Assembly (NCBI GenBank): GCA_018813765.1
Contig: JAHJBC010000009.1
Location: 124,001-188,000, forward strand
DNA: 64,000 nt
Reading direction: 5' to 3'
Origin: Gammaproteobacteria bacterium
GTDB taxonomy: Bacteria > Pseudomonadota > Gammaproteobacteria > Burkholderiales > Gallionellaceae
Shown: piece after piece, positions 1-64,000 of the stretch
Numbering within the stretch: the first letter of the stretch is position 1
Layout: each line of letters starts with the position of its first letter
Position numbers and translations under genes: made by a program
The notes under the pieces: model-generated
Told to the model about the DNA's origin: nothing
What the model saw: only the letters and a program-made list of their open reading frames with translations
Database searches by the model: none

Positions 1-93
1 ATGACCGGCGGTGAGTTGTTGCAGGCCCATTTGCAGGATGCGAAAAAGAGCGCTGACATCACGATCAAGCCTTTTGCCGCGGACGCAAGATAG
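1..93 (+). CDS. C-terminal end of an unidentified protein (5' truncated)
   Basis: The first reading frame is open from base 1 and ends at a TAG at 91-93, giving about 30 residues that end in FAADAR. A strong bidirectional terminator begins 24 bases later, as expected behind a real gene. The ATG at position 1 is probably an internal Met, because the window edge cuts the gene. The fragment is too short to name a family. Confidence 0.5.
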   Translation: MTGGELLQAHLQDAKKSADITIKPFAADAR

Positions 94-117
94 CAGCAAC
101 GATTTGGTACTCAAAAA

Positions 118-147
118 AACGCCGCTCCTCAGAGCGGCGTTTTTTAT
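118..147. terminator. Bidirectional intrinsic terminator
   Basis: A perfect 10-bp stem (AACGCCGCTC with GAGCGGCGTT, loop CTCA) is flanked by an A-run on the left and a T-run on the right. It can therefore end both the rightward gene at 1-93 and the leftward fabI transcript. Confidence 0.9.
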
Positions 148-163
148 TCAAGGTCAATACAGT

Positions 164-949
164 TCAGGCTTCCGTTGTTCCAAGCGCGGTAGTATTGAAA
201 CCGCCGTCTACGTAGGTGATCTCGCCGGTGATGCCGCTGGCCAGGTCGCTGCACAGGAAAGCGGCAACATTGCCAACTTCCTCGACCGTGACGTTGCGCT
301 TGAGCGGGGCATGCTTGGCATTGTAGGAGAGCAGCTTGCCGAAATCGCCAATCCCGGCGGCGGCCAGCGTCTTGATCGGACCGGCGGAGATGGCGTTGGC
401 GCGCATTCCCTTGCGGCCCAGTTCCATCGCCAGGTAACGAACGCTGGCCTCAAGGCTGGCCTTGGCCATGCCCATCACGTTGTAGTGCGGCATGGTGCGT
501 ACGGCGCCAAGGTAACTCATGGTCAGGATCGACGAATTGTCGTTCAGGTATGGCAATGCTGCCTTGGCCATGGCGGGGAAACTGTAGGCACTGATATCGT
601 GCGCAATGCGGAATGCTTCGCGGCTGAAGCCGTCGAGGAACTCTCCATCCAGCGCTTCACGTGGCGCAAATGCGATGGCATGCACGAAACCGTCGAACTT
701 GCCCCATTTTTTGCCCAAATCGGAGAACAATTGCTCGATCTCGGCGTCGCTGGAAACATCGCAAGGATAGACCATGTCGCTGCCGAATTCTTTTGCCATA
801 TCCACGACGCGGTCTTTGACGCGCTCGCCCTGATAGGTGAATGCCAGTTCAGCTCCCTGGCGGTGCATGGCCAGCGCGACGCCGTAAGCGATAGAGCGGT
901 TACTGAGCATGCCGGTGACAAGAATGCGCTTGTTTGCCAAAAATCCCAT
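164..949 (-). CDS. fabI: Enoyl-[acyl-carrier-protein] reductase (NADH) FabI
   Basis: This protein of 261 residues catalyses the last reduction of each fatty-acid elongation cycle (trans-2-enoyl-ACP to acyl-ACP, using NADH) in the cytosol. It is an atypical short-chain dehydrogenase. The N-terminal [13 protein letters not shown] replaces the usual TGxxxGxG nucleotide loop, as in E. coli FabI. Catalytic Tyr146, Tyr156 and Lys163 are all present ([14 protein letters not shown]) at the same numbering as E. coli. Length matches the family. It is transcribed alone, leftward into the shared terminator at 118-147, and divergently from the ccm operon. Confidence 0.97.
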
Positions 950-996
950 GTTATTCCTCGGTTCAAATTTGGTTGCGAACGTCTGATGCGGCGCGG

Positions 997-1002
997 ATTA
1001 TA
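997..1002 (-). promoter_or_regulatory. Probable fabI -10 box
   Basis: On the minus strand this reads TATAAT, 48 bp before the fabI start codon. No good -35 hexamer is visible at the right distance, so only the -10 is proposed. Confidence 0.4.
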
Positions 1003-1041
1003 ACCCAATAGACGGGCTGCGCTGCATGCATGGCAATCGTA

Positions 1042-1047
1042 TATAAT
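1042..1047 (+). promoter_or_regulatory. Probable ccm operon -10 box
   Basis: A consensus TATAAT lies 39 bp before the ccmA ATG, in the divergent fabI-ccmA spacer. The -35 region is weak. Confidence 0.4.
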
Positions 1048-1085
1048 CCGACGCTGTTTTGTATCCGGCGTGTGACACGTTTTCC

Positions 1086-1715
1086 ATGCAACAGGCACCT
1101 ATTCTGGAAGTGAAAGATCTTGCTTGCGAGCGTGGCGACCATCGCCTGTTCAGCGGCTTGAGCTTCGCGCTTGGACCCGGCGAACTGATGCAGGTGCAGG
1201 GTGTGAATGGCAGTGGTAAGACTACGCTACTGCGCACCTTGTGCGGTTTCATGCAGCCGGTGCAGGGGAAGGTGCTCTGGAGCGGCCGGGACATCAACGA
1301 ATGGGATGATTCCTTCCATGCCGAGATGTGTTACCTCGGACACCTGAATGCCATCAAGGATGAATTGAGCGCACTTGAGAATCTGCGGATGAGCGCGGGT
1401 CTGGCGGGTTACTCGGTGAACGAGAAACAGGCAGTTACCGCGTTGCGCAGAATGGGATTGCAGCGCCGCGAACATCTGCCGGTGAAAGTCCTGTCGCAAG
1501 GCCAGCGGCGCAGGGTTGCGCTGGCGCGCTTGCTGATCGGCGATGCGCACCTGTGGATACTGGACGAACCGTTGACCGCGCTCGATGTGGGGGCAGTCGG
1601 CCTGATGCAGGAACTAATCGGAGAACATCTGTCGAACGGCGGCATGGCGATATTCACCACGCACCAGCCGTTGCAGGTATCCGGCGTGACGACGAGATTG
1701 TTGAATCTGTCATGA
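1086..1715 (+). CDS. ccmA: Cytochrome c maturation ABC ATPase CcmA
   Basis: This is the ATPase of the CcmABCD complex, which releases holo-CcmE (heme-charged) during System I cytochrome c maturation at the inner membrane. Walker A is GVNGSGKTT (about residues 39-47), the signature is LSQGQRRR and Walker B is LWILDEP followed by the D-loop LTALD. The ATG at 1086 gives 209 residues, the usual length. An upstream in-frame TTG at 1059 would add nine residues unlike the family. The stop overlaps the ccmB start (ATGA). First gene of the ccmABCDEFGHI operon. Confidence 0.96.
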   Translation: MQQAPILEVKDLACERGDHRLFSGLSFALGPGELMQVQGVNGSGKTTLLRTLCGFMQPVQGKVLWSGRDINEWDDSFHAEMCYLGHLNAIKDELSALENLRMSAGLAGYSVNEKQAVTALRRMGLQRREHLPVKVLSQGQRRRVALARLLIGDAHLWILDEPLTALDVGAVGLMQELIGEHLSNGGMAIFTTHQPLQVSGVTTRLLNLS

Positions 1716-2395
1716 ACAAATTATCGCTCGCCGGATTGCTGGGATTGGTGGTGCGACGCGATCTGTTGCTGGCGATGCGTCGCCGTGCCGACGTGCTGAC
1801 CACGCTGATCTTTTTCGTGATGGTGGTGAGCCTGTTCCCCCTCGGGGTCGGGCCGGAACAGGACATGCTGCGCAAGATGGCTTCCGGCGTGGTATGGGTC
1901 GCGGCATTGTTGGCCTCGATGCTGTCCTTGCCGCGCATGTTCTCGGCGGATTATGCCGACGGGACGCTGGAGCAGATGATGCTGGCCCCGCAGTCGCTTA
2001 CTGTACTGGTGCTGGGCAAGATCGTGGCGCACTGGATGCTGTCGGGTTTGCCGCTGGTGCTGATCGCACCGGTACTGGGATTGCAATTCGACATGTCGAC
2101 GCAGGCGCTGGGAATGCTGGTGCTGGCGTTGCTGTTGGGGACGCCGATCCTGAGCATGATCGGGGTCATCGGTGCGGCACTCACACTGGGGCTGCGCGGT
2201 GGCGGGGTGCTGGTATCACTGCTGGTGTTGCCGTTGTGCATTCCGGTGCTGATCTTCGGCGCGGGTGCGGTGGAGGCGGTTAACAGCGGCATGAGCGCCG
2301 TTTCCAATCTGGCGTTATTGGGAGCGTTCATGATCTTTGCGTTGGTGTTCACGCCGTTCGTCGCGGCCCAGGCCCTGCGTATTTCAATGGAGTAG
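1712..2395 (+). CDS. ccmB: Heme exporter membrane protein CcmB
   Basis: This is the membrane subunit of CcmABCD and works with CcmA and CcmC. The 227-residue product has about six hydrophobic segments, starting with LIFFVMVVSLFPLGV and ending near residue 225. The start codon overlaps the ccmA stop by four bases, which fixes the start and indicates translational coupling. Confidence 0.95.
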   Translation: MNKLSLAGLLGLVVRRDLLLAMRRRADVLTTLIFFVMVVSLFPLGVGPEQDMLRKMASGVVWVAALLASMLSLPRMFSADYADGTLEQMMLAPQSLTVLVLGKIVAHWMLSGLPLVLIAPVLGLQFDMSTQALGMLVLALLLGTPILSMIGVIGAALTLGLRGGGVLVSLLVLPLCIPVLIFGAGAVEAVNSGMSAVSNLALLGAFMIFALVFTPFVAAQALRISME

Positions 2396-2399
2396 AGAC

Positions 2400-3155
2400 T
2401 TGGCAATCAACTGGTTCAAATATTCGGCACCTTCGACCTTCTACGGCCTGGCAGGCAAACTGATCCCGTTCTTCGCATGGCCCGCGGCGATATTATTCGC
2501 AATCGGTCTGTACATCGGTTTCTTTGTGGCGCCGACCGATGCAGTGCAGAGCGAGGCTTACCGCATCATCTTCATCCACGTTCCCGCGTCCATCCTGTCC
2601 ATGTTCATCTACCTGATCATGGCGGGCTATGCCGCGCTGGGACTGATCTTCAATACGCGCCTGTCTTCCATGATGGCGCAGGCACTGGCACCGACCGGCG
2701 CCCTGTTCGCTTTCATCTCGCTGTGGACCGGCGCGCTGTGGGGCAAACCGATGTGGGGCGCATGGTGGGTATGGGATGCGCGCCTGACTTCGGAACTGAT
2801 CCTGCTGTTCCTGTATCTCGGCTTCATCGCCTTGCAGGCATCCATCGAAGACCCGCGCCGTGCGGACAAGGCTGCCGCATTGCTTGCCATTGTCGGTTCG
2901 GTCAACGTTCCCATCATCTATTTCTCGGTGAAATGGTGGAACACGCTGCATCAGGGCGCCACCATCAAGATGAGCGGTACCAGCATGCACGTCGCCATGC
3001 AGCAGGCCATGTTCATGGTGCTGGTCGCCTGCTGGTTGTACGCTATCGCCGTCGCACTGGCACGCGTGCGCAGCATCATCCTGGAGCGCGAACGCAACAC
3101 ACAGTGGGTGAGCGAATTACCAGAAGTGAAATATGAGGATGGAGGGGCGAAATGA
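2400..3155 (+). CDS. ccmC: Heme handling protein CcmC
   Basis: CcmC presents heme to CcmE at the periplasmic face. The Trp-rich heme-binding motif WGAWWVWDARLTSE (about residues 120-135) is present, with six predicted membrane helices and conserved periplasmic His residues (IHVPAS, LHQGATI). The likely start is the TTG at 2400, with GGAG seven bases upstream, giving 251 residues. A start at 2337 would overlap ccmB and add an unrelated extension. The stop overlaps the ccmD start. Confidence 0.95.
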   Translation: MAINWFKYSAPSTFYGLAGKLIPFFAWPAAILFAIGLYIGFFVAPTDAVQSEAYRIIFIHVPASILSMFIYLIMAGYAALGLIFNTRLSSMMAQALAPTGALFAFISLWTGALWGKPMWGAWWVWDARLTSELILLFLYLGFIALQASIEDPRRADKAAALLAIVGSVNVPIIYFSVKWWNTLHQGATIKMSGTSMHVAMQQAMFMVLVACWLYAIAVALARVRSIILERERNTQWVSELPEVKYEDGGAK

Positions 3156-3337
3156 ACTGGGGCGATTTCTTTGCCATGAACGGTTACGCGTTCTACGTGT
3201 GGGGTTCATATGGCGTGACTGTGCTGGTTTTCGCCGTCGAGGCTTTGATGGCGCGCAACCGCCGCAACAACATCCTGCGCGAACTCAGGTTGATGCGCAT
3301 GGATATGGAAGATAACGGAAACGGAGAGCAGGCATGA
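3152..3337 (+). CDS. ccmD: Heme exporter small subunit CcmD
   Basis: This 61-residue single-span membrane protein stabilises the CcmABC-CcmE complex. An N-terminal periplasmic stretch is followed by one helix (YGVTVLVFAVEALMA) and a basic, charged cytoplasmic tail, the standard CcmD plan. It begins inside the ccmC stop (ATGA) and ends inside the ccmE start. Position in the operon is the main evidence, since CcmD sequences vary. Confidence 0.93.
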   Translation: MNWGDFFAMNGYAFYVWGSYGVTVLVFAVEALMARNRRNNILRELRLMRMDMEDNGNGEQA

Positions 3338-3789
3338 CACCGAGACAGAAAAGACTGGGATTCATCGTGGCAGGCATCGTGCTGGTGGCGGCTGCGGTGG
3401 GACTGGTCCTGTACGCATTGAAGAACAACGTCAGCCTGTATTTCACCCCGACGCAGGTGTTCAACAAGGAAGCCCCGCATGGCCGCAGCTTCCGCATCGG
3501 CGGTCTGGTCGAAGAGGGCAGCGTCAAGCGCGAGAACGACGGCCTGACCGTGCACTTCAACATCACCGACAACGACAAGATCATGCCGGTGGTCTACAAG
3601 GGCATCCTGCCCGACCTGTTCAAGGAAGGAAAGGGCGTGGTCGCGCAAGGCAAGCTGGACGAGTCAGATGTGTTCCGGGCCGAAGAAGTACTGGCCAAGC
3701 ATGACGAGAACTACATGCCGCCGGAGGCTGCCGATGCCCTGAAGAAAGCCGAAGCGGCCAAAGCCGCCGCAAATCCAGTTGCAAAATAA
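3334..3789 (+). CDS. ccmE: Heme chaperone CcmE
   Basis: This periplasmic chaperone binds heme covalently through a histidine and hands it to CcmFH. The 151-residue product has an N-terminal anchor (residues 9-28), an OB-fold core and the motif LAKHDENYMPPE, with heme-binding His123 and Tyr127. The C-terminal tail is Ala/Lys-rich and disordered, as usual. The start overlaps the ccmD stop by four bases. Confidence 0.97.
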   Translation: MTPRQKRLGFIVAGIVLVAAAVGLVLYALKNNVSLYFTPTQVFNKEAPHGRSFRIGGLVEEGSVKRENDGLTVHFNITDNDKIMPVVYKGILPDLFKEGKGVVAQGKLDESDVFRAEEVLAKHDENYMPPEAADALKKAEAAKAAANPVAK

Positions 3790-3806
3790 TCCAGGAAAGT
3801 GACAGC

Positions 3807-5798
3807 ATGATCCCAGAGATAGGGCAGTTCACATTGATCGTCGCGCTGTGGCTGGCGCTGTTGCAGGGTATCCTGCCAATTATTGGTGCCGCGCGCGGCA
3901 ATGCGGTATTGATGGGCATCGCGCGTCCTCTGGCGGCCGGGCAGTTCGTGTTCGTATCCATCGCGATCGGATGCCTGACTTATGCATTCGTCGGCAACGA
4001 TTTTTCCGTACTGTATGTCGCGCAGCATTCCAACTCGCAATTGCCGGTCGCCTATCGTGTCGCCGCGCTGTGGGGTGGACATGAAGGCTCGCTGCTGCTG
4101 TGGGCGTTCATCTTGACCTTGTGGACAGTCGCGGTGGCGATGTTCAGCAAACATCTGCCGGAGGAGATGGTGGCCCGCGTGATCGGCGTGATGGGACTGG
4201 TCTCGGTCGGCTTCCTGCTGTTCATGCTGTTTACTTCCAATCCCTTCGATCGCCTGTTTCCCGCGGCCATGGACGGACGCGACTTGAATCCCTTGTTGCA
4301 AGACCCCGGACTGGTCATCCACCCGCCCATGCTGTATATGGGATATGTCGGTTTCTCCGTCGCCTTCGCGTTTGCACTCTCGGCACTGCTGGGTGGAAAG
4401 CTGGACGCGACCTGGGCGCGCTGGTCGCGCCCGTGGACGACGGTGGCCTGGGTGTTCATGACCATCGGCATCGCGCTCGGTAGCTGGTGGGCCTATTACG
4501 AACTGGGTTGGGGCGGCTGGTGGTTCTGGGATCCGGTCGAGAACGCCTCGTTCATGCCTTGGCTGGTCGGCACGGCGCTCATGCATTCCCTGGCCGTGAC
4601 GGAAAAGCGCGGCGCATTCAAGAGCTGGACGGTGCTGCTCGCCATCGCCGCATTCTCCTTGTCGCTGTTGGGAACCTTCCTCGTCCGTTCGGGCGTGCTG
4701 ACCTCGGTGCATGCCTTCGCCACCGATCCCAAGCGCGGGGTGTTCATCCTGTCCTTCCTCGTGGTGGTTATCGGCGCCTCGTTGCTGCTGTTCGCATGGC
4801 GCGCGCCAAAAATCGGGCTGGGCGGCAAGTTCGATCTGGTCTCGCGCGAATCCATGCTGCTGACCAACAATGTCCTGCTCTCCGTCGCTTCCGCCTCGGT
4901 ATTTCTCGGTACCTTGTATCCGTTGTTCATGGATGCGCTCGGCTTCGGCAAGCTCTCGGTCGGTCCGCCCTATTTCCATACCGTGTTTGTGCCGTTGATG
5001 GTGCCGATGCTGATGATGATGGGCCTGGGGCCGGTCGCGCGCTGGAAGCAGGCGAGTCTGCCCGACATCTGGCAGCGCGTGCGCTGGGCGCTGGCCGCCA
5101 GCATCGTCATCGCGCTGTTGCTGCCGCTGGCGCTCGGCCTGTGGACGCCGCTGATCGCCCTCGGCATGTGGCTGGCCGCCTGGCTGACCTTGACGATTGC
5201 GCTCGACCTGCGCAGGCGTCTGGCCGGTAGCGGCGGACTGTGGCAACGCATCAAGCAACCATCGCTCAGTTACTACGGCATGATGTTCGCTCACCTCGGC
5301 GTGGCGATCTTCATCATCGGCGTGACCATGGTGAAGGGATACGAGACCGAGCGCGATGTGCGCATGGAAGTCGGCGACACGCTGGAAGCGGGCGGCTATG
5401 TGTTCCGTTTCGATGGCGTGAGCGAGACTCCGGGCCCCAACTACATCGCATCGCAGGGGCGCGTGAGCGTAAGCAAGAACGGCAAGCCGGTGACCGAGCT
5501 GTTCCCCGAGAAGCGCGTGTACAACGCATCGGGCATGCCGATGACCGAAGCGGCGATCCAGACCGGGGTGCTGCGCGATCTTTATGTATCCCTGGGTGAA
5601 CCGATACCGGATGGTTCGGGAGCATGGGCGGTACGCGTTTATATCAAACCATTCGTGGACTGGATCTGGGCCGGTTGCCTGTTCATGTCGCTTGGCGGCA
5701 TCCTCGCGATCAGCGACAGGCGTTATCGCATCCATGCGCGCAAGAACAAACCTGCCGTCGCTGGCGGTGCACAAACTTTGCAGGAGAAGACAGCATGA
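3807..5798 (+). CDS. ccmF: Cytochrome c heme lyase subunit CcmF
   Basis: CcmF is the large membrane subunit of the heme-ligation complex (CcmFH) that attaches heme to CxxCH motifs in apocytochromes. The 663-residue product has many transmembrane helices and the WWD motif GWGGWWFWDPVENASFMPW at about residues 233-251. A periplasmic domain before the last helix is also visible. Length is normal. It is separated from ccmE by only 17 bases and overlaps ccmG by four. Confidence 0.97.
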   Translation: MIPEIGQFTLIVALWLALLQGILPIIGAARGNAVLMGIARPLAAGQFVFVSIAIGCLTYAFVGNDFSVLYVAQHSNSQLPVAYRVAALWGGHEGSLLLWAFILTLWTVAVAMFSKHLPEEMVARVIGVMGLVSVGFLLFMLFTSNPFDRLFPAAMDGRDLNPLLQDPGLVIHPPMLYMGYVGFSVAFAFALSALLGGKLDATWARWSRPWTTVAWVFMTIGIALGSWWAYYELGWGGWWFWDPVENASFMPWLVGTALMHSLAVTEKRGAFKSWTVLLAIAAFSLSLLGTFLVRSGVLTSVHAFATDPKRGVFILSFLVVVIGASLLLFAWRAPKIGLGGKFDLVSRESMLLTNNVLLSVASASVFLGTLYPLFMDALGFGKLSVGPPYFHTVFVPLMVPMLMMMGLGPVARWKQASLPDIWQRVRWALAASIVIALLLPLALGLWTPLIALGMWLAAWLTLTIALDLRRRLAGSGGLWQRIKQPSLSYYGMMFAHLGVAIFIIGVTMVKGYETERDVRMEVGDTLEAGGYVFRFDGVSETPGPNYIASQGRVSVSKNGKPVTELFPEKRVYNASGMPMTEAAIQTGVLRDLYVSLGEPIPDGSGAWAVRVYIKPFVDWIWAGCLFMSLGGILAISDRRYRIHARKNKPAVAGGAQTLQEKTA

Positions 5799-6322
5799 AC
5801 CGTTTTATCTGGCCGCTGGTGATCTTTCTGGTACTGGCGGGATTCCTGTTCGTCGGCCTCGGCCTGAATCCGCGCGAAGTGCCTTCGCCCCTGATCGACA
5901 AGCCGGCTCCTGCGTTCGCCTTGCCGCAGTTGCACGAACCGAAGAAAGTGTTCTCGCCGCAGGACATGAAAGGCAAGGTCTGGCTGCTCAACGTATGGGC
6001 ATCCTGGTGCGTTTCGTGCAGGGAAGAGCACCCGTTGCTGGTCTCGCTGGCAGAGCAGAAGATCGTGCCGATCTACGGCCTCAACTACAAGGACAAGCGT
6101 GAGGACGCGCTGATGTGGCTGGTGCGCGGCGGCGATCCCTATGTACTGAGCGCGGCCGATGTGGAAGGCCGCATCGGTATCGACTATGGCGTGTATGGTG
6201 TACCCGAATCGTATGTCATCGACAAGCAGGGCGTCATCCGCTACAAGCAGATCGGCCCGGTCACGTCGCAGAGCCTGCGCGAGACCATCCTGCCGTTGAT
6301 CGCACAACTGGAGAAAGAATGA
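5795..6322 (+). CDS. ccmG: Thiol:disulfide oxidoreductase CcmG/DsbE
   Basis: This membrane-anchored periplasmic thioredoxin keeps the cysteines of apocytochrome c reduced for heme attachment. An N-terminal anchor (residues 5-23) precedes the thioredoxin fold with active site WCVSC (Cys72, Cys75) and the cis-Pro loop GVPESY. The ATG at 5795 overlaps the ccmF stop (ATGA) and gives 175 residues. The frame is open further upstream, but that part is antiframe to ccmF and unrelated. Confidence 0.96.
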   Translation: MNRFIWPLVIFLVLAGFLFVGLGLNPREVPSPLIDKPAPAFALPQLHEPKKVFSPQDMKGKVWLLNVWASWCVSCREEHPLLVSLAEQKIVPIYGLNYKDKREDALMWLVRGGDPYVLSAADVEGRIGIDYGVYGVPESYVIDKQGVIRYKQIGPVTSQSLRETILPLIAQLEKE

Positions 6323-6777
6323 TGAAGTGGATGGCGATATTGATGTTGGGCCTGTTGCCGTTATTCGCGCATGCGGGCGAAGCCAAAGACATGGCCGCCG
6401 ACCCGGTGCTGGAGAAGCGCATGATTGGCCTGGCCGAAAAGCTGCGCTGCCTGGTGTGCCAGAACGAATCGCTGGCGAGTTCGCATGCCGAACTGGCGGA
6501 GGATCTGCGCCGCGAAGTGCGCGAGCAGATGGCGCAGGGCAAGGACGACCAGCAGATCATCGACTATCTGGTTTCCCGTTACGGCGATTTCGTGCTGTAT
6601 GACCCGCCGATGAAGAGTTATACCGTGCTGCTGTGGTTCGGTCCTTTCGCGCTGCTACTGATAGGTGTCGGGGTGTTGATGTTTCAATTGCGCAAGCGCA
6701 AACAGACCGTGCCAGAAGTGCATCTCAGCGAAGAAGCGCAAAAGCGCGCGGCCGCCTTACTTAACGAAGACAAATAA
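6319..6777 (+). CDS. ccmH: Cytochrome c maturation protein CcmH (redox subunit)
   Basis: This 152-residue protein has a signal peptide (cleavage near AHA), the LRCLVCQNESL motif with redox Cys44 and Cys47, a three-helix domain and one C-terminal membrane span. It reduces apocytochrome thiols and forms the ligation complex with CcmF and CcmI. Two adjacent ATG codons (6319 and 6322) are possible starts, and the first overlaps the ccmG stop. It is the short form, the TPR part being encoded separately as ccmI. Confidence 0.95.
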   Translation: MMKWMAILMLGLLPLFAHAGEAKDMAADPVLEKRMIGLAEKLRCLVCQNESLASSHAELAEDLRREVREQMAQGKDDQQIIDYLVSRYGDFVLYDPPMKSYTVLLWFGPFALLLIGVGVLMFQLRKRKQTVPEVHLSEEAQKRAAALLNEDK

Positions 6778-6782
6778 CGACA

Positions 6783-8012
6783 ATGACGACATTCTGGATC
6801 ATCTGCGCGCTGCTACTGGTCGTGGCTGTGCTGTTCGTTGGGGTGCCGCTGTGGCGCGGCACATCTAGAAACAATGCCGTGGCGCGCGACGCCGCCAATC
6901 TGGAGATCTATCGCGACCAGATCGCCGAGATGGATACCGACCTGCGCAACGGCCTGCTCACACCTGAACTGCACGAGCAGGGGACCCGCGAATTACAGGC
7001 GCGCTTGCTGGATGAAGTGCATTCCGCCGAACAGCAACAGACACCGGTACGGCATCCGATCAGGGTATTGACCATCGTCATTGCACTGATAATGCCGCTT
7101 GCCTCCGTAGTCCTTTATATGCAGATTGGCAACCGCGATGCATTCGAGCCGCAGGCTGCTGTCGGCACCGGCTTCGGAGGACTTGCCCATACGGAGGCCG
7201 CCCTTGCCGAACTCGAGCAGAATGCGGCACAGAATCCGGAAGACCCCGATGTCCTGGTGATGCTGGCGCGCTCATACGTGGAATTCGGCCGCTATGCCGA
7301 TGGCGCCAGAGTGTATGGCGAGCTGACCAAACTCGTTCCGGACATCGCCATCCTGTGGGCCGACTACGCCGATGCGCTGGGAATGACTAACGGCACCTTG
7401 CGCGGCGAACCGACCCAAATGCTGGAGCGCGCCCTGCAACTCGACCCCGATAATCTCAAGTCACTGGCGCTTTCCGGCACGGCGGCGATGGAGCGCGGCG
7501 ATTATGCCTCCGCTATCCGTTATTGGGAAAAGCTGCTTTCGCATATACCCGCCGAAAGCGAAGATGCCCAGATGATTGGCGACGGTATCCAGCAGGCGCG
7601 CCAAATGCTGGCGCAAAGCAGGGGTGGCAAGATCAAGGAAACTCAGGCCAAGCCGCAGGCATCGGCAAAGGCGAGTCTGTCCGGAACGGTGACATTGAGC
7701 GATGCGCTCAAGGGCCAGGTCGATCCGAACGACACCCTGTTCGTGCTGGCTCGCGCCGCGCAGGGGCCCAAGATGCCGCTGGCAGTCATACGTAAACAGG
7801 TAAAGGATTTGCCGCTCAGTTTCACGCTGGATGACAGCATGGCGATGTCGCCGGAAATGTCGCTGTCCGGATTCGATCAGGTCGTCGTCGTGGCGCGCGT
7901 CTCAAAATCCGGCAACGCCATACCGCAAGCAGGGGATATGGAAGGGCTGAGCAAACCCATTGCATCGAGCAGCAAAGACGTCAGGATCGTCATCGACCAC
8001 CCGGTGCGCTGA
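6783..8012 (+). CDS. ccmI: Apocytochrome c chaperone CcmI (TPR protein)
   Basis: This 409-residue protein delivers apocytochrome c to the CcmFH lyase. Two N-terminal membrane helices (about 4-26 and 95-116) flank a cytoplasmic loop. They are followed by periplasmic TPR repeats (about 130-290) and a C-terminal beta-rich domain of about 110 residues (from SLSGTVTLSD). This matches the long CycH/CcmI form. It is the last gene of the ccm operon, five bases after ccmH, and is followed by a terminator. Confidence 0.93.
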   Translation: MTTFWIICALLLVVAVLFVGVPLWRGTSRNNAVARDAANLEIYRDQIAEMDTDLRNGLLTPELHEQGTRELQARLLDEVHSAEQQQTPVRHPIRVLTIVIALIMPLASVVLYMQIGNRDAFEPQAAVGTGFGGLAHTEAALAELEQNAAQNPEDPDVLVMLARSYVEFGRYADGARVYGELTKLVPDIAILWADYADALGMTNGTLRGEPTQMLERALQLDPDNLKSLALSGTAAMERGDYASAIRYWEKLLSHIPAESEDAQMIGDGIQQARQMLAQSRGGKIKETQAKPQASAKASLSGTVTLSDALKGQVDPNDTLFVLARAAQGPKMPLAVIRKQVKDLPLSFTLDDSMAMSPEMSLSGFDQVVVVARVSKSGNAIPQAGDMEGLSKPIASSSKDVRIVIDHPVR

Positions 8013-8036
8013 CATTTCCTGCCGCGGAAAAATGGA

Positions 8037-8072
8037 AAGGGCTGACGCATTGCTGTGTCAGCCCTTGTTTTA
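8037..8072 (+). terminator. Intrinsic terminator of the ccm operon
   Basis: A perfect 10-bp stem AAGGGCTGAC / GTCAGCCCTT with a 10-base loop is followed by GTTTTAT, 24 bases after ccmI ends. It also abuts the 3' end of the minus-strand tRNA-Asn. Confidence 0.85.
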
Positions 8073-8074
8073 TC

Positions 8075-8150
8075 TGGCTCCCCGACCTGGACTCGAACCA
8101 GGGACCTGCGGATTAACAGTCCGTCGCTCTACCGACTGAGCTATCAGGGA
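8075..8150 (-). tRNA. tRNA-Asn (GTT)
   Basis: The minus strand folds as a 76-base cloverleaf including an encoded CCA. The acceptor pair is TCCCTGA / TCGGGGA, the D arm contains AGCTCAGTCGGTAGAGC, and the anticodon loop CTGTTAA has anticodon GTT. The T arm contains GGTTCGAGTCC. Confidence 0.97.
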
Positions 8151-8165
8151 ATCGATGAGGGCGCT

Positions 8166-8194
8166 ATACTAATGACTGGAAGCATTTTGGTCAA
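8166..8194 (-). promoter_or_regulatory. Promoter of tRNA-Asn
   Basis: On the minus strand TTGACC (8189-8194) and TAGTAT (8166-8171) are separated by 17 bases. The predicted start is a few bases before the tRNA 5' end at 8150. Confidence 0.75.
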
Positions 8195-8222
8195 TACAAG
8201 AAAAAAATATTAGGAGGGTTTC

Positions 8223-8255
8223 ATGTGTATTTATCGTCGAGTCATGCCGCTTTAG
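8223..8255 (+). other. Possible 10-codon leader ORF before the coiled-coil gene
   Basis: A very strong Shine-Dalgarno sequence (AGGAGGG, 8212-8218) lies four bases before an ATG that encodes only MCIYRRVMPL and a TAG. The large gene that follows has no comparable ribosome site. This could be a regulatory leader peptide, or it could be chance. Confidence 0.3.
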
Positions 8256-8286
8256 GGAAGCGTGACCGAAAACAATCTCAGTGCGG

Positions 8287-11187
8287 ATGATGAACAAGAA
8301 AACTGTCTTTATCAAAACGGCCAAGGGCGAGAACGAAGGCGCTAATCTCTCAGTCGATCTCAAGCGCGTCCTTTCGCTCATTGATAACAAATCGACACTG
8401 GACGAAGTGGGCAAACGGGCGCCGCCCAGTCTGCGCAATGAGCTGACCGGGATCTTCAACGAACTGGTGGTGGGCGGATTCATTCGCGACAGGGATCAAT
8501 CGACTGCCGAGCCCAAGATCAAATCACCGAAAATGTTTGTGCCCAAGGCTCCTGTCGCACATCCGGAAGCCGAACTGGATTTCACCGCCAGCACAACATC
8601 CGCATCTAGTTCCGGCACCAGCCGGAAAGAAGACATGATCGCGCGCGCGCGCGAAGAACTGGAAGCTGCAGTCGCGGCGGCCAAGGCCAAATCCAACGCC
8701 GAAGCGACAGCCAAGGCAGAAGCGAAGGCCAGGCAGGATGCGGAGCAGGCAGCAAGAGCCAGGGCTGTGGCGGAAGCCAATGCGCAGGCCGAGGCACTGG
8801 CAAGGCAGAAAGCGCAGGAAGAAGCGCAGGCCAGGGCAAAACTGGAAGCTGCCCGCATCAAGGCAGAGCAGGAAGCTGCTGCGCGTGCCAAAGCACAAGC
8901 GGATGCAATTGTCCGTGCCAAAGCCGAAACGGAAGCCAAGGTTCGTGCCGAGATCGAAACAGCAATGCGCGCAAAACAAGAGGCTGAGGCAAAAGCCAAG
9001 CGTGAAGCCGAGGAGGCGTTGAGGGCCGAACAGGCGGTAGCTGCCCGCATCAAGGCAGAGTTGGAAGCAGCGGCCAAGGCCAAGGCGGCAGCCGAAGCCG
9101 AAGCGGCGCGCGTGCGCGCTGAACTGGAAGCAGCGAAGGCCCGTGCCGAGGCAGAAGCCAGAGCCAGACAAGAAGCCGAAGCAAGAGCAAGAGCGGAAGC
9201 AGCAGCAAGGGCCAAGGCAGAAGCCGAAGCAAGAGCCAAGGCAGAAGCCGAAGCAAGAGCCAAGGCAGAAGCCGAAGCAAGAGCCAAGGCAGAAGCCGAA
9301 GCAAGAGCCAAAGCAGAAGCTGCACGTATCAAGGCAGAACAAGAAGCTGCTGCACGTGCCAAAGCGGAAGCCGAAGCAAGAGCCAAAGCAGAAGCTGCAC
9401 GTATCAAAGCAGAACAAGAAGCTGCTGCACGTGCCAAAGCGGAAGCCGAAGCAAGGGCAAGCTCGGAACAGCGTTCCCAAACTGAGATCAATGCCGAGGA
9501 CAGGGCGGCAGAGGAAGAGGCTGCGCTCTTGTTGGCCGAATACGAGAGACAGGTCACGGGAGCTGCTCCCGAGCCAGCCGTACAGGCTGCGCCGTTTCCC
9601 CGTAAGGAGCCTGAATACGAGATCAATCTGGATAAATTCCAGAATGAGCCGGAAACGATTGAGCAACCGCTGGTGCAGGAAGAACAGCCTGAAGCCCCCG
9701 AGGTCGTTCGTCCGCTAGTTGCGGCAGAGGCGGAGACAGGCCGCAAGAAAGATGCCGCCGACGAAATGTTGCGCCTCAAGGCTGAAGCGGAAGCTGCCCG
9801 GCGCAAAGCGGAAGAAGAGGCACGCAGGCTGGCGGAGGAGAAGGCGCTGGCGGAAGAGCAGGCCAAGGCATGGGCAGAGGCCGAGCAGCGTGCCCAGGTC
9901 CAGGCGCGTATAGAAGCAGATCAAGCGGCGCAGTTGGCCACTCTGGCGCAGGCCAAGGCCACGCAGAAATCGGCTCCGCGCGCGCGCCGTCAACCATTGC
10001 CATGGGGCAGGATTGTTTCCATCCTGTTCGTGTTGTCGCTGCTGGTGGCTATTGCGCTTCCCTATGTCTATCCGATGCAGGAATTCATCGCTCCGATCGA
10101 GCAGCGTCTTTCCGCGCAACTGAAACAGCCAGTGAAGATTGGTAGCATGAGTGCCGCCACTTTCCCGCCCAAACTGGAATTGAGCAACATCACGCTGGGC
10201 AAGGTGCAGGAAGTCAAGGTGGGCAGCGCGGTATTGAAGTTCGATCCGCTCACCCTGTTCTCCGAGGTCAAGGTCATCGACCGGGCCGAATTGCAGGACA
10301 TCAGCATCGACGGTACGCAACTGGACAGTCAGATCGCCAGCCTGAAAATGCTGGGCGGGGACCGGATGTACCCGGTGCGCCGACTGAGCTTGCAGAAAAT
10401 CAGGATAATCAGCGACGAGATCGCATTGCCAGTGCTGGAAGGTATCGCCGAGATCGACGATAAAGGCTCATTCAGCCGCGTAGCGCTGCACAGCGAGGAC
10501 AACAAGTACGGTATCGATCTGCAACCCCAAGAAGGCCGCTGGCAACTGGGCGTGACCCTCAAGGAGACCAGTCTGCCGCTGTTGCCGGAGATTGTCTTCA
10601 GCGATCTCAGCGTCAAGGGGGAACTGGGAGATGGCGAGGTGAACTTCTCCGAGATGGATGCCCACATCTTCAACGGCATCCTGCTGGGCAGCGCCAAATT
10701 GAAATGGAGCAAGGGCTGGCAGTTGCAGGGGCGTCTCGAGGCCAAGCTGTTCGAAGTGAAAAAGATGTTCCCGAATTATGGCGTTGAAGGCGAGATGTAC
10801 GGCGAGGGCTCGTTCTCCTTCGGTAGCGAGAAGCTTTCACAGCTTGGCGATTCGCCGCGACTGGATGCTTCCTTCACCGTGAAGCGCGGCATCGTCAGTG
10901 CCGTCGATATGGTCGAGACGGCACGGTTGTCCAGCCGCGAACATCTGGTTGGCGGACGCACCCATTTCGACGACCTGATCGGAACGGTGCAGGTGGAGAA
11001 CCACATCACCCATTTTCGCCAGATCAGGATCGTATCGGGCATGCTGAGCGCGCGGGGGACGGTTGACGTGTATCCGGACAATCGGCTGGCAGGCAATTTC
11101 AACGCCGAGATCAAGATGCGTGATGGGGAAAATATACTCACGCTGTACGGTGCCTTGGGCGAGCCGAAACTGCGCGCAGGTCGCTGA
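8287..11187 (+). CDS. Large coiled-coil membrane protein with AsmA-like periplasmic domain
   Basis: The 966-residue product has three parts. A small N-terminal cytoplasmic domain (about 1-75) resembles a winged-helix or adaptor fold (KTVFIKTAKGEN, LRNELTGIFNELV). A very long Ala/Glu/Lys/Arg helix follows (about 113-560), as in TolA. One membrane span (about 571-597, GRIVSILFVLSLLVAIALP) leads to a periplasmic domain of about 370 residues that resembles the C-terminal part of AsmA-family proteins (GEGSFSFGS). AsmA-like proteins act in envelope lipid or outer-membrane assembly. The specific role here is unknown. Start is uncertain among GTG 8281, ATG 8287 and ATG 8290, with no clear ribosome site. 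The gene is flanked by its own terminator and contains internal tandem repeats. Confidence 0.8.
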   Translation: MMNKKTVFIKTAKGENEGANLSVDLKRVLSLIDNKSTLDEVGKRAPPSLRNELTGIFNELVVGGFIRDRDQSTAEPKIKSPKMFVPKAPVAHPEAELDFTASTTSASSSGTSRKEDMIARAREELEAAVAAAKAKSNAEATAKAEAKARQDAEQAARARAVAEANAQAEALARQKAQEEAQARAKLEAARIKAEQEAAARAKAQADAIVRAKAETEAKVRAEIETAMRAKQEAEAKAKREAEEALRAEQAVAARIKAELEAAAKAKAAAEAEAARVRAELEAAKARAEAEARARQEAEARARAEAAARAKAEAEARAKAEAEARAKAEAEARAKAEAEARAKAEAARIKAEQEAAARAKAEAEARAKAEAARIKAEQEAAARAKAEAEARASSEQRSQTEINAEDRAAEEEAALLLAEYERQVTGAAPEPAVQAAPFPRKEPEYEINLDKFQNEPETIEQPLVQEEQPEAPEVVRPLVAAEAETGRKKDAADEMLRLKAEAEAARRKAEEEARRLAEEKALAEEQAKAWAEAEQRAQVQARIEADQAAQLATLAQAKATQKSAPRARRQPLPWGRIVSILFVLSLLVAIALPYVYPMQEFIAPIEQRLSAQLKQPVKIGSMSAATFPPKLELSNITLGKVQEVKVGSAVLKFDPLTLFSEVKVIDRAELQDISIDGTQLDSQIASLKMLGGDRMYPVRRLSLQKIRIISDEIALPVLEGIAEIDDKGSFSRVALHSEDNKYGIDLQPQEGRWQLGVTLKETSLPLLPEIVFSDLSVKGELGDGEVNFSEMDAHIFNGILLGSAKLKWSKGWQLQGRLEAKLFEVKKMFPNYGVEGEMYGEGSFSFGSEKLSQLGDSPRLDASFTVKRGIVSAVDMVETARLSSREHLVGGRTHFDDLIGTVQVENHITHFRQIRIVSGMLSARGTVDVYPDNRLAGNFNAEIKMRDGENILTLYGALGEPKLRAGR
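9211..9306 (+). repeat. Four tandem 24-bp coding repeats
   Basis: A 24-bp unit beginning GCCAAGGCAGAAGCC is repeated four times exactly in tandem (9211, 9235, 9259, 9283), encoding AKAEAEAR each time. Identity at the third codon positions shows recent expansion by slippage rather than only amino-acid-level selection. Confidence 0.95.
9307..9456 (+). repeat. Two tandem 75-bp coding repeats
   Basis: A 75-bp unit (9307-9381) is repeated at 9382-9456 with almost no change (AAGGC versus AAAGC). Each encodes 25 residues of the coiled coil (AKAEAARIKAEQEAAARAKA and five more). It follows directly on the 24-bp array. Confidence 0.95.
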
Positions 11188-11212
11188 GTCGTATTTCTGG
11201 GGATAAAAAAAC

Positions 11213-11245
11213 CGGCCAGATCTTTTGATCTGGCCGTTTCTTTTT
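11213..11245 (+). terminator. Intrinsic terminator of the coiled-coil/AsmA gene
   Basis: A perfect 10-bp stem CGGCCAGATC / GATCTGGCCG with loop TTTT is followed by TTTCTTTTT, 25 bases after the stop codon. Confidence 0.92.
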
Positions 11246-11271
11246 CAGGACACTTGATACTTGTTTTGCTT

Positions 11272-11487
11272 AAGCCATCGCTTTCGCCATCCGCTCAAGC
11301 GCTTTCTTGAGATTGTGGTTCCGGCGTAACCTGAAGGTTAGCCTCCACCGCAATCTCAAGCCATCGCTTTTGCCATCCGCTCAAGCGCTTTCTTGAGATT
11401 GTGGTTCCGGCATAACCTGAAGGTTAGCCTTCACCGCAATCTCAAGCCATCGCTTTTGCCATCCGCTCAAGCGCTTTCTTGAGATTG
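11272..11487 (-). repeat. 86-bp tandem array copying the 3' end of the aminotransferase gene
   Basis: Two full 86-bp units (11272-11357, 11358-11443) and a partial third (11444-11487) are nearly identical. The partial unit is the genuine 3' end of the aminotransferase gene, including its stop. Each full unit holds about 44 bp of that coding end plus a hairpin segment (GATTGTGG ... CCGCAATC around TAACCTGAAGGTTA). The outermost copy has TAA where the gene has TGA. Confidence 0.93.
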
Positions 11488-12635
11488 TCCATCGAGGTGG
11501 CGAAGGAGAGGCGCACGTAGCCTTCGCTGCCGAAAGCGGAGCCGGGCACTACGGCCACGCCGGCTTCGACCAGAAGGTATTCCGAGAACGCGAGATCGCT
11601 GCCGTCCTTGATGACACCCTTCTTGTGCAACGCGGCGATGGCCTCGCGCATGTCGGGGAAGGCATAGAACGCGCCGCCCGCCTTGATGCATTTCACGCCG
11701 GGGATCTTGTTCAGTTCGGCCACGATGAAATCATGGCGTTCGCGGAACGCCTTGACCATGGGGGTGATGCAGCCCTGGTCGCCGTTCAGTGCTGCCTCAG
11801 CCGCAACTTGGGAAATCGAAGTCGGGTTGGACGTGCTCTGCGACTGCACGTTCTCCATCGCCGTGATGATGTTCTCCGGTCCGGCCGCATAACCGATGCG
11901 CCAGCCCGTCATCGAGTAGGCCTTGGAAACGCCGTTCAGCACCATGGTCTGCGGATACAGGTCGGGGCAGGCATCCAGGATGTTGACGAACTTCTCGTCG
12001 GTCAGCGCGATATGCTCGTACATGTCATCGGTGGCGATCAGTACATCCGGATGTTTGCGCAACACCTCGCCCAGCGCCTTCAGTTCCGCCAGCGTATAGA
12101 CCGCGCCGGAAGGGTTGCTCGGGCTGTTGATCACCACCATCTTGGTCCTGGGCGTGATCGCCGCCTCAAGCTGGGCGGCCGACATCCTGAAGCCCTGTTC
12201 GATGCCCGCCTGCACTATCACCGGCTTGCCTTCCGCGATCAGCACGATATCGGGATACGACACCCAGTACGGTGCCGGGATGATCACTTCGTCGCCGGGA
12301 TTGATGACGGCCAGCGCCAGGTTGAAGAAGCTCTGCTTGCCGCCGCAGGAGACCAGAATCTGCTTGGGAGTGTAGTCCAGTCCGTTGTCGCGCTTGAACT
12401 TGGCGATGATGGCCTGCTTCAGCGACGGCGTGCCGCTGACCGGGGTGTATTTGGTGAAACCCTTGTTGATCGCGCCGATGGCAGCGTCCTTGATGTGCTG
12501 CGGGGTATCGAAATCCGGCTCTCCGGCGCCCAGCCCGATGATGTCCTTGCCTTCGGCCTTCAGTTTCGCCGCCCTGGCGGTGACGGCGAGGGTAGGGGAC
12601 GGTTTGATGGCTTGTACACGCTTGGAGAGAGACAC
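11442..12635 (-). CDS. aspC: Class I PLP-dependent aspartate aminotransferase
   Basis: This 397-residue enzyme of the AAT-I beta type (as in Thermus and rhizobia) moves the amino group of aspartate to 2-oxoglutarate. The Schiff-base lysine is Lys238 (NGVSKAYSMTGWRIGYAAG). SPSNPSGAVY, GGKQSFFN and the C-terminal RLSFATS arginine are also present. Some members act as aspartate/prephenate aminotransferases, which cannot be excluded. The gene stands alone, divergent from mtfA, and its 3' end is copied in the downstream 86-bp array. Confidence 0.92.
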   Translation of the reverse strand: MSLSKRVQAIKPSPTLAVTARAAKLKAEGKDIIGLGAGEPDFDTPQHIKDAAIGAINKGFTKYTPVSGTPSLKQAIIAKFKRDNGLDYTPKQILVSCGGKQSFFNLALAVINPGDEVIIPAPYWVSYPDIVLIAEGKPVIVQAGIEQGFRMSAAQLEAAITPRTKMVVINSPSNPSGAVYTLAELKALGEVLRKHPDVLIATDDMYEHIALTDEKFVNILDACPDLYPQTMVLNGVSKAYSMTGWRIGYAAGPENIITAMENVQSQSTSNPTSISQVAAEAALNGDQGCITPMVKAFRERHDFIVAELNKIPGVKCIKAGGAFYAFPDMREAIAALHKKGVIKDGSDLAFSEYLLVEAGVAVVPGSAFGSEGYVRLSFATSMDNLKKALERMAKAMA

Positions 12636-12758
12636 GATTTTTCCTCGGGAAGTGAATGGGGCACGAATTATACTCCCGCGGTGAAAAGTATGGATTCCAT
12701 GCTCAGAAGACTATTCTGAGGATAAAGCCTGTCAATTCTGACGAATCGGAAATAGTGA

Positions 12759-13547
12759 ATGGGGCAACAGGACAAGAAAAGCATCCCGATGGAATTGCTG
12801 TCCAGCTTGTTTAGCGGAGGCAAGGGTAACCGGGCGCTGGACGAGCAGGCATGGCTGACGGTCATGCGATTGCCGCTGTTCGACGGGCTGGAAGACGCGG
12901 AACGGGCGCGGCTGCGCGAACTGGCAGACCAACTCCTCGCAGACAAAGCGTTCTCCGGCGCGGGCGGCATCGAGGTGGAAGATGGCATGGCCACCGTCAT
13001 CGCTGCTTTCGCCGCATTGCCGGTGCTTAACCTCGGTTATGAGTGGTATCAGGACTGGCGCGAGATCGTGGTCTATCCTGGCGAGTACGTCTTCGACGGG
13101 GAACTGATGGACGAGCACGGCATCGTCCACCATGTTCGCCACGAGCGTAGCGGCGAAGTGCTGGAAGGCGGGCCGATGGTGCTGTCCTGGGAAGACGTTG
13201 AGCACTCTGGAAAGGGCGAAGGCTACAACGTCGTCATCCACGAATTCGCCCACAAACTGGATATGCGCAGCGGCGACACCAACGGGCGGCCTCCGCTGCA
13301 TTCCGGCATAGACCCGGCGGAGTGGGCGCGCGAATTTCAGATCGCCTACGACGATCTCTGTCGGCGCGTGGACAGTGGCGAGGAGACCGTGATCGATCCC
13401 TATGCTACGGAAAGCCCGGCCGAATTCTTCGCGGTGCTCAGCGAATATTTCTTCGAGGTGCCGGATGTGCTGAAACGGGAATATCCGGCGGTGTATGGAT
13501 TGATGTCGCGGTTCTACCGGCAGGATCCATTGGCGCGCTTGAACTGA
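12759..13547 (+). CDS. mtfA: Zinc-dependent peptidase MtfA family (DgsA anti-repressor)
   Basis: This 262-residue cytosolic protein has the zinc motif HEFAHKLDM (His161, Glu162, His165) and a downstream ESPAEFFAVLSEYFFE that likely supplies the third ligand. In E. coli MtfA binds the glucose regulator Mlc/DgsA and has aminopeptidase activity. Whether an Mlc partner exists here is not visible. Length and the conserved FDGLEDAER-like N-terminal part fit the family. It is a single gene, divergent from the aminotransferase across 123 bp. Confidence 0.93.
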   Translation: MGQQDKKSIPMELLSSLFSGGKGNRALDEQAWLTVMRLPLFDGLEDAERARLRELADQLLADKAFSGAGGIEVEDGMATVIAAFAALPVLNLGYEWYQDWREIVVYPGEYVFDGELMDEHGIVHHVRHERSGEVLEGGPMVLSWEDVEHSGKGEGYNVVIHEFAHKLDMRSGDTNGRPPLHSGIDPAEWAREFQIAYDDLCRRVDSGEETVIDPYATESPAEFFAVLSEYFFEVPDVLKREYPAVYGLMSRFYRQDPLARLN

Positions 13548-13727
13548 ACTTGGACAATACGATGGAGCCTTTCTTCTCTTCATTACTTTCTTTCCGGGCT
13601 GGACTCCCGGATATCCCCTCGATGGGTGAATGGTCAACATGCTGTGACTATTGAGGTTTTCGCAATTTCAATCTCAAATGGGTGTAGGCTGGCAATCTCA
13701 TGCATCTAGCACCAGCCGGGGTTACCT

Positions 13728-15167
13728 ATGTATGAAAATCTGACAGCATTCGCGAATCGCTTGAGACAAGAAATCGGTCTCCGGCTCCCCTTCCTCATTC
13801 CGAAAAAACGCGATGGCACCTACGCCTATCTCTTGACGATCGTCCTGATGGGGGTGGCCTTGCTCGTGCGCCTGGCGATTGCCCCCGTTAGTGCAGGGTT
13901 GCAGTACCTTACCTTTTTCCCATCCGTCGCACTCTCTGCGATCTTTGGCGGATACAAGTCCGGATTGCTTGCCACGGCAATCGGGTTGGTCCTCGCCACC
14001 TATATCTTTACACCGCCTTATTATTCCATTTCGATGGAAGTGCTTCGTCTCAGCTTCTGGTCGAACATGGTGTTCCTGCTGGACGGCATCATCGTGTCCG
14101 TTTCGATCGAGGCGATGCACCGATACCGTCGGCAACTCAAGAAAGAGTTCGACGAATCGAGGCAGTCTGAGGCGCAAGTAAGGAAGCTTAACGAAGAACT
14201 GGAAAAGCAGATTGCCAGACGCATACAGGCGGATCAGGATCTGGCAGAACAGGAAGAGTTCTTTCGCCTCATCGCCGAGAATGTCGAGGACTTCATTGCG
14301 GTGCTGGACCTCAATGGCCGACGAATCTACAACAGTCCTTCATACTCCAGGCTTTTTGGCGATGTGCAATCCCTGAAAGGCACGGACTCGTTCGCAGAGA
14401 TCCATCCGGACGACCGCGATCGCGTCAGGCAAATTTTCAGCAACGCTTTGCAGCGCGGCATAGGTCAGCGCACGGAATACCGCTTTGTGTTGCCCAACGG
14501 CGGCATCAGCCACATGGAATCCAGCAGCGGAGTGATCAAAAACAGCCAGGGTGAGCCACAGAGTGTGGTCGTCGTGTCCCACGACGTTACCGAGCGAAAA
14601 ATGGCGGAGCAGAAGATCGAGAAATTCGCTTTCTACGACACCCTGACGCAACTTCCCAACCGGCGGTTGCTGGACGACCGTCTGGAGCAAGCCATTGCCG
14701 CCTGCAAGCGCAGCGGTCGTTATGGCGCAGTGCTATTCCTCGACCTGGATAACTTCAAGCCGCTCAATGACAAGTACGGACACAAAATTGGCGACGTGTT
14801 TCTGGCAGAGGTCGCGCGTCGCCTTACCCGCTGCGTGCGCGAAGTGGATACCGTGGCGCGTTTCGGCGGAGATGAATTCGTGGTGGTGCTCAACGATTTG
14901 GCCGGTAACGAACCCGAATGCGTCAAAGAGGCCCGTATCGTGGCCGAGAAGATTCATGTTGCCCTTTCCGGGCCGTACCTGCTGACTCCCGAGCTCACCG
15001 GCACAAGGAAGATGATCACCCATCAAAACGTGGGCGCCAGCATAGGCGTCGCATTATTCGGCAAGGATGCCAGCGCGGAAAACATCCTCAAGTGGGCCGA
15101 CAAGGCGATGTATCGGGCGAAGGAAGCAGGGCGCAACCAGTGTTGCTTTCATGATTCCGGAAGCTGA
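13728..15167 (+). CDS. Membrane-bound PAS-GGDEF diguanylate cyclase
   Basis: The 479-residue protein probably makes cyclic di-GMP. An N-terminal DUF4118/KdpD-like block of about four membrane helices (residues 25-125) is followed by a coiled coil (about 130-175). A PAS domain comes next (about 178-300, FFRLIAENVEDFIAVLDL), and then a GGDEF domain (about 310-475). The active site is intact (RFGGDEF), and the RxxD product-inhibition site (REVD) lies five residues before it. It is monocistronic, and no partner gene is adjacent. Confidence 0.92.
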   Translation: MYENLTAFANRLRQEIGLRLPFLIPKKRDGTYAYLLTIVLMGVALLVRLAIAPVSAGLQYLTFFPSVALSAIFGGYKSGLLATAIGLVLATYIFTPPYYSISMEVLRLSFWSNMVFLLDGIIVSVSIEAMHRYRRQLKKEFDESRQSEAQVRKLNEELEKQIARRIQADQDLAEQEEFFRLIAENVEDFIAVLDLNGRRIYNSPSYSRLFGDVQSLKGTDSFAEIHPDDRDRVRQIFSNALQRGIGQRTEYRFVLPNGGISHMESSSGVIKNSQGEPQSVVVVSHDVTERKMAEQKIEKFAFYDTLTQLPNRRLLDDRLEQAIAACKRSGRYGAVLFLDLDNFKPLNDKYGHKIGDVFLAEVARRLTRCVREVDTVARFGGDEFVVVLNDLAGNEPECVKEARIVAEKIHVALSGPYLLTPELTGTRKMITHQNVGASIGVALFGKDASAENILKWADKAMYRAKEAGRNQCCFHDSGS

Positions 15168-15247
15168 GTAGTTGTGGTCGCCGTAGGGGGGGTATGTAGT
15201 TGTAGCAGATTTGCTTCGGAGGGGTGAGAGGGGTGTGGCACCCATAC

Positions 15248-15274
15248 GGCGCAATGCCCATTGGTTATTGCGCC
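15248..15274. repeat. Short inverted repeat at the 3' end of the NYN gene
   Basis: GGCGCAAT (15248-15255) and ATTGCGCC (15267-15274) form an 8-bp perfect stem ending one base before the minus-strand stop codon. It may act as a terminator or be a dispersed palindrome. No strong T-run follows. Confidence 0.55.
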
Positions 15275-15835
15275 CTACGCGGGCTCAAAAAAACACTTGT
15301 CTAGATCAATGAATTGATCAGCTACAAATCGCAGATCTGCATTTAGTCCTTTTGAGAAGGCACCTATCCATACTTGCTTCCCATGCCGAGCCGCTTCTTC
15401 TACGACTGGCAGGTAATCACCGTCGCCAGTAAACAGCATCAAAGCGTCAAATGGCCCATTTAAGGCGTGACGCAATAAATCAACAGTGAGATTGATATCA
15501 ACGCTTTTTGTCTTTGCAGCCTTATTCTCTTTTTTGAACACTCTAGGTTGAAGAAAGCCAAATCCATCAATGTCGTCAGACTCTGAATATGTATATTTAA
15601 CATCACAAATCTGTTTCTTGACCTGATTGAGTTTATCCGTATCTCCTACGACTGTTTGATAAAAAGACATACGAACAATGTCGCAGAAAAATTCTTCTGT
15701 AATTTGTGGATGCCAAACTAGAGTGTTCTTAATATGAATAGTCTTGGCATTGGGTTTAGCGCCATCCTTGCACATGTCCTGAAAACGCAATACAAGGTTT
15801 TCCCCGTCTATAAAGCCGATAACTTGATGTGTCAT
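15275..15835 (-). CDS. NYN-domain (LabA/DUF88-like) putative ribonuclease
   Basis: The 186-residue product has the PIN-like NYN fold. GFIDGENL carries the first metal-binding Asp (Asp10), KSVDINLTVDLL the next, and FTGDGDYLPVVEEAARHGKQVW the C-terminal acidic cluster. NYN proteins are usually metal-dependent RNases, but no substrate can be deduced. The ATG at 15835, preceded by GAAAGG, is preferred over upstream codons. Base composition is clearly more AT-rich than its neighbours, suggesting recent gain. It stands alone between a diguanylate cyclase gene and uvrB. Confidence 0.85.
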   Translation of the reverse strand: MTHQVIGFIDGENLVLRFQDMCKDGAKPNAKTIHIKNTLVWHPQITEEFFCDIVRMSFYQTVVGDTDKLNQVKKQICDVKYTYSESDDIDGFGFLQPRVFKKENKAAKTKSVDINLTVDLLRHALNGPFDALMLFTGDGDYLPVVEEAARHGKQVWIGAFSKGLNADLRFVADQFIDLDKCFFEPA

Positions 15836-16012
15836 GCAGTTACCTTTCGTAAGGCAGTAAAGGAATTTGAAATCAAGCTCATTTGACTGCAATGTCGCCT
15901 ATGGCAGTACGCATTGTCAAGGACGCTTGAATCCCGGTCGCGCTTCATTCTTAAGCATGTTGTTGTCATGGTTTGGCAATCCAATCTTTCCCCGTACAAT
16001 ACCCAGCTGACC

Positions 16013-18037
16013 ATGAAAACCATCACCTTCCCCGACAGCCCCTACCTCCTGCATTTGCCCTTCGACCCGGCAGGCGACCAGCCCACGGCCATCGCGCAAC
16101 TGGTGGAAGGTATTGAGGATGGTCTCGCATATCAAACCCTGCTGGGGGTGACCGGCTCCGGCAAGACTTTCACCATCGCCAATGTCATCGCGCGTACCGG
16201 GCGGCCGGCTATCGTGATGGCGCCGAACAAGACGCTGGCGGCGCAGTTGTATTCCGAGTTGCGCGATTTCTTTCCCGAGAACGCGGTCGAATACTTCGTT
16301 TCCTATTACGACTACTACCAGCCCGAGGCCTATGTGCCGTCGCGCGACGTGTATATCGAGAAGGATTCCAGCATCAACGAGCAGATCGAGCAGATGCGTC
16401 TGTCGGCTACCAAGTCGATGCTGGAGCGGCAGGACTGCATCATCGTCGCCACCGTCTCGGCCATCTACGGTATCGGCGACCCGGTGGATTACCACGGCAT
16501 GATCCTGCACCTGCGCGAGCACGAGAAGATCGCGCAGCGCGATGTGATCCAGCGTTTGGTGGCGATGCAATATGACCGCAACGATGTGGATTTTGCGCGC
16601 GGCAATTTCCGCGTGCGCGGCGACGTGATCGACATCTACCCGGCGGAAAGCAGCGAGAATGCGCTACGCGTGACGCTGTTCGACGACGAGGTGGAATCGC
16701 TGGCGCTGTTCGATCCGCTCACCGGGCATATCCAGACTCGCGTACCGCGTTACACCGTGTATCCCTCCAGCCATTATGTGACGCCGCGCGAGACGACATT
16801 GCACGCCATCGAGACCATCAAGGTGGAACTGGCCGAGCGCATCGCGTTCTTCGTGAAAGAGAACAAGCTGGTGGAAGCGCAGCGCATTGAGCAGCGCACG
16901 CGCCACGATCTGGAGATGCTGGCCGAGATCGGTTTCACCAAGGGCATCGAGAACTATTCTCGCCATTTGTCACAGCGCGGCGCGAACGAAGCGCCGCCCA
17001 CGCTGATGGATTACCTGCCGCCCAACGCGCTGATGGTGATCGACGAAAGTCACGTCACCATCCCGCAGATCGGCGGCATGTACAAGGGCGACCGCGCGAG
17101 AAAAGAGAATCTGGTCAACTACGGCTTCCGCCTGCCGTCCGCGCTGGACAACCGCCCGCTGCGTTTCGACGAGTTCGAGAAGATCATGCGCCAGACCATC
17201 TTCGTCTCCGCCACACCTTCCACCTACGAAGCCGAGCACACCGGACAAGTGGTGGAGCAGGTGGTACGCCCGACCGGCCTGATCGACCCGACCATCGACG
17301 TGCGTCCCGCCACCAACCAGGTGGACGACCTGATGTCGGAAGTGACTTTGCGCACCAACGTGGGCGAACGCGTGCTGGTCACCACGCTGACCAAGCGCAT
17401 GGCCGAAGACCTCACCGAGTATTTTTCTGAGCACGGCATCAAGGTGCGCTACCTGCACTCCGACATCGAGACCGTGGAGCGCGTGGAGATCATCCGCGAT
17501 CTGCGTCTGGGCATGTTCGACGTGCTGGTCGGTATCAACTTGTTGCGCGAGGGCCTGGATATTCCCGAGGTGTCGTTGGTGGCGATCCTGGATGCGGACA
17601 AGGAAGGTTTCCTGCGTTCTGAACGCTCGTTGATCCAGACCATCGGCCGTGCCGCGCGCCATCTGCACGGCACCGCCATCCTGTATGCCGACCGCATCAC
17701 CGACTCGATGCGCAAGGCCATCGATGAGACCGACCGCCGCCGCGCCAAGCAGATCGCCTACAACGAGGCAAACGGCATCACGCCGCAATCCATCGTCAAG
17801 CGCATCAAGGACATCATCGACAGCGCCTACGATGTTGACGACGAACGCTCGTCGCTCAAAGCCGCTCAGACACAGGCGAAATATCTGGCGATGAGCGAGA
17901 AGGAAGTGGCTAAGGAACTCGCTCGACTGGAGAAGGAGATGCTGCAGGCCGCGAAAAATCTGGAGTTCGAGAAAGCTGCACAGATTCGCGACCAGTTGAA
18001 AAAGCTGCGCGAGAGCGTGTTCCTGTCACCGCTGTGA
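16013..18037 (+). CDS. uvrB: Excinuclease ABC subunit B (UvrB)
   Basis: UvrB is the damage-verifying helicase-like subunit of nucleotide excision repair. The 674-residue product has Walker [10 protein letters not shown], the DNA-wedge hairpin region [15 protein letters not shown] and the DESH box. The helicase C-terminal motifs and the UVR domain that contacts UvrC ([15 protein letters not shown]) are also present. The ATG at 16013 aligns with the E. coli start. An in-frame ATG at 15968 is possible but would add a poorly conserved extension. Confidence 0.97.
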
Positions 18038-18266
18038 TGCTGGCTGGGCAGAGATAATTGTCCAGTCTATGAAGCACAGTTTTCCTGGAATTGCCGTTCT
18101 GCTTGGAGGGTGGGAAATTTTGACCGTTCGACTCAATCAACTGAAATATTGCGGGATTCTGGCGGGCCTGACTGGAGAAACTTTGCTGCAATAACTTCCT
18201 GAAGCTATTCGACTAAGAACATTGCAGTTGAAACGAGATTAAGAATTCGGGATACTCCCATACATC

Positions 18267-20042
18267 ATGCCTGACCCAGGAATCACTCCAAACGAATTCG
18301 ACGCAATCGAGGCAGAGCAGGTCAAAGCCTATTTCAATGATGCCGACGATCTCAACTGGGCCGGAGCATTGGTCTTTTCTCTTATGGTCTATGCCGTGCA
18401 TGATGCATCGCCCTGGTGGACTTGGGGGCCGGCACTGGGACTTATTTATCTCATCACCCTGGTTCGCACTTTCCTGATCCGGCAATACCGCCGCAAACCG
18501 GAATATCGCAGTTCCACGCAATGGATACACAGCCAGGCGGCTAGCGGTGGATTGGCTGGGGTGGTCTGGGGGGTGTCCAGCACGGCGATGTTGGCTTACC
18601 TGCCTGTCACTTTGCAGCTCTTTGTGCTGACCGTATTAACGGTGGTGGCAGCATCTGCAATGTCGGAAAGTGTGTCGCTTGTTCTTCCTCCCCGATTTTT
18701 TACGATAGCCAGCATCAGCCCGCCAGCCCTTTGGCTGTTGACAGTCGGCGATCGTCTTCATTTATTGCTTGCTGTGTTGTTGCTATTGTTCATACCGGTG
18801 GAGATCCTGCTCGGCAGCAAGAAACATCGCATATTCATCGAGGTTCAGCGTCTTCGATTTCGTAATGAATCACTTGTGGCCGAGTTGTCGCGGCAGCATG
18901 AGATGCTTGAAAGCGCCAGCAAGGCAAAGTCCCGTTTTCTAGCAGCGGCCAGCCACGATTTGCGCCAGCCTTTGGCGGCGTTGATGATTTTCCTGGAGCA
19001 ACTGGAATTCGAGCGGCAGTTGTCTTCAAGTGGAAAGGATGTGTTGGACCATGCACAACAGGCAACCGCTTCATTATGCAGCCTGCTGGATGGCTTGCTC
19101 GATATATCGAGACTGGACGGTCAGTCCATCAGGCTGAAGATAAAATCGTTTGCCATCCAGAATATATTTGATGAATTAGGGGAAGAATTCCGCCCGATCG
19201 CAGAACAAAAAGGGATTCGGCTGAAATTCTCTCCAAGCTCGGCAGTCATTGAAAGCGACATCATCCTTACGGTGCAAATCCTGCGCAACCTGATATCCAA
19301 CGCGTTGCGCTACACGCCGTCAGGACATGTTCTGGTTGGATGTCGTCATCGCAATGGCAGGCTTGCCATCGAGGTACATGACACAGGCATCGGCATCCCC
19401 GAGGACCAGCTTGCCAGGATATTTGACGAGTTCTATCAGGTGAACAATCCTGAGCGCGACCGCCAGCAGGGATTGGGGCTGGGATTGTCCATCGTTGAGC
19501 GTGCTGCCAGATTACTGGGACATCCTGTCGCGTTGACTTCCAAACCGGGCAAGGGGTCGACATTTTCGGTCACAGTGCCGCTGGCGAAGGCTGCGATTAT
19601 CGAGGAGCGGATTGATCAGGTGCGGGCTGAAGATACTCCTGAACTGGCCGATCGCTTGATCGCAGTCATTGAAAATGAAGGAAGCATCCGCGCAGGTATG
19701 CAGAGCCTCATACAATCCTGGGGTTGCAGGGTTGTGGTCGCAGATTCCGCCACCACCATGATCAAACAACTTGAAACTATGGATGAGACCGTGGAACTGA
19801 TTATCTCGGATTTCGGATTGAAAGGATCCATGAATGGCGTCGATGCCATTGCTGCGATACGACAGCGCTGGGGGGATAGGCTGCCGGCGCTGCTGTTTAC
19901 CGGTAATATCAGTAAAGAAACTTATACTCTCGCGAGGGATTCAAGGCTGCCGATTCTGTACAAGCCGGCCAAAGCAGAGGCCTTGCGCGAGGCTATTTCG
20001 GTTGCATTCTGCAATAGCAAGTTTCAGGCAGGGCATGTGTGA
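18267..20042 (+). CDS. Hybrid sensor histidine kinase with C-terminal receiver
   Basis: The 591-residue protein has about six N-terminal membrane helices (residues 30-185) with no obvious periplasmic sensor. They are followed by HisKA with His230 (AASHDLRQPLAAL), HATPase_c (DTGIGIPEDQLARIFDEF, GLGLGLSIV) and a receiver domain with phospho-acceptor Asp515 (IISDFGL) and a KPAK lysine loop. The receiver acidic pair is Glu-Asn-Glu rather than Asp-Asp. No DNA-binding response regulator is adjacent, so its output partner is elsewhere. Confidence 0.9.
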   Translation: MPDPGITPNEFDAIEAEQVKAYFNDADDLNWAGALVFSLMVYAVHDASPWWTWGPALGLIYLITLVRTFLIRQYRRKPEYRSSTQWIHSQAASGGLAGVVWGVSSTAMLAYLPVTLQLFVLTVLTVVAASAMSESVSLVLPPRFFTIASISPPALWLLTVGDRLHLLLAVLLLLFIPVEILLGSKKHRIFIEVQRLRFRNESLVAELSRQHEMLESASKAKSRFLAAASHDLRQPLAALMIFLEQLEFERQLSSSGKDVLDHAQQATASLCSLLDGLLDISRLDGQSIRLKIKSFAIQNIFDELGEEFRPIAEQKGIRLKFSPSSAVIESDIILTVQILRNLISNALRYTPSGHVLVGCRHRNGRLAIEVHDTGIGIPEDQLARIFDEFYQVNNPERDRQQGLGLGLSIVERAARLLGHPVALTSKPGKGSTFSVTVPLAKAAIIEERIDQVRAEDTPELADRLIAVIENEGSIRAGMQSLIQSWGCRVVVADSATTMIKQLETMDETVELIISDFGLKGSMNGVDAIAAIRQRWGDRLPALLFTGNISKETYTLARDSRLPILYKPAKAEALREAISVAFCNSKFQAGHV

Positions 20043-20092
20043 GATATCGCTGCAGGATTTATCAGAGTGGATGGGCAAGACTGGCAAATACA

Positions 20093-20581
20093 ATGAAGAA
20101 TAAAGAAACAGTCAGGGTATTGTTTGTGTGCATGGGCAACATCTGCCGCTCACCCACCGCCGAGGCGGTGTTTCGCCATATCGTCGAACAGGAAGGACTG
20201 GCCGAGCACATCCATATCGATTCGGCCGGCACGCACGACTATCACGTCGGCGATGCGCCGGATGCGCGCACGCAGCGTGCCGCGAAGCAGCGCGGATACG
20301 ACATGAGCATGCTGCGCGGGCGGCAGGTGGAGGCGGAGGATTTCAAGCGCTTCGACTACGTGCTGGCGATGGACAACCTCAACCTGGTCATGTTGGAACG
20401 CCTGCGTCCTACAGATGCGCAAAGCCACCTCGGGCTGTTTCTGGATTTTGCCGAACGGCACAAGGAGCACGAGGTGCCGGATCCCTACCACGGCGGCGCG
20501 GATGGATTCGAGCGCGTGCTGGATATGGTCGAAGACGCCGCAGGCGGGCTGCTTCGGCATATCCGCCAGAAACATCTCTGA
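20093..20581 (+). CDS. Low-molecular-weight protein tyrosine phosphatase
   Basis: The 162-residue product has the P-loop CMGNICRSP with nucleophile Cys13 and Arg19, plus the general-acid loop VPDPYHGG (Asp130). This is the Wzb/Etp/YwlE fold, which removes phosphate from tyrosine or arginine residues. No cognate tyrosine kinase or polysaccharide gene is adjacent, so the substrate is unknown. The ATG at 20093 places the P-loop at the usual distance from the N-terminus. It lies 50 bases after the histidine kinase gene and may be cotranscribed with it. Confidence 0.92.
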   Translation: MKNKETVRVLFVCMGNICRSPTAEAVFRHIVEQEGLAEHIHIDSAGTHDYHVGDAPDARTQRAAKQRGYDMSMLRGRQVEAEDFKRFDYVLAMDNLNLVMLERLRPTDAQSHLGLFLDFAERHKEHEVPDPYHGGADGFERVLDMVEDAAGGLLRHIRQKHL

Positions 20582-20595
20582 CTCGATTCGGGTGG

Positions 20596-23406
20596 TCAGA
20601 AAGGCAACCCCAATCGCAGATACCCCTGCACTTCGCCCGGATGGTCCATACCGTGGGCGATACCCAGTCGCACCGGGATGGTGGCCAGGTAGATCAGCCT
20701 GATCTCGCCCAGCAGTTCGACGCCGACGCCGCGATAGTATTTCGGCTTTACCGCGTCGTTGTCCCAGGCGCGGCCCGCATCCACGAACACCGCTGCCGAT
20801 AGCCGGTTGATGCCGACGGGCGGGGTCATGGCATGGCGGTCGATGTCGGCGATGGGCGTGCGCCATTCGATGCTTGCTGTGCTTGCGTTCTGTCCGCGCA
20901 GTTCCAGCGCGCCGTTGCGGTAGCCGCGCAGCGGCAGGTCGCGCTGGTTGAGCATGGGGACTTGCGTCAGTTCCGGTTCGAAGGCGCCGCCGAGATAGAA
21001 CGGTTCGGTGATGCCGTATGCGCGCGCTTCAGTCCATCGTGCACTCAGCACTGTTTTCCCCAGCGGCAGGTAGCCGCGCGTGTCGAAACGCGCGACATGG
21101 CCATCGTAATAGCTGTCGAACGGCCGGTAGCTTTCGTACAACAGGGTGCTGAGGTTGCCGCGGTTGATGCCGTCGGCATACCAGTTGCTGTCGCGCGAGT
21201 CGTAACGCAGGAAAGCGGCGCCAACGCGCTCATCCTCGGCTCTGGTGGTCGCTCCGCCGACCTGTACTTGGTCGGTGGTCTGCATGGCGGCGCCGATGCC
21301 AACGAAGAGGCGGCGATCGACCGAGGCCAAAAGCGGCAGCAGGGATGAGATTTGCGCAGCGGTGGTACGGTCGTAGCGGGTGACGGTTTCGTCGGTGCCG
21401 CTGCCGGTCCATTCGCGGGTCTGTAGATTGCGCGAGAAATCCAGAAACACGGCATCGAGATAGTTGTAGGAGAAACTGCCGATGGCCTCGTGTTGCGAGG
21501 TCTCCCACAGCAGGAAGGCGCTGTAGTTGTGCCATAGCAGCGCGTCGCTGCCGAAGATGGACACGCCATAGGCGGTCAATCCGCGGTCCGCGAGCGCGGC
21601 GGGCATCCAGGCGCGCGGATATAGCGATTTCAATGCGAGGTAGCTGCTGGCCTCCCCTAGTTGGCGGGTGGCGGGCGGAGCGGCAGCTTCCAGTGGAACC
21701 GACTGACGGGTATCCGCTCTGGATCGTGCCAGCGCAGTCGTAGCCTGCATGCGCCGCAATTCCGTGCCGCCATCGGCCAGCACGGCCAGCACCACCGAAC
21801 CATCCTGCGCGACGCCGCTGTGCGACATCACCGCGGTGTCGGTATGGCTTAGTCGTGCCAGTTCCTGTGTGCCGGAACTGTAACGCCACAGGTTAGAGAT
21901 GCCGTCTGTTGCGGCGATGAATTCCAGATCATTGCCATCGCGTGCATAGCGCAGGCTGTGTATCGGTGCATTGTGGTTGAACAACACACGCGGCGCGCCG
22001 CCCGCGCGGTCGAATTCCAGCACCTGCCAGGCACCGGCCCGCTTGATCGACAGGCCGATGCGCTTGCCGTCAGGGCTGGCGGCCAGATCGACGGCCTCGA
22101 CCAGGTCCGGCGTCTGGTAAAGCTTCTTCGTTTCTTTCCAGTCGTCGTCGCTGGCATCAAGCAGGCTCAGCGTCGTGATGCCGCCCTCGGTGCGCAAGGC
22201 GGCGACCTGTTCGCCCAGCCATACTGCACGGCGATAACGCCCGCACTCTGTATTGCGCTGCATGCCCGCAGCGTGATCCCAGGTGTAGAGGTCGTAATAC
22301 AAGCGGTGGTTGCTGCAGACCTCGAGCTGAGCGAGCAGCACCTTGCCGTCCTTGCGCACGTCGATGCGCGAACCGGCCCTGACATCGACGAGATGGCGGG
22401 TGTCGCCGCGCGCGTCGACATGCAGCAGCGCAGGGTGCAACAGGCCGTCGTTCACCACGGCCAATACGCCGCCGTCGGGCGCGGGTGCCAGCGAGCCGAT
22501 TTCGAAGTTGGCAGGCAGGATGATGTCGCCGGTTGCGAGCGGCATCGACTTGAGCGCTGTCTTGCGCTTGTTCATCTGTTCGCCCAGGTCGGCGATGAAC
22601 TCGTCCCACAACACGTCCATGGTCTTGCCCGTCGCAGACACCGGATTGGTGTGTACGCGCGCGACCAGCGGGAAGTTGCCGCTGTAGCGGTTGATGTACT
22701 TGTAGATCGCCTCCGGCCCGTATTTGCGCACCAGGAAATCGTAGAAATAGACGCCGTAAAGATACTGCTTGGAGGTGGGCAGCGCGCGCCCGTCGGCATT
22801 CATCTCCGACAGTGATCTGAAACCGCGCTCATGCTCGATTTGCATCCAGGCCTCGAACATCGGTCCGCGCAATCGGCCCTGGCCGATTTCGGGAGTGCTT
22901 TCGTTATAAGTGGCAATACCTTCGATGGCCCAGCCCGGCTGCCACAGGTTGGGGAACAGCGGCAGGTGCCGCCCGAATATCCGGCGCATCACGCCGGGCA
23001 CGGCGCGAGCCTTGTCCAGGTGGATGGTGTGCGTCAACTCGTGGGTGATGAGCAGTTCCAGCCAGATGCTGTTGTCCAGCAATTCGCCCCCGTCGGGCGG
23101 CGTCAGGAAGATGGCGGTCTCGTTGAAGGGATAGGGTGTGGAGAAACCGTTGGCAAAATCGAATTCATCGAGGACCACGATCTCAATCCTGCCGCTCGGC
23201 TCCCATTGCAATTGCTGCGTCAGCCTGGCATGGACACGCTCGGCGATGTCGGCGACGCGTTCGGCCTGCGCCCGCTGCGGGCCGGCGTAGTTGACGCGGA
23301 AGTGCGGACTGTCTGCGCTATGCCACTCGCGATGCGGATCCGGGCCGAGCGCCATGGCGGCGGTGACGAAAGTGAAGAGGCTGAGGGCAAGCAGGATATG
23401 TCGCAT
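20596..23406 (-). CDS. Secreted metallopeptidase-propeller-outer-membrane barrel fusion protein
   Basis: The 936-residue product starts with a signal peptide (cleavage near AMA-LG). A gluzincin-type peptidase domain follows (about 25-290) with HELTHTIHLD (His122, Glu123, His126) and the third-ligand helix GWAIEGIATY (Glu162). About residues 300-600 look like a TolB-type beta-propeller (repeated DG/DxxG blades). The C-terminal part of about 300 residues resembles an Omp85/D15 barrel (FDTRGYLPLGK, LPLRGYRNGALELRG) and ends in Phe, as outer-membrane barrels do. The protein may therefore display its own protease. The function is not established. It lies downstream of rne, behind a terminator. Confidence 0.8.
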   Translation of the reverse strand: MRHILLALSLFTFVTAAMALGPDPHREWHSADSPHFRVNYAGPQRAQAERVADIAERVHARLTQQLQWEPSGRIEIVVLDEFDFANGFSTPYPFNETAIFLTPPDGGELLDNSIWLELLITHELTHTIHLDKARAVPGVMRRIFGRHLPLFPNLWQPGWAIEGIATYNESTPEIGQGRLRGPMFEAWMQIEHERGFRSLSEMNADGRALPTSKQYLYGVYFYDFLVRKYGPEAIYKYINRYSGNFPLVARVHTNPVSATGKTMDVLWDEFIADLGEQMNKRKTALKSMPLATGDIILPANFEIGSLAPAPDGGVLAVVNDGLLHPALLHVDARGDTRHLVDVRAGSRIDVRKDGKVLLAQLEVCSNHRLYYDLYTWDHAAGMQRNTECGRYRRAVWLGEQVAALRTEGGITTLSLLDASDDDWKETKKLYQTPDLVEAVDLAASPDGKRIGLSIKRAGAWQVLEFDRAGGAPRVLFNHNAPIHSLRYARDGNDLEFIAATDGISNLWRYSSGTQELARLSHTDTAVMSHSGVAQDGSVVLAVLADGGTELRRMQATTALARSRADTRQSVPLEAAAPPATRQLGEASSYLALKSLYPRAWMPAALADRGLTAYGVSIFGSDALLWHNYSAFLLWETSQHEAIGSFSYNYLDAVFLDFSRNLQTREWTGSGTDETVTRYDRTTAAQISSLLPLLASVDRRLFVGIGAAMQTTDQVQVGGATTRAEDERVGAAFLRYDSRDSNWYADGINRGNLSTLLYESYRPFDSYYDGHVARFDTRGYLPLGKTVLSARWTEARAYGITEPFYLGGAFEPELTQVPMLNQRDLPLRGYRNGALELRGQNASTASIEWRTPIADIDRHAMTPPVGINRLSAAVFVDAGRAWDNDAVKPKYYRGVGVELLGEIRLIYLATIPVRLGIAHGMDHPGEVQGYLRLGLPF

Positions 23407-23420
23407 ATATTCCCCGAAAT

Positions 23421-23449
23421 AAAAAAGCGCACGGCATGCCGTGCGCTTT
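23421..23449 (-). terminator. Intrinsic terminator of rne
   Basis: The inverted repeat AAAGCGCACGGCA / TGCCGTGCGCTTT forms a stem of about 11 bp. On the minus strand it is followed by a six-base U-run, 19 bases after the rne stop codon. Confidence 0.88.
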
Positions 23450-23467
23450 CATTATCCGCCAAACCGG

Positions 23468-25999
23468 TCAGTTGGAGGAGTGTGTCTCCACCTGTTGCAG
23501 CGGTTCGCTGTTTTCGATGGTGTAGACCTCGCGCTGGCGCTGGCGACGGCGCGGCGCCTGATTGCGGCTCTCCGGAACCGGTGCCACGGTGGCGGCCTTG
23601 TTCGGATCAGTCTCGATCATGGTCAGGCCGCTGCTGGAGAGGTCGATCTGCGTGGTCACCTGGGTCACCACCACTTCAGCCGCTTGCGCCTGCTGTGCCA
23701 CTTCAACAGACTGCACCTGCTGAGTCGGATAACTCACCACTTCGGTCGGTTTGACTTCGGCCGCTTTGGCTTCAGCCGCCTTGGCCTGCTTCATTGAATC
23801 AGGGTAGGCGATATACTCGGTCGGCATCACGCGAGCGGCAGGTGCGGCTGCAACGACTTCAGGAACTGAAGTGGTCGGTGCGCTTGCTTGCAGTTCGGCG
23901 TTCTCTCCGGGCTGGGTTACGTTCTGCTCGCGTTTCTCGCGCTCGCGACGACCGCCGCGGCGACCGCGTTTGCGGCCCTCACGGTTGCCATTGGCACTGC
24001 CTTCTTCACCTTGTGTGCTTGCCGGTGCGGGTTTTTGCGTTTCCAGTGCTGGTTTGTCGGTGCTGGACGGACGCGGCTGGCGTTGCTGGCGCTCGCCGCG
24101 GTTTTCCTGCTGTTCCTTGCCTTCGGCGCGTTGGGTATCGTCGCGATCGCGGCGCTGCTTGCCACCCTCGCTGCGCTCACTGCGTTCGCCGCGTTCACGG
24201 CGCTGCTTGTTGCCGCCTTCGCTGCGCTCACCGCGTTCGCTTCGTTCATTGCGGTCGCGGCGCGAGGCATTGCGCGAACCTTTTGCCGGTGCTGCCGGCT
24301 TGGCGGGTTCGCTTTCTCCACCCAGCGATTTGAGCCAGCCGACCAGCGAGCCGAGCAGGGAAGTCTTCTTTTCCTCGCGTTTCGGGGCGGGTTGTGCCGG
24401 GGTGATGCCTTTGACTGCCGCCTGCGGGCGTTGTGCCGCAGCTTTGGCTTCCTGGGCAGACTTGGCATCGGCCTTCGATTCTTCCGGCTTTTCGACCAGC
24501 TTGTAGCTGGCCTGCAGATGGTCGGCCGTGATGTCGTCCATGCGCAGACGGTTCACCGTGTAATGCGGTGTCTCCATGTGCGGATTGGGGATGAGCACGA
24601 CGCTGACCTTGAATCGCTGTTCGATGCGATGGATGTCGGAACGCTTCTCGTTCAGCAGGAAGGTGGCGACGTCCACCGGCACTTGCGCGTGGATGGCGGC
24701 GCTGCTGTCCTTCATCGCTTCTTCCTGGATGATGCGCAGGATGTTCAGCGCGGAAGACTCGGTCCCGCGGATATGGCCGATGCCGTTGCAGCGCGGGCAG
24801 GTGGTGTGGTTGCCTTCTTCCAGGCTGGGCGCCAGACGCTGGCGCGACAGTTCCAGCAGGCCGAAACGTGAGATCTTCGCGGTCTGGATGCGGGCACGGT
24901 CGAAGTGCAGGGCGTCGCGCAGGCGGTTCTCTACCTCGCGCTGGTTCTTGCTCGATTCCATGTCGATGAAGTCGACGACGATCAGGCCGCCCAGGTCGCG
25001 CAGGCGCAACTGGCGCGCGATCTCGTCGGCAGCTTCCAGATTGGTGTTGAGCGCCGTGGACTCGATGTCGCCGCCGCGGGTGGAGCGTGCGGAGTTGATG
25101 TCGATGGCGGTCAGTGCTTCGGTGTGGTCGATCACGATGGCGCCGCCGGAAGGCAGGTTCACCTGGCGGGCATGCGCCGATTCGATCTGGTGTTCGATCT
25201 GGAAGCGCGAGAACAGGGGCACATCGTCGTGGTAACGTTTGATTCGGTTCACGTTGTCCGGCATCACCGTGCCCATGAAGGCCTGTGCCTGCTGGAAGAT
25301 GTCGTCGGTGTCGATCAGGATCTCGCCGATCTCGGGATTGAAGTAGTCGCGGATGGCGCGCACCACCAGGCTGCTTTCCAGATAGATCAGGGAAGGGGCT
25401 TTTTCGGCCTCGGCGGCGCCTTCGATGGCGTCCCACAGCTGCTTGAGGTAGTTCAGGTCCCACTGCAGTTCTTCGAGGTTGCGGCCGATGCCGGCGGTGC
25501 GGGCGATGATGCTCATGCCCTTCGGCACTTCCATCTGGGCCAGCACGTCGCGCAGTTCGTTGCGGTCCTCGCCCTCGATGCGGCGCGACACGCCGCCGCC
25601 GTTCGGGTTGTTCGGCATCAGCACGATGTAGCGGCCGGCCAGACTTATATACGTGGTGAGCGCCGCGCCCTTGTTGCCGCGTTCGTCTTTTTCCACCTGC
25701 ACCAGCAGTTCCTGGCCTTCGCGCAGGGCTTCCTTGATGGTGGAGCGGCTGTTGGCTCCAGACTGATAGTACTGGGGGGAGACTTCTTTAAAGGGGAGGA
25801 AACCGTGGCGTGTACCGCCGTACTCGACAAAGCAGGCTTCGAGGCTGGGCTCGATGCGGGTGATGATCGCTTTGTAGATGTTGCTCTTGCGTTGCTCTTT
25901 ACCGGCGGTTTCAATGTCGAGGTCGACGAGTTTCTGACCATCCACAATGGCGACGCGGAGTTCTTCCGGCTGCGTCGCATTGAATAACATGCGTTTCAT
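23468..25999 (-). CDS. rne: Ribonuclease E
   Basis: This is the main endoribonuclease for mRNA decay and rRNA/tRNA processing. The N-terminal catalytic half holds the S1 domain ([14 protein letters not shown]), the DNase I-like catalytic Asp residues (AIDINSAR and [10 protein letters not shown], near 303 and 346) and the zinc link CPRCNGIG. The C-terminal part (about 480-843) is Arg/Glu/Lys-rich, low-complexity scaffold. It is shorter than the E. coli scaffold, and the total of 843 residues is usual for betaproteobacteria. A long leader precedes it, so the autoregulation known in E. coli is plausible. Confidence 0.96.
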
Positions 26000-26353
26000 A
26001 TTTTTCTCCCGCGCTCTGACACGGGCAGAACAAAGCTACGCGCTGGTTAGCGCGCGAGAATTTCGGTCGTGCAAACTGTAAGTGAGTTGTGATGACGACG
26101 GTGGTTCAAGTTCTTCTTCTCGTTTTAGTTTGTCTGTGTCTGCATGTCGCCAAAACCAGTAGGGGCAACACGCTAAAATCTATCTGCTTGGTGCTTAGAG
26201 CGCGCAAATCAATTACCATCACTGCTTGTCTCCGGTGAGTGAGATAACCGGGCGGGGCTGCTTCGTAGGCGGCTTGATTGCCTGCCTTAGGTTGGACGGA
26301 AAACTGTATTCCGTTTCACGAAGGCGCACACGCGAGGGCGGAGTATATTCAAA
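26000..26353. other. Divergent rne/rluC intergenic region (rne leader)
   Basis: No gene is seen in these 354 bases. The length would allow a long rne 5' untranslated region like the autoregulatory leader known in E. coli. I see no confident promoter. A weak TAGATT-like -10 lies on the minus strand near 26180. No clear ribosome-site or promoter signal for rluC stands out either. Confidence 0.5.
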
Positions 26354-27295
26354 ATGAGTGGTTTGAGCAAAGAATCCGTCAGTTGGGTCGAGATCGACGA
26401 GGGCAGCGAAGGCCAGCGTATCGACAATTTCCTGTTCAAACACCTGAAAGGCGTGCCCAAGAGCCACGTTTACCGCATTTTGCGCGGAGAAGTGCGGGTC
26501 AACAAGAAACGCATCGACCAGACCTACCGCCTGCAAATGGGCGACATTTTGCGTATTCCCCCCATCCGCGTAGCCGAAAAACCCGAAAGCGAATACGTCC
26601 CGGCCACCGAATTCCCTATTCTTTATGAGGATGAAGCCCTGATCGCCATCAACAAACCGGCCGGAACGGCGGTGCACGGCGGCAGCGGGGTGAGCTTCGG
26701 TGTCATCGAACAACTGCGCAGCGCGCGTCCGCAGGCCAAGTTCCTCGAACTGGTGCACCGGCTTGACCGCGAGACCTCAGGGGTTTTATTGGTGGCCAAG
26801 AAGCGTTCGGCACTGACCGCGATGCACGAGATCATGCGCGAGGGCAACAGCGACAAGCGCTATTTCACCCTGGTTCTGGGGCAATGGAAGAACGCCAAAC
26901 AGCATGTGAAGCTGCCGCTGCACAAGTTCGACACCCCGCAGGGCGAGAAGCGCGTGATGGTGCGCGAGGACGGGCAGGCCTCGCATACCATCTTCACCTT
27001 ATTGAAGAGCTGGCCGGAATTCAGCTTGCTCGAAGCCCAGCTCAAGACCGGCCGTACCCACCAGATCCGCGTGCATACCTCGCACCTGGGCTTCCCCATC
27101 GCGGGCGACGACAAATACGGCGACTTCGCCCGCAACAAGGAGCTGATGAAGCGCGGCCTGAAACGCATGTTCCTGCACGCCTATTCCATCGCCTTCAACC
27201 ACCCGCTGACGGGCGAACCGCTGAGCATCACCGCGCCGCTGCCGCCGGAGTTGCAGAAGTTCATCGACAAATTGGACAACAGTTCCCCCCTTTAG
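26354..27295 (+). CDS. rluC: 23S rRNA pseudouridine synthase RluC
   Basis: The 313-residue enzyme isomerises uridines 955, 2504 and 2580 of 23S rRNA (E. coli numbering). An S4 RNA-binding domain (about 18-75) precedes the RluA-type catalytic domain with motif HRLDRETSG, catalytic Asp138, and the downstream GRTHQIRVH. It is divergent from rne, the conserved arrangement in proteobacteria. Its usual downstream partners (HAD phosphatase and S49 peptidase) are displaced to 33.2 kb. Confidence 0.95.
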   Translation: MSGLSKESVSWVEIDEGSEGQRIDNFLFKHLKGVPKSHVYRILRGEVRVNKKRIDQTYRLQMGDILRIPPIRVAEKPESEYVPATEFPILYEDEALIAINKPAGTAVHGGSGVSFGVIEQLRSARPQAKFLELVHRLDRETSGVLLVAKKRSALTAMHEIMREGNSDKRYFTLVLGQWKNAKQHVKLPLHKFDTPQGEKRVMVREDGQASHTIFTLLKSWPEFSLLEAQLKTGRTHQIRVHTSHLGFPIAGDDKYGDFARNKELMKRGLKRMFLHAYSIAFNHPLTGEPLSITAPLPPELQKFIDKLDNSSPL

Positions 27296-27387
27296 CAAAA
27301 GGGGGGGTAGGGGGGATTTGAAAGCTGACGGGTGGCACTGGACTCTCAAATCCCCCTCCATCCCCCTTTATCCAAAGGGGGAGGTTT
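27282..27387. repeat. C-rich/G-rich inverted repeat element after rluC
   Basis: Two imperfect arms face each other (about 27282-27323 and 27343-27387), each carrying AAATCCCCC-type sequence plus an internal CCCCCTTT ... AAAGGGGG hairpin. The total of about 105 bp overlaps the last rluC codons. It resembles a small non-autonomous palindromic element (REP/MITE-like) and could also end transcription. Confidence 0.75.
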
Positions 27388-27468
27388 GACCGGCATATCC
27401 CTAAACCTCTGGCGGATATAGCCGATACATTAAATACAGATCATTTTGTCTGGTCGTGAGGAGCAGTC

Positions 27469-27783
27469 ATGCGCTTTACCCCCAACATCCCGCCAGTGAC
27501 GACGAGCCCGGAAGTCCGTCATGTCGGTGGTTTGATCGGCATCCGGGCGGTCAAGCCGGTGCATGCGCGCGAACAGCCCGAAGTTGAAATGAATGCCGCA
27601 CATCAGGAAGCGTTGCGCCAGATCGAAGAGCAACGCCGCAACCTGCCCGCCGAAGACCGCCGCAAGACCTGCCGCCGCACGCAACACCTGCCGGTGCTGG
27701 TCGAATTGCGTTCAGGAGTAGAGCGCCGTCGCCACAACCTGTTCGAGGGTGGGGCGGATGAGCATGTCGATATAGAAGCCTGA
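27469..27783 (+). CDS. Small hypothetical protein
   Basis: The 104-residue, soluble, charged protein is preceded by a good ribosome site (GAGGAG, seven bases before the ATG). I do not recognise the family. The middle (residues 40-70) is a basic helix (QEALRQIEEQRRNLPAEDRR) with RRKTCRRT. No signal peptide or membrane span is seen. It lies alone between the palindromic element after rluC and the low-GC minus-strand block. Confidence 0.6.
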   Translation: MRFTPNIPPVTTSPEVRHVGGLIGIRAVKPVHAREQPEVEMNAAHQEALRQIEEQRRNLPAEDRRKTCRRTQHLPVLVELRSGVERRRHNLFEGGADEHVDIEA

Positions 27784-27903
27784 GCGTCTTCCCGAAAAGA
27801 TATAGGCCGAATGGCATATTGACCCTGTTGTGAACGCCTGCCATCCACCAGCCCGGCGCATGTGGGGATGCGTTATGAAGAGATGTGGGGTGAGGCTATT
27901 GGT

Positions 27904-28146
27904 TCAGGCGTTTGATGCAAGAGAAGAATCTATTGTGATGCACCCCATAACACTGTCCTGGGTTACGTCTATTAAGTAGAGCACATACACACTGGCGACG
28001 ATGGCGACAACGGCAACGATGAACCCAAGCATTCCTTTGCTGCGTGCCATCGAAAAGAAAATGATGCAGAATAAAACAAGGAGCAACCCTACTGCCGAAG
28101 CAATCCATACACAATAAGCCATGGCCGACAGAGCAAGATATTTCAT
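27904..28146 (-). CDS. Small two-span membrane protein (hypothetical)
   Basis: The 80-residue product has two hydrophobic helices (about 6-32 and 39-61) separated by a short basic loop (ARSKGM). No family is recognised. It starts nine bases after the stop of the preceding minus-strand gene, so it is probably the last gene of a three-gene unit (29291 to 27904). No clear ribosome site is visible. Confidence 0.5.
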   Translation of the reverse strand: MKYLALSAMAYCVWIASAVGLLLVLFCIIFFSMARSKGMLGFIVAVVAIVASVYVLYLIDVTQDSVMGCITIDSSLASNA

Positions 28147-28155
28147 GGATGGTGG

Positions 28156-28728
28156 CTATTTGAATAGTTCGGCCACATTAATGTCCATCCGCTTGTGAAT
28201 ATGGAATCGGACCTCTTCCCCATACAAGATATGCCCGGACGGACAAGTCGCTTGAGCAGAAAACCCGTCGAAGATACCTTCCTTTGGCAAGTTAGCTTGA
28301 CTTGAATTTATTGTCTCAACAATCCTTTGGCACTCGTGACAATAAATCTCAACTCCGGCAAGAGATGAAAATTCAGAGTGATATTGTTTGAGCAAGACAA
28401 AGAACTCCACTGGGATGTATGTCTCAGAACGATTGGTCAAGTCGGCACCGCGCAGCCAAAGAAGCATGGCCAAATTGGCTACATTCGCCTTGTCGTCACC
28501 CACGGGGATGTATCGCTTCCCGGGATTTTCTTCGAGCCACTCGATCAGGGCGGGCGTATCGACTGTCAGTTCATACCGGTATCGCTGATCTCCATAGCGC
28601 GAGCTAATCACAGCAACCCTGCCCGTGCATCGGGGAAGCGACAGCAACCAATGGCCTATCACCTTTTCAATATCGAAAGGTGGCGCCACCGCAGATCGGC
28701 TAAACAATTTTTTCAACAATTTTGTCAT
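28156..28728 (-). CDS. Hypothetical protein with Cys pair
   Basis: The 190-residue soluble protein is preceded by GGGAG five bases before its ATG. A CHEC pair near residue 130, with a later CPSGH, suggests a small metal-binding knuckle. I recognise no family. It lies eight bases after the Sel1-repeat gene and nine bases before a small membrane-protein gene, which points to one operon. Base composition is lower in GC than the flanking core genes. Confidence 0.65.
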   Translation of the reverse strand: MTKLLKKLFSRSAVAPPFDIEKVIGHWLLSLPRCTGRVAVISSRYGDQRYRYELTVDTPALIEWLEENPGKRYIPVGDDKANVANLAMLLWLRGADLTNRSETYIPVEFFVLLKQYHSEFSSLAGVEIYCHECQRIVETINSSQANLPKEGIFDGFSAQATCPSGHILYGEEVRFHIHKRMDINVAELFK

Positions 28729-28736
28729 ATGACTCC

Positions 28737-29291
28737 CTATGCGCGGTTTGTGCGGTCGGCTTGTTCGAGCATGTGCGCCAGATTCGGTATTGCCAGTTCA
28801 TTGCCCTGTTCGGCAGATCGCTTGCACCATTCAATTGCTGCTGACAAATCTTCTGCGACACCCAATCCAAATCGATAGCATTCAGCAAGATTGTATTGCG
28901 CAACATCGTAGCCATTCTCTGCAGCCTTGCGGAACCAGAATGCGGCTTTTTCAAAACAGTCCTCTTCCTCCTGTTGTTGGCACAATTCACCCAGGTCATT
29001 CCAAAGATACAAATCATCATTGTCTTGATTTGCATGACACCAATCCAAGGCCAGCCTTTCAAAATGCAGGGCGCGATCTTGATTGCCATCGCCATCTTGC
29101 TTGGCGCTGTAGAGCAATGAGAGCAAGTAGTATGCTTTTCCGTAGCCCTCAGCAGCCAGTTGTTGACTTGTATTCAGGATGGAGTAAATGCTTGGATTAT
29201 CTATTTCATTCCAGAAATCAATTTTCTGGATCACCGCTGTGCGTGCTTGGAAGTATTTCTCATCTTGGCTGAGACGTTCGAATTCGATCAT
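28737..29291 (-). CDS. Sel1-repeat (TPR-like) protein
   Basis: The 184-residue product contains Sel1-like repeats, best seen in AAFWFRKAAENGYDVAQYNL and the following AIEWCKRSAEQGNELAIPNL. Weaker copies lie near the N-terminus. Such repeats form alpha-helical scaffolds for protein contacts. A ribosome site (GGAGAA) precedes the ATG by seven bases. It is the first gene of a short minus-strand unit in the low-GC block. Confidence 0.75.
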   Translation of the reverse strand: MIEFERLSQDEKYFQARTAVIQKIDFWNEIDNPSIYSILNTSQQLAAEGYGKAYYLLSLLYSAKQDGDGNQDRALHFERLALDWCHANQDNDDLYLWNDLGELCQQQEEEDCFEKAAFWFRKAAENGYDVAQYNLAECYRFGLGVAEDLSAAIEWCKRSAEQGNELAIPNLAHMLEQADRTNRA

Positions 29292-29460
29292 GTTAAGTTT
29301 CTCCAGTAGATTTTATGCAGTCAGAAAACAACAGAACTGATCTGATGACCGGCTGCTACCTATGGCATCACGTCAACTCGGCGCTGGAAAATTGAGTTAT
29401 TGCATTGTTTCTTCATTGGATTGTGGCAGATCGCCGGTAACATCCACTTTGAAAAATATG

Positions 29461-29826
29461 TCAGGGTTTAAGGCTTTTGGCAGATTTGTTGCCAGTCAGA
29501 AGTGTCGCACTTATGCTTTTATCGTGAACCGTTTTCCTCGTTCCCCGAATTGCATCTTGCTCACGCCCTTTTGATTTGGGAAATGGAGGCAGTTTTCTTA
29601 GCAAGTCATAAAGCTCCAGATTCAAGGCAGCGGCTAGCTTTTCAAACGTCTGCTGCGTAGGCCAATCTGCTCCAACCTCAAAACGTGCGATGGTTTCAGC
29701 ATCAATGCCGACTCGTTCCGCTAGACGCATCTGGGACAATGCCAGTTGCTGGCGCCGATCAGCAATATTTTTGCCGACCCGCATCTTCTTTTCCGCAAAT
29801 TTGTGACGTTCGTCCAATTTAACCAC
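29461..29826 (-). CDS. XRE-family transcriptional regulator
   Basis: This 121-residue protein has a Cro/CI-type helix-turn-helix (about 16-70: IADRRQQLALSQMRLAERVG, then IDAETIARFEVG) and a basic C-terminal tail. The start could be the GTG at 29826 or the ATG at 29784, the latter having GGAAAAGA just upstream. It follows the membrane-protein gene by 15 bases and probably ends the minus-strand operon starting at 31869, where it may act as its own regulator. Confidence 0.78.
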   Translation of the reverse strand: MVKLDERHKFAEKKMRVGKNIADRRQQLALSQMRLAERVGIDAETIARFEVGADWPTQQTFEKLAAALNLELYDLLRKLPPFPKSKGREQDAIRGTRKTVHDKSISATLLTGNKSAKSLKP

Positions 29827-29841
29827 TTCAAGTGACTAACG

Positions 29842-30840
29842 TTAGGAAGCAACATGCCCCGTTCTTACCTCAAGTGCTTCAATAGCACTCTGCCTATCCG
29901 ATCTGGATTCAGAATCAATCGGCTCAATTCCTGACTCAAACAGTAAGCTCGATAGTGCTTCACTATCAGCAGCAGCGGCTTTGATTATTTCATCCCCAGA
30001 GTTAAAACCAAGCGTAGTTGGATTTGCATTTACGAACGCCAATATTGCATCACGTGCTTTGTAGGCACGTGCCAGCCAAGGGCCATCTTCCCACTGTTGA
30101 ATTGTGAGAATGATGACCCTTTGTTCAGGTACCGTTCCTGTCAGCTCGATATTGGCTTTGTTGGTATCTGCCGCATTTAGTTTTTCCACTGCATCAATCA
30201 AATCATCAAGCTGGAAGGAAGTATAGATAACTTCTCTTTTACCCTCAGGGGATATGGATACAACATTATTGTTTTCTGGCACAAATGTGTACCCATATGA
30301 AATCAACTTCCTATATTTGTTGGCCTTGTGCTGATCCTCAGCCGAAATAGCCTCAAGAGAAATAGTCGCTGATGGAATATCCTGCTTTGTCGTGGCAGAT
30401 GGTTTGTCTTTACTGATGTGCATAACATCGTCGACATCCGATGCATCATTGGACTTTTGTTTTTTTACGTTTACTTCAGTCTGATCTTCTCCGAGCCACC
30501 ACAACAATCCCACAGAAACAATTGCTAACCAACCGACACTTGCAATTTCGAAGTTGGCATGACTTACTGCCCATAAGCCGTAACTCCCGATAGCCAGTGA
30601 ATACCAAACACGTGAGGCCCTACTTGTAAGCGATGTGCCGAACCAACCAAGCCAAAATATTATTAGCAACATAATACTGAGCCCGCCCCAATCAACCCTT
30701 GAGCCACAACCGTATTCACACACTGCATCAGTGTATCTATCTGCAAAAGCAGGTGTCGAAATCGCAAGTACCGCACAACGAACTAAACCCGCTAAACGGA
30801 TTAGCATCGCTTTACGTTTTTGAATCTCAAATTTCTTCAT
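29842..30840 (-). CDS. Membrane protein of unknown function
   Basis: The 332-residue product has an N-terminal signal-like segment (cleavage near TPAFA), a short Cys-containing loop (CEYGCG) and about three membrane helices (to residue 115). A soluble, mostly acidic cytoplasmic region of about 215 residues follows. I recognise no family. The ATG at 30840 (MKKFEIQKRK) fits the signal segment better than the upstream ATG at 30870. Its start lies inside the small ORF ending at 30827, so translation may be coupled. Confidence 0.6.
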   Translation of the reverse strand: MKKFEIQKRKAMLIRLAGLVRCAVLAISTPAFADRYTDAVCEYGCGSRVDWGGLSIMLLIIFWLGWFGTSLTSRASRVWYSLAIGSYGLWAVSHANFEIASVGWLAIVSVGLLWWLGEDQTEVNVKKQKSNDASDVDDVMHISKDKPSATTKQDIPSATISLEAISAEDQHKANKYRKLISYGYTFVPENNNVVSISPEGKREVIYTSFQLDDLIDAVEKLNAADTNKANIELTGTVPEQRVIILTIQQWEDGPWLARAYKARDAILAFVNANPTTLGFNSGDEIIKAAAADSEALSSLLFESGIEPIDSESRSDRQSAIEALEVRTGHVAS

Positions 30841-30946
30841 GTGCTCCATGTTTGCCAGAAAGTATCGCAATAGGGGCTAGAGTGGATTTCATTTCAGTCA
30901 TTTCATGTGCACACAAGATCAATTTACTCCGGTACCTTGTATTCAT
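30827..30946 (-). CDS. Small ORF B, paralogous in part to ORF at 31391
   Basis: The 39-codon frame (MNTRYRSKLI...) starts in an ATGA overlap with the stop of the upstream gene and ends inside the start of the next gene. Its segment KLILCAHEMTEM-KS matches KLIMREHEMAEIIKS of the small ORF at 31391-31519, also at DNA level over about 65 bp. It may be a real microprotein or the remains of a duplicated junction. Confidence 0.35.
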   Translation of the reverse strand: MNTRYRSKLILCAHEMTEMKSTLAPIAILSGKHGAHEEI

Positions 30947-31383
30947 ACTGAGTCGTTGGTTTTCTGTGATTCATCATCGAGATGTGGTGCTACAAGAATT
31001 AGCCAATCATCAGATACCAAGACTATCAACTCAGTCTCACAAAAAATGAAAGTTTCCGAGAACCAAGGGCGTCCCTCTTGCACAACTACAATATAACCGC
31101 CTCTCGGTTGGCCTGTGAGAAATGCTAGGGAGTCTACTTGGACCCTCAATTTTTCTGCAGCAATTTCTTTGGCTTTGCCAATCATGCCCTCGCTGATAGG
31201 GAACCTGTGCTTGTCGTGTCGTGAACCATCCGCATTCCATGAATACTCGCCCTTACTACCACGTTTTCGCCGAATATGAATATGGCGTTCCCCACTGGGC
31301 TGATGTGGCCCATCAAGACGTATCTCCCATTCCCCGTTTGATACCCAACATGCAAAAAATGCCGGCACTTTGGTTGTCGCCAT
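30943..31383 (-). CDS. Hypothetical protein in the low-GC operon
   Basis: The 146-residue soluble protein contains a basic beta-rich N-terminal part (GERHIHIRRKRGSKGEYSW) and a hydrophobic C-terminal strand region. I do not recognise the family. No ribosome site precedes the ATG. The small ORF at 31391 ends eight bases upstream, so coupling is plausible. The stop overlaps the start of the small ORF at 30946. Confidence 0.6.
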   Translation of the reverse strand: MATTKVPAFFACWVSNGEWEIRLDGPHQPSGERHIHIRRKRGSKGEYSWNADGSRHDKHRFPISEGMIGKAKEIAAEKLRVQVDSLAFLTGQPRGGYIVVVQEGRPWFSETFIFCETELIVLVSDDWLILVAPHLDDESQKTNDSV

Positions 31384-31390
31384 AAATGGA

Positions 31391-31519
31391 CTAACTCAAT
31401 TTGACGACAACAGTGTCTAGGTTACCTAGCGCTGAAAAACCTAGAGGAACCGGTATGGATTTTATTATTTCTGCCATTTCATGTTCCCTCATGATCAATT
31501 TGACACCGGCGCCTTGCAT
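31391..31519 (-). CDS. Small ORF A, paralogous in part to ORF at 30827
   Basis: The 42-codon frame begins two bases after the upstream stop codon (TAA GA ATG). An internal ATG (residue 15, MAEIIKSIPVPLGF) has GAGGGA upstream and could be the true start. The DNA around KLIMREHEMAE is repeated imperfectly near 30887-30952. Expression is unproven. Confidence 0.4.
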   Translation of the reverse strand: MQGAGVKLIMREHEMAEIIKSIPVPLGFSALGNLDTVVVKLS

Positions 31520-31521
31520 TC

Positions 31522-31869
31522 TTAAAGTTTTCGATGGATATGAGCTTCAAATATGTATCGAACACTGTCACGGTTCATAGCTGATTTGCGACAAGAACGG
31601 ATACCATTTGATGTGAACAATGCCGATAAGAGATCAAAAATTGCAGTCAGGAAATATCTAGTTCCTTGTCCGCGAATAGGTGGTGTAATTTTGCCGTTGC
31701 TATAGATTTTAAAAAGCTCAGTCGCTGCATCAACAAACTCACAACTGTAAGAGGTTGCCCAACCACGATTGAGTACGCCCACATATTCACCCTGCATTTT
31801 CTGGCAGATGACCAGTAGCTCTTTCACTCGCTTCGCTTCGCCCTCAGTTAATTCTATGGTATGCCTCAT
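31522..31869 (-). CDS. Hypothetical protein heading the low-GC operon
   Basis: The 115-residue product has a strong ribosome site (AGGGGG, seven bases before the ATG). An N-terminal helix (ELTEGEAKRVKELLVICQKM) and a basic C-terminal tail are the only notable features. No family is recognised. It appears to be the first gene of a tight minus-strand run of hypothetical genes that ends with the XRE regulator at 29461. Confidence 0.6.
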   Translation of the reverse strand: MRHTIELTEGEAKRVKELLVICQKMQGEYVGVLNRGWATSYSCEFVDAATELFKIYSNGKITPPIRGQGTRYFLTAIFDLLSALFTSNGIRSCRKSAMNRDSVRYIFEAHIHRKL

Positions 31870-32038
31870 TGATAAGCCCCCTTAGTACACTCCTTTAACA
31901 GTGTTACCGAACTAGCGGGGCAGCGTCGCGATATTTTCGGCAACCAATCAAAGGGGGCAGCATCGCAATTGATTTTACCCAGCCATGCCTTGTTGCCACC
32001 GAATTTAGCGGGCTGATCTTTCAGCAACCCGAATCTAA

Positions 32039-33148
32039 CTAGCGCTTGCGCGCCAGATAGATCGTCACTTCTTCACGGTCGTGGTAGAGCTGCCTGGCCT
32101 CCAACTGGTAACGGATACCTTTGTTGTTGAGCGCCGTGCGCAGGTTGTCTAGCGCTTCTTTCAACGCCGCGACACGTTTCTTCATCGGCAGTTTGAGGTT
32201 GAAGATGGCGCGCTGTGTCATGCCGCCGACGAACCATTCCGTCATCAACGCGGCGACGCGCTGCGGTTGTTCCACCATGTCGCATACCAGCCAGTCCACC
32301 GGTCGTTGCGGGCGGAAGCGGAAGCCGTCCTGACGCAGGTGTTTGATGTTGGGATGTCCCGCGGCCGCGCCTTTGAGCGGGCCGTTATCCACTGCTGTCA
32401 CTTTCAATCCGCGCTGCACCAGTTGCCAGGTCCAGCCGCCGGGGGCGGCGCCGAGGTCGATGGCGGTCATGCCCGGTTTCAGCCATAAGGCCTGTTCCTT
32501 CTTGTCGAGGAACACTTCGAACGCTTCTGCGAGCTTGAGATAGGAACGACTGGGCGCATCGCTCGCCATGCTGACGCGGTGGATGCCGTTGAGCGCGGAG
32601 GTGCTGTTGTGCGGATCGCTGCTGGCGATCAATGCACGATGTTCGTCGGGGAAGAAGATGTGCAGGCGCGGCAAATCCCCCCTCTCCCCCAGCCCCTCTC
32701 TGATGGAACTACTAGCCATTCGACTAGGCTGCCCAGAAACGGCAGCCAAGTCGCTGGTTACCGCGAGGGGAGAGGGGAGTAATCGATCTGCGTTGATGAG
32801 CGCTTCTTCCAGTAATGGCTGGAAGCGCTTGGTGAAGCCGGAGAGGGTCTTGCCTTCGTTGGTGTCGGGCACTTCCAGATACAGTGCGCCGAACTTTTCG
32901 GGAGTCGCGGGCAGTGCGGCGAGTAAAGGACTGAGGCGGTCGCCTTCGGGCAGGTCATTCACTTCGCCGTGCAGGGTGAGCAGCTGGCGCGCGAAGGTGA
33001 GTTGCTTGTAGGCGAGTTTCGCTTTGCCTTGCAGTACGACGAAGCCGCTGTTCTCTGCGGTTTCGACGGGTTTGGCCTGGGTCTCTTCGACGCAGTCGCG
33101 CTCGAAGCCGGGGCGGCAATAGATCAGCCAGGAATTTAAGGGGTTCAT
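32039..33148 (-). CDS. rlmM: 23S rRNA (cytidine-2'-O)-methyltransferase RlmM
   Basis: This 369-residue enzyme methylates the ribose of C2498 in 23S rRNA. It has a THUMP-like N-terminal part (SWLIYCRPGFERDC) and a Rossmann methyltransferase domain with SAM motif DLGAAPGGWTWQLV, WLVCDMVEQP and NLKLPMKKR. Relative to E. coli RlmM, about 29 extra residues sit between the two domains (about 124-156), encoded by a palindromic DNA element (see 32679). The frame stays open and all catalytic motifs are intact, so the gene is probably functional. Confidence 0.94.
   Translation of the reverse strand: MNPLNSWLIYCRPGFERDCVEETQAKPVETAENSGFVVLQGKAKLAYKQLTFARQLLTLHGEVNDLPEGDRLSPLLAALPATPEKFGALYLEVPDTNEGKTLSGFTKRFQPLLEEALINADRLLPSPLAVTSDLAAVSGQPSRMASSSIREGLGERGDLPRLHIFFPDEHRALIASSDPHNSTSALNGIHRVSMASDAPSRSYLKLAEAFEVFLDKKEQALWLKPGMTAIDLGAAPGGWTWQLVQRGLKVTAVDNGPLKGAAAGHPNIKHLRQDGFRFRPQRPVDWLVCDMVEQPQRVAALMTEWFVGGMTQRAIFNLKLPMKKRVAALKEALDNLRTALNNKGIRYQLEARQLYHDREEVTIYLARKR
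32679..32777. repeat. 99-bp palindromic element inserted in frame in rlmM
   Basis: Perfect 11-bp terminal inverted repeats (CCCCTCTCCCC at 32679-32689 and GGGGAGAGGGG at 32767-32777) bound a 99-bp (33-codon) segment. It contains TGGAACTACTAGCCATTCGA, which recurs with one change at 33896-33915. The left end (CAAATCCCCCC) resembles the element after rluC. Confidence 0.8.
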
Positions 33149-33228
33149 GGCGCGGCATGGTAGGTCTTGTCATATTGGGTAGCAAGCGAAATGGTAGAAT
33201 CCGCGCCTGTTTTATTTCGGCGGCAGCA

Positions 33229-33885
33229 ATGACAAAAAGATATGACCTGATCGTGTTCGACTGGGATGGCACGGTGATGGACTCCACGGCGGTGATCGCC
33301 ACCTCGATCCAGTCGGCCTGCCGCGACCTCGGTCTGCCGGTCCCCAGCGACGAAGATGCACGCCATGTGATCGGCATGGGGCTGGTGCAAGCCTTGCAGC
33401 ATGCGGTGCCGGCGGCGCCAGAACACATGTATGAGCCACTGGCCGACCGCTACCGCCATTATTTCCTGTCGCAGGACCAGACCATCCCGCTGTTCGCGGG
33501 TGCGGCCGATACCATCGCCGAATTGCATGCGGCGGGCCACCAGTTGGCCGTGGCGACGGGCAAGAGCCGCAAGGGGCTGGATCGCGTGATGGACAGCAGT
33601 GGCTTGCGCGCGTACTTTCACGCTTCGCGCACGGCGGACGAGACTTTCTCCAAACCGCATCCGGCGATGTTGCTGGAGATCATGGACGAGTTGGGCGCCA
33701 CTCCCGAACGCACCCTGATGATAGGCGACACCACGCACGACCTGCAGATGGCAGTCAACGCGGGGGTGGATGCGGTGGGTATGACGCATGGCGCGCATCC
33801 GGAGGAGCAGTTGCGAGAACTGAAGCCGCTTGTTCTGCTGGATGATTTCAACGGCTTGCGTACATGGTTCAGGGCGAACGCATGA
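33229..33885 (+). CDS. HAD-family phosphatase (phosphoglycolate phosphatase-like)
   Basis: The 218-residue protein has HAD motif I DWDGT (Asp9, Asp11), motif II in AVATGKSRKG, and motifs III/IV in SKPHPAML and MIGDTTHDLQMAVNAG. It belongs to the Gph/YieH-type subfamily, and the substrate cannot be read from sequence. The ATG at 33229 places DWDGT at the usual N-terminal position. In related genomes this gene follows rluC directly. Here about 5.9 kb intervene. It is divergent from rlmM. Confidence 0.88.
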   Translation: MTKRYDLIVFDWDGTVMDSTAVIATSIQSACRDLGLPVPSDEDARHVIGMGLVQALQHAVPAAPEHMYEPLADRYRHYFLSQDQTIPLFAGAADTIAELHAAGHQLAVATGKSRKGLDRVMDSSGLRAYFHASRTADETFSKPHPAMLLEIMDELGATPERTLMIGDTTHDLQMAVNAGVDAVGMTHGAHPEEQLRELKPLVLLDDFNGLRTWFRANA

Positions 33886-33895
33886 CTGCCATTGG

Positions 33896-33915
33896 TGGAA
33901 CTACTAGCCAATCGA
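33896..33915. repeat. Dispersed 20-bp repeat shared with the rlmM insertion
   Basis: TGGAACTACTAGCCAATCGA matches 32704-32723 with one mismatch. It sits 11 bases after the HAD gene and supports the idea that the rlmM insertion is a mobile repeat family. Confidence 0.7.
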
Positions 33916-33965
33916 ACAAACCCGCGCAAAGCGCGGACAAAACAAGGGCATTTTTGATAAACCCA

Positions 33966-33993
33966 CTGGATTCCGGCCTTCGCCGGAATGACG
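33966..33993. repeat. REP-like palindrome (CCGGCCTTCGCCGG type)
   Basis: The stem ATTCCGGC / GCCGGAAT with loop CTTC is embedded in CTGGATTCC...GGAATGACG. The same sequence occurs at 44031-44057. It lies in the HAD-S49 peptidase spacer. Confidence 0.85.
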
Positions 33994-34022
33994 GGGTTAT
34001 AGAGATATCTTAAGGAGAATCC

Positions 34023-34979
34023 ATGTCAGAAGAGAACAACAACTGGGAACGCGGCGTGCTGGAGAAGCTGGCGATGTCCGCCGTTCAGGAGCAACGCCGC
34101 ACGCGGCACTGGGGCATCTTCTTCAAGGTGCTGACGTTCGGTTATCTGTTCCTTATCTTGTTCCTGTTCATGGGCTGGGTCGGGGATAAGGCCGACGGCG
34201 GTCTGTCCGGCAAGAGTCACACGGCGCTGATTGACCTGAACGGTGTGATCTCTTCCGACAGCATGGACAATGCCGACAATCTCATCGGCAGCCTGCAGGA
34301 TGCGTTCGAGGACAAGAACACGGCCGGCATCATCCTGCGTTGCAACAGTCCCGGCGGCAGCCCGGTGCAGGCCGGTCTGGTGAACGACGAGATCAAGCGC
34401 CTGCGCGCGCTGCACCCGGAGATCCCGTTCCATGTGGTGGTGGAGGATATGTGCGCCTCCGGCGGCTATTACATCGCGGCGGCGGCGGACAATATCTATG
34501 TCAACAAGGCCAGCATCGTCGGCTCCATTGGTGTGCTGATGGACGGTTTCGGTTTCACCGGCACCATGCAGAAACTGGGCGTGGAGCGCAGGCTGATGAC
34601 GGCGGGCGAGAACAAGGGATTCATGGATCCGTTCTCGCCGCGAAATCCCAAGCATGATGAATTCACCAAAGCCCTGCTCACCGATATCCACCAGCAATTT
34701 ATCGACGTGGTGCGGCAGGGGCGCGGCAAGCGCCTGAAAGAGACGCCGGAGATGTTCAGCGGCCTGTTCTGGACCGGCGACAAGGCCATCAAGATGGGGC
34801 TGGCGGACGAGATCGGTAGCGTCGACACAGTCGCGCGTGACGTCATCAAGGCCGAGGACATCATCGACTTCACCGCGCGCGAGAACATCGCGGACAGGCT
34901 GGCGAAGAAACTGGGTGCGGGCGTGGCGAGCGCGTTTCCCGGATTCGGAGCGCAGATGAATGGCGTGTCGCTACGCTAG
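34023..34979 (+). CDS. S49-family signal peptide peptidase (SppA/SohB type)
   Basis: The 318-residue inner-membrane serine protease cleaves leftover signal peptides. One N-terminal span (about 36-54) anchors a periplasmic ClpP-like domain. The nucleophile is Ser146 (CASGGYYIAAAAD) and the general base is Lys198 (GENKGFMDPF). It is the short, single-domain form. The ribosome site AAGGAG lies before the ATG. It normally forms a unit with rluC and the HAD gene just upstream. Confidence 0.93.
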   Translation: MSEENNNWERGVLEKLAMSAVQEQRRTRHWGIFFKVLTFGYLFLILFLFMGWVGDKADGGLSGKSHTALIDLNGVISSDSMDNADNLIGSLQDAFEDKNTAGIILRCNSPGGSPVQAGLVNDEIKRLRALHPEIPFHVVVEDMCASGGYYIAAAADNIYVNKASIVGSIGVLMDGFGFTGTMQKLGVERRLMTAGENKGFMDPFSPRNPKHDEFTKALLTDIHQQFIDVVRQGRGKRLKETPEMFSGLFWTGDKAIKMGLADEIGSVDTVARDVIKAEDIIDFTARENIADRLAKKLGAGVASAFPGFGAQMNGVSLR

Positions 34980-34988
34980 AAACTCATT

Positions 34989-35048
34989 GTAGGAGCCAGC
35001 TTGCTGGCGAAGATGTACATAAGTATTCGCGAGCAAGCTCGCTCCTAC
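34989..35048. repeat. REP-type inverted repeat (GTAGGAG...CTCCTAC)
   Basis: The left arm GTAGGAGCCAGCTTGCTGGC and the right arm GCGAGCAAGCTCGCTCCTAC are near-perfect inverted copies, each with its own small hairpin. This matches the general form of proteobacterial REP/BIME elements. It separates the convergent S49 peptidase and yyaL genes and may help termination. Confidence 0.85.
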
Positions 35049-35077
35049 AAGGAGATATCTCAAGTGAACAATTCGGG

Positions 35078-37099
35078 TTAAACGAGTTCAGCGAGCAGTT
35101 CATCAAGTCCCGTGATTGGCGGCAGGCATTGCGTGCCGCGGCACAGCCATGCAGTGGTCTGTGCAGCGTGGGGCTTGTCCAGCGGTGAGGGCAAAGCAGC
35201 CTCGTCGCCCTTCAAGACGATAGTCAGCAATCCCGGCCGGTATTTTTCCAGCACAGCCGCCTGCCAGGCGGCTGTCTCATTTTCCGCTCCGCACAACACC
35301 AGCACCGCAGGTGGTTGCAGCAGTTCTTCCAGCGCGGTGCACAGGCTGCAGAACTGGCTGGGTGCTTGCCGCATGCTTGGGAAAAACAATTCCAGACATC
35401 GTTCCGCCGCTTCCGCATAGCGCGTTACCCCCGTCAGCGCAGACAGGCGCTGCAGGGCCTGCGTGGCGATGCCGGCGCCGGAAGGTGTGGCGTTGTCTCC
35501 TCCGGTCTTGTTGCGCTGGATCAGAGATTCGTGGTCGTGGCTGGTGAAGTAGAAGCCGCCGTTCGCTTGATCTTCAAAACGTTCCAGCAGTGCGTCGGCG
35601 AGCTGCACGGCAAAGCGCATGTCTTCAACACGATATTCCGTCTGCAGCAGTTCCAGCGCTGCATTCAGCAGGAAGGCATGGTCGTCCAGATAGGCGTTCA
35701 GGTGTGTCTTGCCATCCTTGTGTGTGGCGAGCAGCTTGCCGTTCTGCCACAGGGTGCCGTGCGCAAAATCCATCGCCTGTTGCGCCGAGTGCAGCCAGTC
35801 CTTGCGATGGAAGATGCGCGCGGCTTTCGCCATGCCCGCGATCATCAGGCCGTTCCAACTGCCGAGGATCTTTTCGTCGCGGCCAGGGCGGATGCGTTTT
35901 TCGCGCGCCGCGAACAGTTTGGCCCGTGCCGATGCCAGCAATGAGGAGGCCTGTTCCTCGTTCAGGTGCAGGTTTTGCGCAACGGTACTTAGTGGCTGTG
36001 CAACGCGCAGATGCCAGGCGTGGTCTTCGAAGTTGGGCGTGCTGTCCAGACCGAAATACGGTTTGATAAGGGCGTATTCCTCCGCACTCAACAGTTTGCG
36101 TATCTCGTCGCGTTGCCATACATAGAACTTGCCCTCCTCATGTTCCGAGTCGGCATCCAATGAGGAATAGTAGCCGCCGTCCGGCGCCTGCACCTCGCGC
36201 AGCACCCAGCCTGCCGTTTGCTCGACCACACGCGCGAACAGCGGGTCGCCGCTGGCCAGCCAGGCATCGCTGTACAGCCCGAGCAGCAGGCCGTTGTCGT
36301 ACAGCATCTTCTCGAAATGCGGGATGTCCCAGCTTGCGTCGACACTGTAGCGGCAGAAGCCGCCGCCGAGCTGGTCGTACAGACCGCCCAGCGCCATCTG
36401 CTGCAGGGTAAAAACAGCGGCATGGGTGCTTTGCTGTTCGCGCCGCCGCAACAGCAGGTCGAGCTCGGCCGGATGCAGGAACTTGGGTGCGCCGCCGAAT
36501 CCCCCATGCACCGGATCGAAACGTCCAACGAGTTGCTGCGCGGCCATGCCGACTGGCGCGGCATCGAGTTCGATGTGCTCCGCACTTCTTTCGGGTTGCC
36601 AGTCTGCGAGGGCGGCAAGCAATTGTTCGTTTTGTGCCGCGAGTTCCTTGCGGTTCTCGCGGAAGACCCTGGCGACATGTTGCAGCAGTTCCGGGAAACC
36701 GGGCAGACCGTAGCGTGCCTGTTTGGGGAAATACGTGCCGCTGTAGAACGGCGTGCCGTCCGGCGCCAGGAACATGGTCAACGGCCAGCCGCCGCCGCGG
36801 CGCGCGAGCAATTGATGCGCATTCTGGTAGATCTGGTCGAGGTCTGGACGTTCTTCCCGGTCCACCTTGATGTTGACGAAGTGTTCGTTCATCACCGCGG
36901 CGACGGCGGCGTCCTCGAACGATTCATGCGCCATCACATGGCACCAGTGGCAGGCGGAATAGCCGATGGAGAGCAGGATGGGCTTGTCCAGTTCTCGTGC
37001 CAGTTGCAATGTCGCTGCATTCCAGGGATGCCAGTCCACCGGGTTGTCGGCGTGCTGTAGCAGGTACGGGCTGGTTTCGTTGACGAGATGATTGGGCAT
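35078..37099 (-). CDS. yyaL: Thioredoxin-domain protein, YyaL/DUF255 (spermatogenesis-associated 20) family
   Basis: The 673-residue cytosolic protein starts with a thioredoxin-like domain (SACHWCHVM, Cys50 and Cys53), followed by a long alpha/alpha-barrel part resembling glycan-processing or N-acylglucosamine epimerase folds ([31 protein letters not shown]). The family is widespread but its biochemical role is not settled. Its start codon overlaps the tesA stop by one base (TGATG), so the two are probably cotranscribed. Confidence 0.88.
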
Positions 37100-37707
37100 C
37101 AGCGTAGCAGCGGTCGCAGGGCTTCCAGCACGTTGCGCATGATCAGCGGCTGGGCGGCGGCAGTGGGGTGCAGGTTGTCGGCCTGGAACTGCTCGGGCGG
37201 GATGCCTTCGAGCAGGAAGGGAAGCAGTTCGGTCTTGTGCCGTTTGGCCAGTCCGGGAAATATCGCGCGGAACTGGCTGGTGTAATCCGGGCCATAGTTC
37301 GGCGGCAGCTGGATGCCGACCAGCAGCACCCTGGCGCCGGCCTTGCGCGACTGTGCGATGATGGAACTCAGGTTCTTTTCGGTCACTTCCAGCGGCGTGC
37401 CGCGCAGCCCATCGTTCGCGCCCAGTTCGAGGATCACGATTTTGGGGCGATGCAGTTGCAATGCCTTGGCGATGCGCCGCAGACCGCCGGACGAGGTCTC
37501 GCCGCTGATGCTGGCGTTCACCACGGCGTACTTCGGATGGGAGTCATTCAGTTCGCGCTGCAATAAATTCGCCCATGAATCGTCGCGCGCGATCCCGTAT
37601 CCGGCTGATAAACTGTCGCCGAATACCAGAATGTTCTTTGCGGCCAGCGCGGAACCGGACAGTGCCAGCGCGAACAGCACCAAAACAGTTTTCAGAAAGG
37701 TCTTCAT
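37099..37707 (-). CDS. tesA: Periplasmic acyl-CoA thioesterase/lysophospholipase TesA
   Basis: The 202-residue SGNH hydrolase has a signal peptide (cleavage near ALA-AK), block [10 protein letters not shown] (nucleophile Ser32), the oxyanion Asn in GANDGLRG and DNLHPTAA at the C-terminus supplying Asp and His. It hydrolyses acyl-CoA, acyl esters and lysophospholipids. The start codon overlaps that of the divergent ybbA gene within the palindrome CATG (37705-37708). The pair tesA/ybbA-ybbP is conserved with E. coli. Confidence 0.95.
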
Positions 37708-38374
37708 GGCATCGATTGTGCAAGCAACAGGGCTTACCAAGCAAGTGATGAGCGGCGATAGCCCTCTTGTCATCCTGCAGAATGTCACCTTTGCGGTGGA
37801 AGCGGGCGAGACTCTGGCCATCGTCGGCGCCTCCGGTTCGGGCAAATCCACCTTGCTCGGCTTGCTGGCCGGACTGGATATGCCGAGCGGCGGCAAGGTG
37901 CAGTTGAATGGTAAAGATCTGTTCACGCTGGACGAGGACGGTCGCGCCCGGCTGCGCGGAGAGCTGGCCGGTTTCGTGTTCCAGTCTTTCCAGTTGCTGC
38001 CTGCGCTGAACGCGTTGGAGAACGTCATGTTGCCGCTGGAGCTTACCGGGGCGAAAGACGCGCGCCAGCGCGCGGAAGAATCGATAGCGCAGGTCGGCCT
38101 GACTTCACGCGCCCATCACCTGCCCAAACACCTCTCCGGCGGCGAACAACAGCGCGTGGCGCTGGCGCGCGCCTTCGTCACCCGGCCCCGGATACTCTTC
38201 GCCGACGAACCCACCGGCAATCTGGATGCCGCCACCGGCGCGCAGGTCATCGAACTCATGCTGGAGCTCAACCGTGCGCAGGGTACGACCTTGATCCTGG
38301 TCACGCACGATGAAGCACTTGCCAAGCGTTGCGGCAAACAATTGCGGCTGGCGGCGGGGCAGGTGGTGCAGTGA
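37706..38374 (+). CDS. ybbA: LolD-like ABC transporter ATPase YbbA
   Basis: The 222-residue ATPase belongs to the MacB/LolD group. Walker A is GASGSGKST, the signature is LSGGEQQRV and Walker B is ILFADEPTGNLD, with H-loop VTHD. It pairs with the FtsX-like permease encoded immediately downstream (GTGA overlap). In E. coli the YbbAP complex lies divergently beside tesA and has been linked to extraction of hydrophobic molecules from the inner membrane. The ATG at 37706 overlaps the tesA ATG on the other strand. An in-frame ATG at 37748 is an alternative. Confidence 0.93.
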   Translation: MASIVQATGLTKQVMSGDSPLVILQNVTFAVEAGETLAIVGASGSGKSTLLGLLAGLDMPSGGKVQLNGKDLFTLDEDGRARLRGELAGFVFQSFQLLPALNALENVMLPLELTGAKDARQRAEESIAQVGLTSRAHHLPKHLSGGEQQRVALARAFVTRPRILFADEPTGNLDAATGAQVIELMLELNRAQGTTLILVTHDEALAKRCGKQLRLAAGQVVQ

Positions 38375-40845
38375 ACCTGCTTCGCCTTTCCCTCAATCTC
38401 CTGCGCCGCGACTGGCGTGCCGGGGAGTGGCGCGTGCTGTTGTTGGCGCTGGTGCTGGCGGTGGGCAGTCTGGCCACCGTCGGTCTGTTCGCCGACCGTG
38501 TACGTCAGGCCTTGCAGCAGCAGGCGCAGAGCCTGATCGGTGCCGACCTGCGCATCACTTCCACCAGACCATTTTCCCCTGCCTATCGCAAAGCCGCGGA
38601 AGCGCGCGGCTTGCAGGTGGTGCAGAGCCGTACTTTCCCCAGCATGGTGAGCAAAGGAGAACAGGTGTCGCTGAGCGAGATACAGGCTGTAGAGGCGGGC
38701 TATCCCCTGCGCGGCAAGATCGAGATCGACGACGGCAATGTGCATGTGGCGCAGGCCATTCCCGCTCGCGGCACGGTATGGGCGGATGAGCGTCTGCTGC
38801 GCCGTCTCGATGTGCAGGCGGGAGACGAGGTTGGGATAGGGGCGCGGCGTTTCGTCGTGGCGGCGATCGTGGTGAAGGACATCGACCAGTCCATCGGTTT
38901 CTCCAGCTTTGCGCCGCGCGTGCAGATGAACGATGCCGATCTGGTGTCCACCGGTCTGTTGCAGCAAGGCAGCCGCCTCTCGTATCGCCTCATGATCGCT
39001 GGCGATGCCGTCCAGGTGAAGCTGTTGCGCACAGAACTGGAGCCCGGACTATCCGGCAACGAAAAGATGGAAGACGTGCGCGATGCGCGTCCCGAGATAC
39101 GCACAGCGCTTGAACGCGCCGAACATTTTCTTGGGCTTGCCGCATTGACAGCGGCGATCCTGGCGGGCGCGGCGATGGCGCTGGCAGCAAGGCGTTTCGT
39201 GCTGCGCCATCTGGACGGCTGCGCGGTGATGCGCTGCCTCGGCGCGCAGCAGGGGCAGGTGCTGTGGCTGTTCCTGTATCAATTCATTTTGCTCGGGGTG
39301 CTGGCGGTGTTGCTGGGCGGCTTGCTGGGTTATGCCACGCAGGCGCTGCTGGTCGAGAGCATCGCTGCCATGCGGAATGCGAGCCTGCCGCAGCCGAGTG
39401 TGTTGCCCTTGCTCAAGGCGGCTGCCAGCGGCTTTGCCTTGTTGCTTGGCTTCGCCTTCTTGCCTTTGCTGCAATTGCGCAGGGTGTCGCCGTTGCGCGT
39501 GTTGCGCCGCGAGATGGGGTCGCCCGAGGTCAGCGGCTGGTTGATCTACGGGCTGGCGGTCGCCGTGCTGGCGCTGTTGTTCCTGTGGCATGCCGGTTCG
39601 CTCAAACTGGGTATCGCGGTGCTGGGCGGCTTGCTGGCGGGCTTGCTGGTGTTCGGCTGGCTGGCCTGGCTGCTGCTGCACGGGCTGGCGCGTAATTCGT
39701 TCTACTTCCAGTCGCAGTGGCGCCATGCCTTCAACAACCTCGCCCGTCACGGCCGAAGCGCGGCGGTGCAGGTGGTGGCCCTGAGCCTGGGCGGCATGGC
39801 CTTGCTGGTACTGACGCTGGTGCGCGCCGATCTGCTGGAAGCCTGGCAGGGCAAGCTGCCGCCGGACACGCCCAACCGCTTCGTGGTGAACATCCAGTCC
39901 GATCAGCTCCAGCCGGTGCGGGATTTCTTCGTGCGCCAGTCCTTGCCGTCACCCGAGTTGCAACCCATGGTGCGCGGCAGGCTGGTCGCCATCAATGAGC
40001 GCGCCATCAGCGGCGACAGCTATCCCGACCCGCGTGCGCGCGGGCTGGTGGAGCGCGAGTTCAATCTGTCTTACATGGAGCAGATGCCGGTATGGAATGA
40101 GTTGGTGTCCGGGAAATGGTGGAACAAGAGCGGCGCAGGAGAGCTTTCGGTCGAGGAGGGGATTGCCAAAACGCTGGGTATCCTTCTGGGCGATACGCTG
40201 ACCTATGACGTGGCGGGCAGCAGCTTCACGGCCAAGGTCACCAGCCTGCGCAAGGTGGAGTGGGATTCGATGCGGGTGAACTTCTTCGTCATCGCCACGC
40301 CGGACCTGCTGCAGGACTTTCCAGCCAGCTTTCTGAGCAGCTTCTATCTGCCGCAGGACAAGGTGCGTGTGGGGGATGAGCTGTCGCGTTCCTTTCCCAA
40401 CATCCTGCTGATCGACACCGGTGCGGTGATTGCCCAGGTGCGCGGCATCATGGACCAGATCGCGCAGACGGTGAGCGCGGTGTTCCTGTTCACGCTGCTG
40501 ACCGGGCTGGCCGTGCTGTACGCCGCGTTGCTGGCCACCCAGGACGAGCGCAGCCACGAGGCGGCCATCCTGCGCACGCTGGGGGCGGACAGCCGCTACC
40601 TGCGCAGCCTGCACCTGTCCGAATTCGCCGTGCTGGGCGGGCTGAGCGGGCTGTTCGCGGCGGCGGGAGCGGTGCTGCTGGGCTGGGTGCTGGCGAGATT
40701 TGTGCTGGATATCCCCTGGCAGGCCAACCTCTCGGTCTGGGTCATCGGGGTGTTGGGCGGCATGGCGGTAGTGATGCTTGCGGGTTGGCTCGCGACCAGG
40801 CATCTCGTGCAGCGTTCCCCATTGCGCATTCTCGCGGCGGATTAA
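38371..40845 (+). CDS. ybbP: FtsX-like ABC permease YbbP
   Basis: The 824-residue permease has ten predicted membrane helices in two FtsX-type halves, with large periplasmic MacB-PCD-like domains after helix 1 and in the middle (about 460-690). It works with YbbA, and the matching TesA is encoded next door, so the three may handle lysolipids or other hydrophobic substrates together. The GTG at 38371 overlaps the ybbA stop (GTGA), which decides the start. Confidence 0.93.
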
Positions 40846-40856
40846 AGGCTTAGCGC

Positions 40857-40884
40857 TTGACGCTGGGCCGAATATCTCTATAAT
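40857..40884 (+). promoter_or_regulatory. Promoter of the rpsF operon
   Basis: TTGACG (40857-40862) and a perfect TATAAT (40879-40884) are spaced by 16 bases. Transcription would start near 40891, exactly where a 5-bp hairpin CTCCC/GGGAG (40891-40907) begins. This hairpin would give the mRNA a structured 5' end. Confidence 0.85.
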
Positions 40885-40969
40885 GCGCGCCTCCCTGAAA
40901 AAGGGAGTTTTTACCCTTGCTCCACCGTCCATCCAAATGTCGGGGGGCTTTAATCCACAAGGAGATGTA

Positions 40970-41359
40970 ATGCGACACTACGAAATCGTATTTATCGTGC
41001 ATCCCGATCAGAGCGAGCAAGTGCCCGCGATGGTTGAGCGTTATCGCACGTTGGTGACCAGCAAGAACGGTCACATCCACCGTCTGGAAGACTGGGGCCG
41101 CCGCCAGCTGGCATACCCGATCCAGAAGATCCACAAAGCACACTATGTGCTGATGAATATCGAAGTCGACCAGCCCACGCTGGACGAGCTCGAGCACGCA
41201 TTCAAGTTCAACGACGCCGTACTGCGCCACCTGACCATCAAGACCAAGGCTGCTGTTGTAGTGCCTTCCGCCATGATGAAGGAAGAGAAGTCGCGTTCGT
41301 TCGGCAACGATGCGGCAGCACCGGCTCCGGCAGCAGAAGCTCCGGCAGCGGCAGCGTAA
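40970..41359 (+). CDS. rpsF: 30S ribosomal protein S6
   Basis: The 129-residue protein starts [15 protein letters not shown], the standard S6 N-terminus, and pairs with S18 on the 30S platform. The C-terminal 20 residues are an Ala/Pro-rich tail. The ATG at 40970 has AAGGAG seven bases upstream. The leader from about 40891 contains a G-run/CCG-rich region that might be the S6:S18 autoregulatory site known in many bacteria, but I cannot confirm its fold. First gene of rpsF-priB-rpsR-rplI. Confidence 0.97.
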
Positions 41360-41366
41360 GCAGGGA

Positions 41367-41663
41367 TTGAGCAGCAACCGTTGTGTGATTGAAGGGGAAG
41401 TGATCGAGTCGGAAGGCTTGAGATACACCCCGGCAGGTTTGGCGAGAGTGGCGTTCAAATTGCGCCACACCTCGATGCAGCAGGAAGCAGGGATGCAACG
41501 CCAGGTTCAGTGTGTGGTACCGGCACTGGCACTGGGCGAAGCGGCACAGCAGGTCTGCCGTTTGCAACCCGGCCAGGCGGTGAGAGCCGAAGGTTTCCTG
41601 GCACAGCGCAGCCTCAAGATCGCACAGCTGGTTTTGCACATTGATAACGTTACATTGAGATAG
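41367..41663 (+). CDS. priB: Primosomal replication protein N PriB
   Basis: The 98-residue single-strand DNA-binding OB-fold protein belongs to the PriA-PriB replication-restart pathway. [20 protein letters not shown] and VAFKLRH are typical of the family. The likely start is the TTG at 41367, seven bases after rpsF ends, giving [10 protein letters not shown] (initiator Met). Its place between S6 and S18 is the conserved location in beta- and gammaproteobacteria. Confidence 0.92.
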
Positions 41664-41674
41664 AGGAGCACAAC

Positions 41675-41944
41675 ATGGCTCGTGTATTTAAAAAGAAAGA
41701 CGACAAGAAGAACAACGCTTCGCGTCAACTGTTCAAGCGCCGCAAATTCTGCCGCTTCACCGCCGAGAAGATCGCGGAAGTGGATTACAAGGACATCAAC
41801 ATCCTCAAGGAATTCGTCACCGAGAACGGCAAGCTGATCCCGGCACGCATCACCGGCACCAAGACCCGCTTCCAGCGCCAACTGAGCGTTGCGGTTAAGC
41901 GCGCACGCTTCCTGGCGTTGCTGCCTTACACCGATTTGCACTAA
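41675..41944 (+). CDS. rpsR: 30S ribosomal protein S18
   Basis: The 89-residue protein has the S18 signature [19 protein letters not shown] and [14 protein letters not shown]. It binds 16S rRNA together with S6. A good ribosome site (GAGGAG) precedes the ATG. The N-terminus ([14 protein letters not shown]) is a little longer than that of E. coli. Confidence 0.97.
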
Positions 41945-41954
41945 GGAGTAGACC

Positions 41955-42404
41955 ATGCAAGTTATCCTGATGGAAAAAGTGATCAACCTCGGCCAACTGG
42001 GCGACGTGGTCAAAGTGAAGAACGGTTTCGCGCGCAACTTCCTCATCCCGCAAGGCAAAGCCAAGCGTGCGACGGAACACAACGTGGCGGATTTCGCGGC
42101 ACGCCGTGCCGAACTGGAAGCCGCTGAAGCTGCCAAGCTGGCCGATGCGCAGGCGCGCGGTGCCAAGCTGGAAGGCCTGACCGTGCAGATCGTGCAAAAG
42201 GCCGGCGTGGACGGCAAGCTGTTCGGTTCCGTCACCAATGCGGACATCGCAGCCGTTCTGGTGGCTCAGGGCCACCAGGTCGAAAAGGGCCAGGTGCACA
42301 TGGAGACCGGCCACCTGAAGCAGATCGGCGATCATCCGGTCACGGTCTCGCTGCATCCGGACGTGGTCGTGAACGTGACGGTCTCGGTGCTGGGCGAGCA
42401 GTAA
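41955..42404 (+). CDS. rplI: 50S ribosomal protein L9
   Basis: The 149-residue protein begins [30 protein letters not shown]-like (shown here only by its key blocks LGQLGDVV and GFARNFLIP). It has the usual two domains joined by a long helix ([18 protein letters not shown]). AAGGAG precedes the ATG. It is the last gene of the operon, followed by a terminator. Confidence 0.97.
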
Positions 42405-42430
42405 TCCAGCGTTGTCATGTAGTTAAGAAA

Positions 42431-42454
42431 AAGGGCTGGCGACAGCCCTTTTTT
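42431..42454 (+). terminator. Intrinsic terminator of the rpsF-rplI operon
   Basis: The stem AAGGGCTG / CAGCCCTT with tetraloop GCGA is followed by a T-run, 26 bases after rplI. Confidence 0.92.
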
Positions 42455-42502
42455 GTTTTCCGAAAAGTGTAGAATCTCCTTCCCGAATTTTGCGGTCACA
42501 TC

Positions 42503-43891
42503 ATGCAAAACTTTTCTGCCCCTCCCGTCGATTCCCAACTCGAAGCCATCAAGCTCCCCCCGCATTCCGTCGAGGCGGAACAATCGGTGCTGGGTGGCAT
42601 CCTGCTGGATACCAGCGCTTGGGATAAGGTCACGGATCTGTTGAGCGAGCATGATTTCTATCGCAACGAACATCGGCTGATCTGGCGCCACATCGGGCGT
42701 CTGAACGAACATGCCAAACCCGTCGACGTCATCACCGTCGCCGAGTCGTTGGAGAGCAACGCTGAACTGGAGAAGGCGGGCGGGTTGGTCTATCTGGGTA
42801 CGCTGGCGCAGAACGTGCCATCTGCCGCAAATATCCGCCGCTATGCCGAGATCGTGCGTGAACGCGCCATCATGCGCAAGCTGGTCGAGGTGGGTAGCGA
42901 GATCGCGACCAGCGCCTATAACCCCGGTGGCCGTGATGCCGGGCAGTTGCTGGACGAGGCAGAGAGTCGTGTGTTCGAGATATCCGAGCAGGGAGAACGT
43001 GGGCGTGCCGGGTTTACCGCGATTCCGCCGCTGCTGACCCAAGTGGTCGAACGCATCGAGACTTTGTACGGGCGCGATAACACAAGCGATGTCACCGGTA
43101 TCGCCACGGGTTTCACCGATCTGGATCGCATGACCTCCGGCTTGCAACCTGGCGACCTCATCATCGTCGCGGGACGTCCGAGTATGGGAAAGACCGCGTT
43201 CTCCATCAATATCGCCGAAAACGTGGCGCTGGATTCGAACAAACCGGTCGCCATTTTCAGTATGGAAATGGGCGGTACCCAATTGGCGATGCGCATGATC
43301 GGCTCGGTCGGACGCCTGAACCAGCACAATCTGCGTACCGGTCGTCTGGAAGATGACGACTGGTCGCGCATGACCCACGCGCTTGGGCAATTGAACGATG
43401 CCCCGATCTTTATCGACGAGACCGCCGGATTGAATGCGCTGGAATTGCGTTCCCGCGCCCGGCGTTTGAGCCGTCAGCACAATGGCCTCGGCTTGATTGT
43501 CATCGACTATATCCAGTTGATGTCTTCGCCTTCCGGCAAGGCAAGCGAGAATCGCGCGACCGAGATATCGGAAATTTCGCGTTCGCTGAAGTCGCTGGCC
43601 AAGGAGCTGCATGTTCCTGTGATCGCGCTGTCGCAGCTCAACCGCAGCCTGGAGCAGCGCCCCAACAAACGTCCGGTGATGTCCGACCTGCGCGAATCCG
43701 GCGCCATCGAGCAGGATGCCGACCTGATCCTGTTCATCTATCGCGACGAAGTCTACAACCCGGATACCCCGGACAAGGGCAAGGCCGAGATCATCATCGG
43801 CAAGCAGCGTAACGGCCCCATCGGCAAGGTCGAACTTACCTTCCGCGGGGAATACACGAGATTCGAGAATTACGCTTCCGCTCAATATTGA
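42503..43891 (+). CDS. dnaB: Replicative DNA helicase DnaB
   Basis: The 462-residue hexameric helicase unwinds DNA at the replication fork. The N-terminal domain (PPHSVEAEQSVLGGILLD) contacts DnaG. The RecA-like C-terminal domain has Walker A GRPSMGKTAF, Walker B LIVIDYIQLM and the arginine-finger region (DLRESGAIEQDADL). No intein is present. The last seven codons and the stop lie inside a perfect palindrome (43869-43904). Confidence 0.97.
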   Translation: MQNFSAPPVDSQLEAIKLPPHSVEAEQSVLGGILLDTSAWDKVTDLLSEHDFYRNEHRLIWRHIGRLNEHAKPVDVITVAESLESNAELEKAGGLVYLGTLAQNVPSAANIRRYAEIVRERAIMRKLVEVGSEIATSAYNPGGRDAGQLLDEAESRVFEISEQGERGRAGFTAIPPLLTQVVERIETLYGRDNTSDVTGIATGFTDLDRMTSGLQPGDLIIVAGRPSMGKTAFSINIAENVALDSNKPVAIFSMEMGGTQLAMRMIGSVGRLNQHNLRTGRLEDDDWSRMTHALGQLNDAPIFIDETAGLNALELRSRARRLSRQHNGLGLIVIDYIQLMSSPSGKASENRATEISEISRSLKSLAKELHVPVIALSQLNRSLEQRPNKRPVMSDLRESGAIEQDADLILFIYRDEVYNPDTPDKGKAEIIIGKQRNGPIGKVELTFRGEYTRFENYASAQY

Positions 43892-43904
43892 GCGGAAGCG
43901 TAAT
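43869..43904. terminator. 36-bp perfect palindrome across the dnaB stop codon
   Basis: Two exact 18-base arms (ATTACGCTTCCGCTCAAT and its reverse complement) meet without a spacer at the end of dnaB, with the TGA inside the right arm. It probably folds as a strong RNA hairpin and may end or protect the dnaB mRNA. Only a short TTTC follows, so it is a weak classical terminator. Confidence 0.7.
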
Positions 43905-43990
43905 TTCGGCGAAGACTTACATGCGTTAGCATGTTATGTCGCAGCCAAAACTACGCTTCTGCCAGTATCAAGGAAGCGCCGATTAAGTCG

Positions 43991-44057
43991 TCACACCGGC
44001 GAAGGCCGGTGTCCAGTCGATTAATAAACACTGGATTCCGGCCTTCGCCGGAATGAC
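43991..44057. repeat. Pair of inverted REP-like palindromes
   Basis: ACACCGGC-GAAG-GCCGGTGT (43992-44011) and ATTCCGGC-CTTC-GCCGGAAT (44035-44054) lie in opposite orientation about 23 bases apart, forming a BIME-like unit. The second copy equals the palindrome at 33970-33989. The rest of the 252-base dnaB-tRNA spacer holds only the tRNA promoter. Confidence 0.85.
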
Positions 44058-44101
44058 GGTCCAATGGTTCAGGGATAACCGAAATACTCGCAATATTTCC
44101 T

Positions 44102-44129
44102 TTGCGCTCCCGAACTGTTCGGTTACAAT
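44102..44129 (+). promoter_or_regulatory. Promoter of tRNA-Val
   Basis: TTGCGC (44102-44107) and TACAAT (44124-44129) are spaced by 16 bases, 14 bases before the tRNA 5' end. Confidence 0.65.
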
Positions 44130-44143
44130 GCGCGTCCTTTTAC

Positions 44144-44220
44144 AGGCGCGTAGCTCAGCTGGTTAGAGCACCACCTTGACATGGTGGGGGTCGTTGGTTC
44201 GAGTCCAATCGCGCCTACCA
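44144..44220 (+). tRNA. tRNA-Val (GAC)
   Basis: This is a 77-base cloverleaf with encoded CCA. The acceptor is AGGCGCG / CGCGCCT, and the anticodon stem CCACC/GGTGG encloses TTGACAT with anticodon GAC. The T arm contains GGTTCGAGTCC. Confidence 0.97.
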
Positions 44221-44260
44221 ATTTACTTTCTTCTCCTTAACATTCGTTCTTCGAGAAGCC

Positions 44261-44815
44261 ATGTTCACACTCAGTCTGCATGGAGAAGAAGGCACCCAGG
44301 CCCTGCTGCAATCGGGCTATTCGTATTGCCTCATCGTCCGTTCCGAATCCCAGCGTTCCGCCCTGCTTGAGAATCTGGGCAGCCAGCCCGGTGTGGTCAT
44401 CGTGCCGCACAACGGCGGGCTGATCAGCAACTTGCGGGTATGGGAGAACATCATCCTGCCGGTGCAGTATCATGGCATCGAGGTCGCCGGAAAACTTGAA
44501 GACAACGTGGCGCAGTTGCTCGTGCACTGCGGTCTTGAAGACGAAGCTGCGGTGTCCGAATTGCTGCTCAAACTGCCCGACCAACTGACCCTTTACGAGA
44601 AGCGTCTGGTCGGCTTCGTGCGCGCCATGTTGATGAATCCGGAGCTGATCATTTACGATTCCCTGAACGAGGGCTTGTCGCGCAAGGATTCGTTACGAGC
44701 GGTCAGATTCGACCGGGTATTCCGTTTATACTTCCCGTTCAGGACCTCGGTGCTGGTGAGTTTCGAGGAATATCGCGACAAGGACAACCCCAAACAGATC
44801 GTGATCCAGTTATAA
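44261..44815 (+). CDS. Degenerate MlaF-like ABC ATPase (probable pseudoenzyme)
   Basis: The 184-residue protein keeps the outline of the MlaF/MkL ATPase fold but lacks its catalytic residues. Where MlaF has GPSGIGKTT, this has VRSESQRSA. The Q-loop region is PHNGGLISNLRVWENI and the signature LSGGM is replaced by LTLYEK. Walker B DEP becomes YDSLNEGLS, and the switch His (VSHD) becomes VSFEE. It is shorter than MlaF (about 270 residues). It heads an operon with MlaD-like and MlaE-like genes. It could be a structural or regulatory subunit, with the true ATPase encoded elsewhere, or a decaying gene. Confidence 0.75.
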   Translation: MFTLSLHGEEGTQALLQSGYSYCLIVRSESQRSALLENLGSQPGVVIVPHNGGLISNLRVWENIILPVQYHGIEVAGKLEDNVAQLLVHCGLEDEAAVSELLLKLPDQLTLYEKRLVGFVRAMLMNPELIIYDSLNEGLSRKDSLRAVRFDRVFRLYFPFRTSVLVSFEEYRDKDNPKQIVIQL

Positions 44816-44828
44816 ACGGACGCCCGCA

Positions 44829-45776
44829 ATGAAACTGCCCAACTACAACCAGAGACTGCTGACCATGGAGAAGCGCACGCGGCGCTTCATGCTGGGTGCG
44901 GTCGCGGTCATGCTGCTGGTGCTGGTCATGATCGCCGCCAAACAGGACTATTTCAGCCGCAGTACCGCCATCTACTTCTTTACTCCGAACGCCCAGGGCT
45001 TGAGCAAGGGTATGGCGGTCAAGTTCGTCGGCTTCAAGGTGGGCAGCGTGAGGAATATCACCATGGAGCCCAACGCCACGGTGCGGGTCAAGGTCTCGCT
45101 GGACGATGAATATGTGCACCTGATCGGACAGGACGCCAAGGCGCGGTTGGTCAAGGAGGCGCTGGTCGGCGAGAGCGTGGTGGAGATCATCCCCGGCTCG
45201 CAGCAGGTGCGTCAGGTGGTGCCGGACAGTGTGCTGGAGTTCGAGCGCGGGCAGGATGCCAGCACCGTGGTCGAGAATCTGGCGGCGCAATTGCAGCCCA
45301 TCCTGAGCGACATTCGCCAGATCACCGCCTCCATCAACAACCCCGACGGCGACATCCAGCAGACGCTGAAGAACCTGAACCAGGTCACCGGGAAGCTGCG
45401 CGGTACGGTCGACGAATTCACCAGGCTGGGGGCGAGTGGCAATGAAAAGCTGGACACGGCCTACGTGAAGATCGATCGGGCGCTGGATAATGTCAATGCG
45501 GGCATGGAGGCGCTGGGGAAAGGCGTCCCGCAATTGATGGAGAAGGCCGATGCCGCGCTGGACAACGTGCAGTCGGCGACAACCGACATCAGGAAGATCA
45601 CCAGTGAATCCGCCGGAGAGATACCCTCGCTGGTGCGCAATACCAACGCGTTGGTGCAGGACGGGCAGGAGACGCTGGTTGGCGTGAAGAAATCATGGCT
45701 GTTGAACAGCCTGTTCAGCAAACCAGAAGAGCAGACGCTGCCGGTGGACGGCTACGTCGCGCCGACGCAGCCTTGA
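44829..45776 (+). CDS. MlaD-like MCE-domain substrate-binding protein
   Basis: The 315-residue protein has one N-terminal membrane helix (about 20-41), an MCE domain (about 47-130, TPNAQGLSKGMAVKFVGFKVG) and a long helical C-terminal region (about 140-290) that in this family can form a tube. MCE proteins carry phospholipids or other hydrophobic molecules across the periplasm. It lies between the degenerate ATPase and the lipoprotein gene, 13 bases from each. The C-terminal helix is longer than in E. coli MlaD. Confidence 0.88.
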   Translation: MKLPNYNQRLLTMEKRTRRFMLGAVAVMLLVLVMIAAKQDYFSRSTAIYFFTPNAQGLSKGMAVKFVGFKVGSVRNITMEPNATVRVKVSLDDEYVHLIGQDAKARLVKEALVGESVVEIIPGSQQVRQVVPDSVLEFERGQDASTVVENLAAQLQPILSDIRQITASINNPDGDIQQTLKNLNQVTGKLRGTVDEFTRLGASGNEKLDTAYVKIDRALDNVNAGMEALGKGVPQLMEKADAALDNVQSATTDIRKITSESAGEIPSLVRNTNALVQDGQETLVGVKKSWLLNSLFSKPEEQTLPVDGYVAPTQP

Positions 45777-45788
45777 CGGGAGAATAGC

Positions 45789-46583
45789 TTGGGTGCACGT
45801 TCAATCGTCTCGGTCCTGTGCAGCGTTGTGTTGCTGTCCGCCTGCGGCAGTGTGGAGGAGTTGCGCAGTGCGCGGCTGGAACAGGCCACCGAACTCAACC
45901 AGCGCGCCCAGCGCGCATTCCTGCGCGGCGAACATCAGGCTGCAGCCTCTCTTTATGAACAAGCCCTGCAGATCGACGTCGCCATCGAGAACGAGAGCGG
46001 CATCGCCATCAATACGCTCAATCTTGCCCGGGTGAACCGGAAGCTGGACAACACCGAACTGGCCGAGCGCTTGCTCGACCACCTGCTGGAAGACAAGGCC
46101 CTGATATATGCGCCGGTCCATCTGGCCGAGGCGGCGGTGCAGAAAGCCTTGCTGCGTCTGCAGGAGAACGATGTTGAAGGGGCTTCGCTGGCGGCAGACA
46201 AGGCGGTTGTCCATTGCTCCACGGATTGCAGGATATCCGGCGTGATCGACAATGTGCGCGCGGGCATCGCCCTGCGCGCGAACAATGCCGACAGGGCATT
46301 GCAGTTGAGCGAACGGGCCGCGTCGGCGAACGGCGCTGTGCCGCTCGAACATGCCAATAGCTTGCGCCTGATAGCGTCGGCCAGATTGCTGAAGAACGAG
46401 CCGGATGCCGCACTGAAGATCCTGGAACAGGCGTTGAGTATGGACAAATCGCTGGGCTTGCCGGAGAAGATCCGACAGGACCTGTTGCTGTTCGCACAGG
46501 CATACGAAAAACTGGGGCAGGCCGAACTGGCCGCGCAATATCGCGGCCGCGCGGCCCGCATCGCCGCAACCGCACTGAAGTGA
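45789..46583 (+). CDS. TPR-repeat lipoprotein of the MCE operon
   Basis: The 264-residue product has a lipoprotein signal with lipobox LSAC (Cys19), then helical TPR-like repeats through most of its length (ELNQRAQRAFLRGEHQAAA, LYEQALQID, AALKILEQALSMD). It starts at a TTG with GGGAG six bases upstream. By context it may be an outer-membrane or periplasmic partner of the MCE transporter, a place held by unrelated lipoproteins in other MCE systems (for example PqiC). I recognise no specific family. Confidence 0.78.
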   Translation: MGARSIVSVLCSVVLLSACGSVEELRSARLEQATELNQRAQRAFLRGEHQAAASLYEQALQIDVAIENESGIAINTLNLARVNRKLDNTELAERLLDHLLEDKALIYAPVHLAEAAVQKALLRLQENDVEGASLAADKAVVHCSTDCRISGVIDNVRAGIALRANNADRALQLSERAASANGAVPLEHANSLRLIASARLLKNEPDAALKILEQALSMDKSLGLPEKIRQDLLLFAQAYEKLGQAELAAQYRGRAARIAATALK

Positions 46584-46590
46584 GGCCGCG

Positions 46591-48378
46591 ATGGAACTGA
46601 TGAACCGCCTGGCAGATGCGGGATTCAGGATAAGGCTGGGTCTGTTCGTTTGCCTGGTCGTCGCTGTCCTGTTGCATGTCACTCACACGGGAGAGTGGCT
46701 GGACCGCAAGCTGCTTAACGATCAGTTCGCCCTGTTGCACAACTACGATGTGCATCCGGTGCAGAACGATGTGGTGATCGTCGGCATCGACGATGCATCT
46801 CTCAAGGCGTTCAAGGAACCGTTCGCCTTCTGGCATCCGCATCTGGGCAAGTTCCTGGAGGCGATGGCGGCGGCCAAACCGGCGGTGGTCGGGTTGGATA
46901 TTGTGCTGCCGGAGCGTTCCTACGAATTCCTGATCCCCAATTACGACTCCAGCCTGTTGCAGGGATTGCGGGCGGCGCAGGCGCAGATACCGCTGGTGCT
47001 GGCGCAGACGGTAGAAGTCAACGGCGTCTTTCGCAATGTGTATGAGCCTTTTGTAGCCGCTTCCGGCGGGGATACCCTGGGTTCGGTGCTGGTCTGCCAG
47101 GACGTTGACGGCTTCGTGCGTCGCTTCGACCCGAATATGTGCACGGTGAACGCGCAAGGTACGATGTTCGTCGACAAGATGGCTGCGCATCTGGGCAATG
47201 CGCGCAACGGGGCAGGGCTGGTGAATTTCGGTGCGGGGGAGAAATTCGAATACATCCCCTTCGTCAAGGTGCTGGAGTGGTACGAACAATCAGACAACGG
47301 GCAATTGACACGCACTTTCGGCGGAAAACCCGTGATGCTGGGCGTCGTCTCTTCGCTAAGTGAAAGAGTGAATTCACCCGTGCCGCTGGCCGCCTGGGAT
47401 CCGTTCCGGCGGCGTGCCCCCGGCGTGTTGATGCAGGCCCAGATGTTGCGCTCCATGCTGGATGGCGGCCTGATCCGCGATGCGAACCCCTATCTCGTGC
47501 TGGTGCTGACACTGGGCTCCGCATTATTCTGGTTGGGACGTATCGGCTGGCTCAAGTTGACCGCAGTGCTTGCATTCCCGCTGCTGTTGCTGGTTTTCTC
47601 CACATGGCTGCTGGGGCAGAAGGTCTTCCTGCCGACAGGCGGGATACTATTCTCCGGACTCTTCGCCTTCCTGGCCAGGCTGGCATATGACGGTGTGCAG
47701 CAGCTGCATCAGCGCAACTGGCTGCGCGGCACCTTCGGCAGTTATGTCAGCCAGGAAGTGCTGCACGAGATCATGGCGGGCAATATCCATTCCGGGCTGG
47801 ACGGGGCGCGTATTCGTCTGTGCATTCTGTTCGCCGACATCCACGGCTTCGGTGCGCGCAGCGAAGACAGACCGGCGCAGGAAGTAGTCGCTCTGCTCAA
47901 CGATTATTTCTCCGACATGACCATTGCCATCCACCAGCACAAGGGTACGGTGGACAAGTTCATCGGCGACGGCATCATGGCCTTCTTTGGCGCGCCGCAG
48001 GTGCTGGAATGCCCGGAGAAGAATGCGCTGGAGGCGGCGCAGGAGATGTTGCTGCGCCTGCGCCATGTCAATGAGCGCCTGCAGGAGAAAGGCATCGCCC
48101 CCATCGAGATCGGCATCGCGCTGCATGTGGGCGAGGTGGTCATCGGTCATATCGGTTCCGCATCTCGGCACGAATATACCGTCATCGGCGATGCGGTAAG
48201 CCTAACCGCCAAGCTGGAAGACCTGACCAAGACCTTGCATTATCCTGTGGTGTGTACAGCCGCCGTGGCAAATGCGGTAGAGCATTCCGGCGGACTGACC
48301 GATTGCGGTGAACAGAGCGTGAAAGGCAGTACGCTCCACGTCTACGGATGGAATCCGCCGCTGCTGGTTGAGAAGTGA
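46591..48378 (+). CDS. CHASE2-domain class III adenylate/guanylate cyclase with altered active site
   Basis: The 595-residue protein has an N-terminal helix (about 16-32), a periplasmic CHASE2 sensor (about 40-310), three membrane helices (about 310-375) and a class III cyclase domain (about 400-580). Metal-binding Asp416 (FADIHGF) and Asp460 (FIGDG), Lys456 and Thr530 (YTVIGD) are present. The transition-state Asn and Arg, expected four residues apart in NLAAR, are Ser537 and Lys541 (VSLTAK). The activity is therefore uncertain. It starts seven bases after the lipoprotein gene and overlaps the permease gene. Confidence 0.88.
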   Translation: MELMNRLADAGFRIRLGLFVCLVVAVLLHVTHTGEWLDRKLLNDQFALLHNYDVHPVQNDVVIVGIDDASLKAFKEPFAFWHPHLGKFLEAMAAAKPAVVGLDIVLPERSYEFLIPNYDSSLLQGLRAAQAQIPLVLAQTVEVNGVFRNVYEPFVAASGGDTLGSVLVCQDVDGFVRRFDPNMCTVNAQGTMFVDKMAAHLGNARNGAGLVNFGAGEKFEYIPFVKVLEWYEQSDNGQLTRTFGGKPVMLGVVSSLSERVNSPVPLAAWDPFRRRAPGVLMQAQMLRSMLDGGLIRDANPYLVLVLTLGSALFWLGRIGWLKLTAVLAFPLLLLVFSTWLLGQKVFLPTGGILFSGLFAFLARLAYDGVQQLHQRNWLRGTFGSYVSQEVLHEIMAGNIHSGLDGARIRLCILFADIHGFGARSEDRPAQEVVALLNDYFSDMTIAIHQHKGTVDKFIGDGIMAFFGAPQVLECPEKNALEAAQEMLLRLRHVNERLQEKGIAPIEIGIALHVGEVVIGHIGSASRHEYTVIGDAVSLTAKLEDLTKTLHYPVVCTAAVANAVEHSGGLTDCGEQSVKGSTLHVYGWNPPLLVEK

Positions 48379-49160
48379 TGACCGCGTACTGGCCCAGATT
48401 CCTCGCCTGGCTGAAGATGACGCAGATGCGCCAGACCGTGTATGGCGCGCTGCAACTGCTTTGGTATGCCTTCACCCATTTGCGCGTGCTGCGCATCGCC
48501 CCCGTCAACGCCGTATTCCATCGCCAGATATTCTTCACCGGCGTCGAAGCCCTGGGCATCGTTGCCGTGTTCGGTCTGTTGAGCGGCGCGCTGGTCATCA
48601 CCCAGATCACCTCGTTGGTCGGCGGCGACAGCGAACTGACGGTAAAGATCCTGATCTGGACCGTGGTGCGCGAAGTCGGTCCGCTGTTCGCCGCCATCAT
48701 CATCATCGCGCGCAGCAGCGCCGCCATCGCCTCCGAACTGGCGCTGATGAAGACGCGCGGCGAAATGAGCAGCCTGACCCGCATGGGCATCCCGCCGCAG
48801 GATTACCTGCTGGTGCCGCGCATTTTTGGCGTGACGCTGGCGGTTCTCGCGCTCACCATCTATTTCCAGGTCGTCGCCATTGGCGGCGGGCTGGCGATCA
48901 GCGCCATGTTCCAGAACGTCGCCTATCTCGACCAGGTCGGGCGCTTCCTGCAGACCGTCAAACTGGCCGAATTTGCCGTGGTCGCCTTCAAAGGCTGCCT
49001 GTTCGGCTTCGCCATCTCCACCATCTCCTGCTACAACGGCATGCGGGCGCAGCCTTCGGTGACCGAGGTACCCAAGGTCGCCATCAAGGCCGTGTTGCAA
49101 AGCCTGTTGTTCGTTTTTACGCTGGACGCGCTGATCGCCTGGTTCGGCATGACGGAGTGA
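48378..49160 (+). CDS. MlaE-family ABC permease
   Basis: The 260-residue inner-membrane permease of the MCE/Mla family has about five helices, with the conserved LVREVGP-like segment (VVREVGPLFAAIIIIARSSA), the EF-helix region ELALMKTRGEMSSLTRMGI that normally contacts the ATPase, and SCYNGMRA near the C-terminus. The ATG at 48378 overlaps the cyclase stop (TGATG). It completes the operon's transporter core with the MCE protein, though no intact ATPase is encoded here. Confidence 0.92.
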   Translation: MTAYWPRFLAWLKMTQMRQTVYGALQLLWYAFTHLRVLRIAPVNAVFHRQIFFTGVEALGIVAVFGLLSGALVITQITSLVGGDSELTVKILIWTVVREVGPLFAAIIIIARSSAAIASELALMKTRGEMSSLTRMGIPPQDYLLVPRIFGVTLAVLALTIYFQVVAIGGGLAISAMFQNVAYLDQVGRFLQTVKLAEFAVVAFKGCLFGFAISTISCYNGMRAQPSVTEVPKVAIKAVLQSLLFVFTLDALIAWFGMTE

Positions 49161-49167
49161 GTTGCGC

Positions 49168-49173
49168 TATACT
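49168..49173 (+). promoter_or_regulatory. Possible thrS -10 box
   Basis: TATACT lies eight bases after the permease stop and 83 bases before the thrS ATG. The -35 region (TTCGGC near 49143) is weak. Confidence 0.4.
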
Positions 49174-49216
49174 GCGCGCCGCTTGGCGCAAAGGTGTGTC
49201 GAGCCGGAATTTGAAG

Positions 49217-49241
49217 TGCGGCGATCGCCGCATTTGTTTTT
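49217..49241 (+). terminator. Terminator hairpin in the thrS leader
   Basis: A 16-bp perfect palindrome (TGCGGC, loop GATC, GCCGCA) is followed by TTTGTTTTT and lies 15 bases before the thrS ATG. It either ends the MCE operon transcript or acts as an attenuator on transcripts from the proposed promoter at 49168. Confidence 0.75.
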
Positions 49242-49256
49242 AGCAGAGTGGAAGAA

Positions 49257-51170
49257 ATGCCTGTCATTACCCTACCGGATGGTTCGCAACGCAGTTATCC
49301 CAACCCCGTGACCGTGGCCGAGGTCGCGCAGAGCATCGGTGCCGGTCTGGCGCGTGCCGCGCTGGCGGGCAAGGTCGATGGCGTGCTGGTGGATACCTCG
49401 CACCTGATTGCCGCCGATGCGAAACTGGCCATCGTCACCGACAAGGATGCCGACGGTCTTGACCTGATCCGCCATTCCACCGCGCATCTGCTGGCCTATG
49501 CGGTGAAGGAACTGTTCCCCGAAGCGCAGGTGACCATCGGTCCGATGATCGAGAACGGCTTCTATTACGATTTCGCCTATTCGCGGCCGTTCACGCCGGA
49601 AGATCTGGTCGCCATTGAGAAGCGCATGGCGGAACTGGCCAAGAAAGACCTGCCGGTAACGCGCAAGGTATTGCCGCGCGACGAGGCGGTGGCCTATTTC
49701 AAATCCATCGGCGAGAAATACAAGGCCGAGATCATTGAGTCCATTCCCGCCGACCAGGATGTGTCGCTGTACAGCGAGGGCGAGTTCACTGACCTGTGTC
49801 GCGGTCCGCACGTGCCGTCGACCGGCAAGCTCAAGGCATTCAAGCTGATGAAGGTGGCCGGTGCCTACTGGCGCGGCGATTCGAAGAACGAGATGCTGCA
49901 GCGTATCTACGGCACGGCCTGGGCGAAGAAGGAAGATTTGGACTCCTATCTGCTCCAGTTGGAAGAGGCGGAGAAGCGCGACCACCGCAAGCTGGGCAAG
50001 CAGCTCGACTTGTTCCATATGCAGGACGAAGCGCCGGGCATGGTGTTCTGGCATCCCAAGGGCTGGGCGATCTGGCAGGTCATCGAGCAGTACATGCGCC
50101 GTGTCTATCTGGACAACGGTTACCAGGAGGTGCGCTGCCCGCAGATCATCGACCGCGTTCTGTGGGAAAAGTCCGGCCACTGGGAGCACTACAAGGCCAA
50201 CATGTTTACCACCGAGTCGGAGAAGCACGACTACGCGATCAAACCGATGAACTGCCCCGGCCATGTGCAGGTGTTCAATGCCGATTTGCGCTCGTATCGC
50301 GAGTTGCCGTTGCGTTACGGCGAGTTTGGCTCCTGCCACCGCAACGAACCCTCCGGCGGACTGCACGGCCTGATGCGGGTGCGCGGTTTCGTGCAGGACG
50401 ACGGCCACATCTTCTGTACCGAAGCGCAAATCGAATCCGAGGTGACGGCTTTCAACGCGCTGGTACTCAAGGTTTACAAGGATTTCGGCTTCACCGACGT
50501 GAAGGTAAAGCTGGCGTTGCGTCCGGATAGCCGGGTCGGCTCTGACGAGATATGGGACAAGTCGGAGGATGCTTTGCGCGCAGCCCTGCGCGCCTCGGGC
50601 ATGGAATGGGAAGAGTTGCCGGGCGAGGGCGCCTTTTACGGCCCCAAGATCGAGTTCCACATCAAGGACGCGATCGGCCGTTCCTGGCAGTGCGGCACCA
50701 TCCAGGTGGACTTTTCCATGCCGGGCCGCCTGGGCGCCGAGTTCGTGGACGAGGACAACAGCCGCAAGGTGCCGGTGATGCTGCACCGTGCCATCCTGGG
50801 TTCGCTGGAGCGCTTCATCGGTATTCTGGTGGAAAACCATGCCGGAGCGCTGCCTTTATGGCTGGCGCCGGTGCAGATGGTGGTGATGAATATCTCGCAG
50901 GCGCAGGAGGAATATGCCGGAAAAGTGGTGGAAACCTTGCGAGCATCCGGATTCAGGGTGCAATCGGATTTGCGCAATGAGAAGATTACCTATAAAATCC
51001 GCGAACATAGCTTGCAGAAGTTACCTTACCAGCTGATCATCGGCGACAAGGAAGTGGCTGCAAGTCTCGTTGCCGTGCGATCCCGAACAGGTGAAGACCT
51101 TGGGCAGATGTCGGTGGAAGCGCTGATACAGCGCTTGGATACCGAGCTGCACGCGGATGGCGCGGTTTAA
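49257..51170 (+). CDS. thrS: Threonyl-tRNA synthetase
   Basis: The 637-residue class II synthetase has an N-terminal TGS domain ([11 protein letters not shown]), the editing domain ([11 protein letters not shown]), the catalytic core ([10 protein letters not shown], with zinc Cys) and an anticodon-binding C-terminal domain. The ATG at 49257 aligns with E. coli [16 protein letters not shown] nine bases upstream would add MEE. It heads the classic thrS-infC-rpmI-rplT-pheST-ihfA region. Confidence 0.97.
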
Positions 51171-51191
51171 TTTTTTAATGGAGAATTTCCA

Positions 51192-51710
51192 ATAGCACAG
51201 GATAAGTCGCAGCGTATCAATGAGCAGATAACGGCACCTCAGGTGAGGCTCATCGGCGCGGAGGGAGAGCAGGCTGGTGTCGTGGCAATCGCGGAAGCAT
51301 TGCGCATGGCGGACGAAGCGGAACTGGATCTGGTGGAGATCGCGCCTTTGGCCGAACCGCCCGTATGCCGGATCATGGATATCGGCAAATTCAAGTACGC
51401 TGAAGCCAAGAAACAGCACGAAGCCAAGCTCAAGCAGAAACAGGTCCAGATCAAAGAGATCAAGTTCCGTCCGGGTACGGACGAAGGCGACTACAACATC
51501 AAGTTGCGCAACCTGATCAAATTCCTTGCCGACGGCGACAAGACCAAGATCACCTTGCGTTTCCGCGGTCGCGAGATGGCTCACCAGGAGATCGGCATGA
51601 AGCTGATCGAACGCATCAAGGCGGATCTGGAAGAACATGGCATGGTCGAGCAGTTCCCGAAGATGGAAGGCCGTCAGATGGTGATGGTGCTCGGTCCCAA
51701 GAAGAAATAG
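51192..51710 (+). CDS. infC: Translation initiation factor IF-3, probable AUA start
   Basis: The 172-residue product matches IF-3 along its length ([20 protein letters not shown] and [10 protein letters not shown]). No ATG, GTG or TTG exists in frame before the conserved N-terminus. The best start is the ATA at 51192, giving (M)[11 protein letters not shown], with GGAG eight bases upstream. Rare start codons (AUU, AUC, AUA) on infC allow IF-3 to repress its own translation by proofreading initiation. Annotation from the GTG at 51243 would cut 17 conserved residues. Confidence 0.93.
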
Positions 51711-51732
51711 TTTTTGCATCGCAGCGGAGCAA

Positions 51733-51768
51733 GGGACTCGCCGCGGCGGTGGCAGTAAATAGAGTCCC
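51733..51768 (+). promoter_or_regulatory. Hairpin in the infC-rpmI spacer (possible L20 leader)
   Basis: GGGACTC (51733-51739) pairs with GAGTCCC (51762-51768) in the 130-base spacer before rpmI. In many bacteria the rpmI-rplT mRNA is autoregulated by L20 through leader structures here. Whether this hairpin is such a site is inferred from position only. Confidence 0.4.
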
Positions 51769-51840
51769 ATACAAGTGGTTCCGGGTTTTCAAGTGTTCCT
51801 GTCAGGGGCCTCCCGGCGTCATCAAATAAATGGAGTCGTT

Positions 51841-52038
51841 ATGCCAAAGATGAAAACCAAAAGCGGTGCGAAAAAACGCTTCAGCGTCCGCGCCGGTGGC
51901 AGCATCAAGCGCGGTCAAGCGTTCAAGCGCCACATCCTTACCAAGAAAACCACCAAGAACAAGCGTCAACTGCGAGGCTCTACAGGTGTCCATGAAACCA
52001 ACACGGCGTCCGTTCGCGCCATGATGCCCTACGCATAA
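51841..52038 (+). CDS. rpmI: 50S ribosomal protein L35
   Basis: The 65-residue basic protein starts [14 protein letters not shown], the standard L35 N-terminus, and ends in the conserved region. The ATG at 51841 with GGAG nearby is the clear start. It is cotranscribed with rplT, which begins 11 bases later. Confidence 0.97.
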
Positions 52039-52048
52039 GGAGTAGAAA

Positions 52049-52408
52049 ATGCCAAGAGTTAAACGTGGTGTAACGGCGCGCGCGCGCCATAAGAAGATTC
52101 TCGACAAGGCCAAGGGTTACCGCGGCCGTCGCAACAGTGTCTATCGCATTGCCAAAGAAGCGGTGATGAAGGCCGGTCAGTATGCTTACCGCGACCGTCG
52201 TCAACGCAAGCGCCAGTTCCGCACGCTGTGGATCGCGCGTATCAATGCGGCTGCACGCGAGCAGGGTATGGCTTACAGCGTGTTCATGAACGGTCTGAAG
52301 AAAGCCGCGATCGAGATCGACCGCAAGGTGCTGGCCGATTTGGCCGTGTTCGACAAGGCTGCGTTTGCGCAGATCGTCGCACAAGCCAAAGCCAGCCTCG
52401 GCGCGTAA
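52049..52408 (+). CDS. rplT: 50S ribosomal protein L20
   Basis: The 119-residue protein starts [18 protein letters not shown] and has the conserved [13 protein letters not shown] and [17 protein letters not shown]. It is needed early in 50S assembly and is the usual repressor of its own operon. A good ribosome site (AAGGAG) precedes the ATG. A strong terminator follows. Confidence 0.97.
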
Positions 52409-52422
52409 GTATCGCGCAGCAT

Positions 52423-52453
52423 AAAAAAGGAGGCTTCATGCCTCCTTTTTTTG
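52423..52453 (+). terminator. Intrinsic terminator after rplT
   Basis: The stem AAAAAGGAGGC / GCCTCCTTTTT with loop TTCAT is followed by a T-run and ends 16 bases before the pheS start. Confidence 0.9.
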
Positions 52454-52465
52454 TTTCAAAACTGA

Positions 52466-53479
<1,014 letters not shown>

Positions 53480-53481
53480 AC

Positions 53482-55836
53482 ATGCAATTCTCCGAATCCT
53501 GGTTGCGTACCCTCGTGAACCCTTCGCTGTCCAGCGAGGAGTTGTCGCATCTGTTGACCATGGCAGGGCTGGAAGTGGAGGAGATGACTTCTGTTGCTCC
53601 CGCTTTCGACAAGGTCGTCGTGGCACAGGTGTTGAGCAAAGAAAAACATCCCGATGCAGACCGCCTGAACGTGCTGACGGTGAACGTCGGACAGACCGAG
53701 CCGCTGACCATCGTGTGCGGCGCGGGCAATGTGAGCGTGGGCATGAAAGCGCCCTGTGCGCTGGTCGGTGCCAGATTGCCCGGTATCGAGATCAAGCAGG
53801 CCAAGGTGCGCGGTGTCGCGTCCTTCGGCATGATGTGTTCGGAGAAGGAACTTGGTCTGGCAGAAACGAGCGATGGACTGATGGTGCTGGCCGAGGATGC
53901 CTTGGTCGGCCAGAGCATCCGCGAATATCTCGATCTGAATGATCATCTGATCACGCTCAAACTCACACCGAATCGCAGTGATTGTCTGTCGCTGAACGGC
54001 ATCGCACGCGAAGTGGCGGCACTGACTGGCGCGGCCATGCAAGCCTTTCCGCAAGCCACCTTCAAGCAAACCGGCAAAGAAAGCCGCAAGATCAAGTTGG
54101 CTGCTGCTGCAGCCTGTCCGCGTTATACGGGGCGCGTGATCTCCGGTGTCAATGCCAAAGCGACGACTCCGGCATGGATGGTTCAGCGTTTGCAGCGCTG
54201 CGGCCTGCGCAGCATCAGTGCGCTGGTGGACGTGACCAACTATGTGCTGCTGGAACTTGGGCAGCCGTTGCACGCCTTCGACTTGAACAAACTCAACGGC
54301 GATATCGACGTGCGTTTTGCGCGCGCAGGAGAAAAACTGAAACTGCTGAACGAGCAGACCGTCGACCTGCAGGACGACATGCTGGTGATCGCAGACGGCA
54401 AGGGCCCGGTCGCGCTGGCTGGCGTGATGGGCGGCGCAGACAGCGCCGTGGATGACGCGACCACCGATATCTTCCTGGAGAGCGCGTTCTTTGTGCCGAG
54501 CGTAATCGTCGGTAAATCGCGCCGTCTCGGCTTCGGTTCCGATTCATCCTATCGTTTCGAGCGCGGCGTGGATTTTGCCGCGACGCAGCTCGCGCTGGAC
54601 CGCGCCACGCAACTGATCCTGGATATCTGCGGCGGACAGGCGGGAGCGATGGTGGAAGTACAGGGCGAACTGCCGGTGCGCCATGCGGTGAAGTTGCGTA
54701 CTTCCCGTGTACATCGCGTGCTGGGCATTGCACTGCAAGAAGCAGAGATAGCACTGATCCTGAATCGGCTCGGTATGGCATACCAGCAAACGGGCGAGGA
54801 ATTCTCGGTGACGCCCCCCAGCTACCGCTTCGATATCGCCATCGAAGAAGACCTCATCGAGGAAGTCGCGCGCGTGCATGGCTATGAAAAGATCGAGCCT
54901 GCGCCCATCCAGGCGCGCATGAGCATCCTGCCCTTGGTCGAGGCCGAGCGTCCGTTGGCGAAGCTGCGCCAGAACATGGTACTGCGAGATTATCAGGAGA
55001 CCATCAACTATTCGTTCGTCGAGGCTGAATGGGAACGCGACCTGTGCGGCAACTCAGCGCCCATCGCGCTGAAGAATCCCATCGCCAGCCAGATGAGCGT
55101 GATGCGCAGCAGCCTGCTGGGCGGCTTGATCGCTGCCTTGCGTACCAATCTGGCGCGCAAACAGCCGCGCGTGCGACTGTTCGAGATCGGCGGATGTTTT
55201 GCAGCCGAGGCGGGAAGTTATGCCCAGGATGAACGGCTGGCCGGATTGGCCTATGGTGGGGCAGTAGCCGAACAATGGGGTGTCGCCGGCCGTAACGTCG
55301 ACTTCTACGATGTGAAGGGTGACGTGGAAGCCATATTCGCTCCGCGCACGCTGACTTTCCAGGTGGCAGAGCATCCGGCTTCCCATCCGGGACGTTCGGC
55401 GCGCATCCTGCTGGAGGGGCGTGCCATCGGCTGGATAGGCGAATTGCACCCGCAATGGCAGCAACAATATGACCTGCCGCAGGCTGTGGTGTGGTTCGAG
55501 ATCGAACTTGCGGCACTGATCCAATCAGGTGTCCCCAGGCTGCAAAATATCTCGCGTTTCCCCCCGGTGCGGCGCGATGTCGCTGTATTGGTTGATGAAA
55601 ACGTTACAGTACAGTCGCTTGTGGATGTGATGCGGGCAGAACAGGTGCCTAATGTGGTCGAGGTGGCATTGTTCGACGTTTATCGCGGCAAAGGAGTTGA
55701 GCAAGGTAAAAAAAGCCTTGCATTCCGTGTGTTATTGCAAGATACTCAAAAAACTCTGATGGATGCCGAAATCGAAGAAAAAATGTCGCGTCTGGTTGCT
55801 GCATTGCAGCGCCAAGGCGCACAGTTGCGAGTGTAA
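53482..55836 (+). CDS. pheT: Phenylalanyl-tRNA synthetase beta subunit
   Basis: The 784-residue beta subunit has the N-terminal tRNA-binding OB domain (HPDADRLNVLTVNVG), the B3/B4 editing domains (PRYTGRVISGVNAK), B5, a class II-like core and the C-terminal ferredoxin-like anticodon-binding domain (FPPVRRDVAVLVDE). Length is normal. It is separated from pheS by two bases and from ihfA by nine. Confidence 0.97.
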   Translation: MQFSESWLRTLVNPSLSSEELSHLLTMAGLEVEEMTSVAPAFDKVVVAQVLSKEKHPDADRLNVLTVNVGQTEPLTIVCGAGNVSVGMKAPCALVGARLPGIEIKQAKVRGVASFGMMCSEKELGLAETSDGLMVLAEDALVGQSIREYLDLNDHLITLKLTPNRSDCLSLNGIAREVAALTGAAMQAFPQATFKQTGKESRKIKLAAAAACPRYTGRVISGVNAKATTPAWMVQRLQRCGLRSISALVDVTNYVLLELGQPLHAFDLNKLNGDIDVRFARAGEKLKLLNEQTVDLQDDMLVIADGKGPVALAGVMGGADSAVDDATTDIFLESAFFVPSVIVGKSRRLGFGSDSSYRFERGVDFAATQLALDRATQLILDICGGQAGAMVEVQGELPVRHAVKLRTSRVHRVLGIALQEAEIALILNRLGMAYQQTGEEFSVTPPSYRFDIAIEEDLIEEVARVHGYEKIEPAPIQARMSILPLVEAERPLAKLRQNMVLRDYQETINYSFVEAEWERDLCGNSAPIALKNPIASQMSVMRSSLLGGLIAALRTNLARKQPRVRLFEIGGCFAAEAGSYAQDERLAGLAYGGAVAEQWGVAGRNVDFYDVKGDVEAIFAPRTLTFQVAEHPASHPGRSARILLEGRAIGWIGELHPQWQQQYDLPQAVVWFEIELAALIQSGVPRLQNISRFPPVRRDVAVLVDENVTVQSLVDVMRAEQVPNVVEVALFDVYRGKGVEQGKKSLAFRVLLQDTQKTLMDAEIEEKMSRLVAALQRQGAQLRV

Positions 55837-55845
55837 GAGGAGAAT

Positions 55846-56154
55846 ATGACGACACTGACCAAGGCCGAACTGGCCGACCTGCTGTTTGAGAAAGTCGGGC
55901 TGAACAAGCGTGAAGCAAAAGACATGGTAGAAACCTTCTTTGAAGAGATACGCATGCAACTGGAGCAGGGGGAGAGCGTCAAGCTGTCCGGCTTCGGCAA
56001 TTTCCAGCTGCGCGACAAGCCGCAGCGTCCCGGCCGCAACCCGAAAACTGGAGAAGAGATCCCTATCACTGCACGCCGTGTGGTGACTTTCCACCCCAGC
56101 CAGAAACTCAAGAGCATGGTGGAAAAGACCTATCATGGAACACCACGCAGCTAA
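55846..56154 (+). CDS. ihfA: Integration host factor alpha subunit
   Basis: The 102-residue DNA-bending protein has the HU/IHF fold with the DNA-inserting arm [14 protein letters not shown] and [10 protein letters not shown]. With IhfB it shapes promoters, including those of sigma-54-dependent nif genes, and assists replication and recombination. Its location after pheT is conserved. AGAGGAG lies before the ATG. The last 20 bases overlap the merR-like gene. Confidence 0.96.
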
Positions 56155-56503
56155 TTCCGACCTGCCGCCCATCCCGGCCAAGCGCTACTTCACCATCGGC
56201 GAAGTCAGCGAACTGTGCGGGGTGAAGGCGCATGTGTTGCGTTACTGGGAACAGGAATTCACCCAGCTCAAACCGGTGAAACGCGGCGGCAATCGCCGCT
56301 ACTACCAGCACCACGAAGTCCTGCTCATCCGCCGTATCCGCCAACTGCTTTACGAAGAAGGTTTCACCATCAGCGGCGCGCGCAGCCGTCTGGATCAGCA
56401 GGCCATGCGCCATGATGAGAACGCTGCAAGTACCTCCGGTACTTTCGATATTGCCGCTTTCAGGCACGAACTGCGCGACATCATTTCCTTGCTGCATGCG
56501 TGA
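56135..56503 (+). CDS. MerR-family transcriptional regulator
   Basis: The 122-residue protein has an N-terminal winged helix-turn-helix of MerR type ([25 protein letters not shown], shown here as its key parts [11 protein letters not shown] and VLRYWEQEF), followed by a helical region but no long effector domain. It starts within the ihfA 3' end (20-base overlap), an arrangement common in proteobacteria. No target is known. It is not a metal sensor, as the C-terminal Cys residues are absent. Confidence 0.92.
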
Positions 56504-56523
56504 ACAGAAATCAGCAAAACTGC

Positions 56524-56553
56524 TTCAAGGATTCTGCAACGCTCTGCTATAAT
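56524..56553 (+). promoter_or_regulatory. Promoter of tRNA-Pro
   Basis: TTCAAG (56524-56529) and a perfect TATAAT (56548-56553) are spaced by 18 bases, nine bases before the tRNA. Confidence 0.75.
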
Positions 56554-56562
56554 CCGCGCCCT

Positions 56563-56639
56563 CGGGGCGTAGCGCAGCCTGGTAGCGTACTTGCATGGGG
56601 TGCAAGGGGTCGGGAGTTCGAATCTCCCCGCCCCGACCA
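56563..56639 (+). tRNA. tRNA-Pro (GGG)
   Basis: This is a 77-base cloverleaf with encoded CCA. The acceptor is CGGGGCG / CGCCCCG, and the anticodon stem CTTGC/GCAAG encloses ATGGGGT with anticodon GGG. The T arm contains AGTTCGAATCT. Confidence 0.97.
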
Positions 56640-56667
56640 ATAAATCAATTGGTTGCCGAAGATAGAT

Positions 56668-56690
56668 AGCCAGCTTAATGCTGGCTTTTC
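56668..56690 (+). terminator. Terminator after tRNA-Pro
   Basis: The stem AGCCAGC / GCTGGCT with loop TTAAT is followed by TTTCT, 28 bases behind the tRNA. Confidence 0.8.
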
Positions 56691-56749
56691 TATTTTGGAT
56701 ACTTCAACCGTTGTAAACCTGAATCGGCCACTTTGATGCGGCATACCCA

Positions 56750-59700
56750 CTATGCCTGCTGCGATTCCAGCAACGCCTCGAATTGCTCTACCGGTAACGG
56801 CCGGCTGAACAGGTAACCCTGGAATTGTGTGCAGCCTTTCTCCAGCAGGAGCAGGCGTTGTTCCTCCGTCTCCACCCCTTCCGCGATGACTCCCAGGTTC
56901 AGGCTGTGCGCCATGGCGATCACGGTGCGCACGATCGCCTGATCGCTGGGATCGGTGGTGATGTCGCGCACGAACGATTGGTCGATCTTGAGTTGGTTGA
57001 GCGGCAGCTCCTTGATGTATTGCAGGGATGAATATCCGGTGCCGAAGTCGTCCAGCGAGAACAGGATGCCGAGCCTCTTCAGTGCATACATGGTCGCGAT
57101 GGTGTTTTCGACATCTTCCTGCAGGATGCTTTCGGTCAGTTCCAGTTTCAGGAGCGCCGGATCGATGGCATGACGCGATACGGTCGCCTTTACCTGGCTG
57201 ACGAAATCCGCTTCGCGGAACTGCTTGGCACTTACGTTCACAGCCAGACACAGATGGCGCGTGCGCACATTCTGCTTCCACTGTTTTATCTGAGCGCAAG
57301 CCGTATCCAGCACCCAGAGTCCGATGGGCAGGATCAGGCCGGTCTCTTCCGCGAGCGGGATGAAATCGGACGGCGGGATGAGGCCGCGTTCTGGATGTAG
57401 CCAACGTATCAAGGCTTCCGCGCCCAGCGGGCGGTTGTCGCTGTCGATCTGCAACTGGTAATAAAGACTGAATTGCCGACTTTCCAGCGCTTTGCGCAAT
57501 TCATTCTCCAGTGACGCGCGCGCGTTGATGGCATCCTGCATATGCGGATCGAAGAAACGCAGGCCGTTGCGGCCGGCTTTTTTGGCCTGGTACATCGCGA
57601 TGTCGGCCTGCTTGAGCAGATCTTCCAGCGGTTGTTGCCGGTCACTGAACAGGGTGGCGCCGATACTGGGGGTGCAGTGGTATTCGTGGGTGGTCAGATG
57701 ATAGGGCTGGTTGAGTGCGGACAGTATCTTGTTGCCGATGGACTCTGTTTGCTCCGCAGCTTCCAGCGATTGCGCGCTCAGGTCTTCCAGCATCACCACG
57801 AACTCGTCGCCTCCCAGCCGCGCTACCGTGTCTCCCTCGCGCACACACGAGACCAGCCGCTGGGCGACCTGCTGCAGCAGCAGATCGCCCATGTCATGGC
57901 CGAGGGTGTCGTTCAGTATCTTGAAATTGTCCAGGTCGATGAACAGCAGAGCGCCTTGCTTGCCGCTGCGCATTGTGGAAGCCAGCGCCTGTTGCAGCCG
58001 GTCCAGCAGCAGTCTGCGGTTGGGCAACTGGGTCAGCGGATCGAAGAATGCCAGACTCTTGATCTCGTCCTCGGCCGCCTTGTGCATGGTGATGTCGGCA
58101 AGGGAAGCGACATAATTGGTGACCTTGCCGCCCGGATCCAGTACCGCAGTGATGGTAAGACGCTCCGGGTAGATGGCGCCGTTCTTGCGCCGGTTCCATA
58201 TCTCGCCTTTCCACGCGCCGGTCTTTTTGATATTGGACCACATGGCGGCGTAGAAGGCTGCATCGTGACGTCCTGATCTGAGCATGCGCGGGTTGCGGCC
58301 GATGGCTTCCTTCGCGCTGTAACCCGTGATATCGGTGAACGCCTGGTTGACGCGGAGTATCCGGTTGTCGGCGTCGGTGATCAGGATGCCTTCCTGGGTT
58401 TCGAACGAAGTGGCAGCGATGCGAAGTTCTGCCGCGGCCTGCTTGCGTGCCGTGATGTCACGCGAAGAATTGAACAGAGCGGGCTTGCCCTCCAGCACCA
58501 GCGGATAGCCGCTGACCTCGACATCGAACACGCGACCGTCCTTGCGCCGGTGGCGGGTCTCGAATTCGGAGCGGGTCTTGGCTTCGAGTTGCTGATCAAG
58601 CTTGCGGGCAAGCATTGCCGGATCGAAATTGGCATCCCACTGCGAGACATGCATGCCGATCACCTCGTTGCGCGAATAACCCAGCATGGAGCAGAACGAA
58701 TCGCTGGCTTCGATGACGTAGCCGTTGATGTCGAGGATATGGATGCCGTCGCTGGCATTGCGCAACAGGGCGAGGTTCTTCTCGCTTTCCCTGCGCAATG
58801 CCAGCTCGGCATGCTTGCGTTCTGTGATATCGGTGGTGACACCGATGTAATGTTGCAACTGTCCCGATTTGTCACGCGAAGCGGAGATCGACAGGTGGAC
58901 ATCGTAGTAATCGCCATTCTTGTGGCGATTGACCAGTTCGCCATGCCAGGCACCGGTACGCAGTATCTCTTTCCACATCTCCACATAGAACTCCCTGGGC
59001 TGTTTGCCGGAAGAGAGCAGCCGCGGATTGCGGCCCATCACTTCTTCCGCGCTGTAGCCGGAGATGCGGGTGAAGGCGGGATTGACCGAGATGATATCCG
59101 CATGCAGATCCGTGATCATGATGGCATCGCTGCTGGAATCGAACACCGTGGCGTTGATGCGCTGCAAGCGTTCGGCTTCTGTACGCTGTGCCGCGATCTG
59201 CAGCTGGCGGCGGTAGAACGCGGTGGCTAGCAGGATGATGGCGATCAATGCCGGAATGACGACGCCCAGCAAGGTCCTTGCCTCCGTATTCCATTGCTGC
59301 AATGCGTGCGCGCGCTGGATATGGGTGACAACGACGAACGGATACAGGCGCGAAGCCCGATAGGAGGTCAACACATGCCGACCATCGCTCATGACTTCTT
59401 CGAACTTCCCCGATTCGATCTCGGCAAGTATCAAGTTGTTTTCAAGGAACTTGTGCACCGAACCGAGCCGGGACGCCGGATCGGTATCCATCAGCAAGGT
59501 GCCGTCGTAGAGCAGCACTTCGACCGAGCCTTCGCTGGCATCGAGCTTCTGCGCGACGTGATTGACGAAATAATCCGGGTTGAGCGCAAACAGCAGCGTT
59601 ATGGTGCGCGTGCCCTGCCGAAGCGAGCGTATGACCGGGATGAAACTCTGTGTCTCGGCCTCCAGTGGCGCAAGCGGAGTGGAAACCCGGCCGTCCGCGA

Positions 59701-60148
59701 AGTCGCGGCCGCTCCATGGTCGTCCTGTGCGCAGGATACCCTCCGTTCCTGTTGTCGGCGGCAAAGGGGTTTGTGTCGACACAGTGATGCCGACGTTGGC
59801 GGGATTGGAACTGGCAAAGATGCGGCCGCTCTCGTCGATCAGCGACATCGATCGCAGGAACGGGGCGTGGCGCAGGGTGGTGACGAAAGAGCTTTCGATG
59901 AAGCGCAAATCAGGCGCTCGCTCCGACGGCATCAGCGCATTGGCAGCGATGAGGTCGGTGACATGCAGGTTCTGGGTCAGGAAATCCTCAAAACCGCGTG
60001 TATGCATCGCGGATATCTCCAGACCGCTGTTGATCGCATCGGCGCGCAGACGCCACAACGTGTAGGCGGTGATGGAGATCATGCCGCATACGAACAGCAG
60101 CATGGCCCCGAGGTAGATGCGGCGCAGTTGTAGCGCCCGTTGTGTCAT
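56750..60148 (-). CDS. Cache-PAS-PAS-PAS-GGDEF-EAL c-di-GMP signalling protein
   Basis: The 1132-residue protein has a membrane helix (about 10-33), a periplasmic Cache-type sensor (about 35-285, RIFASSNPANVGI), a second helix (about 295-318) and three PAS domains (about 335-455, 460-580, 585-700). A GGDEF domain with intact motif RLGGDEF and an EAL domain (AEALIRWLHPERG, DDFGTGYSSLQYI) complete it. Both synthesis and breakdown of cyclic di-GMP look possible. The ATG at 60148 overlaps the stop of the upstream solute-binding protein gene by four bases, linking the two in function. Confidence 0.92.
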   Translation of the reverse strand: MTQRALQLRRIYLGAMLLFVCGMISITAYTLWRLRADAINSGLEISAMHTRGFEDFLTQNLHVTDLIAANALMPSERAPDLRFIESSFVTTLRHAPFLRSMSLIDESGRIFASSNPANVGITVSTQTPLPPTTGTEGILRTGRPWSGRDFADGRVSTPLAPLEAETQSFIPVIRSLRQGTRTITLLFALNPDYFVNHVAQKLDASEGSVEVLLYDGTLLMDTDPASRLGSVHKFLENNLILAEIESGKFEEVMSDGRHVLTSYRASRLYPFVVVTHIQRAHALQQWNTEARTLLGVVIPALIAIILLATAFYRRQLQIAAQRTEAERLQRINATVFDSSSDAIMITDLHADIISVNPAFTRISGYSAEEVMGRNPRLLSSGKQPREFYVEMWKEILRTGAWHGELVNRHKNGDYYDVHLSISASRDKSGQLQHYIGVTTDITERKHAELALRRESEKNLALLRNASDGIHILDINGYVIEASDSFCSMLGYSRNEVIGMHVSQWDANFDPAMLARKLDQQLEAKTRSEFETRHRRKDGRVFDVEVSGYPLVLEGKPALFNSSRDITARKQAAAELRIAATSFETQEGILITDADNRILRVNQAFTDITGYSAKEAIGRNPRMLRSGRHDAAFYAAMWSNIKKTGAWKGEIWNRRKNGAIYPERLTITAVLDPGGKVTNYVASLADITMHKAAEDEIKSLAFFDPLTQLPNRRLLLDRLQQALASTMRSGKQGALLFIDLDNFKILNDTLGHDMGDLLLQQVAQRLVSCVREGDTVARLGGDEFVVMLEDLSAQSLEAAEQTESIGNKILSALNQPYHLTTHEYHCTPSIGATLFSDRQQPLEDLLKQADIAMYQAKKAGRNGLRFFDPHMQDAINARASLENELRKALESRQFSLYYQLQIDSDNRPLGAEALIRWLHPERGLIPPSDFIPLAEETGLILPIGLWVLDTACAQIKQWKQNVRTRHLCLAVNVSAKQFREADFVSQVKATVSRHAIDPALLKLELTESILQEDVENTIATMYALKRLGILFSLDDFGTGYSSLQYIKELPLNQLKIDQSFVRDITTDPSDQAIVRTVIAMAHSLNLGVIAEGVETEEQRLLLLEKGCTQFQGYLFSRPLPVEQFEALLESQQA

Positions 60149-60945
60149 GGGACGACGATGGGATCGAGTTTGTGGCGTTTCGCCGACGCCAGCAGGCGGC
60201 CGTCGCGTTTGATATCGGCCACAAAGCGTTCCAGTCGAGCATGCCACACATCATCGCCCGGTCGCATGGCATAGGCATAAGGGGTGATGTGATAGGTGCC
60301 AGGTGGAGAAACCAGTCGCGCCCAGTCGGCATTGGCCAGAAAGCGCTGGCTGTAGGGGTAGTCGGTCATGAACACATCGGCGCGCCCGGACTGCACTTCC
60401 TGCTCGCGCGCAAACGGCGTGTCCAGGATGAGCAATTGTGCGTCCCTGAGCTTGTCCTTCATCACTGGCTCATGCAGCGTGCCCTTGGCGACCGCCACGA
60501 CCGATCCCGGCTTGTCTATGTCTTCCCATGATTTGATGCGGCGGTTGGTCTTGCTGGTGATCGCGTAGATGTCGCTGGCGAGGTGGGGAAGGGTGAAGCG
60601 CAGGCTCTTCGCGCGCAGCGGCGTGATGCCGATGGCGAACATGGCGATGTCGCAACGGTCGCCGGTGACATCGTCGATCAGTTTTGCGAAGGAACTGTCG
60701 ACGAACTCGACGGACACGCCGAGTCCCTTGCCCAGCTCGTTGGCCATGTCGATGTCGATGCCGGATAACTGCTGCGTCTTCGGGTTGCGGTAGGTGATGC
60801 TGAAATAATCCGGCCAGATGCAGACGCGGACGACCTTGTTTGCCATGACACGGTCAAGGCGATTCGCGGTCTGGTTCTGAGCCTGGGACGGTCGCGGCAG
60901 AACGCACGCGATGGCAAGCATCGCGAGCAAAATGGATTTGCGCAT
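60145..60945 (-). CDS. Periplasmic amino-acid-type solute-binding protein
   Basis: The 266-residue protein has a signal peptide (cleavage near SQAQ) and an SBP_bac_3 fold (VVRVCIWPDYFSITYRN, LSGIDIDMANELGKGLGV, CDIAMFAIGITPLRAKSLRF). No permease or ATPase gene is adjacent. Instead it is translationally coupled to a Cache-GGDEF-EAL protein, so it probably acts as a ligand-sensing partner rather than for uptake. The ligand is unknown. Confidence 0.9.
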   Translation of the reverse strand: MRKSILLAMLAIACVLPRPSQAQNQTANRLDRVMANKVVRVCIWPDYFSITYRNPKTQQLSGIDIDMANELGKGLGVSVEFVDSSFAKLIDDVTGDRCDIAMFAIGITPLRAKSLRFTLPHLASDIYAITSKTNRRIKSWEDIDKPGSVVAVAKGTLHEPVMKDKLRDAQLLILDTPFAREQEVQSGRADVFMTDYPYSQRFLANADWARLVSPPGTYHITPYAYAMRPGDDVWHARLERFVADIKRDGRLLASAKRHKLDPIVVP

Positions 60946-61155
60946 CGGCTCTCACTCCTAAATGTTGAGGTAATCGAATTACCTTCTCGTGTACCGACCG
61001 TCAGGCAACACTGCTGACTGCATTCGGTTGATGGGGATTTTAACAGCTAAGCCTGCGACACGCTTTGCCGTTGCCGCTGGAAAACATGAGAACCATACGA
61101 GGGTGCAGGGTTGTTATCGAATGACGGCGAACAACCCGCATTATCAAGCGGGTAT

Positions 61156-62037
61156 TTATTTGCGCAGTTGTATCAGGGCGCGCGCCTGCATAGCGCAGGC
61201 ACTGGCCGTGGCCGAGTCCAATTTCTTCAGCCAGGCTTCCGGTATCTCTTCCATCCCGTACATAGCCCCGGCCAGCATACCCGCGATGGCGCCTGTGGTA
61301 TCGGCATCGCCGCCGCGGTTGACCACATCTATCAGGCAGCCGCGGAAGTCGTCGGTATCGAAGAAGCTCTGGAACACGGCTCGCAGCGTGTCGGCCACAT
61401 AGCCGCTTGGGTTCGCGCTCTGCTTGACTGCACGGAACCTGAATTCAGGAAAGCGTGCCGCCAGCGGATGGGCGTACTTGTGCAGCAGCTCGTTCTTGCT
61501 TGTCCCCCGTAGCGCATCCTGCACCATGAAGATGAGGCATCCACAGGCCGCATCCGAAAGTGCGCAATTGTGCGTGGTGTGTGCCTGTGCCGCATTGGCT
61601 TTGCGCACTTCATCCTCGTTTTGCCCCAACGTGGCGAGCGCCACCGGCAACACGCGCATGGCCGCACCGTTGCCTGCGTCGTGATCGGAATAAGGTGCCT
61701 CCGGGTTGCCGGTCTTGCGGAAGTGCAGCAGGTTGCGGCGTACCGTGTTGCCGATGTCCACCGGCTTGGCGCGCATCCAGGCATCGAACGCTCGCGCCGC
61801 AGCGAGCGCGTCCACGCAGCCTTCGGCAAGGATGGCCTCGCCCAGTGCCAGCGACATGGTGGTGTCGTCGGTGACATGGCCCGGCTTCAGATGCAGCCAG
61901 CCGCCGCCGCACAATGTGTCGTGCGTTCCGAATTTTGCCGCGATCTCGCGCGGTGTCATGAACTCCACAGTCGAACCCAGCGCATCGCCTATGGCCAATC
62001 CGAGGTAGGCGGCAGCTGCGCGGTCGGCAGTTTGCAT
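61156..62037 (-). CDS. draG: ADP-ribosyl-[dinitrogen reductase] hydrolase DraG
   Basis: The 293-residue dinuclear-manganese ADP-ribosylglycohydrolase reactivates nitrogenase iron protein by removing ADP-ribose from its arginine. Metal ligands are visible in HVTDDTTMSLALGEAI and GGDADTTGAIAGMLAGAMYG, with GNGAAMRVLP between. The ATG at 62037 is preferred to 62091, which adds residues unlike the family. Downstream of nifQ by seven bases, it closes this nif accessory run. No draT is visible in the window. Confidence 0.92.
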   Translation of the reverse strand: MQTADRAAAAYLGLAIGDALGSTVEFMTPREIAAKFGTHDTLCGGGWLHLKPGHVTDDTTMSLALGEAILAEGCVDALAAARAFDAWMRAKPVDIGNTVRRNLLHFRKTGNPEAPYSDHDAGNGAAMRVLPVALATLGQNEDEVRKANAAQAHTTHNCALSDAACGCLIFMVQDALRGTSKNELLHKYAHPLAARFPEFRFRAVKQSANPSGYVADTLRAVFQSFFDTDDFRGCLIDVVNRGGDADTTGAIAGMLAGAMYGMEEIPEAWLKKLDSATASACAMQARALIQLRK

Positions 62038-62044
62038 ATCCGGA

Positions 62045-62626
62045 TTAATCTTCCGGTCCAAAACACTTGTCGTAATCGGCGCACACCGCACAGCTCGGCG
62101 CCCGACAGATGCGGATGTCCTCCTTCTCGCACAACTGCTTGTACAGGAATTTTTTCCACTTCATATCGTGCACGTTCTTTGCCGCCAGGGCAGGGAAGTT
62201 CTGCATCATCAACAGGCTCAGGGACTTGCGCGACCACAGGCCCAAGTCCTGCCACAGGTGGTCGTTGGCCATGCAGGCGGTGGTGACGATCTCGGCCATC
62301 CATTGCTCCGACATGTTCCGGTTGGCGCAGTGTTCGAGCAGCAGGCCGAGCACATCGTCGCGCTCCGGTGCGCGCGGGTCGGCTGAGACGTTCGTGATAA
62401 TGACATGAAGGTGCATGCCGGGAAAATGTGCGGACAGCAGCGCGAAGAATTCCTTTTCGTTCAATCCCAGTCCTGGAGGCAATGCGCCCACGCCGTCAAT
62501 CTGGTTGCTGATCATCTGCGCAAACAGCTCATCGTTGGGCAAGCCTGCGGCATGCGCCATCAGTTCGGCATAGAGGCTGCCGGCCTGTGCTGCGGGATCC
62601 TGTGAGAGCAGGGCGCTTGCTTGCAT
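62045..62626 (-). CDS. nifQ: Nitrogenase molybdenum-donation protein NifQ
   Basis: The 193-residue protein carries a Mo-Fe-S cluster and donates molybdenum for FeMo-cofactor assembly on NifEN/NifH. The diagnostic C-terminal motif C-x4-C-x2-C-x5-C is intact (Cys174, Cys179, Cys182, Cys188; CRAPSCAVCADYDKCFG). The ATG at 62626 gives the family's usual length. It lies eight bases after the Shethna-type ferredoxin gene. Confidence 0.94.
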   Translation of the reverse strand: MQASALLSQDPAAQAGSLYAELMAHAAGLPNDELFAQMISNQIDGVGALPPGLGLNEKEFFALLSAHFPGMHLHVIITNVSADPRAPERDDVLGLLLEHCANRNMSEQWMAEIVTTACMANDHLWQDLGLWSRKSLSLLMMQNFPALAAKNVHDMKWKKFLYKQLCEKEDIRICRAPSCAVCADYDKCFGPED

Positions 62627-62634
62627 GATGTTTC

Positions 62635-62994
62635 CTACTTGCTGGGATACTCGATCAGCAGGTCTTCGTCGCGCAGCACCATCTGGCAAGCCAGGCGCCA
62701 TTCGGTGGTGACGAGGTCGTTGACCTTCATCGCTTCGACCTGCGCCGCAGTGATCTTGCCCGAGTCTTTGAGCACATTGATCTCGCGGTCGGTCAACGGC
62801 CCGGCCATCGGTCCCTTGTTGGACAGGTTGGTCACCTTCACCAGGCAGGTCGAACACTCGCCGTCGCCGCAGCCGAAGTCGATGGGGATGTGATTCTCCT
62901 TGGCCAGCGTGAGCACGGTCATGGTATGGCTTCCCGCGACGGCATAGACGGTCTTGTCCTTGTGCAGCGGGCTGGAAAAAGTGATGTTCGGCAT
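62635..62994 (-). CDS. FeSII (Shethna)-type [2Fe-2S] ferredoxin
   Basis: The 119-residue ferredoxin has plant-type cluster ligands Cys42, Cys47, Cys50 and Cys103 (FGCGDGECSTC, RLACQ). The N-terminal block FSSPLHKDKTVYAVAG and the LTDREINVLKDSGKI segment resemble the Azotobacter FeSII protein. FeSII binds nitrogenase under oxygen stress and protects it by forming an inactive complex. That role here is inferred from similarity and the nif context. The ATG is clear, with AGGAGT upstream. Confidence 0.88.
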   Translation of the reverse strand: MPNITFSSPLHKDKTVYAVAGSHTMTVLTLAKENHIPIDFGCGDGECSTCLVKVTNLSNKGPMAGPLTDREINVLKDSGKITAAQVEAMKVNDLVTTEWRLACQMVLRDEDLLIEYPSK

Positions 62995-63025
62995 TGCTGT
63001 GACTCCTGATGTAGTTTGAAAATCG

Positions 63026-63310
63026 TTACGCTTTGACGGTGATGTCGCCGCCCAATACTTGCGCCTGACAGGCGAGGCGCTGGTTGCTAGCGGCCATGTT
63101 CTCCTGCAGCACCTTGTCCTCCAGCACCGAGCGTTCGCTCATGTTCTCCATGCCGGAGCTGATACGCACGAGGCAGGTGCAGCATTCGCCTTCGCGGCAG
63201 CCGTAGGTGATGCCGGCGCCGATCTTTTCCGAGATCTCGATCAAACGCGTACCCGCAGGCACATTGACGGTGATGCCGAGTTTCTCGAAGGTGACGTTGG
63301 CTTTAGGCAT
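63026..63310 (-). CDS. [2Fe-2S] ferredoxin, nif-associated
   Basis: The 94-residue plant-type ferredoxin has ligands Cys38, Cys43, Cys46 and Cys81 (YGCREGECCTC, RLACQ). A neighbouring Cys44 is unusual. It probably donates electrons in or near nitrogenase, in line with its nif neighbours. The start at 63310 overlaps the end of the ArsC-like gene by eight bases. In-frame upstream codons to 63391 would add a basic, unrelated extension. Confidence 0.88.
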   Translation of the reverse strand: MPKANVTFEKLGITVNVPAGTRLIEISEKIGAGITYGCREGECCTCLVRISSGMENMSERSVLEDKVLQENMAASNQRLACQAQVLGGDITVKA

Positions 63311-63740
63311 GGAGTTCCTCCGGCATCGGACAGGGTTTCGCTTCGTGGCCTTTGGGGCAGGCTTCGATATCGCCCGCCGGTACGGCATCATTAAGGCCTA
63401 TCCACGATTTCACTGCATTGGCATCGAAGCCGGCTCGCAACTCGCCCTCCACATCCATCAGCGGGCGGCGGATCAGCAGAGGGTCGAGCATCATCAGGCT
63501 AAGTGCTTCTTCTGCTGCGCAAGCAGCCGGATCGACCTCTCCCGATTTCACGCGCGGGGCGGCGGGGTTGAACCACTGCGCAACGGGCAATTCGCCGAAG
63601 AACGCGCGCAGGCGTTCGGCAGTCCATTTTTCGGTGAGCAGATTCTTCGCCAGCACAGTGTGCCCCGACGCGGCCAGCCACACCTTCTGTTTGGTGTTGT
63701 TGCCGCAACCGGGTTTTTCGTAAAAAACGATGGTCGCCAT
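63303..63740 (-). CDS. ArsC/Spx-like nitrogenase-associated protein (NifO type)
   Basis: The 145-residue protein has the thioredoxin-related ArsC fold (MATIVFYEKPGCGNN with Cys12, then LLIRRPLMDVEG). Proteins of this kind, including NifO of Azotobacter, accompany nif genes and influence electron flow or molybdenum use. The exact role is unsettled. The ORF also carries a Cys-containing C-terminal tail (CPKGHEAKPCP) absent from plain arsenate reductases. It lies one base after the ferredoxin gene at 63742. Confidence 0.85.
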   Translation of the reverse strand: MATIVFYEKPGCGNNTKQKVWLAASGHTVLAKNLLTEKWTAERLRAFFGELPVAQWFNPAAPRVKSGEVDPAACAAEEALSLMMLDPLLIRRPLMDVEGELRAGFDANAVKSWIGLNDAVPAGDIEACPKGHEAKPCPMPEELHA

Positions 63741-63741
63741 G

Positions 63742-63996
63742 TCAGGCCGCCAGTTTCTGCAGCGGGATGTTGGTGAGTGAACCGGGCGGATTCATCGGCA
63801 CGCCATCTTCATTCAGGATCGCACCCTCGATCGGACAGATGCTCGCGCATTGCGAATCCTCAAAATCGCCGGAACATTCGTTGCACTTGTCCGCATCGAT
63901 CAGGAAATGCGGTTTCGCCTCGTAGATCGCCTTGCTCGGACACAGCGGTTCGCAGGCCCAGCAATTGGTGCAGAGTTCGATGATTTCGAGTGCCAT
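63742..63996 (-). CDS. 2[4Fe-4S] ferredoxin, nif-associated
   Basis: The 84-residue ferredoxin has two cluster motifs. The first is Cys9-x2-Cys12-x2-Cys15-x3-Cys19. The second is Cys38-x2-Cys41-x8-Cys50-x3-Cys54, the long-spacer form found in FdxB/FdxN-type nif ferredoxins. It is likely an electron donor to nitrogenase or to cofactor assembly. The ATG at 63996 is four bases from the window end, so its upstream region is not visible. The tight spacing to the next gene indicates one operon running in from the right. Confidence 0.93.
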   Translation of the reverse strand: MALEIIELCTNCWACEPLCPSKAIYEAKPHFLIDADKCNECSGDFEDSQCASICPIEGAILNEDGVPMNPPGSLTNIPLQKLAA

Positions 63997-64000
63997 GCTA

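Follow-up and report, generated by a model that had tools for sequence, protein, structure and literature searches.

The window, that is, the whole stretch of 64,000 nucleotides analyzed here, contains at positions 44261-49160 five closely packed genes, all on the plus strand (Table 1). In gene order, the first three intergenic gaps measure 13, 12 and 7 bases, and the cyclase and MlaE genes overlap by 4 bases. The earlier note on this DNA had described a five-gene MCE/MlaE operon at this site; all five ORFs lie at the positions it gave. The Pfam matches are MlaD (3.9e-15), TPR_12 (9.1e-10), CHASE2 (8.7e-25) together with Guanylate_cyc (1.8e-19), and MlaE (8.9e-48). The permease belongs to the MlaE family (PF02405, 163.1 bits against a cut-off of 22.5) and is accompanied by an MCE domain protein (PF02470, 56.3 bits against a cut-off of 25.1). 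MlaB, MlaC and MlaA are not among the five genes of the operon, as judged by a Pfam search covering these genes and dnaB.

Table 1. Features of the operon and its upstream neighbor (positions in the window)
Feature	Positions	Strand	Length	Basis or remark
tRNA-Val (GAC)	44144..44220	+		next gene upstream; outside the system
Pseudo-NBD, MlaF-like ATP-binding-cassette protein	44261..44815	+	184 aa	catalytic motifs lost
Codons for N-L-R-V-W-E-N-I-I-L-P	44429..44461	+		pseudo-NBD residues 57-67, just past the former Q-loop
MCE (MlaD-type) protein	44829..45776	+	315 aa	Pfam, AF2
TPR lipoprotein	45789..46583	+	264 aa	Pfam
CHASE2 sensor with class III nucleotide cyclase	46591..48378	+	595 aa	Pfam
MlaE-type permease, pseudo-NBD-associated branch	48375..49160	+	261 aa	Pfam, tree
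Permease codons 121-149 (E-L-x-x-M ... Y-L-x-x-P-R)	48735..48821	+		conserved stretch; invariant residues in the permease alignment

The first gene encodes a protein that resembles MlaF but lacks its catalytic apparatus. MlaF chains are its best PDB sequence matches, and yet it scores only 17.2 bits against ABC_tran, under the Pfam cut-off of 25, and 14 bits against the MlaF model NF008809, which requires 441. The claim of a dead ATPase holds in every motif named: in the alignment with the MlaF of the same genome, a gap spans the Walker A positions, the Q-loop Gln is replaced by His, the signature Gly-Gly by Leu-Tyr, the Walker B Glu by Ser and the switch His by Phe, so that the Walker B Asp is the sole position kept among those checked. 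The pseudo-NBDs of this genus also lack about 27 residues between the P-loop and the Q-loop and stop shortly past the switch region, where the relatives from other phyla are longer. The fold is confidently predicted to be that of an MlaF-like NBD: the AF2 model has a pLDDT of 91.5 and a pTM of 0.89, and its top PDB fold match in Foldseek is Acinetobacter MlaF (E 7.7e-10, TM 0.76 by query length and 0.55 by target length).

These losses are conserved in the relatives. The Q-loop Gln and the signature Gly-Gly are absent from all 116 distinct NBDs, the full Walker A is absent from 115 and kept in one, and the Walker B Asp-Glu is kept in two. The outlier L234 retains Walker A, Walker B and the switch His but has lost the signature; judging by these motifs, at least one branch has retained ATP binding. 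Conservation in the family is highest in the motif N-L-R-V-W-E-N-I-I-L-P, with seven invariant residues among 14 sequences from the whole-protein search; the motif is also conserved in a larger alignment, most rows of which were fetched by the same motif. The invariant residues are concentrated past the former Q-loop, in a region that we take to be the contact area between the NBD and the permease, and permease codons 121-149 are likewise assumed to correspond to the coupling-helix region. Neither a relaxation of selection nor an intact orthologue among close relatives was found when looked for: none of the close relatives has intact motifs, and the dN/dS of the pseudo-NBD is 0.046-0.141 in 13 of 13 pairs (which share genomes and hence are non-independent) and the lowest among the operon genes in 7 of the 13. 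In this comparison, the frames of the relatives run from stop to stop, so that some pairs include several extra codons ahead of the start (for example, 199 or 201 NBD codons compared to 184).

Loci with the core of the system (MlaE, the dead NBD, the MCE protein and the TPR lipoprotein) occur repeatedly in Pseudomonadota, Nitrospirota and Thermodesulfobacteriota. The full set of four core genes is present in 66 of 80 fetched loci (contig ends cut 7 of the other 14); 29 of 29 additional genomes of the order have it as well, as do 6 of 6 outlying loci. Among the bearers are the cultured Chitiniphilus shinanonensis (L133) and Trichlorobacter thiogenes (L135). The five-gene order, the possible uniqueness of which had been raised, is not unique: the same relative order occurs in 17 of the 80 relatives, in one of them (L079) with two extra genes in between. 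Because the 80 loci were fetched with the peptide pattern [IV][SNA]NL[RK][VTI]WEN, using a query set of dead NBDs only, the motif is conserved in them by construction. Less biased samples come from the window protein used as a query (13 loci), from a profile (16 additional loci) and from a search that started with the permease. Of the matches to the window protein, 15 were fetched in full, two of which (L054 and L055) are ordinary intact NBDs and were left out, and for the profile search we drew a 70-bit line at the gap between scores of 74 and 59 bits. Matches under this line, not read singly, resemble ordinary ABC proteins, and 388 of 399 genomes have a match at E <= 1e-6. The permease-side search covered 299 genomes of the phylum, 95 of which have a match; the best 30 loci from these 95 genomes consist of the window, a half-degenerate NBD (L205), 14 further pseudo-NBD loci of one family (f76) and 14 intact-NBD permeases. 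A single branch separates the permeases of the pseudo-NBD loci from the intact-NBD permeases with an SH-aLRT of 100 (64 vs 21 sequences), and a second permease tree recovers the same split with an SH-aLRT of 99 (59 vs 30).

In the AF2 monomer of the MCE protein (mean pLDDT 62.9), the N-terminal helix and the single MCE barrel are confident and the C-terminal helical part is low in confidence; a needle is, therefore, suggested by helix content and by other systems. The TPR lipoprotein has the lipobox LLSAC followed by Gly and is predicted to be sorted to the outer membrane, presumably following the +2 rule; a script search found the lipobox pattern in 59 of 76 relatives.

The cyclase is the variable component. 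In the window copy, both metal Asp residues and the substrate Lys/Asp are present, and the transition-state Asn and Arg are replaced by Ser and Lys, respectively, assuming the usual roles of these residues; domains of the L079 type have the residues intact. The earlier note had presented the cyclase as a signaling enzyme embedded in the operon, and its position as well as recurring links to signaling are borne out; however, it is optional. As a core part it is ruled out by its absence from two close relatives (L073, L074), dead copies in five (L068-L072) and its presence in just 26 of the 80 fetched loci, with none in the other 54, some of which are cut by contig ends. It lies inside the operon in this genus and also in L079 and L080, and CHASE2-cyclases adjoin the core or the permease in 10 of 39 other genomes, compared to 0.43 expected. 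In one neighbor survey, 33 of 37 genomes had no CHASE2 gene adjoining the core, which, together with the missing or dead cyclases within the genus, rules out cyclic-nucleotide control as a general feature. In 10 of 14 Geobacter-like genomes, a phosphodiesterase-like gene adjoins MlaE; it matches PF02112 (class II cyclic-nucleotide phosphodiesterase) above cut-off and its nearest PDB sequence is yeast PDE1, but Lactamase_B_2 scores equal or higher, and its NCBIfam matches to RNase Z and PDE are all below cut-off. Some lineages carry a gene for a cNMP-binding YihY protein beside the system. Separately, five Nitrospirota loci have a Crp-type gene that diverges from MlaE (Pfam was run on two of the five); the products of these genes may be Fnr-like and not sensors of cAMP.

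Several known systems share parts of this architecture. In PqiABC and LetAB (YebST), the inner-membrane parts are PqiA and LetA, respectively, with no ABC permease and no pseudo-NBD. The Mla system of E. coli and Acinetobacter (MlaFEDB) shares the MlaE-type permease, the MCE protein and the MlaF-fold NBD; in the sections of PMC10665443 used here, it comprises an active MlaF, MlaB, a short MlaD, MlaC and MlaA, whereas the present operon has a dead NBD, a long MCE protein and a TPR lipoprotein, and none of MlaB, MlaC and MlaA. The minimal MlaEFD of Veillonella, as described in the same sections, shares the inner-membrane core with an elongated MCE protein but has MlaF and an MlaD that ends in an outer-membrane barrel, with no MlaA-type lipoprotein. 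That survey located MlaF by synteny only, and the portion consulted does not mention dead NBDs. According to the available part of PMC12436622, Brucella Mpc, a chimeric Mla-Pqi system, has the permease, an MCE protein with a long helical end, an outer-membrane lipoprotein and the bridge layout, but differs in its MlaF-homologous ATPase, the STAS domain on its permease and a lipoprotein of the PqiC rather than the TPR type. Mycobacterial Mce1 and Mce4 resemble the present operon in that no active ATPase is encoded in the operon with the Mce permeases; PMC9947336 shows that they share an active ATPase, MceG, and the part consulted makes no mention of a pseudo-NBD gene. The loss of catalytic residues in an NBD is also seen in heterodimeric ABC transporters with one degenerate site, but their pair keeps one working site, whereas the present operon encodes no intact NBD. 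In the open-access literature, we found no paper on an MlaE pseudo-ATPase MCE system (none by title or start of abstract among the matches listed), and none joining an MCE protein with CHASE2 or a CHASE2 adenylate cyclase with lipid transport.

Gene content and order, motif loss, purifying selection, the permease branch and the recurring neighbors are directly established, and the NBD fold is given by a model. On balance, and with some reservation, we favor the reading that these loci encode an old, widespread and distinct class of MCE bridge with a pseudo-ATPase adaptor and no ATPase drive of its own. An MCE hexamer would sit on the permease dimer, and its needle would span the periplasm to the TPR lipoprotein and form a bridge, presumably for lipids. 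The pseudo-NBD would dock in the place of MlaF, beneath the coupling helices of the permease, and, devoid of normal ATP binding and hydrolysis, might act as a structural or regulatory clamp, with lipid flow independent of ATP hydrolysis at this subunit. Because some lineages add a CHASE2 adenylate cyclase, a phosphodiesterase-like hydrolase or a cNMP-binding YihY protein, the opening, amount or place of the bridge could in these lineages be tied to a cyclic-nucleotide signal. More tentatively, it is possible that this whole class of ABC-type permease systems permanently gave up ATP, the ATPase subunit having turned into a non-catalytic gate once or twice, long ago, and that signals, cyclic nucleotides in some lineages, open the conduit. 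The system is a natural MlaE machine without a working ATPase of its own, and the loss of motor catalysis with retention of the motor body in several groups suggests that the structural and catalytic roles of MlaF are separable. It bears on the route and direction of lipid transfer through the bacterial envelope and on what energizes MCE bridges; in the literature searched, no earlier hint of second-messenger control of an MCE system was met, so that the cyclic-nucleotide genes that recur here would be the first.

A rather doubtful but still serious alternative, a form of which the earlier note had proposed, is that canonical MlaF drives the permease, either as a dimer that exchanges with the pseudo-NBD or as an MlaF/pseudo-NBD heterodimer, for which mycobacterial MceG, shared by Mce1 and Mce4, would be a precedent (PMC9947336). 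Candidate partners are available: the genome analyzed carries, elsewhere, a second MlaF-like gene as well as a separate run of MlaF, MlaE and MCE genes, and an MlaF-like NBD occurs elsewhere in all 69 bearing genomes checked, in 30 of 30 of the order at E <= 1e-55 and in 39 of 39 others at E <= 1e-40, adjoining another MlaE (from coordinates, motifs not read singly). Moreover, L234 keeps the parts of its own site but not the partner-given signature, which fits an intact partner supplying the signature. However, all 15 genomes checked that lack the system have MlaF too, so its presence says little, and an extra MlaF does not track the system: 21 of 30 bearers have only one at E <= 1e-55, and 6 of 15 non-bearers have two or three. 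G071 and G154, which belong to the same genus, have the system and one MlaF, and G115, G190 and G281 have two MlaF and no system, the second copy in G190 containing a stop. The orphan MlaF-like gene (C8:122463, L057; no MlaE beside it) is rejected on these grounds as a dedicated partner. With the signature Gly-Gly lacking in every pseudo-NBD, MlaF's own site would, therefore, face a dead partner.

It appears improbable that the operon is a signaling complex, in which the permease and the MCE protein sense the state of lipids or the envelope and signal to the CHASE2 cyclase, with little or no transport. The placement of the cyclase within or next to the operon, including in other phyla, would fit such a role, but loci with a dead or missing cyclase still have a conserved permease, MCE protein and lipoprotein, and most fetched loci have no cyclase. 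Finally, the loss of catalytic motifs and the shortened protein in this genus might suggest a remnant in which the NBD, and later the whole operon, is decaying, a reading to which we give next to no credence, decay being ruled out by the low dN/dS in all pairs, conservation across phyla and the confidently predicted fold.

The operon comprises five same-direction genes encoding an MlaF-like ABC protein (184 aa) that has lost its catalytic motifs (hereafter, pseudo-NBD), an MCE protein, a TPR lipoprotein, a CHASE2-cyclase and an MlaE permease. The first four are 13, 12 and 7 bases apart in turn, and the last two overlap by 4 bases. Pfam identifies four of the five (MlaD/MCE, TPR, CHASE2 with cyclase, and MlaE); the first gene scores marginally against the ABC_tran profile, and its best PDB matches are MlaF chains. 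Apart from the terminator-like site that follows the last gene, two others were found on the + strand, both within the cyclase gene. A GC-rich palindromic, REP-like repeat (CCGGCGAAGGCCGG ... CCGGCCTTCGCCGG) lies upstream.

Features in the window, on contigs C7 and C8 of the same genome, and in loci of relatives (L-numbers)
Feature	Sequence	Coordinates	Strand	Remark
REP-like repeat	window	~43989-44059		dnaB/tRNA-Val interval
tRNA-Val	window	44144-44220		upstream flank of operon
Five-gene operon	window	44261-49160	+	
Terminator-like site	window	49214-49235	+	after last gene of operon
thrS-like ORF	window	from 49248		downstream flank of operon
MlaF, MlaE, MCE genes	C7	86561, 87490		in a row
Orphan MlaF gene	C8 (L057)	122463-123251 (~7494-8264)		
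Two extra genes flanking the cyclase in the operon	L079	10383-13968		betaproteobacterial
YihY/BrkB-cNMP fusion gene	L089	10339-11559		
Crp-type regulator gene	L082	6253-6960		
Crp-type regulator gene	L083	177-968		

Alignment with the MlaF of the same genome shows Walker A missing from the pseudo-NBD and other residues at the positions of the Q-loop Gln, the signature Gly-Gly, the Walker B Glu and the switch His; the Walker B Asp is retained. The AF2 model (59 aligned sequences; pLDDT 91.5, pTM 0.89) has Acinetobacter MlaF as its top Foldseek match (E 7.7e-10, TM 0.76 by query length). The pseudo-NBD thus retains the MlaF-type body, and the chemistry is gone. Among 116 distinct NBDs from 125 loci, the Q-loop Gln and the signature Gly-Gly were found in none, the full Walker A in one (L234), the Walker B Asp-Glu in two (L100 and L234), and the switch His in six. 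Constraint on the pseudo-NBD is about that on the permease and the MCE protein: in 13 pairings of relatives, certain genomes being used in more than one, dN/dS (Nei-Gojobori) is 0.046-0.141 for the pseudo-NBD, 0.045-0.159 for MCE, 0.031-0.170 for MlaE, 0.106-0.267 for TPR (one pair saturated) and 0.081-0.235 for the cyclase (12 pairs). The pseudo-NBD has the lowest value in 7 of the 13 pairs, and MlaE, MCE or the cyclase falls below it in the remaining six.

The system is widespread. The order was searched with the window protein (200 genomes) and then with a 14-sequence profile (399 genomes), for which we set a 70-bit threshold at a gap in the scores; 30 of the 399 genomes, the window's included, exceed it, and all 30 loci, each of them read, combine MlaE, NBD, MCE and TPR. 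A scan across named genomes yielded 106 relatives, of which 80 loci were retained, mostly from MAGs and labeled by NCBI as Pseudomonadota (40), Nitrospirota (21), Thermodesulfobacteriota (13), Myxococcota (3), Nitrospinota (1) or unassigned (2); those nearest to the window's genome come from Sideroxydans/Sideroxyarcus and from further Gallionellaceae or Nitrosomonadales MAGs. The Nitrospinota label may be a binning error because the permease is nearly identical to those of Nitrospirota. The four-gene core is complete in 66 of the 80 loci, and seven of the 14 incomplete ones (L062, L066, L078, L080, L104, L110, L128) stop within or close to the operon. The most frequent arrangement is MlaE-NBD-MCE-TPR (43 loci); the relative order of the window, NBD-MCE-TPR-cyclase-MlaE, recurs in 17, including L079, which has two additional genes. 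In L109, L113, L118, L135 and L136, the pseudo-type permease is on a separate contig (in the genome of L113, by PF02405 score only).

In the permease tree, 64 sequences from pseudo-NBD loci split cleanly from 21 from intact-type NBD loci (SH-aLRT 100). A permease-side search (299 genomes; best 30 loci of 95 matching genomes read) added two kinds, L205/L234 from a single genome, in which the NBD retains Walker A, Walker B and the His and has lost the Q-loop and signature, and family f76, a second, further diverged pseudo-NBD type; all six fetched loci of these kinds contain the full core. The larger tree (89 rows; 14 near-copies removed, 8 of 14 f76 and 9 of 14 intact loci added) places 50 pseudo permeases, the 8 f76 and L205 opposite 30 others (SH-aLRT 99). 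L205 branches first with weak support (82), and grouping of the 50 pseudo permeases with L205 is not rejected (p-AU 0.80). Both are quick trees with long branches; they are most simply read as showing a single old class of transporter whose NBD lost catalysis early, with L234 possibly a half-way state.

Among known MCE systems, Mla, Mpc and Veillonella MlaEFD include an MlaF-type ATPase, in contrast to the dead NBD of the window, MceG systems have an ATPase common to several of them, and Pqi contains no ABC parts, according to the portions of their descriptions consulted. LetAB is not known to contain ABC parts either. No MlaE system whose dead NBD is conserved appears in the descriptions consulted, and a search of the open-access literature, judged partly by title and start of abstract, found none; in relation to the systems described there, this one appears new.

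How could such a transporter work? The main rival to the reading preferred below is borrowing of an MlaF encoded elsewhere. Candidates exist: MlaF, MlaE and MCE genes form a run in the window's genome, which also has an orphan MlaF. The orphan retains Walker A, the signature and Walker B; its switch His is replaced by Tyr (VVTYD), and no MlaE or MCE was found next to it. Upstream of the orphan, a frame codes for a ~100-aa protein that starts with a signal-like stretch. A second MlaF-like copy is also seen in certain further members of the family, and occurrence of the orphan does not follow that of the pseudo-NBD system. MlaF is present in all 69 bearers of the system checked, and in 39 of 39 from other groups an MlaF-like NBD adjoins another MlaE, as judged from coordinates. 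MlaF is also present in 15 of 15 genomes without the system; its constancy in bearers is therefore not decisive. Against borrowing, the Q-loop and signature are gone throughout, so that an MlaF/pseudo-NBD heterodimer would have odd chemistry at most. For this reason, we prefer, over borrowing, lipid flow independent of ATP hydrolysis at the pseudo-NBD and gated by conformation or signal. The MCE protein would form a needle-type bridge that has an MlaE dimer as its cap, and pseudo-NBDs would be seated on the MlaE coupling helices. The invariant pseudo-NBD residues map to what we take, from general NBD anatomy, to be the permease-gripping rather than the ATP-gripping face. In published work, the MlaE coupling helix between TM2 and TM3 contacts MlaF (PMC7790496).

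The cyclase is present in 18 of the 21 closest named loci (L058-L078), missing in L073 and L074, with L062 cut. The window cyclase keeps the two metal Asp as well as its substrate residues, and the transition-state Asn and Arg are replaced by Ser and Lys, respectively; L064 retains the Asn, L058 the Arg, and L079 both. The cyclases of L068-L072 are full-length with intact frames (dN/dS 0.15-0.18) and have lost both metal Asp, which makes them conserved pseudo-cyclases under purifying selection. Given these replacements, the operon cyclase seems to be becoming a pseudoenzyme beside the pseudo-ATPase. In L079, the cyclase is flanked within the operon by two genes with signal-like starts, one with a sub-cut-off DUF4384 match and the other without a Pfam match.

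Further genes with actual or possible links to cyclic nucleotides occur near the core. Outside the window's genus, 39 genomes drawn from 59 named loci were covered, and 10 of them have a CHASE2 gene at most ~6 kb from permease or core (L079, L080, L089, L090, L099, L100, L107 and L110, plus the L135 and L136 genomes, there at the split permease; on the opposite strand in L089, L090 and L099), versus a chance expectation of 0.43 from CHASE2 counts and genome sizes. These ten may represent three or four lineages; with the Poisson based on that expectation, three or more would arise with P = 0.009. Against such a link, in a set of 37 genomes from the order and phylum, adjacent CHASE2 genes were found, from coordinates, only in the four that belong to the window's genus. 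In 10 of 14 Geobacter-like genomes (assigned by name or similarity), the permease adjoins a metallo-beta-lactamase-fold gene above the cut-off of PF02112 (class II cAMP phosphodiesterase), a putative phosphodiesterase that is the sole PF02112 match (E <= 1e-5) there; such a gene is elsewhere in three of the other four and absent from one, and is away from the permease in four of four Nitrospirota genomes. The pairing is kept where permease and pseudo-NBD are on different contigs (L240-L243). Permeases with a phosphodiesterase-like neighbor are separated from NBD-MCE-TPR in some Geobacter-like genomes, L240-L243, L109, L118, L135 and L136. In 8 of 21 Nitrospirota loci (L083, L085, L089, L094, L097, L098, L099, L111; Pfam on four of the eight), the core adjoins a gene for a YihY/BrkB inner-membrane protein fused to a cNMP-binding domain, which in L089 overlaps the TPR gene. 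Five Nitrospirota loci (L082, L083, L085, L088, L089) have a Crp-type regulator gene oriented divergently to MlaE.
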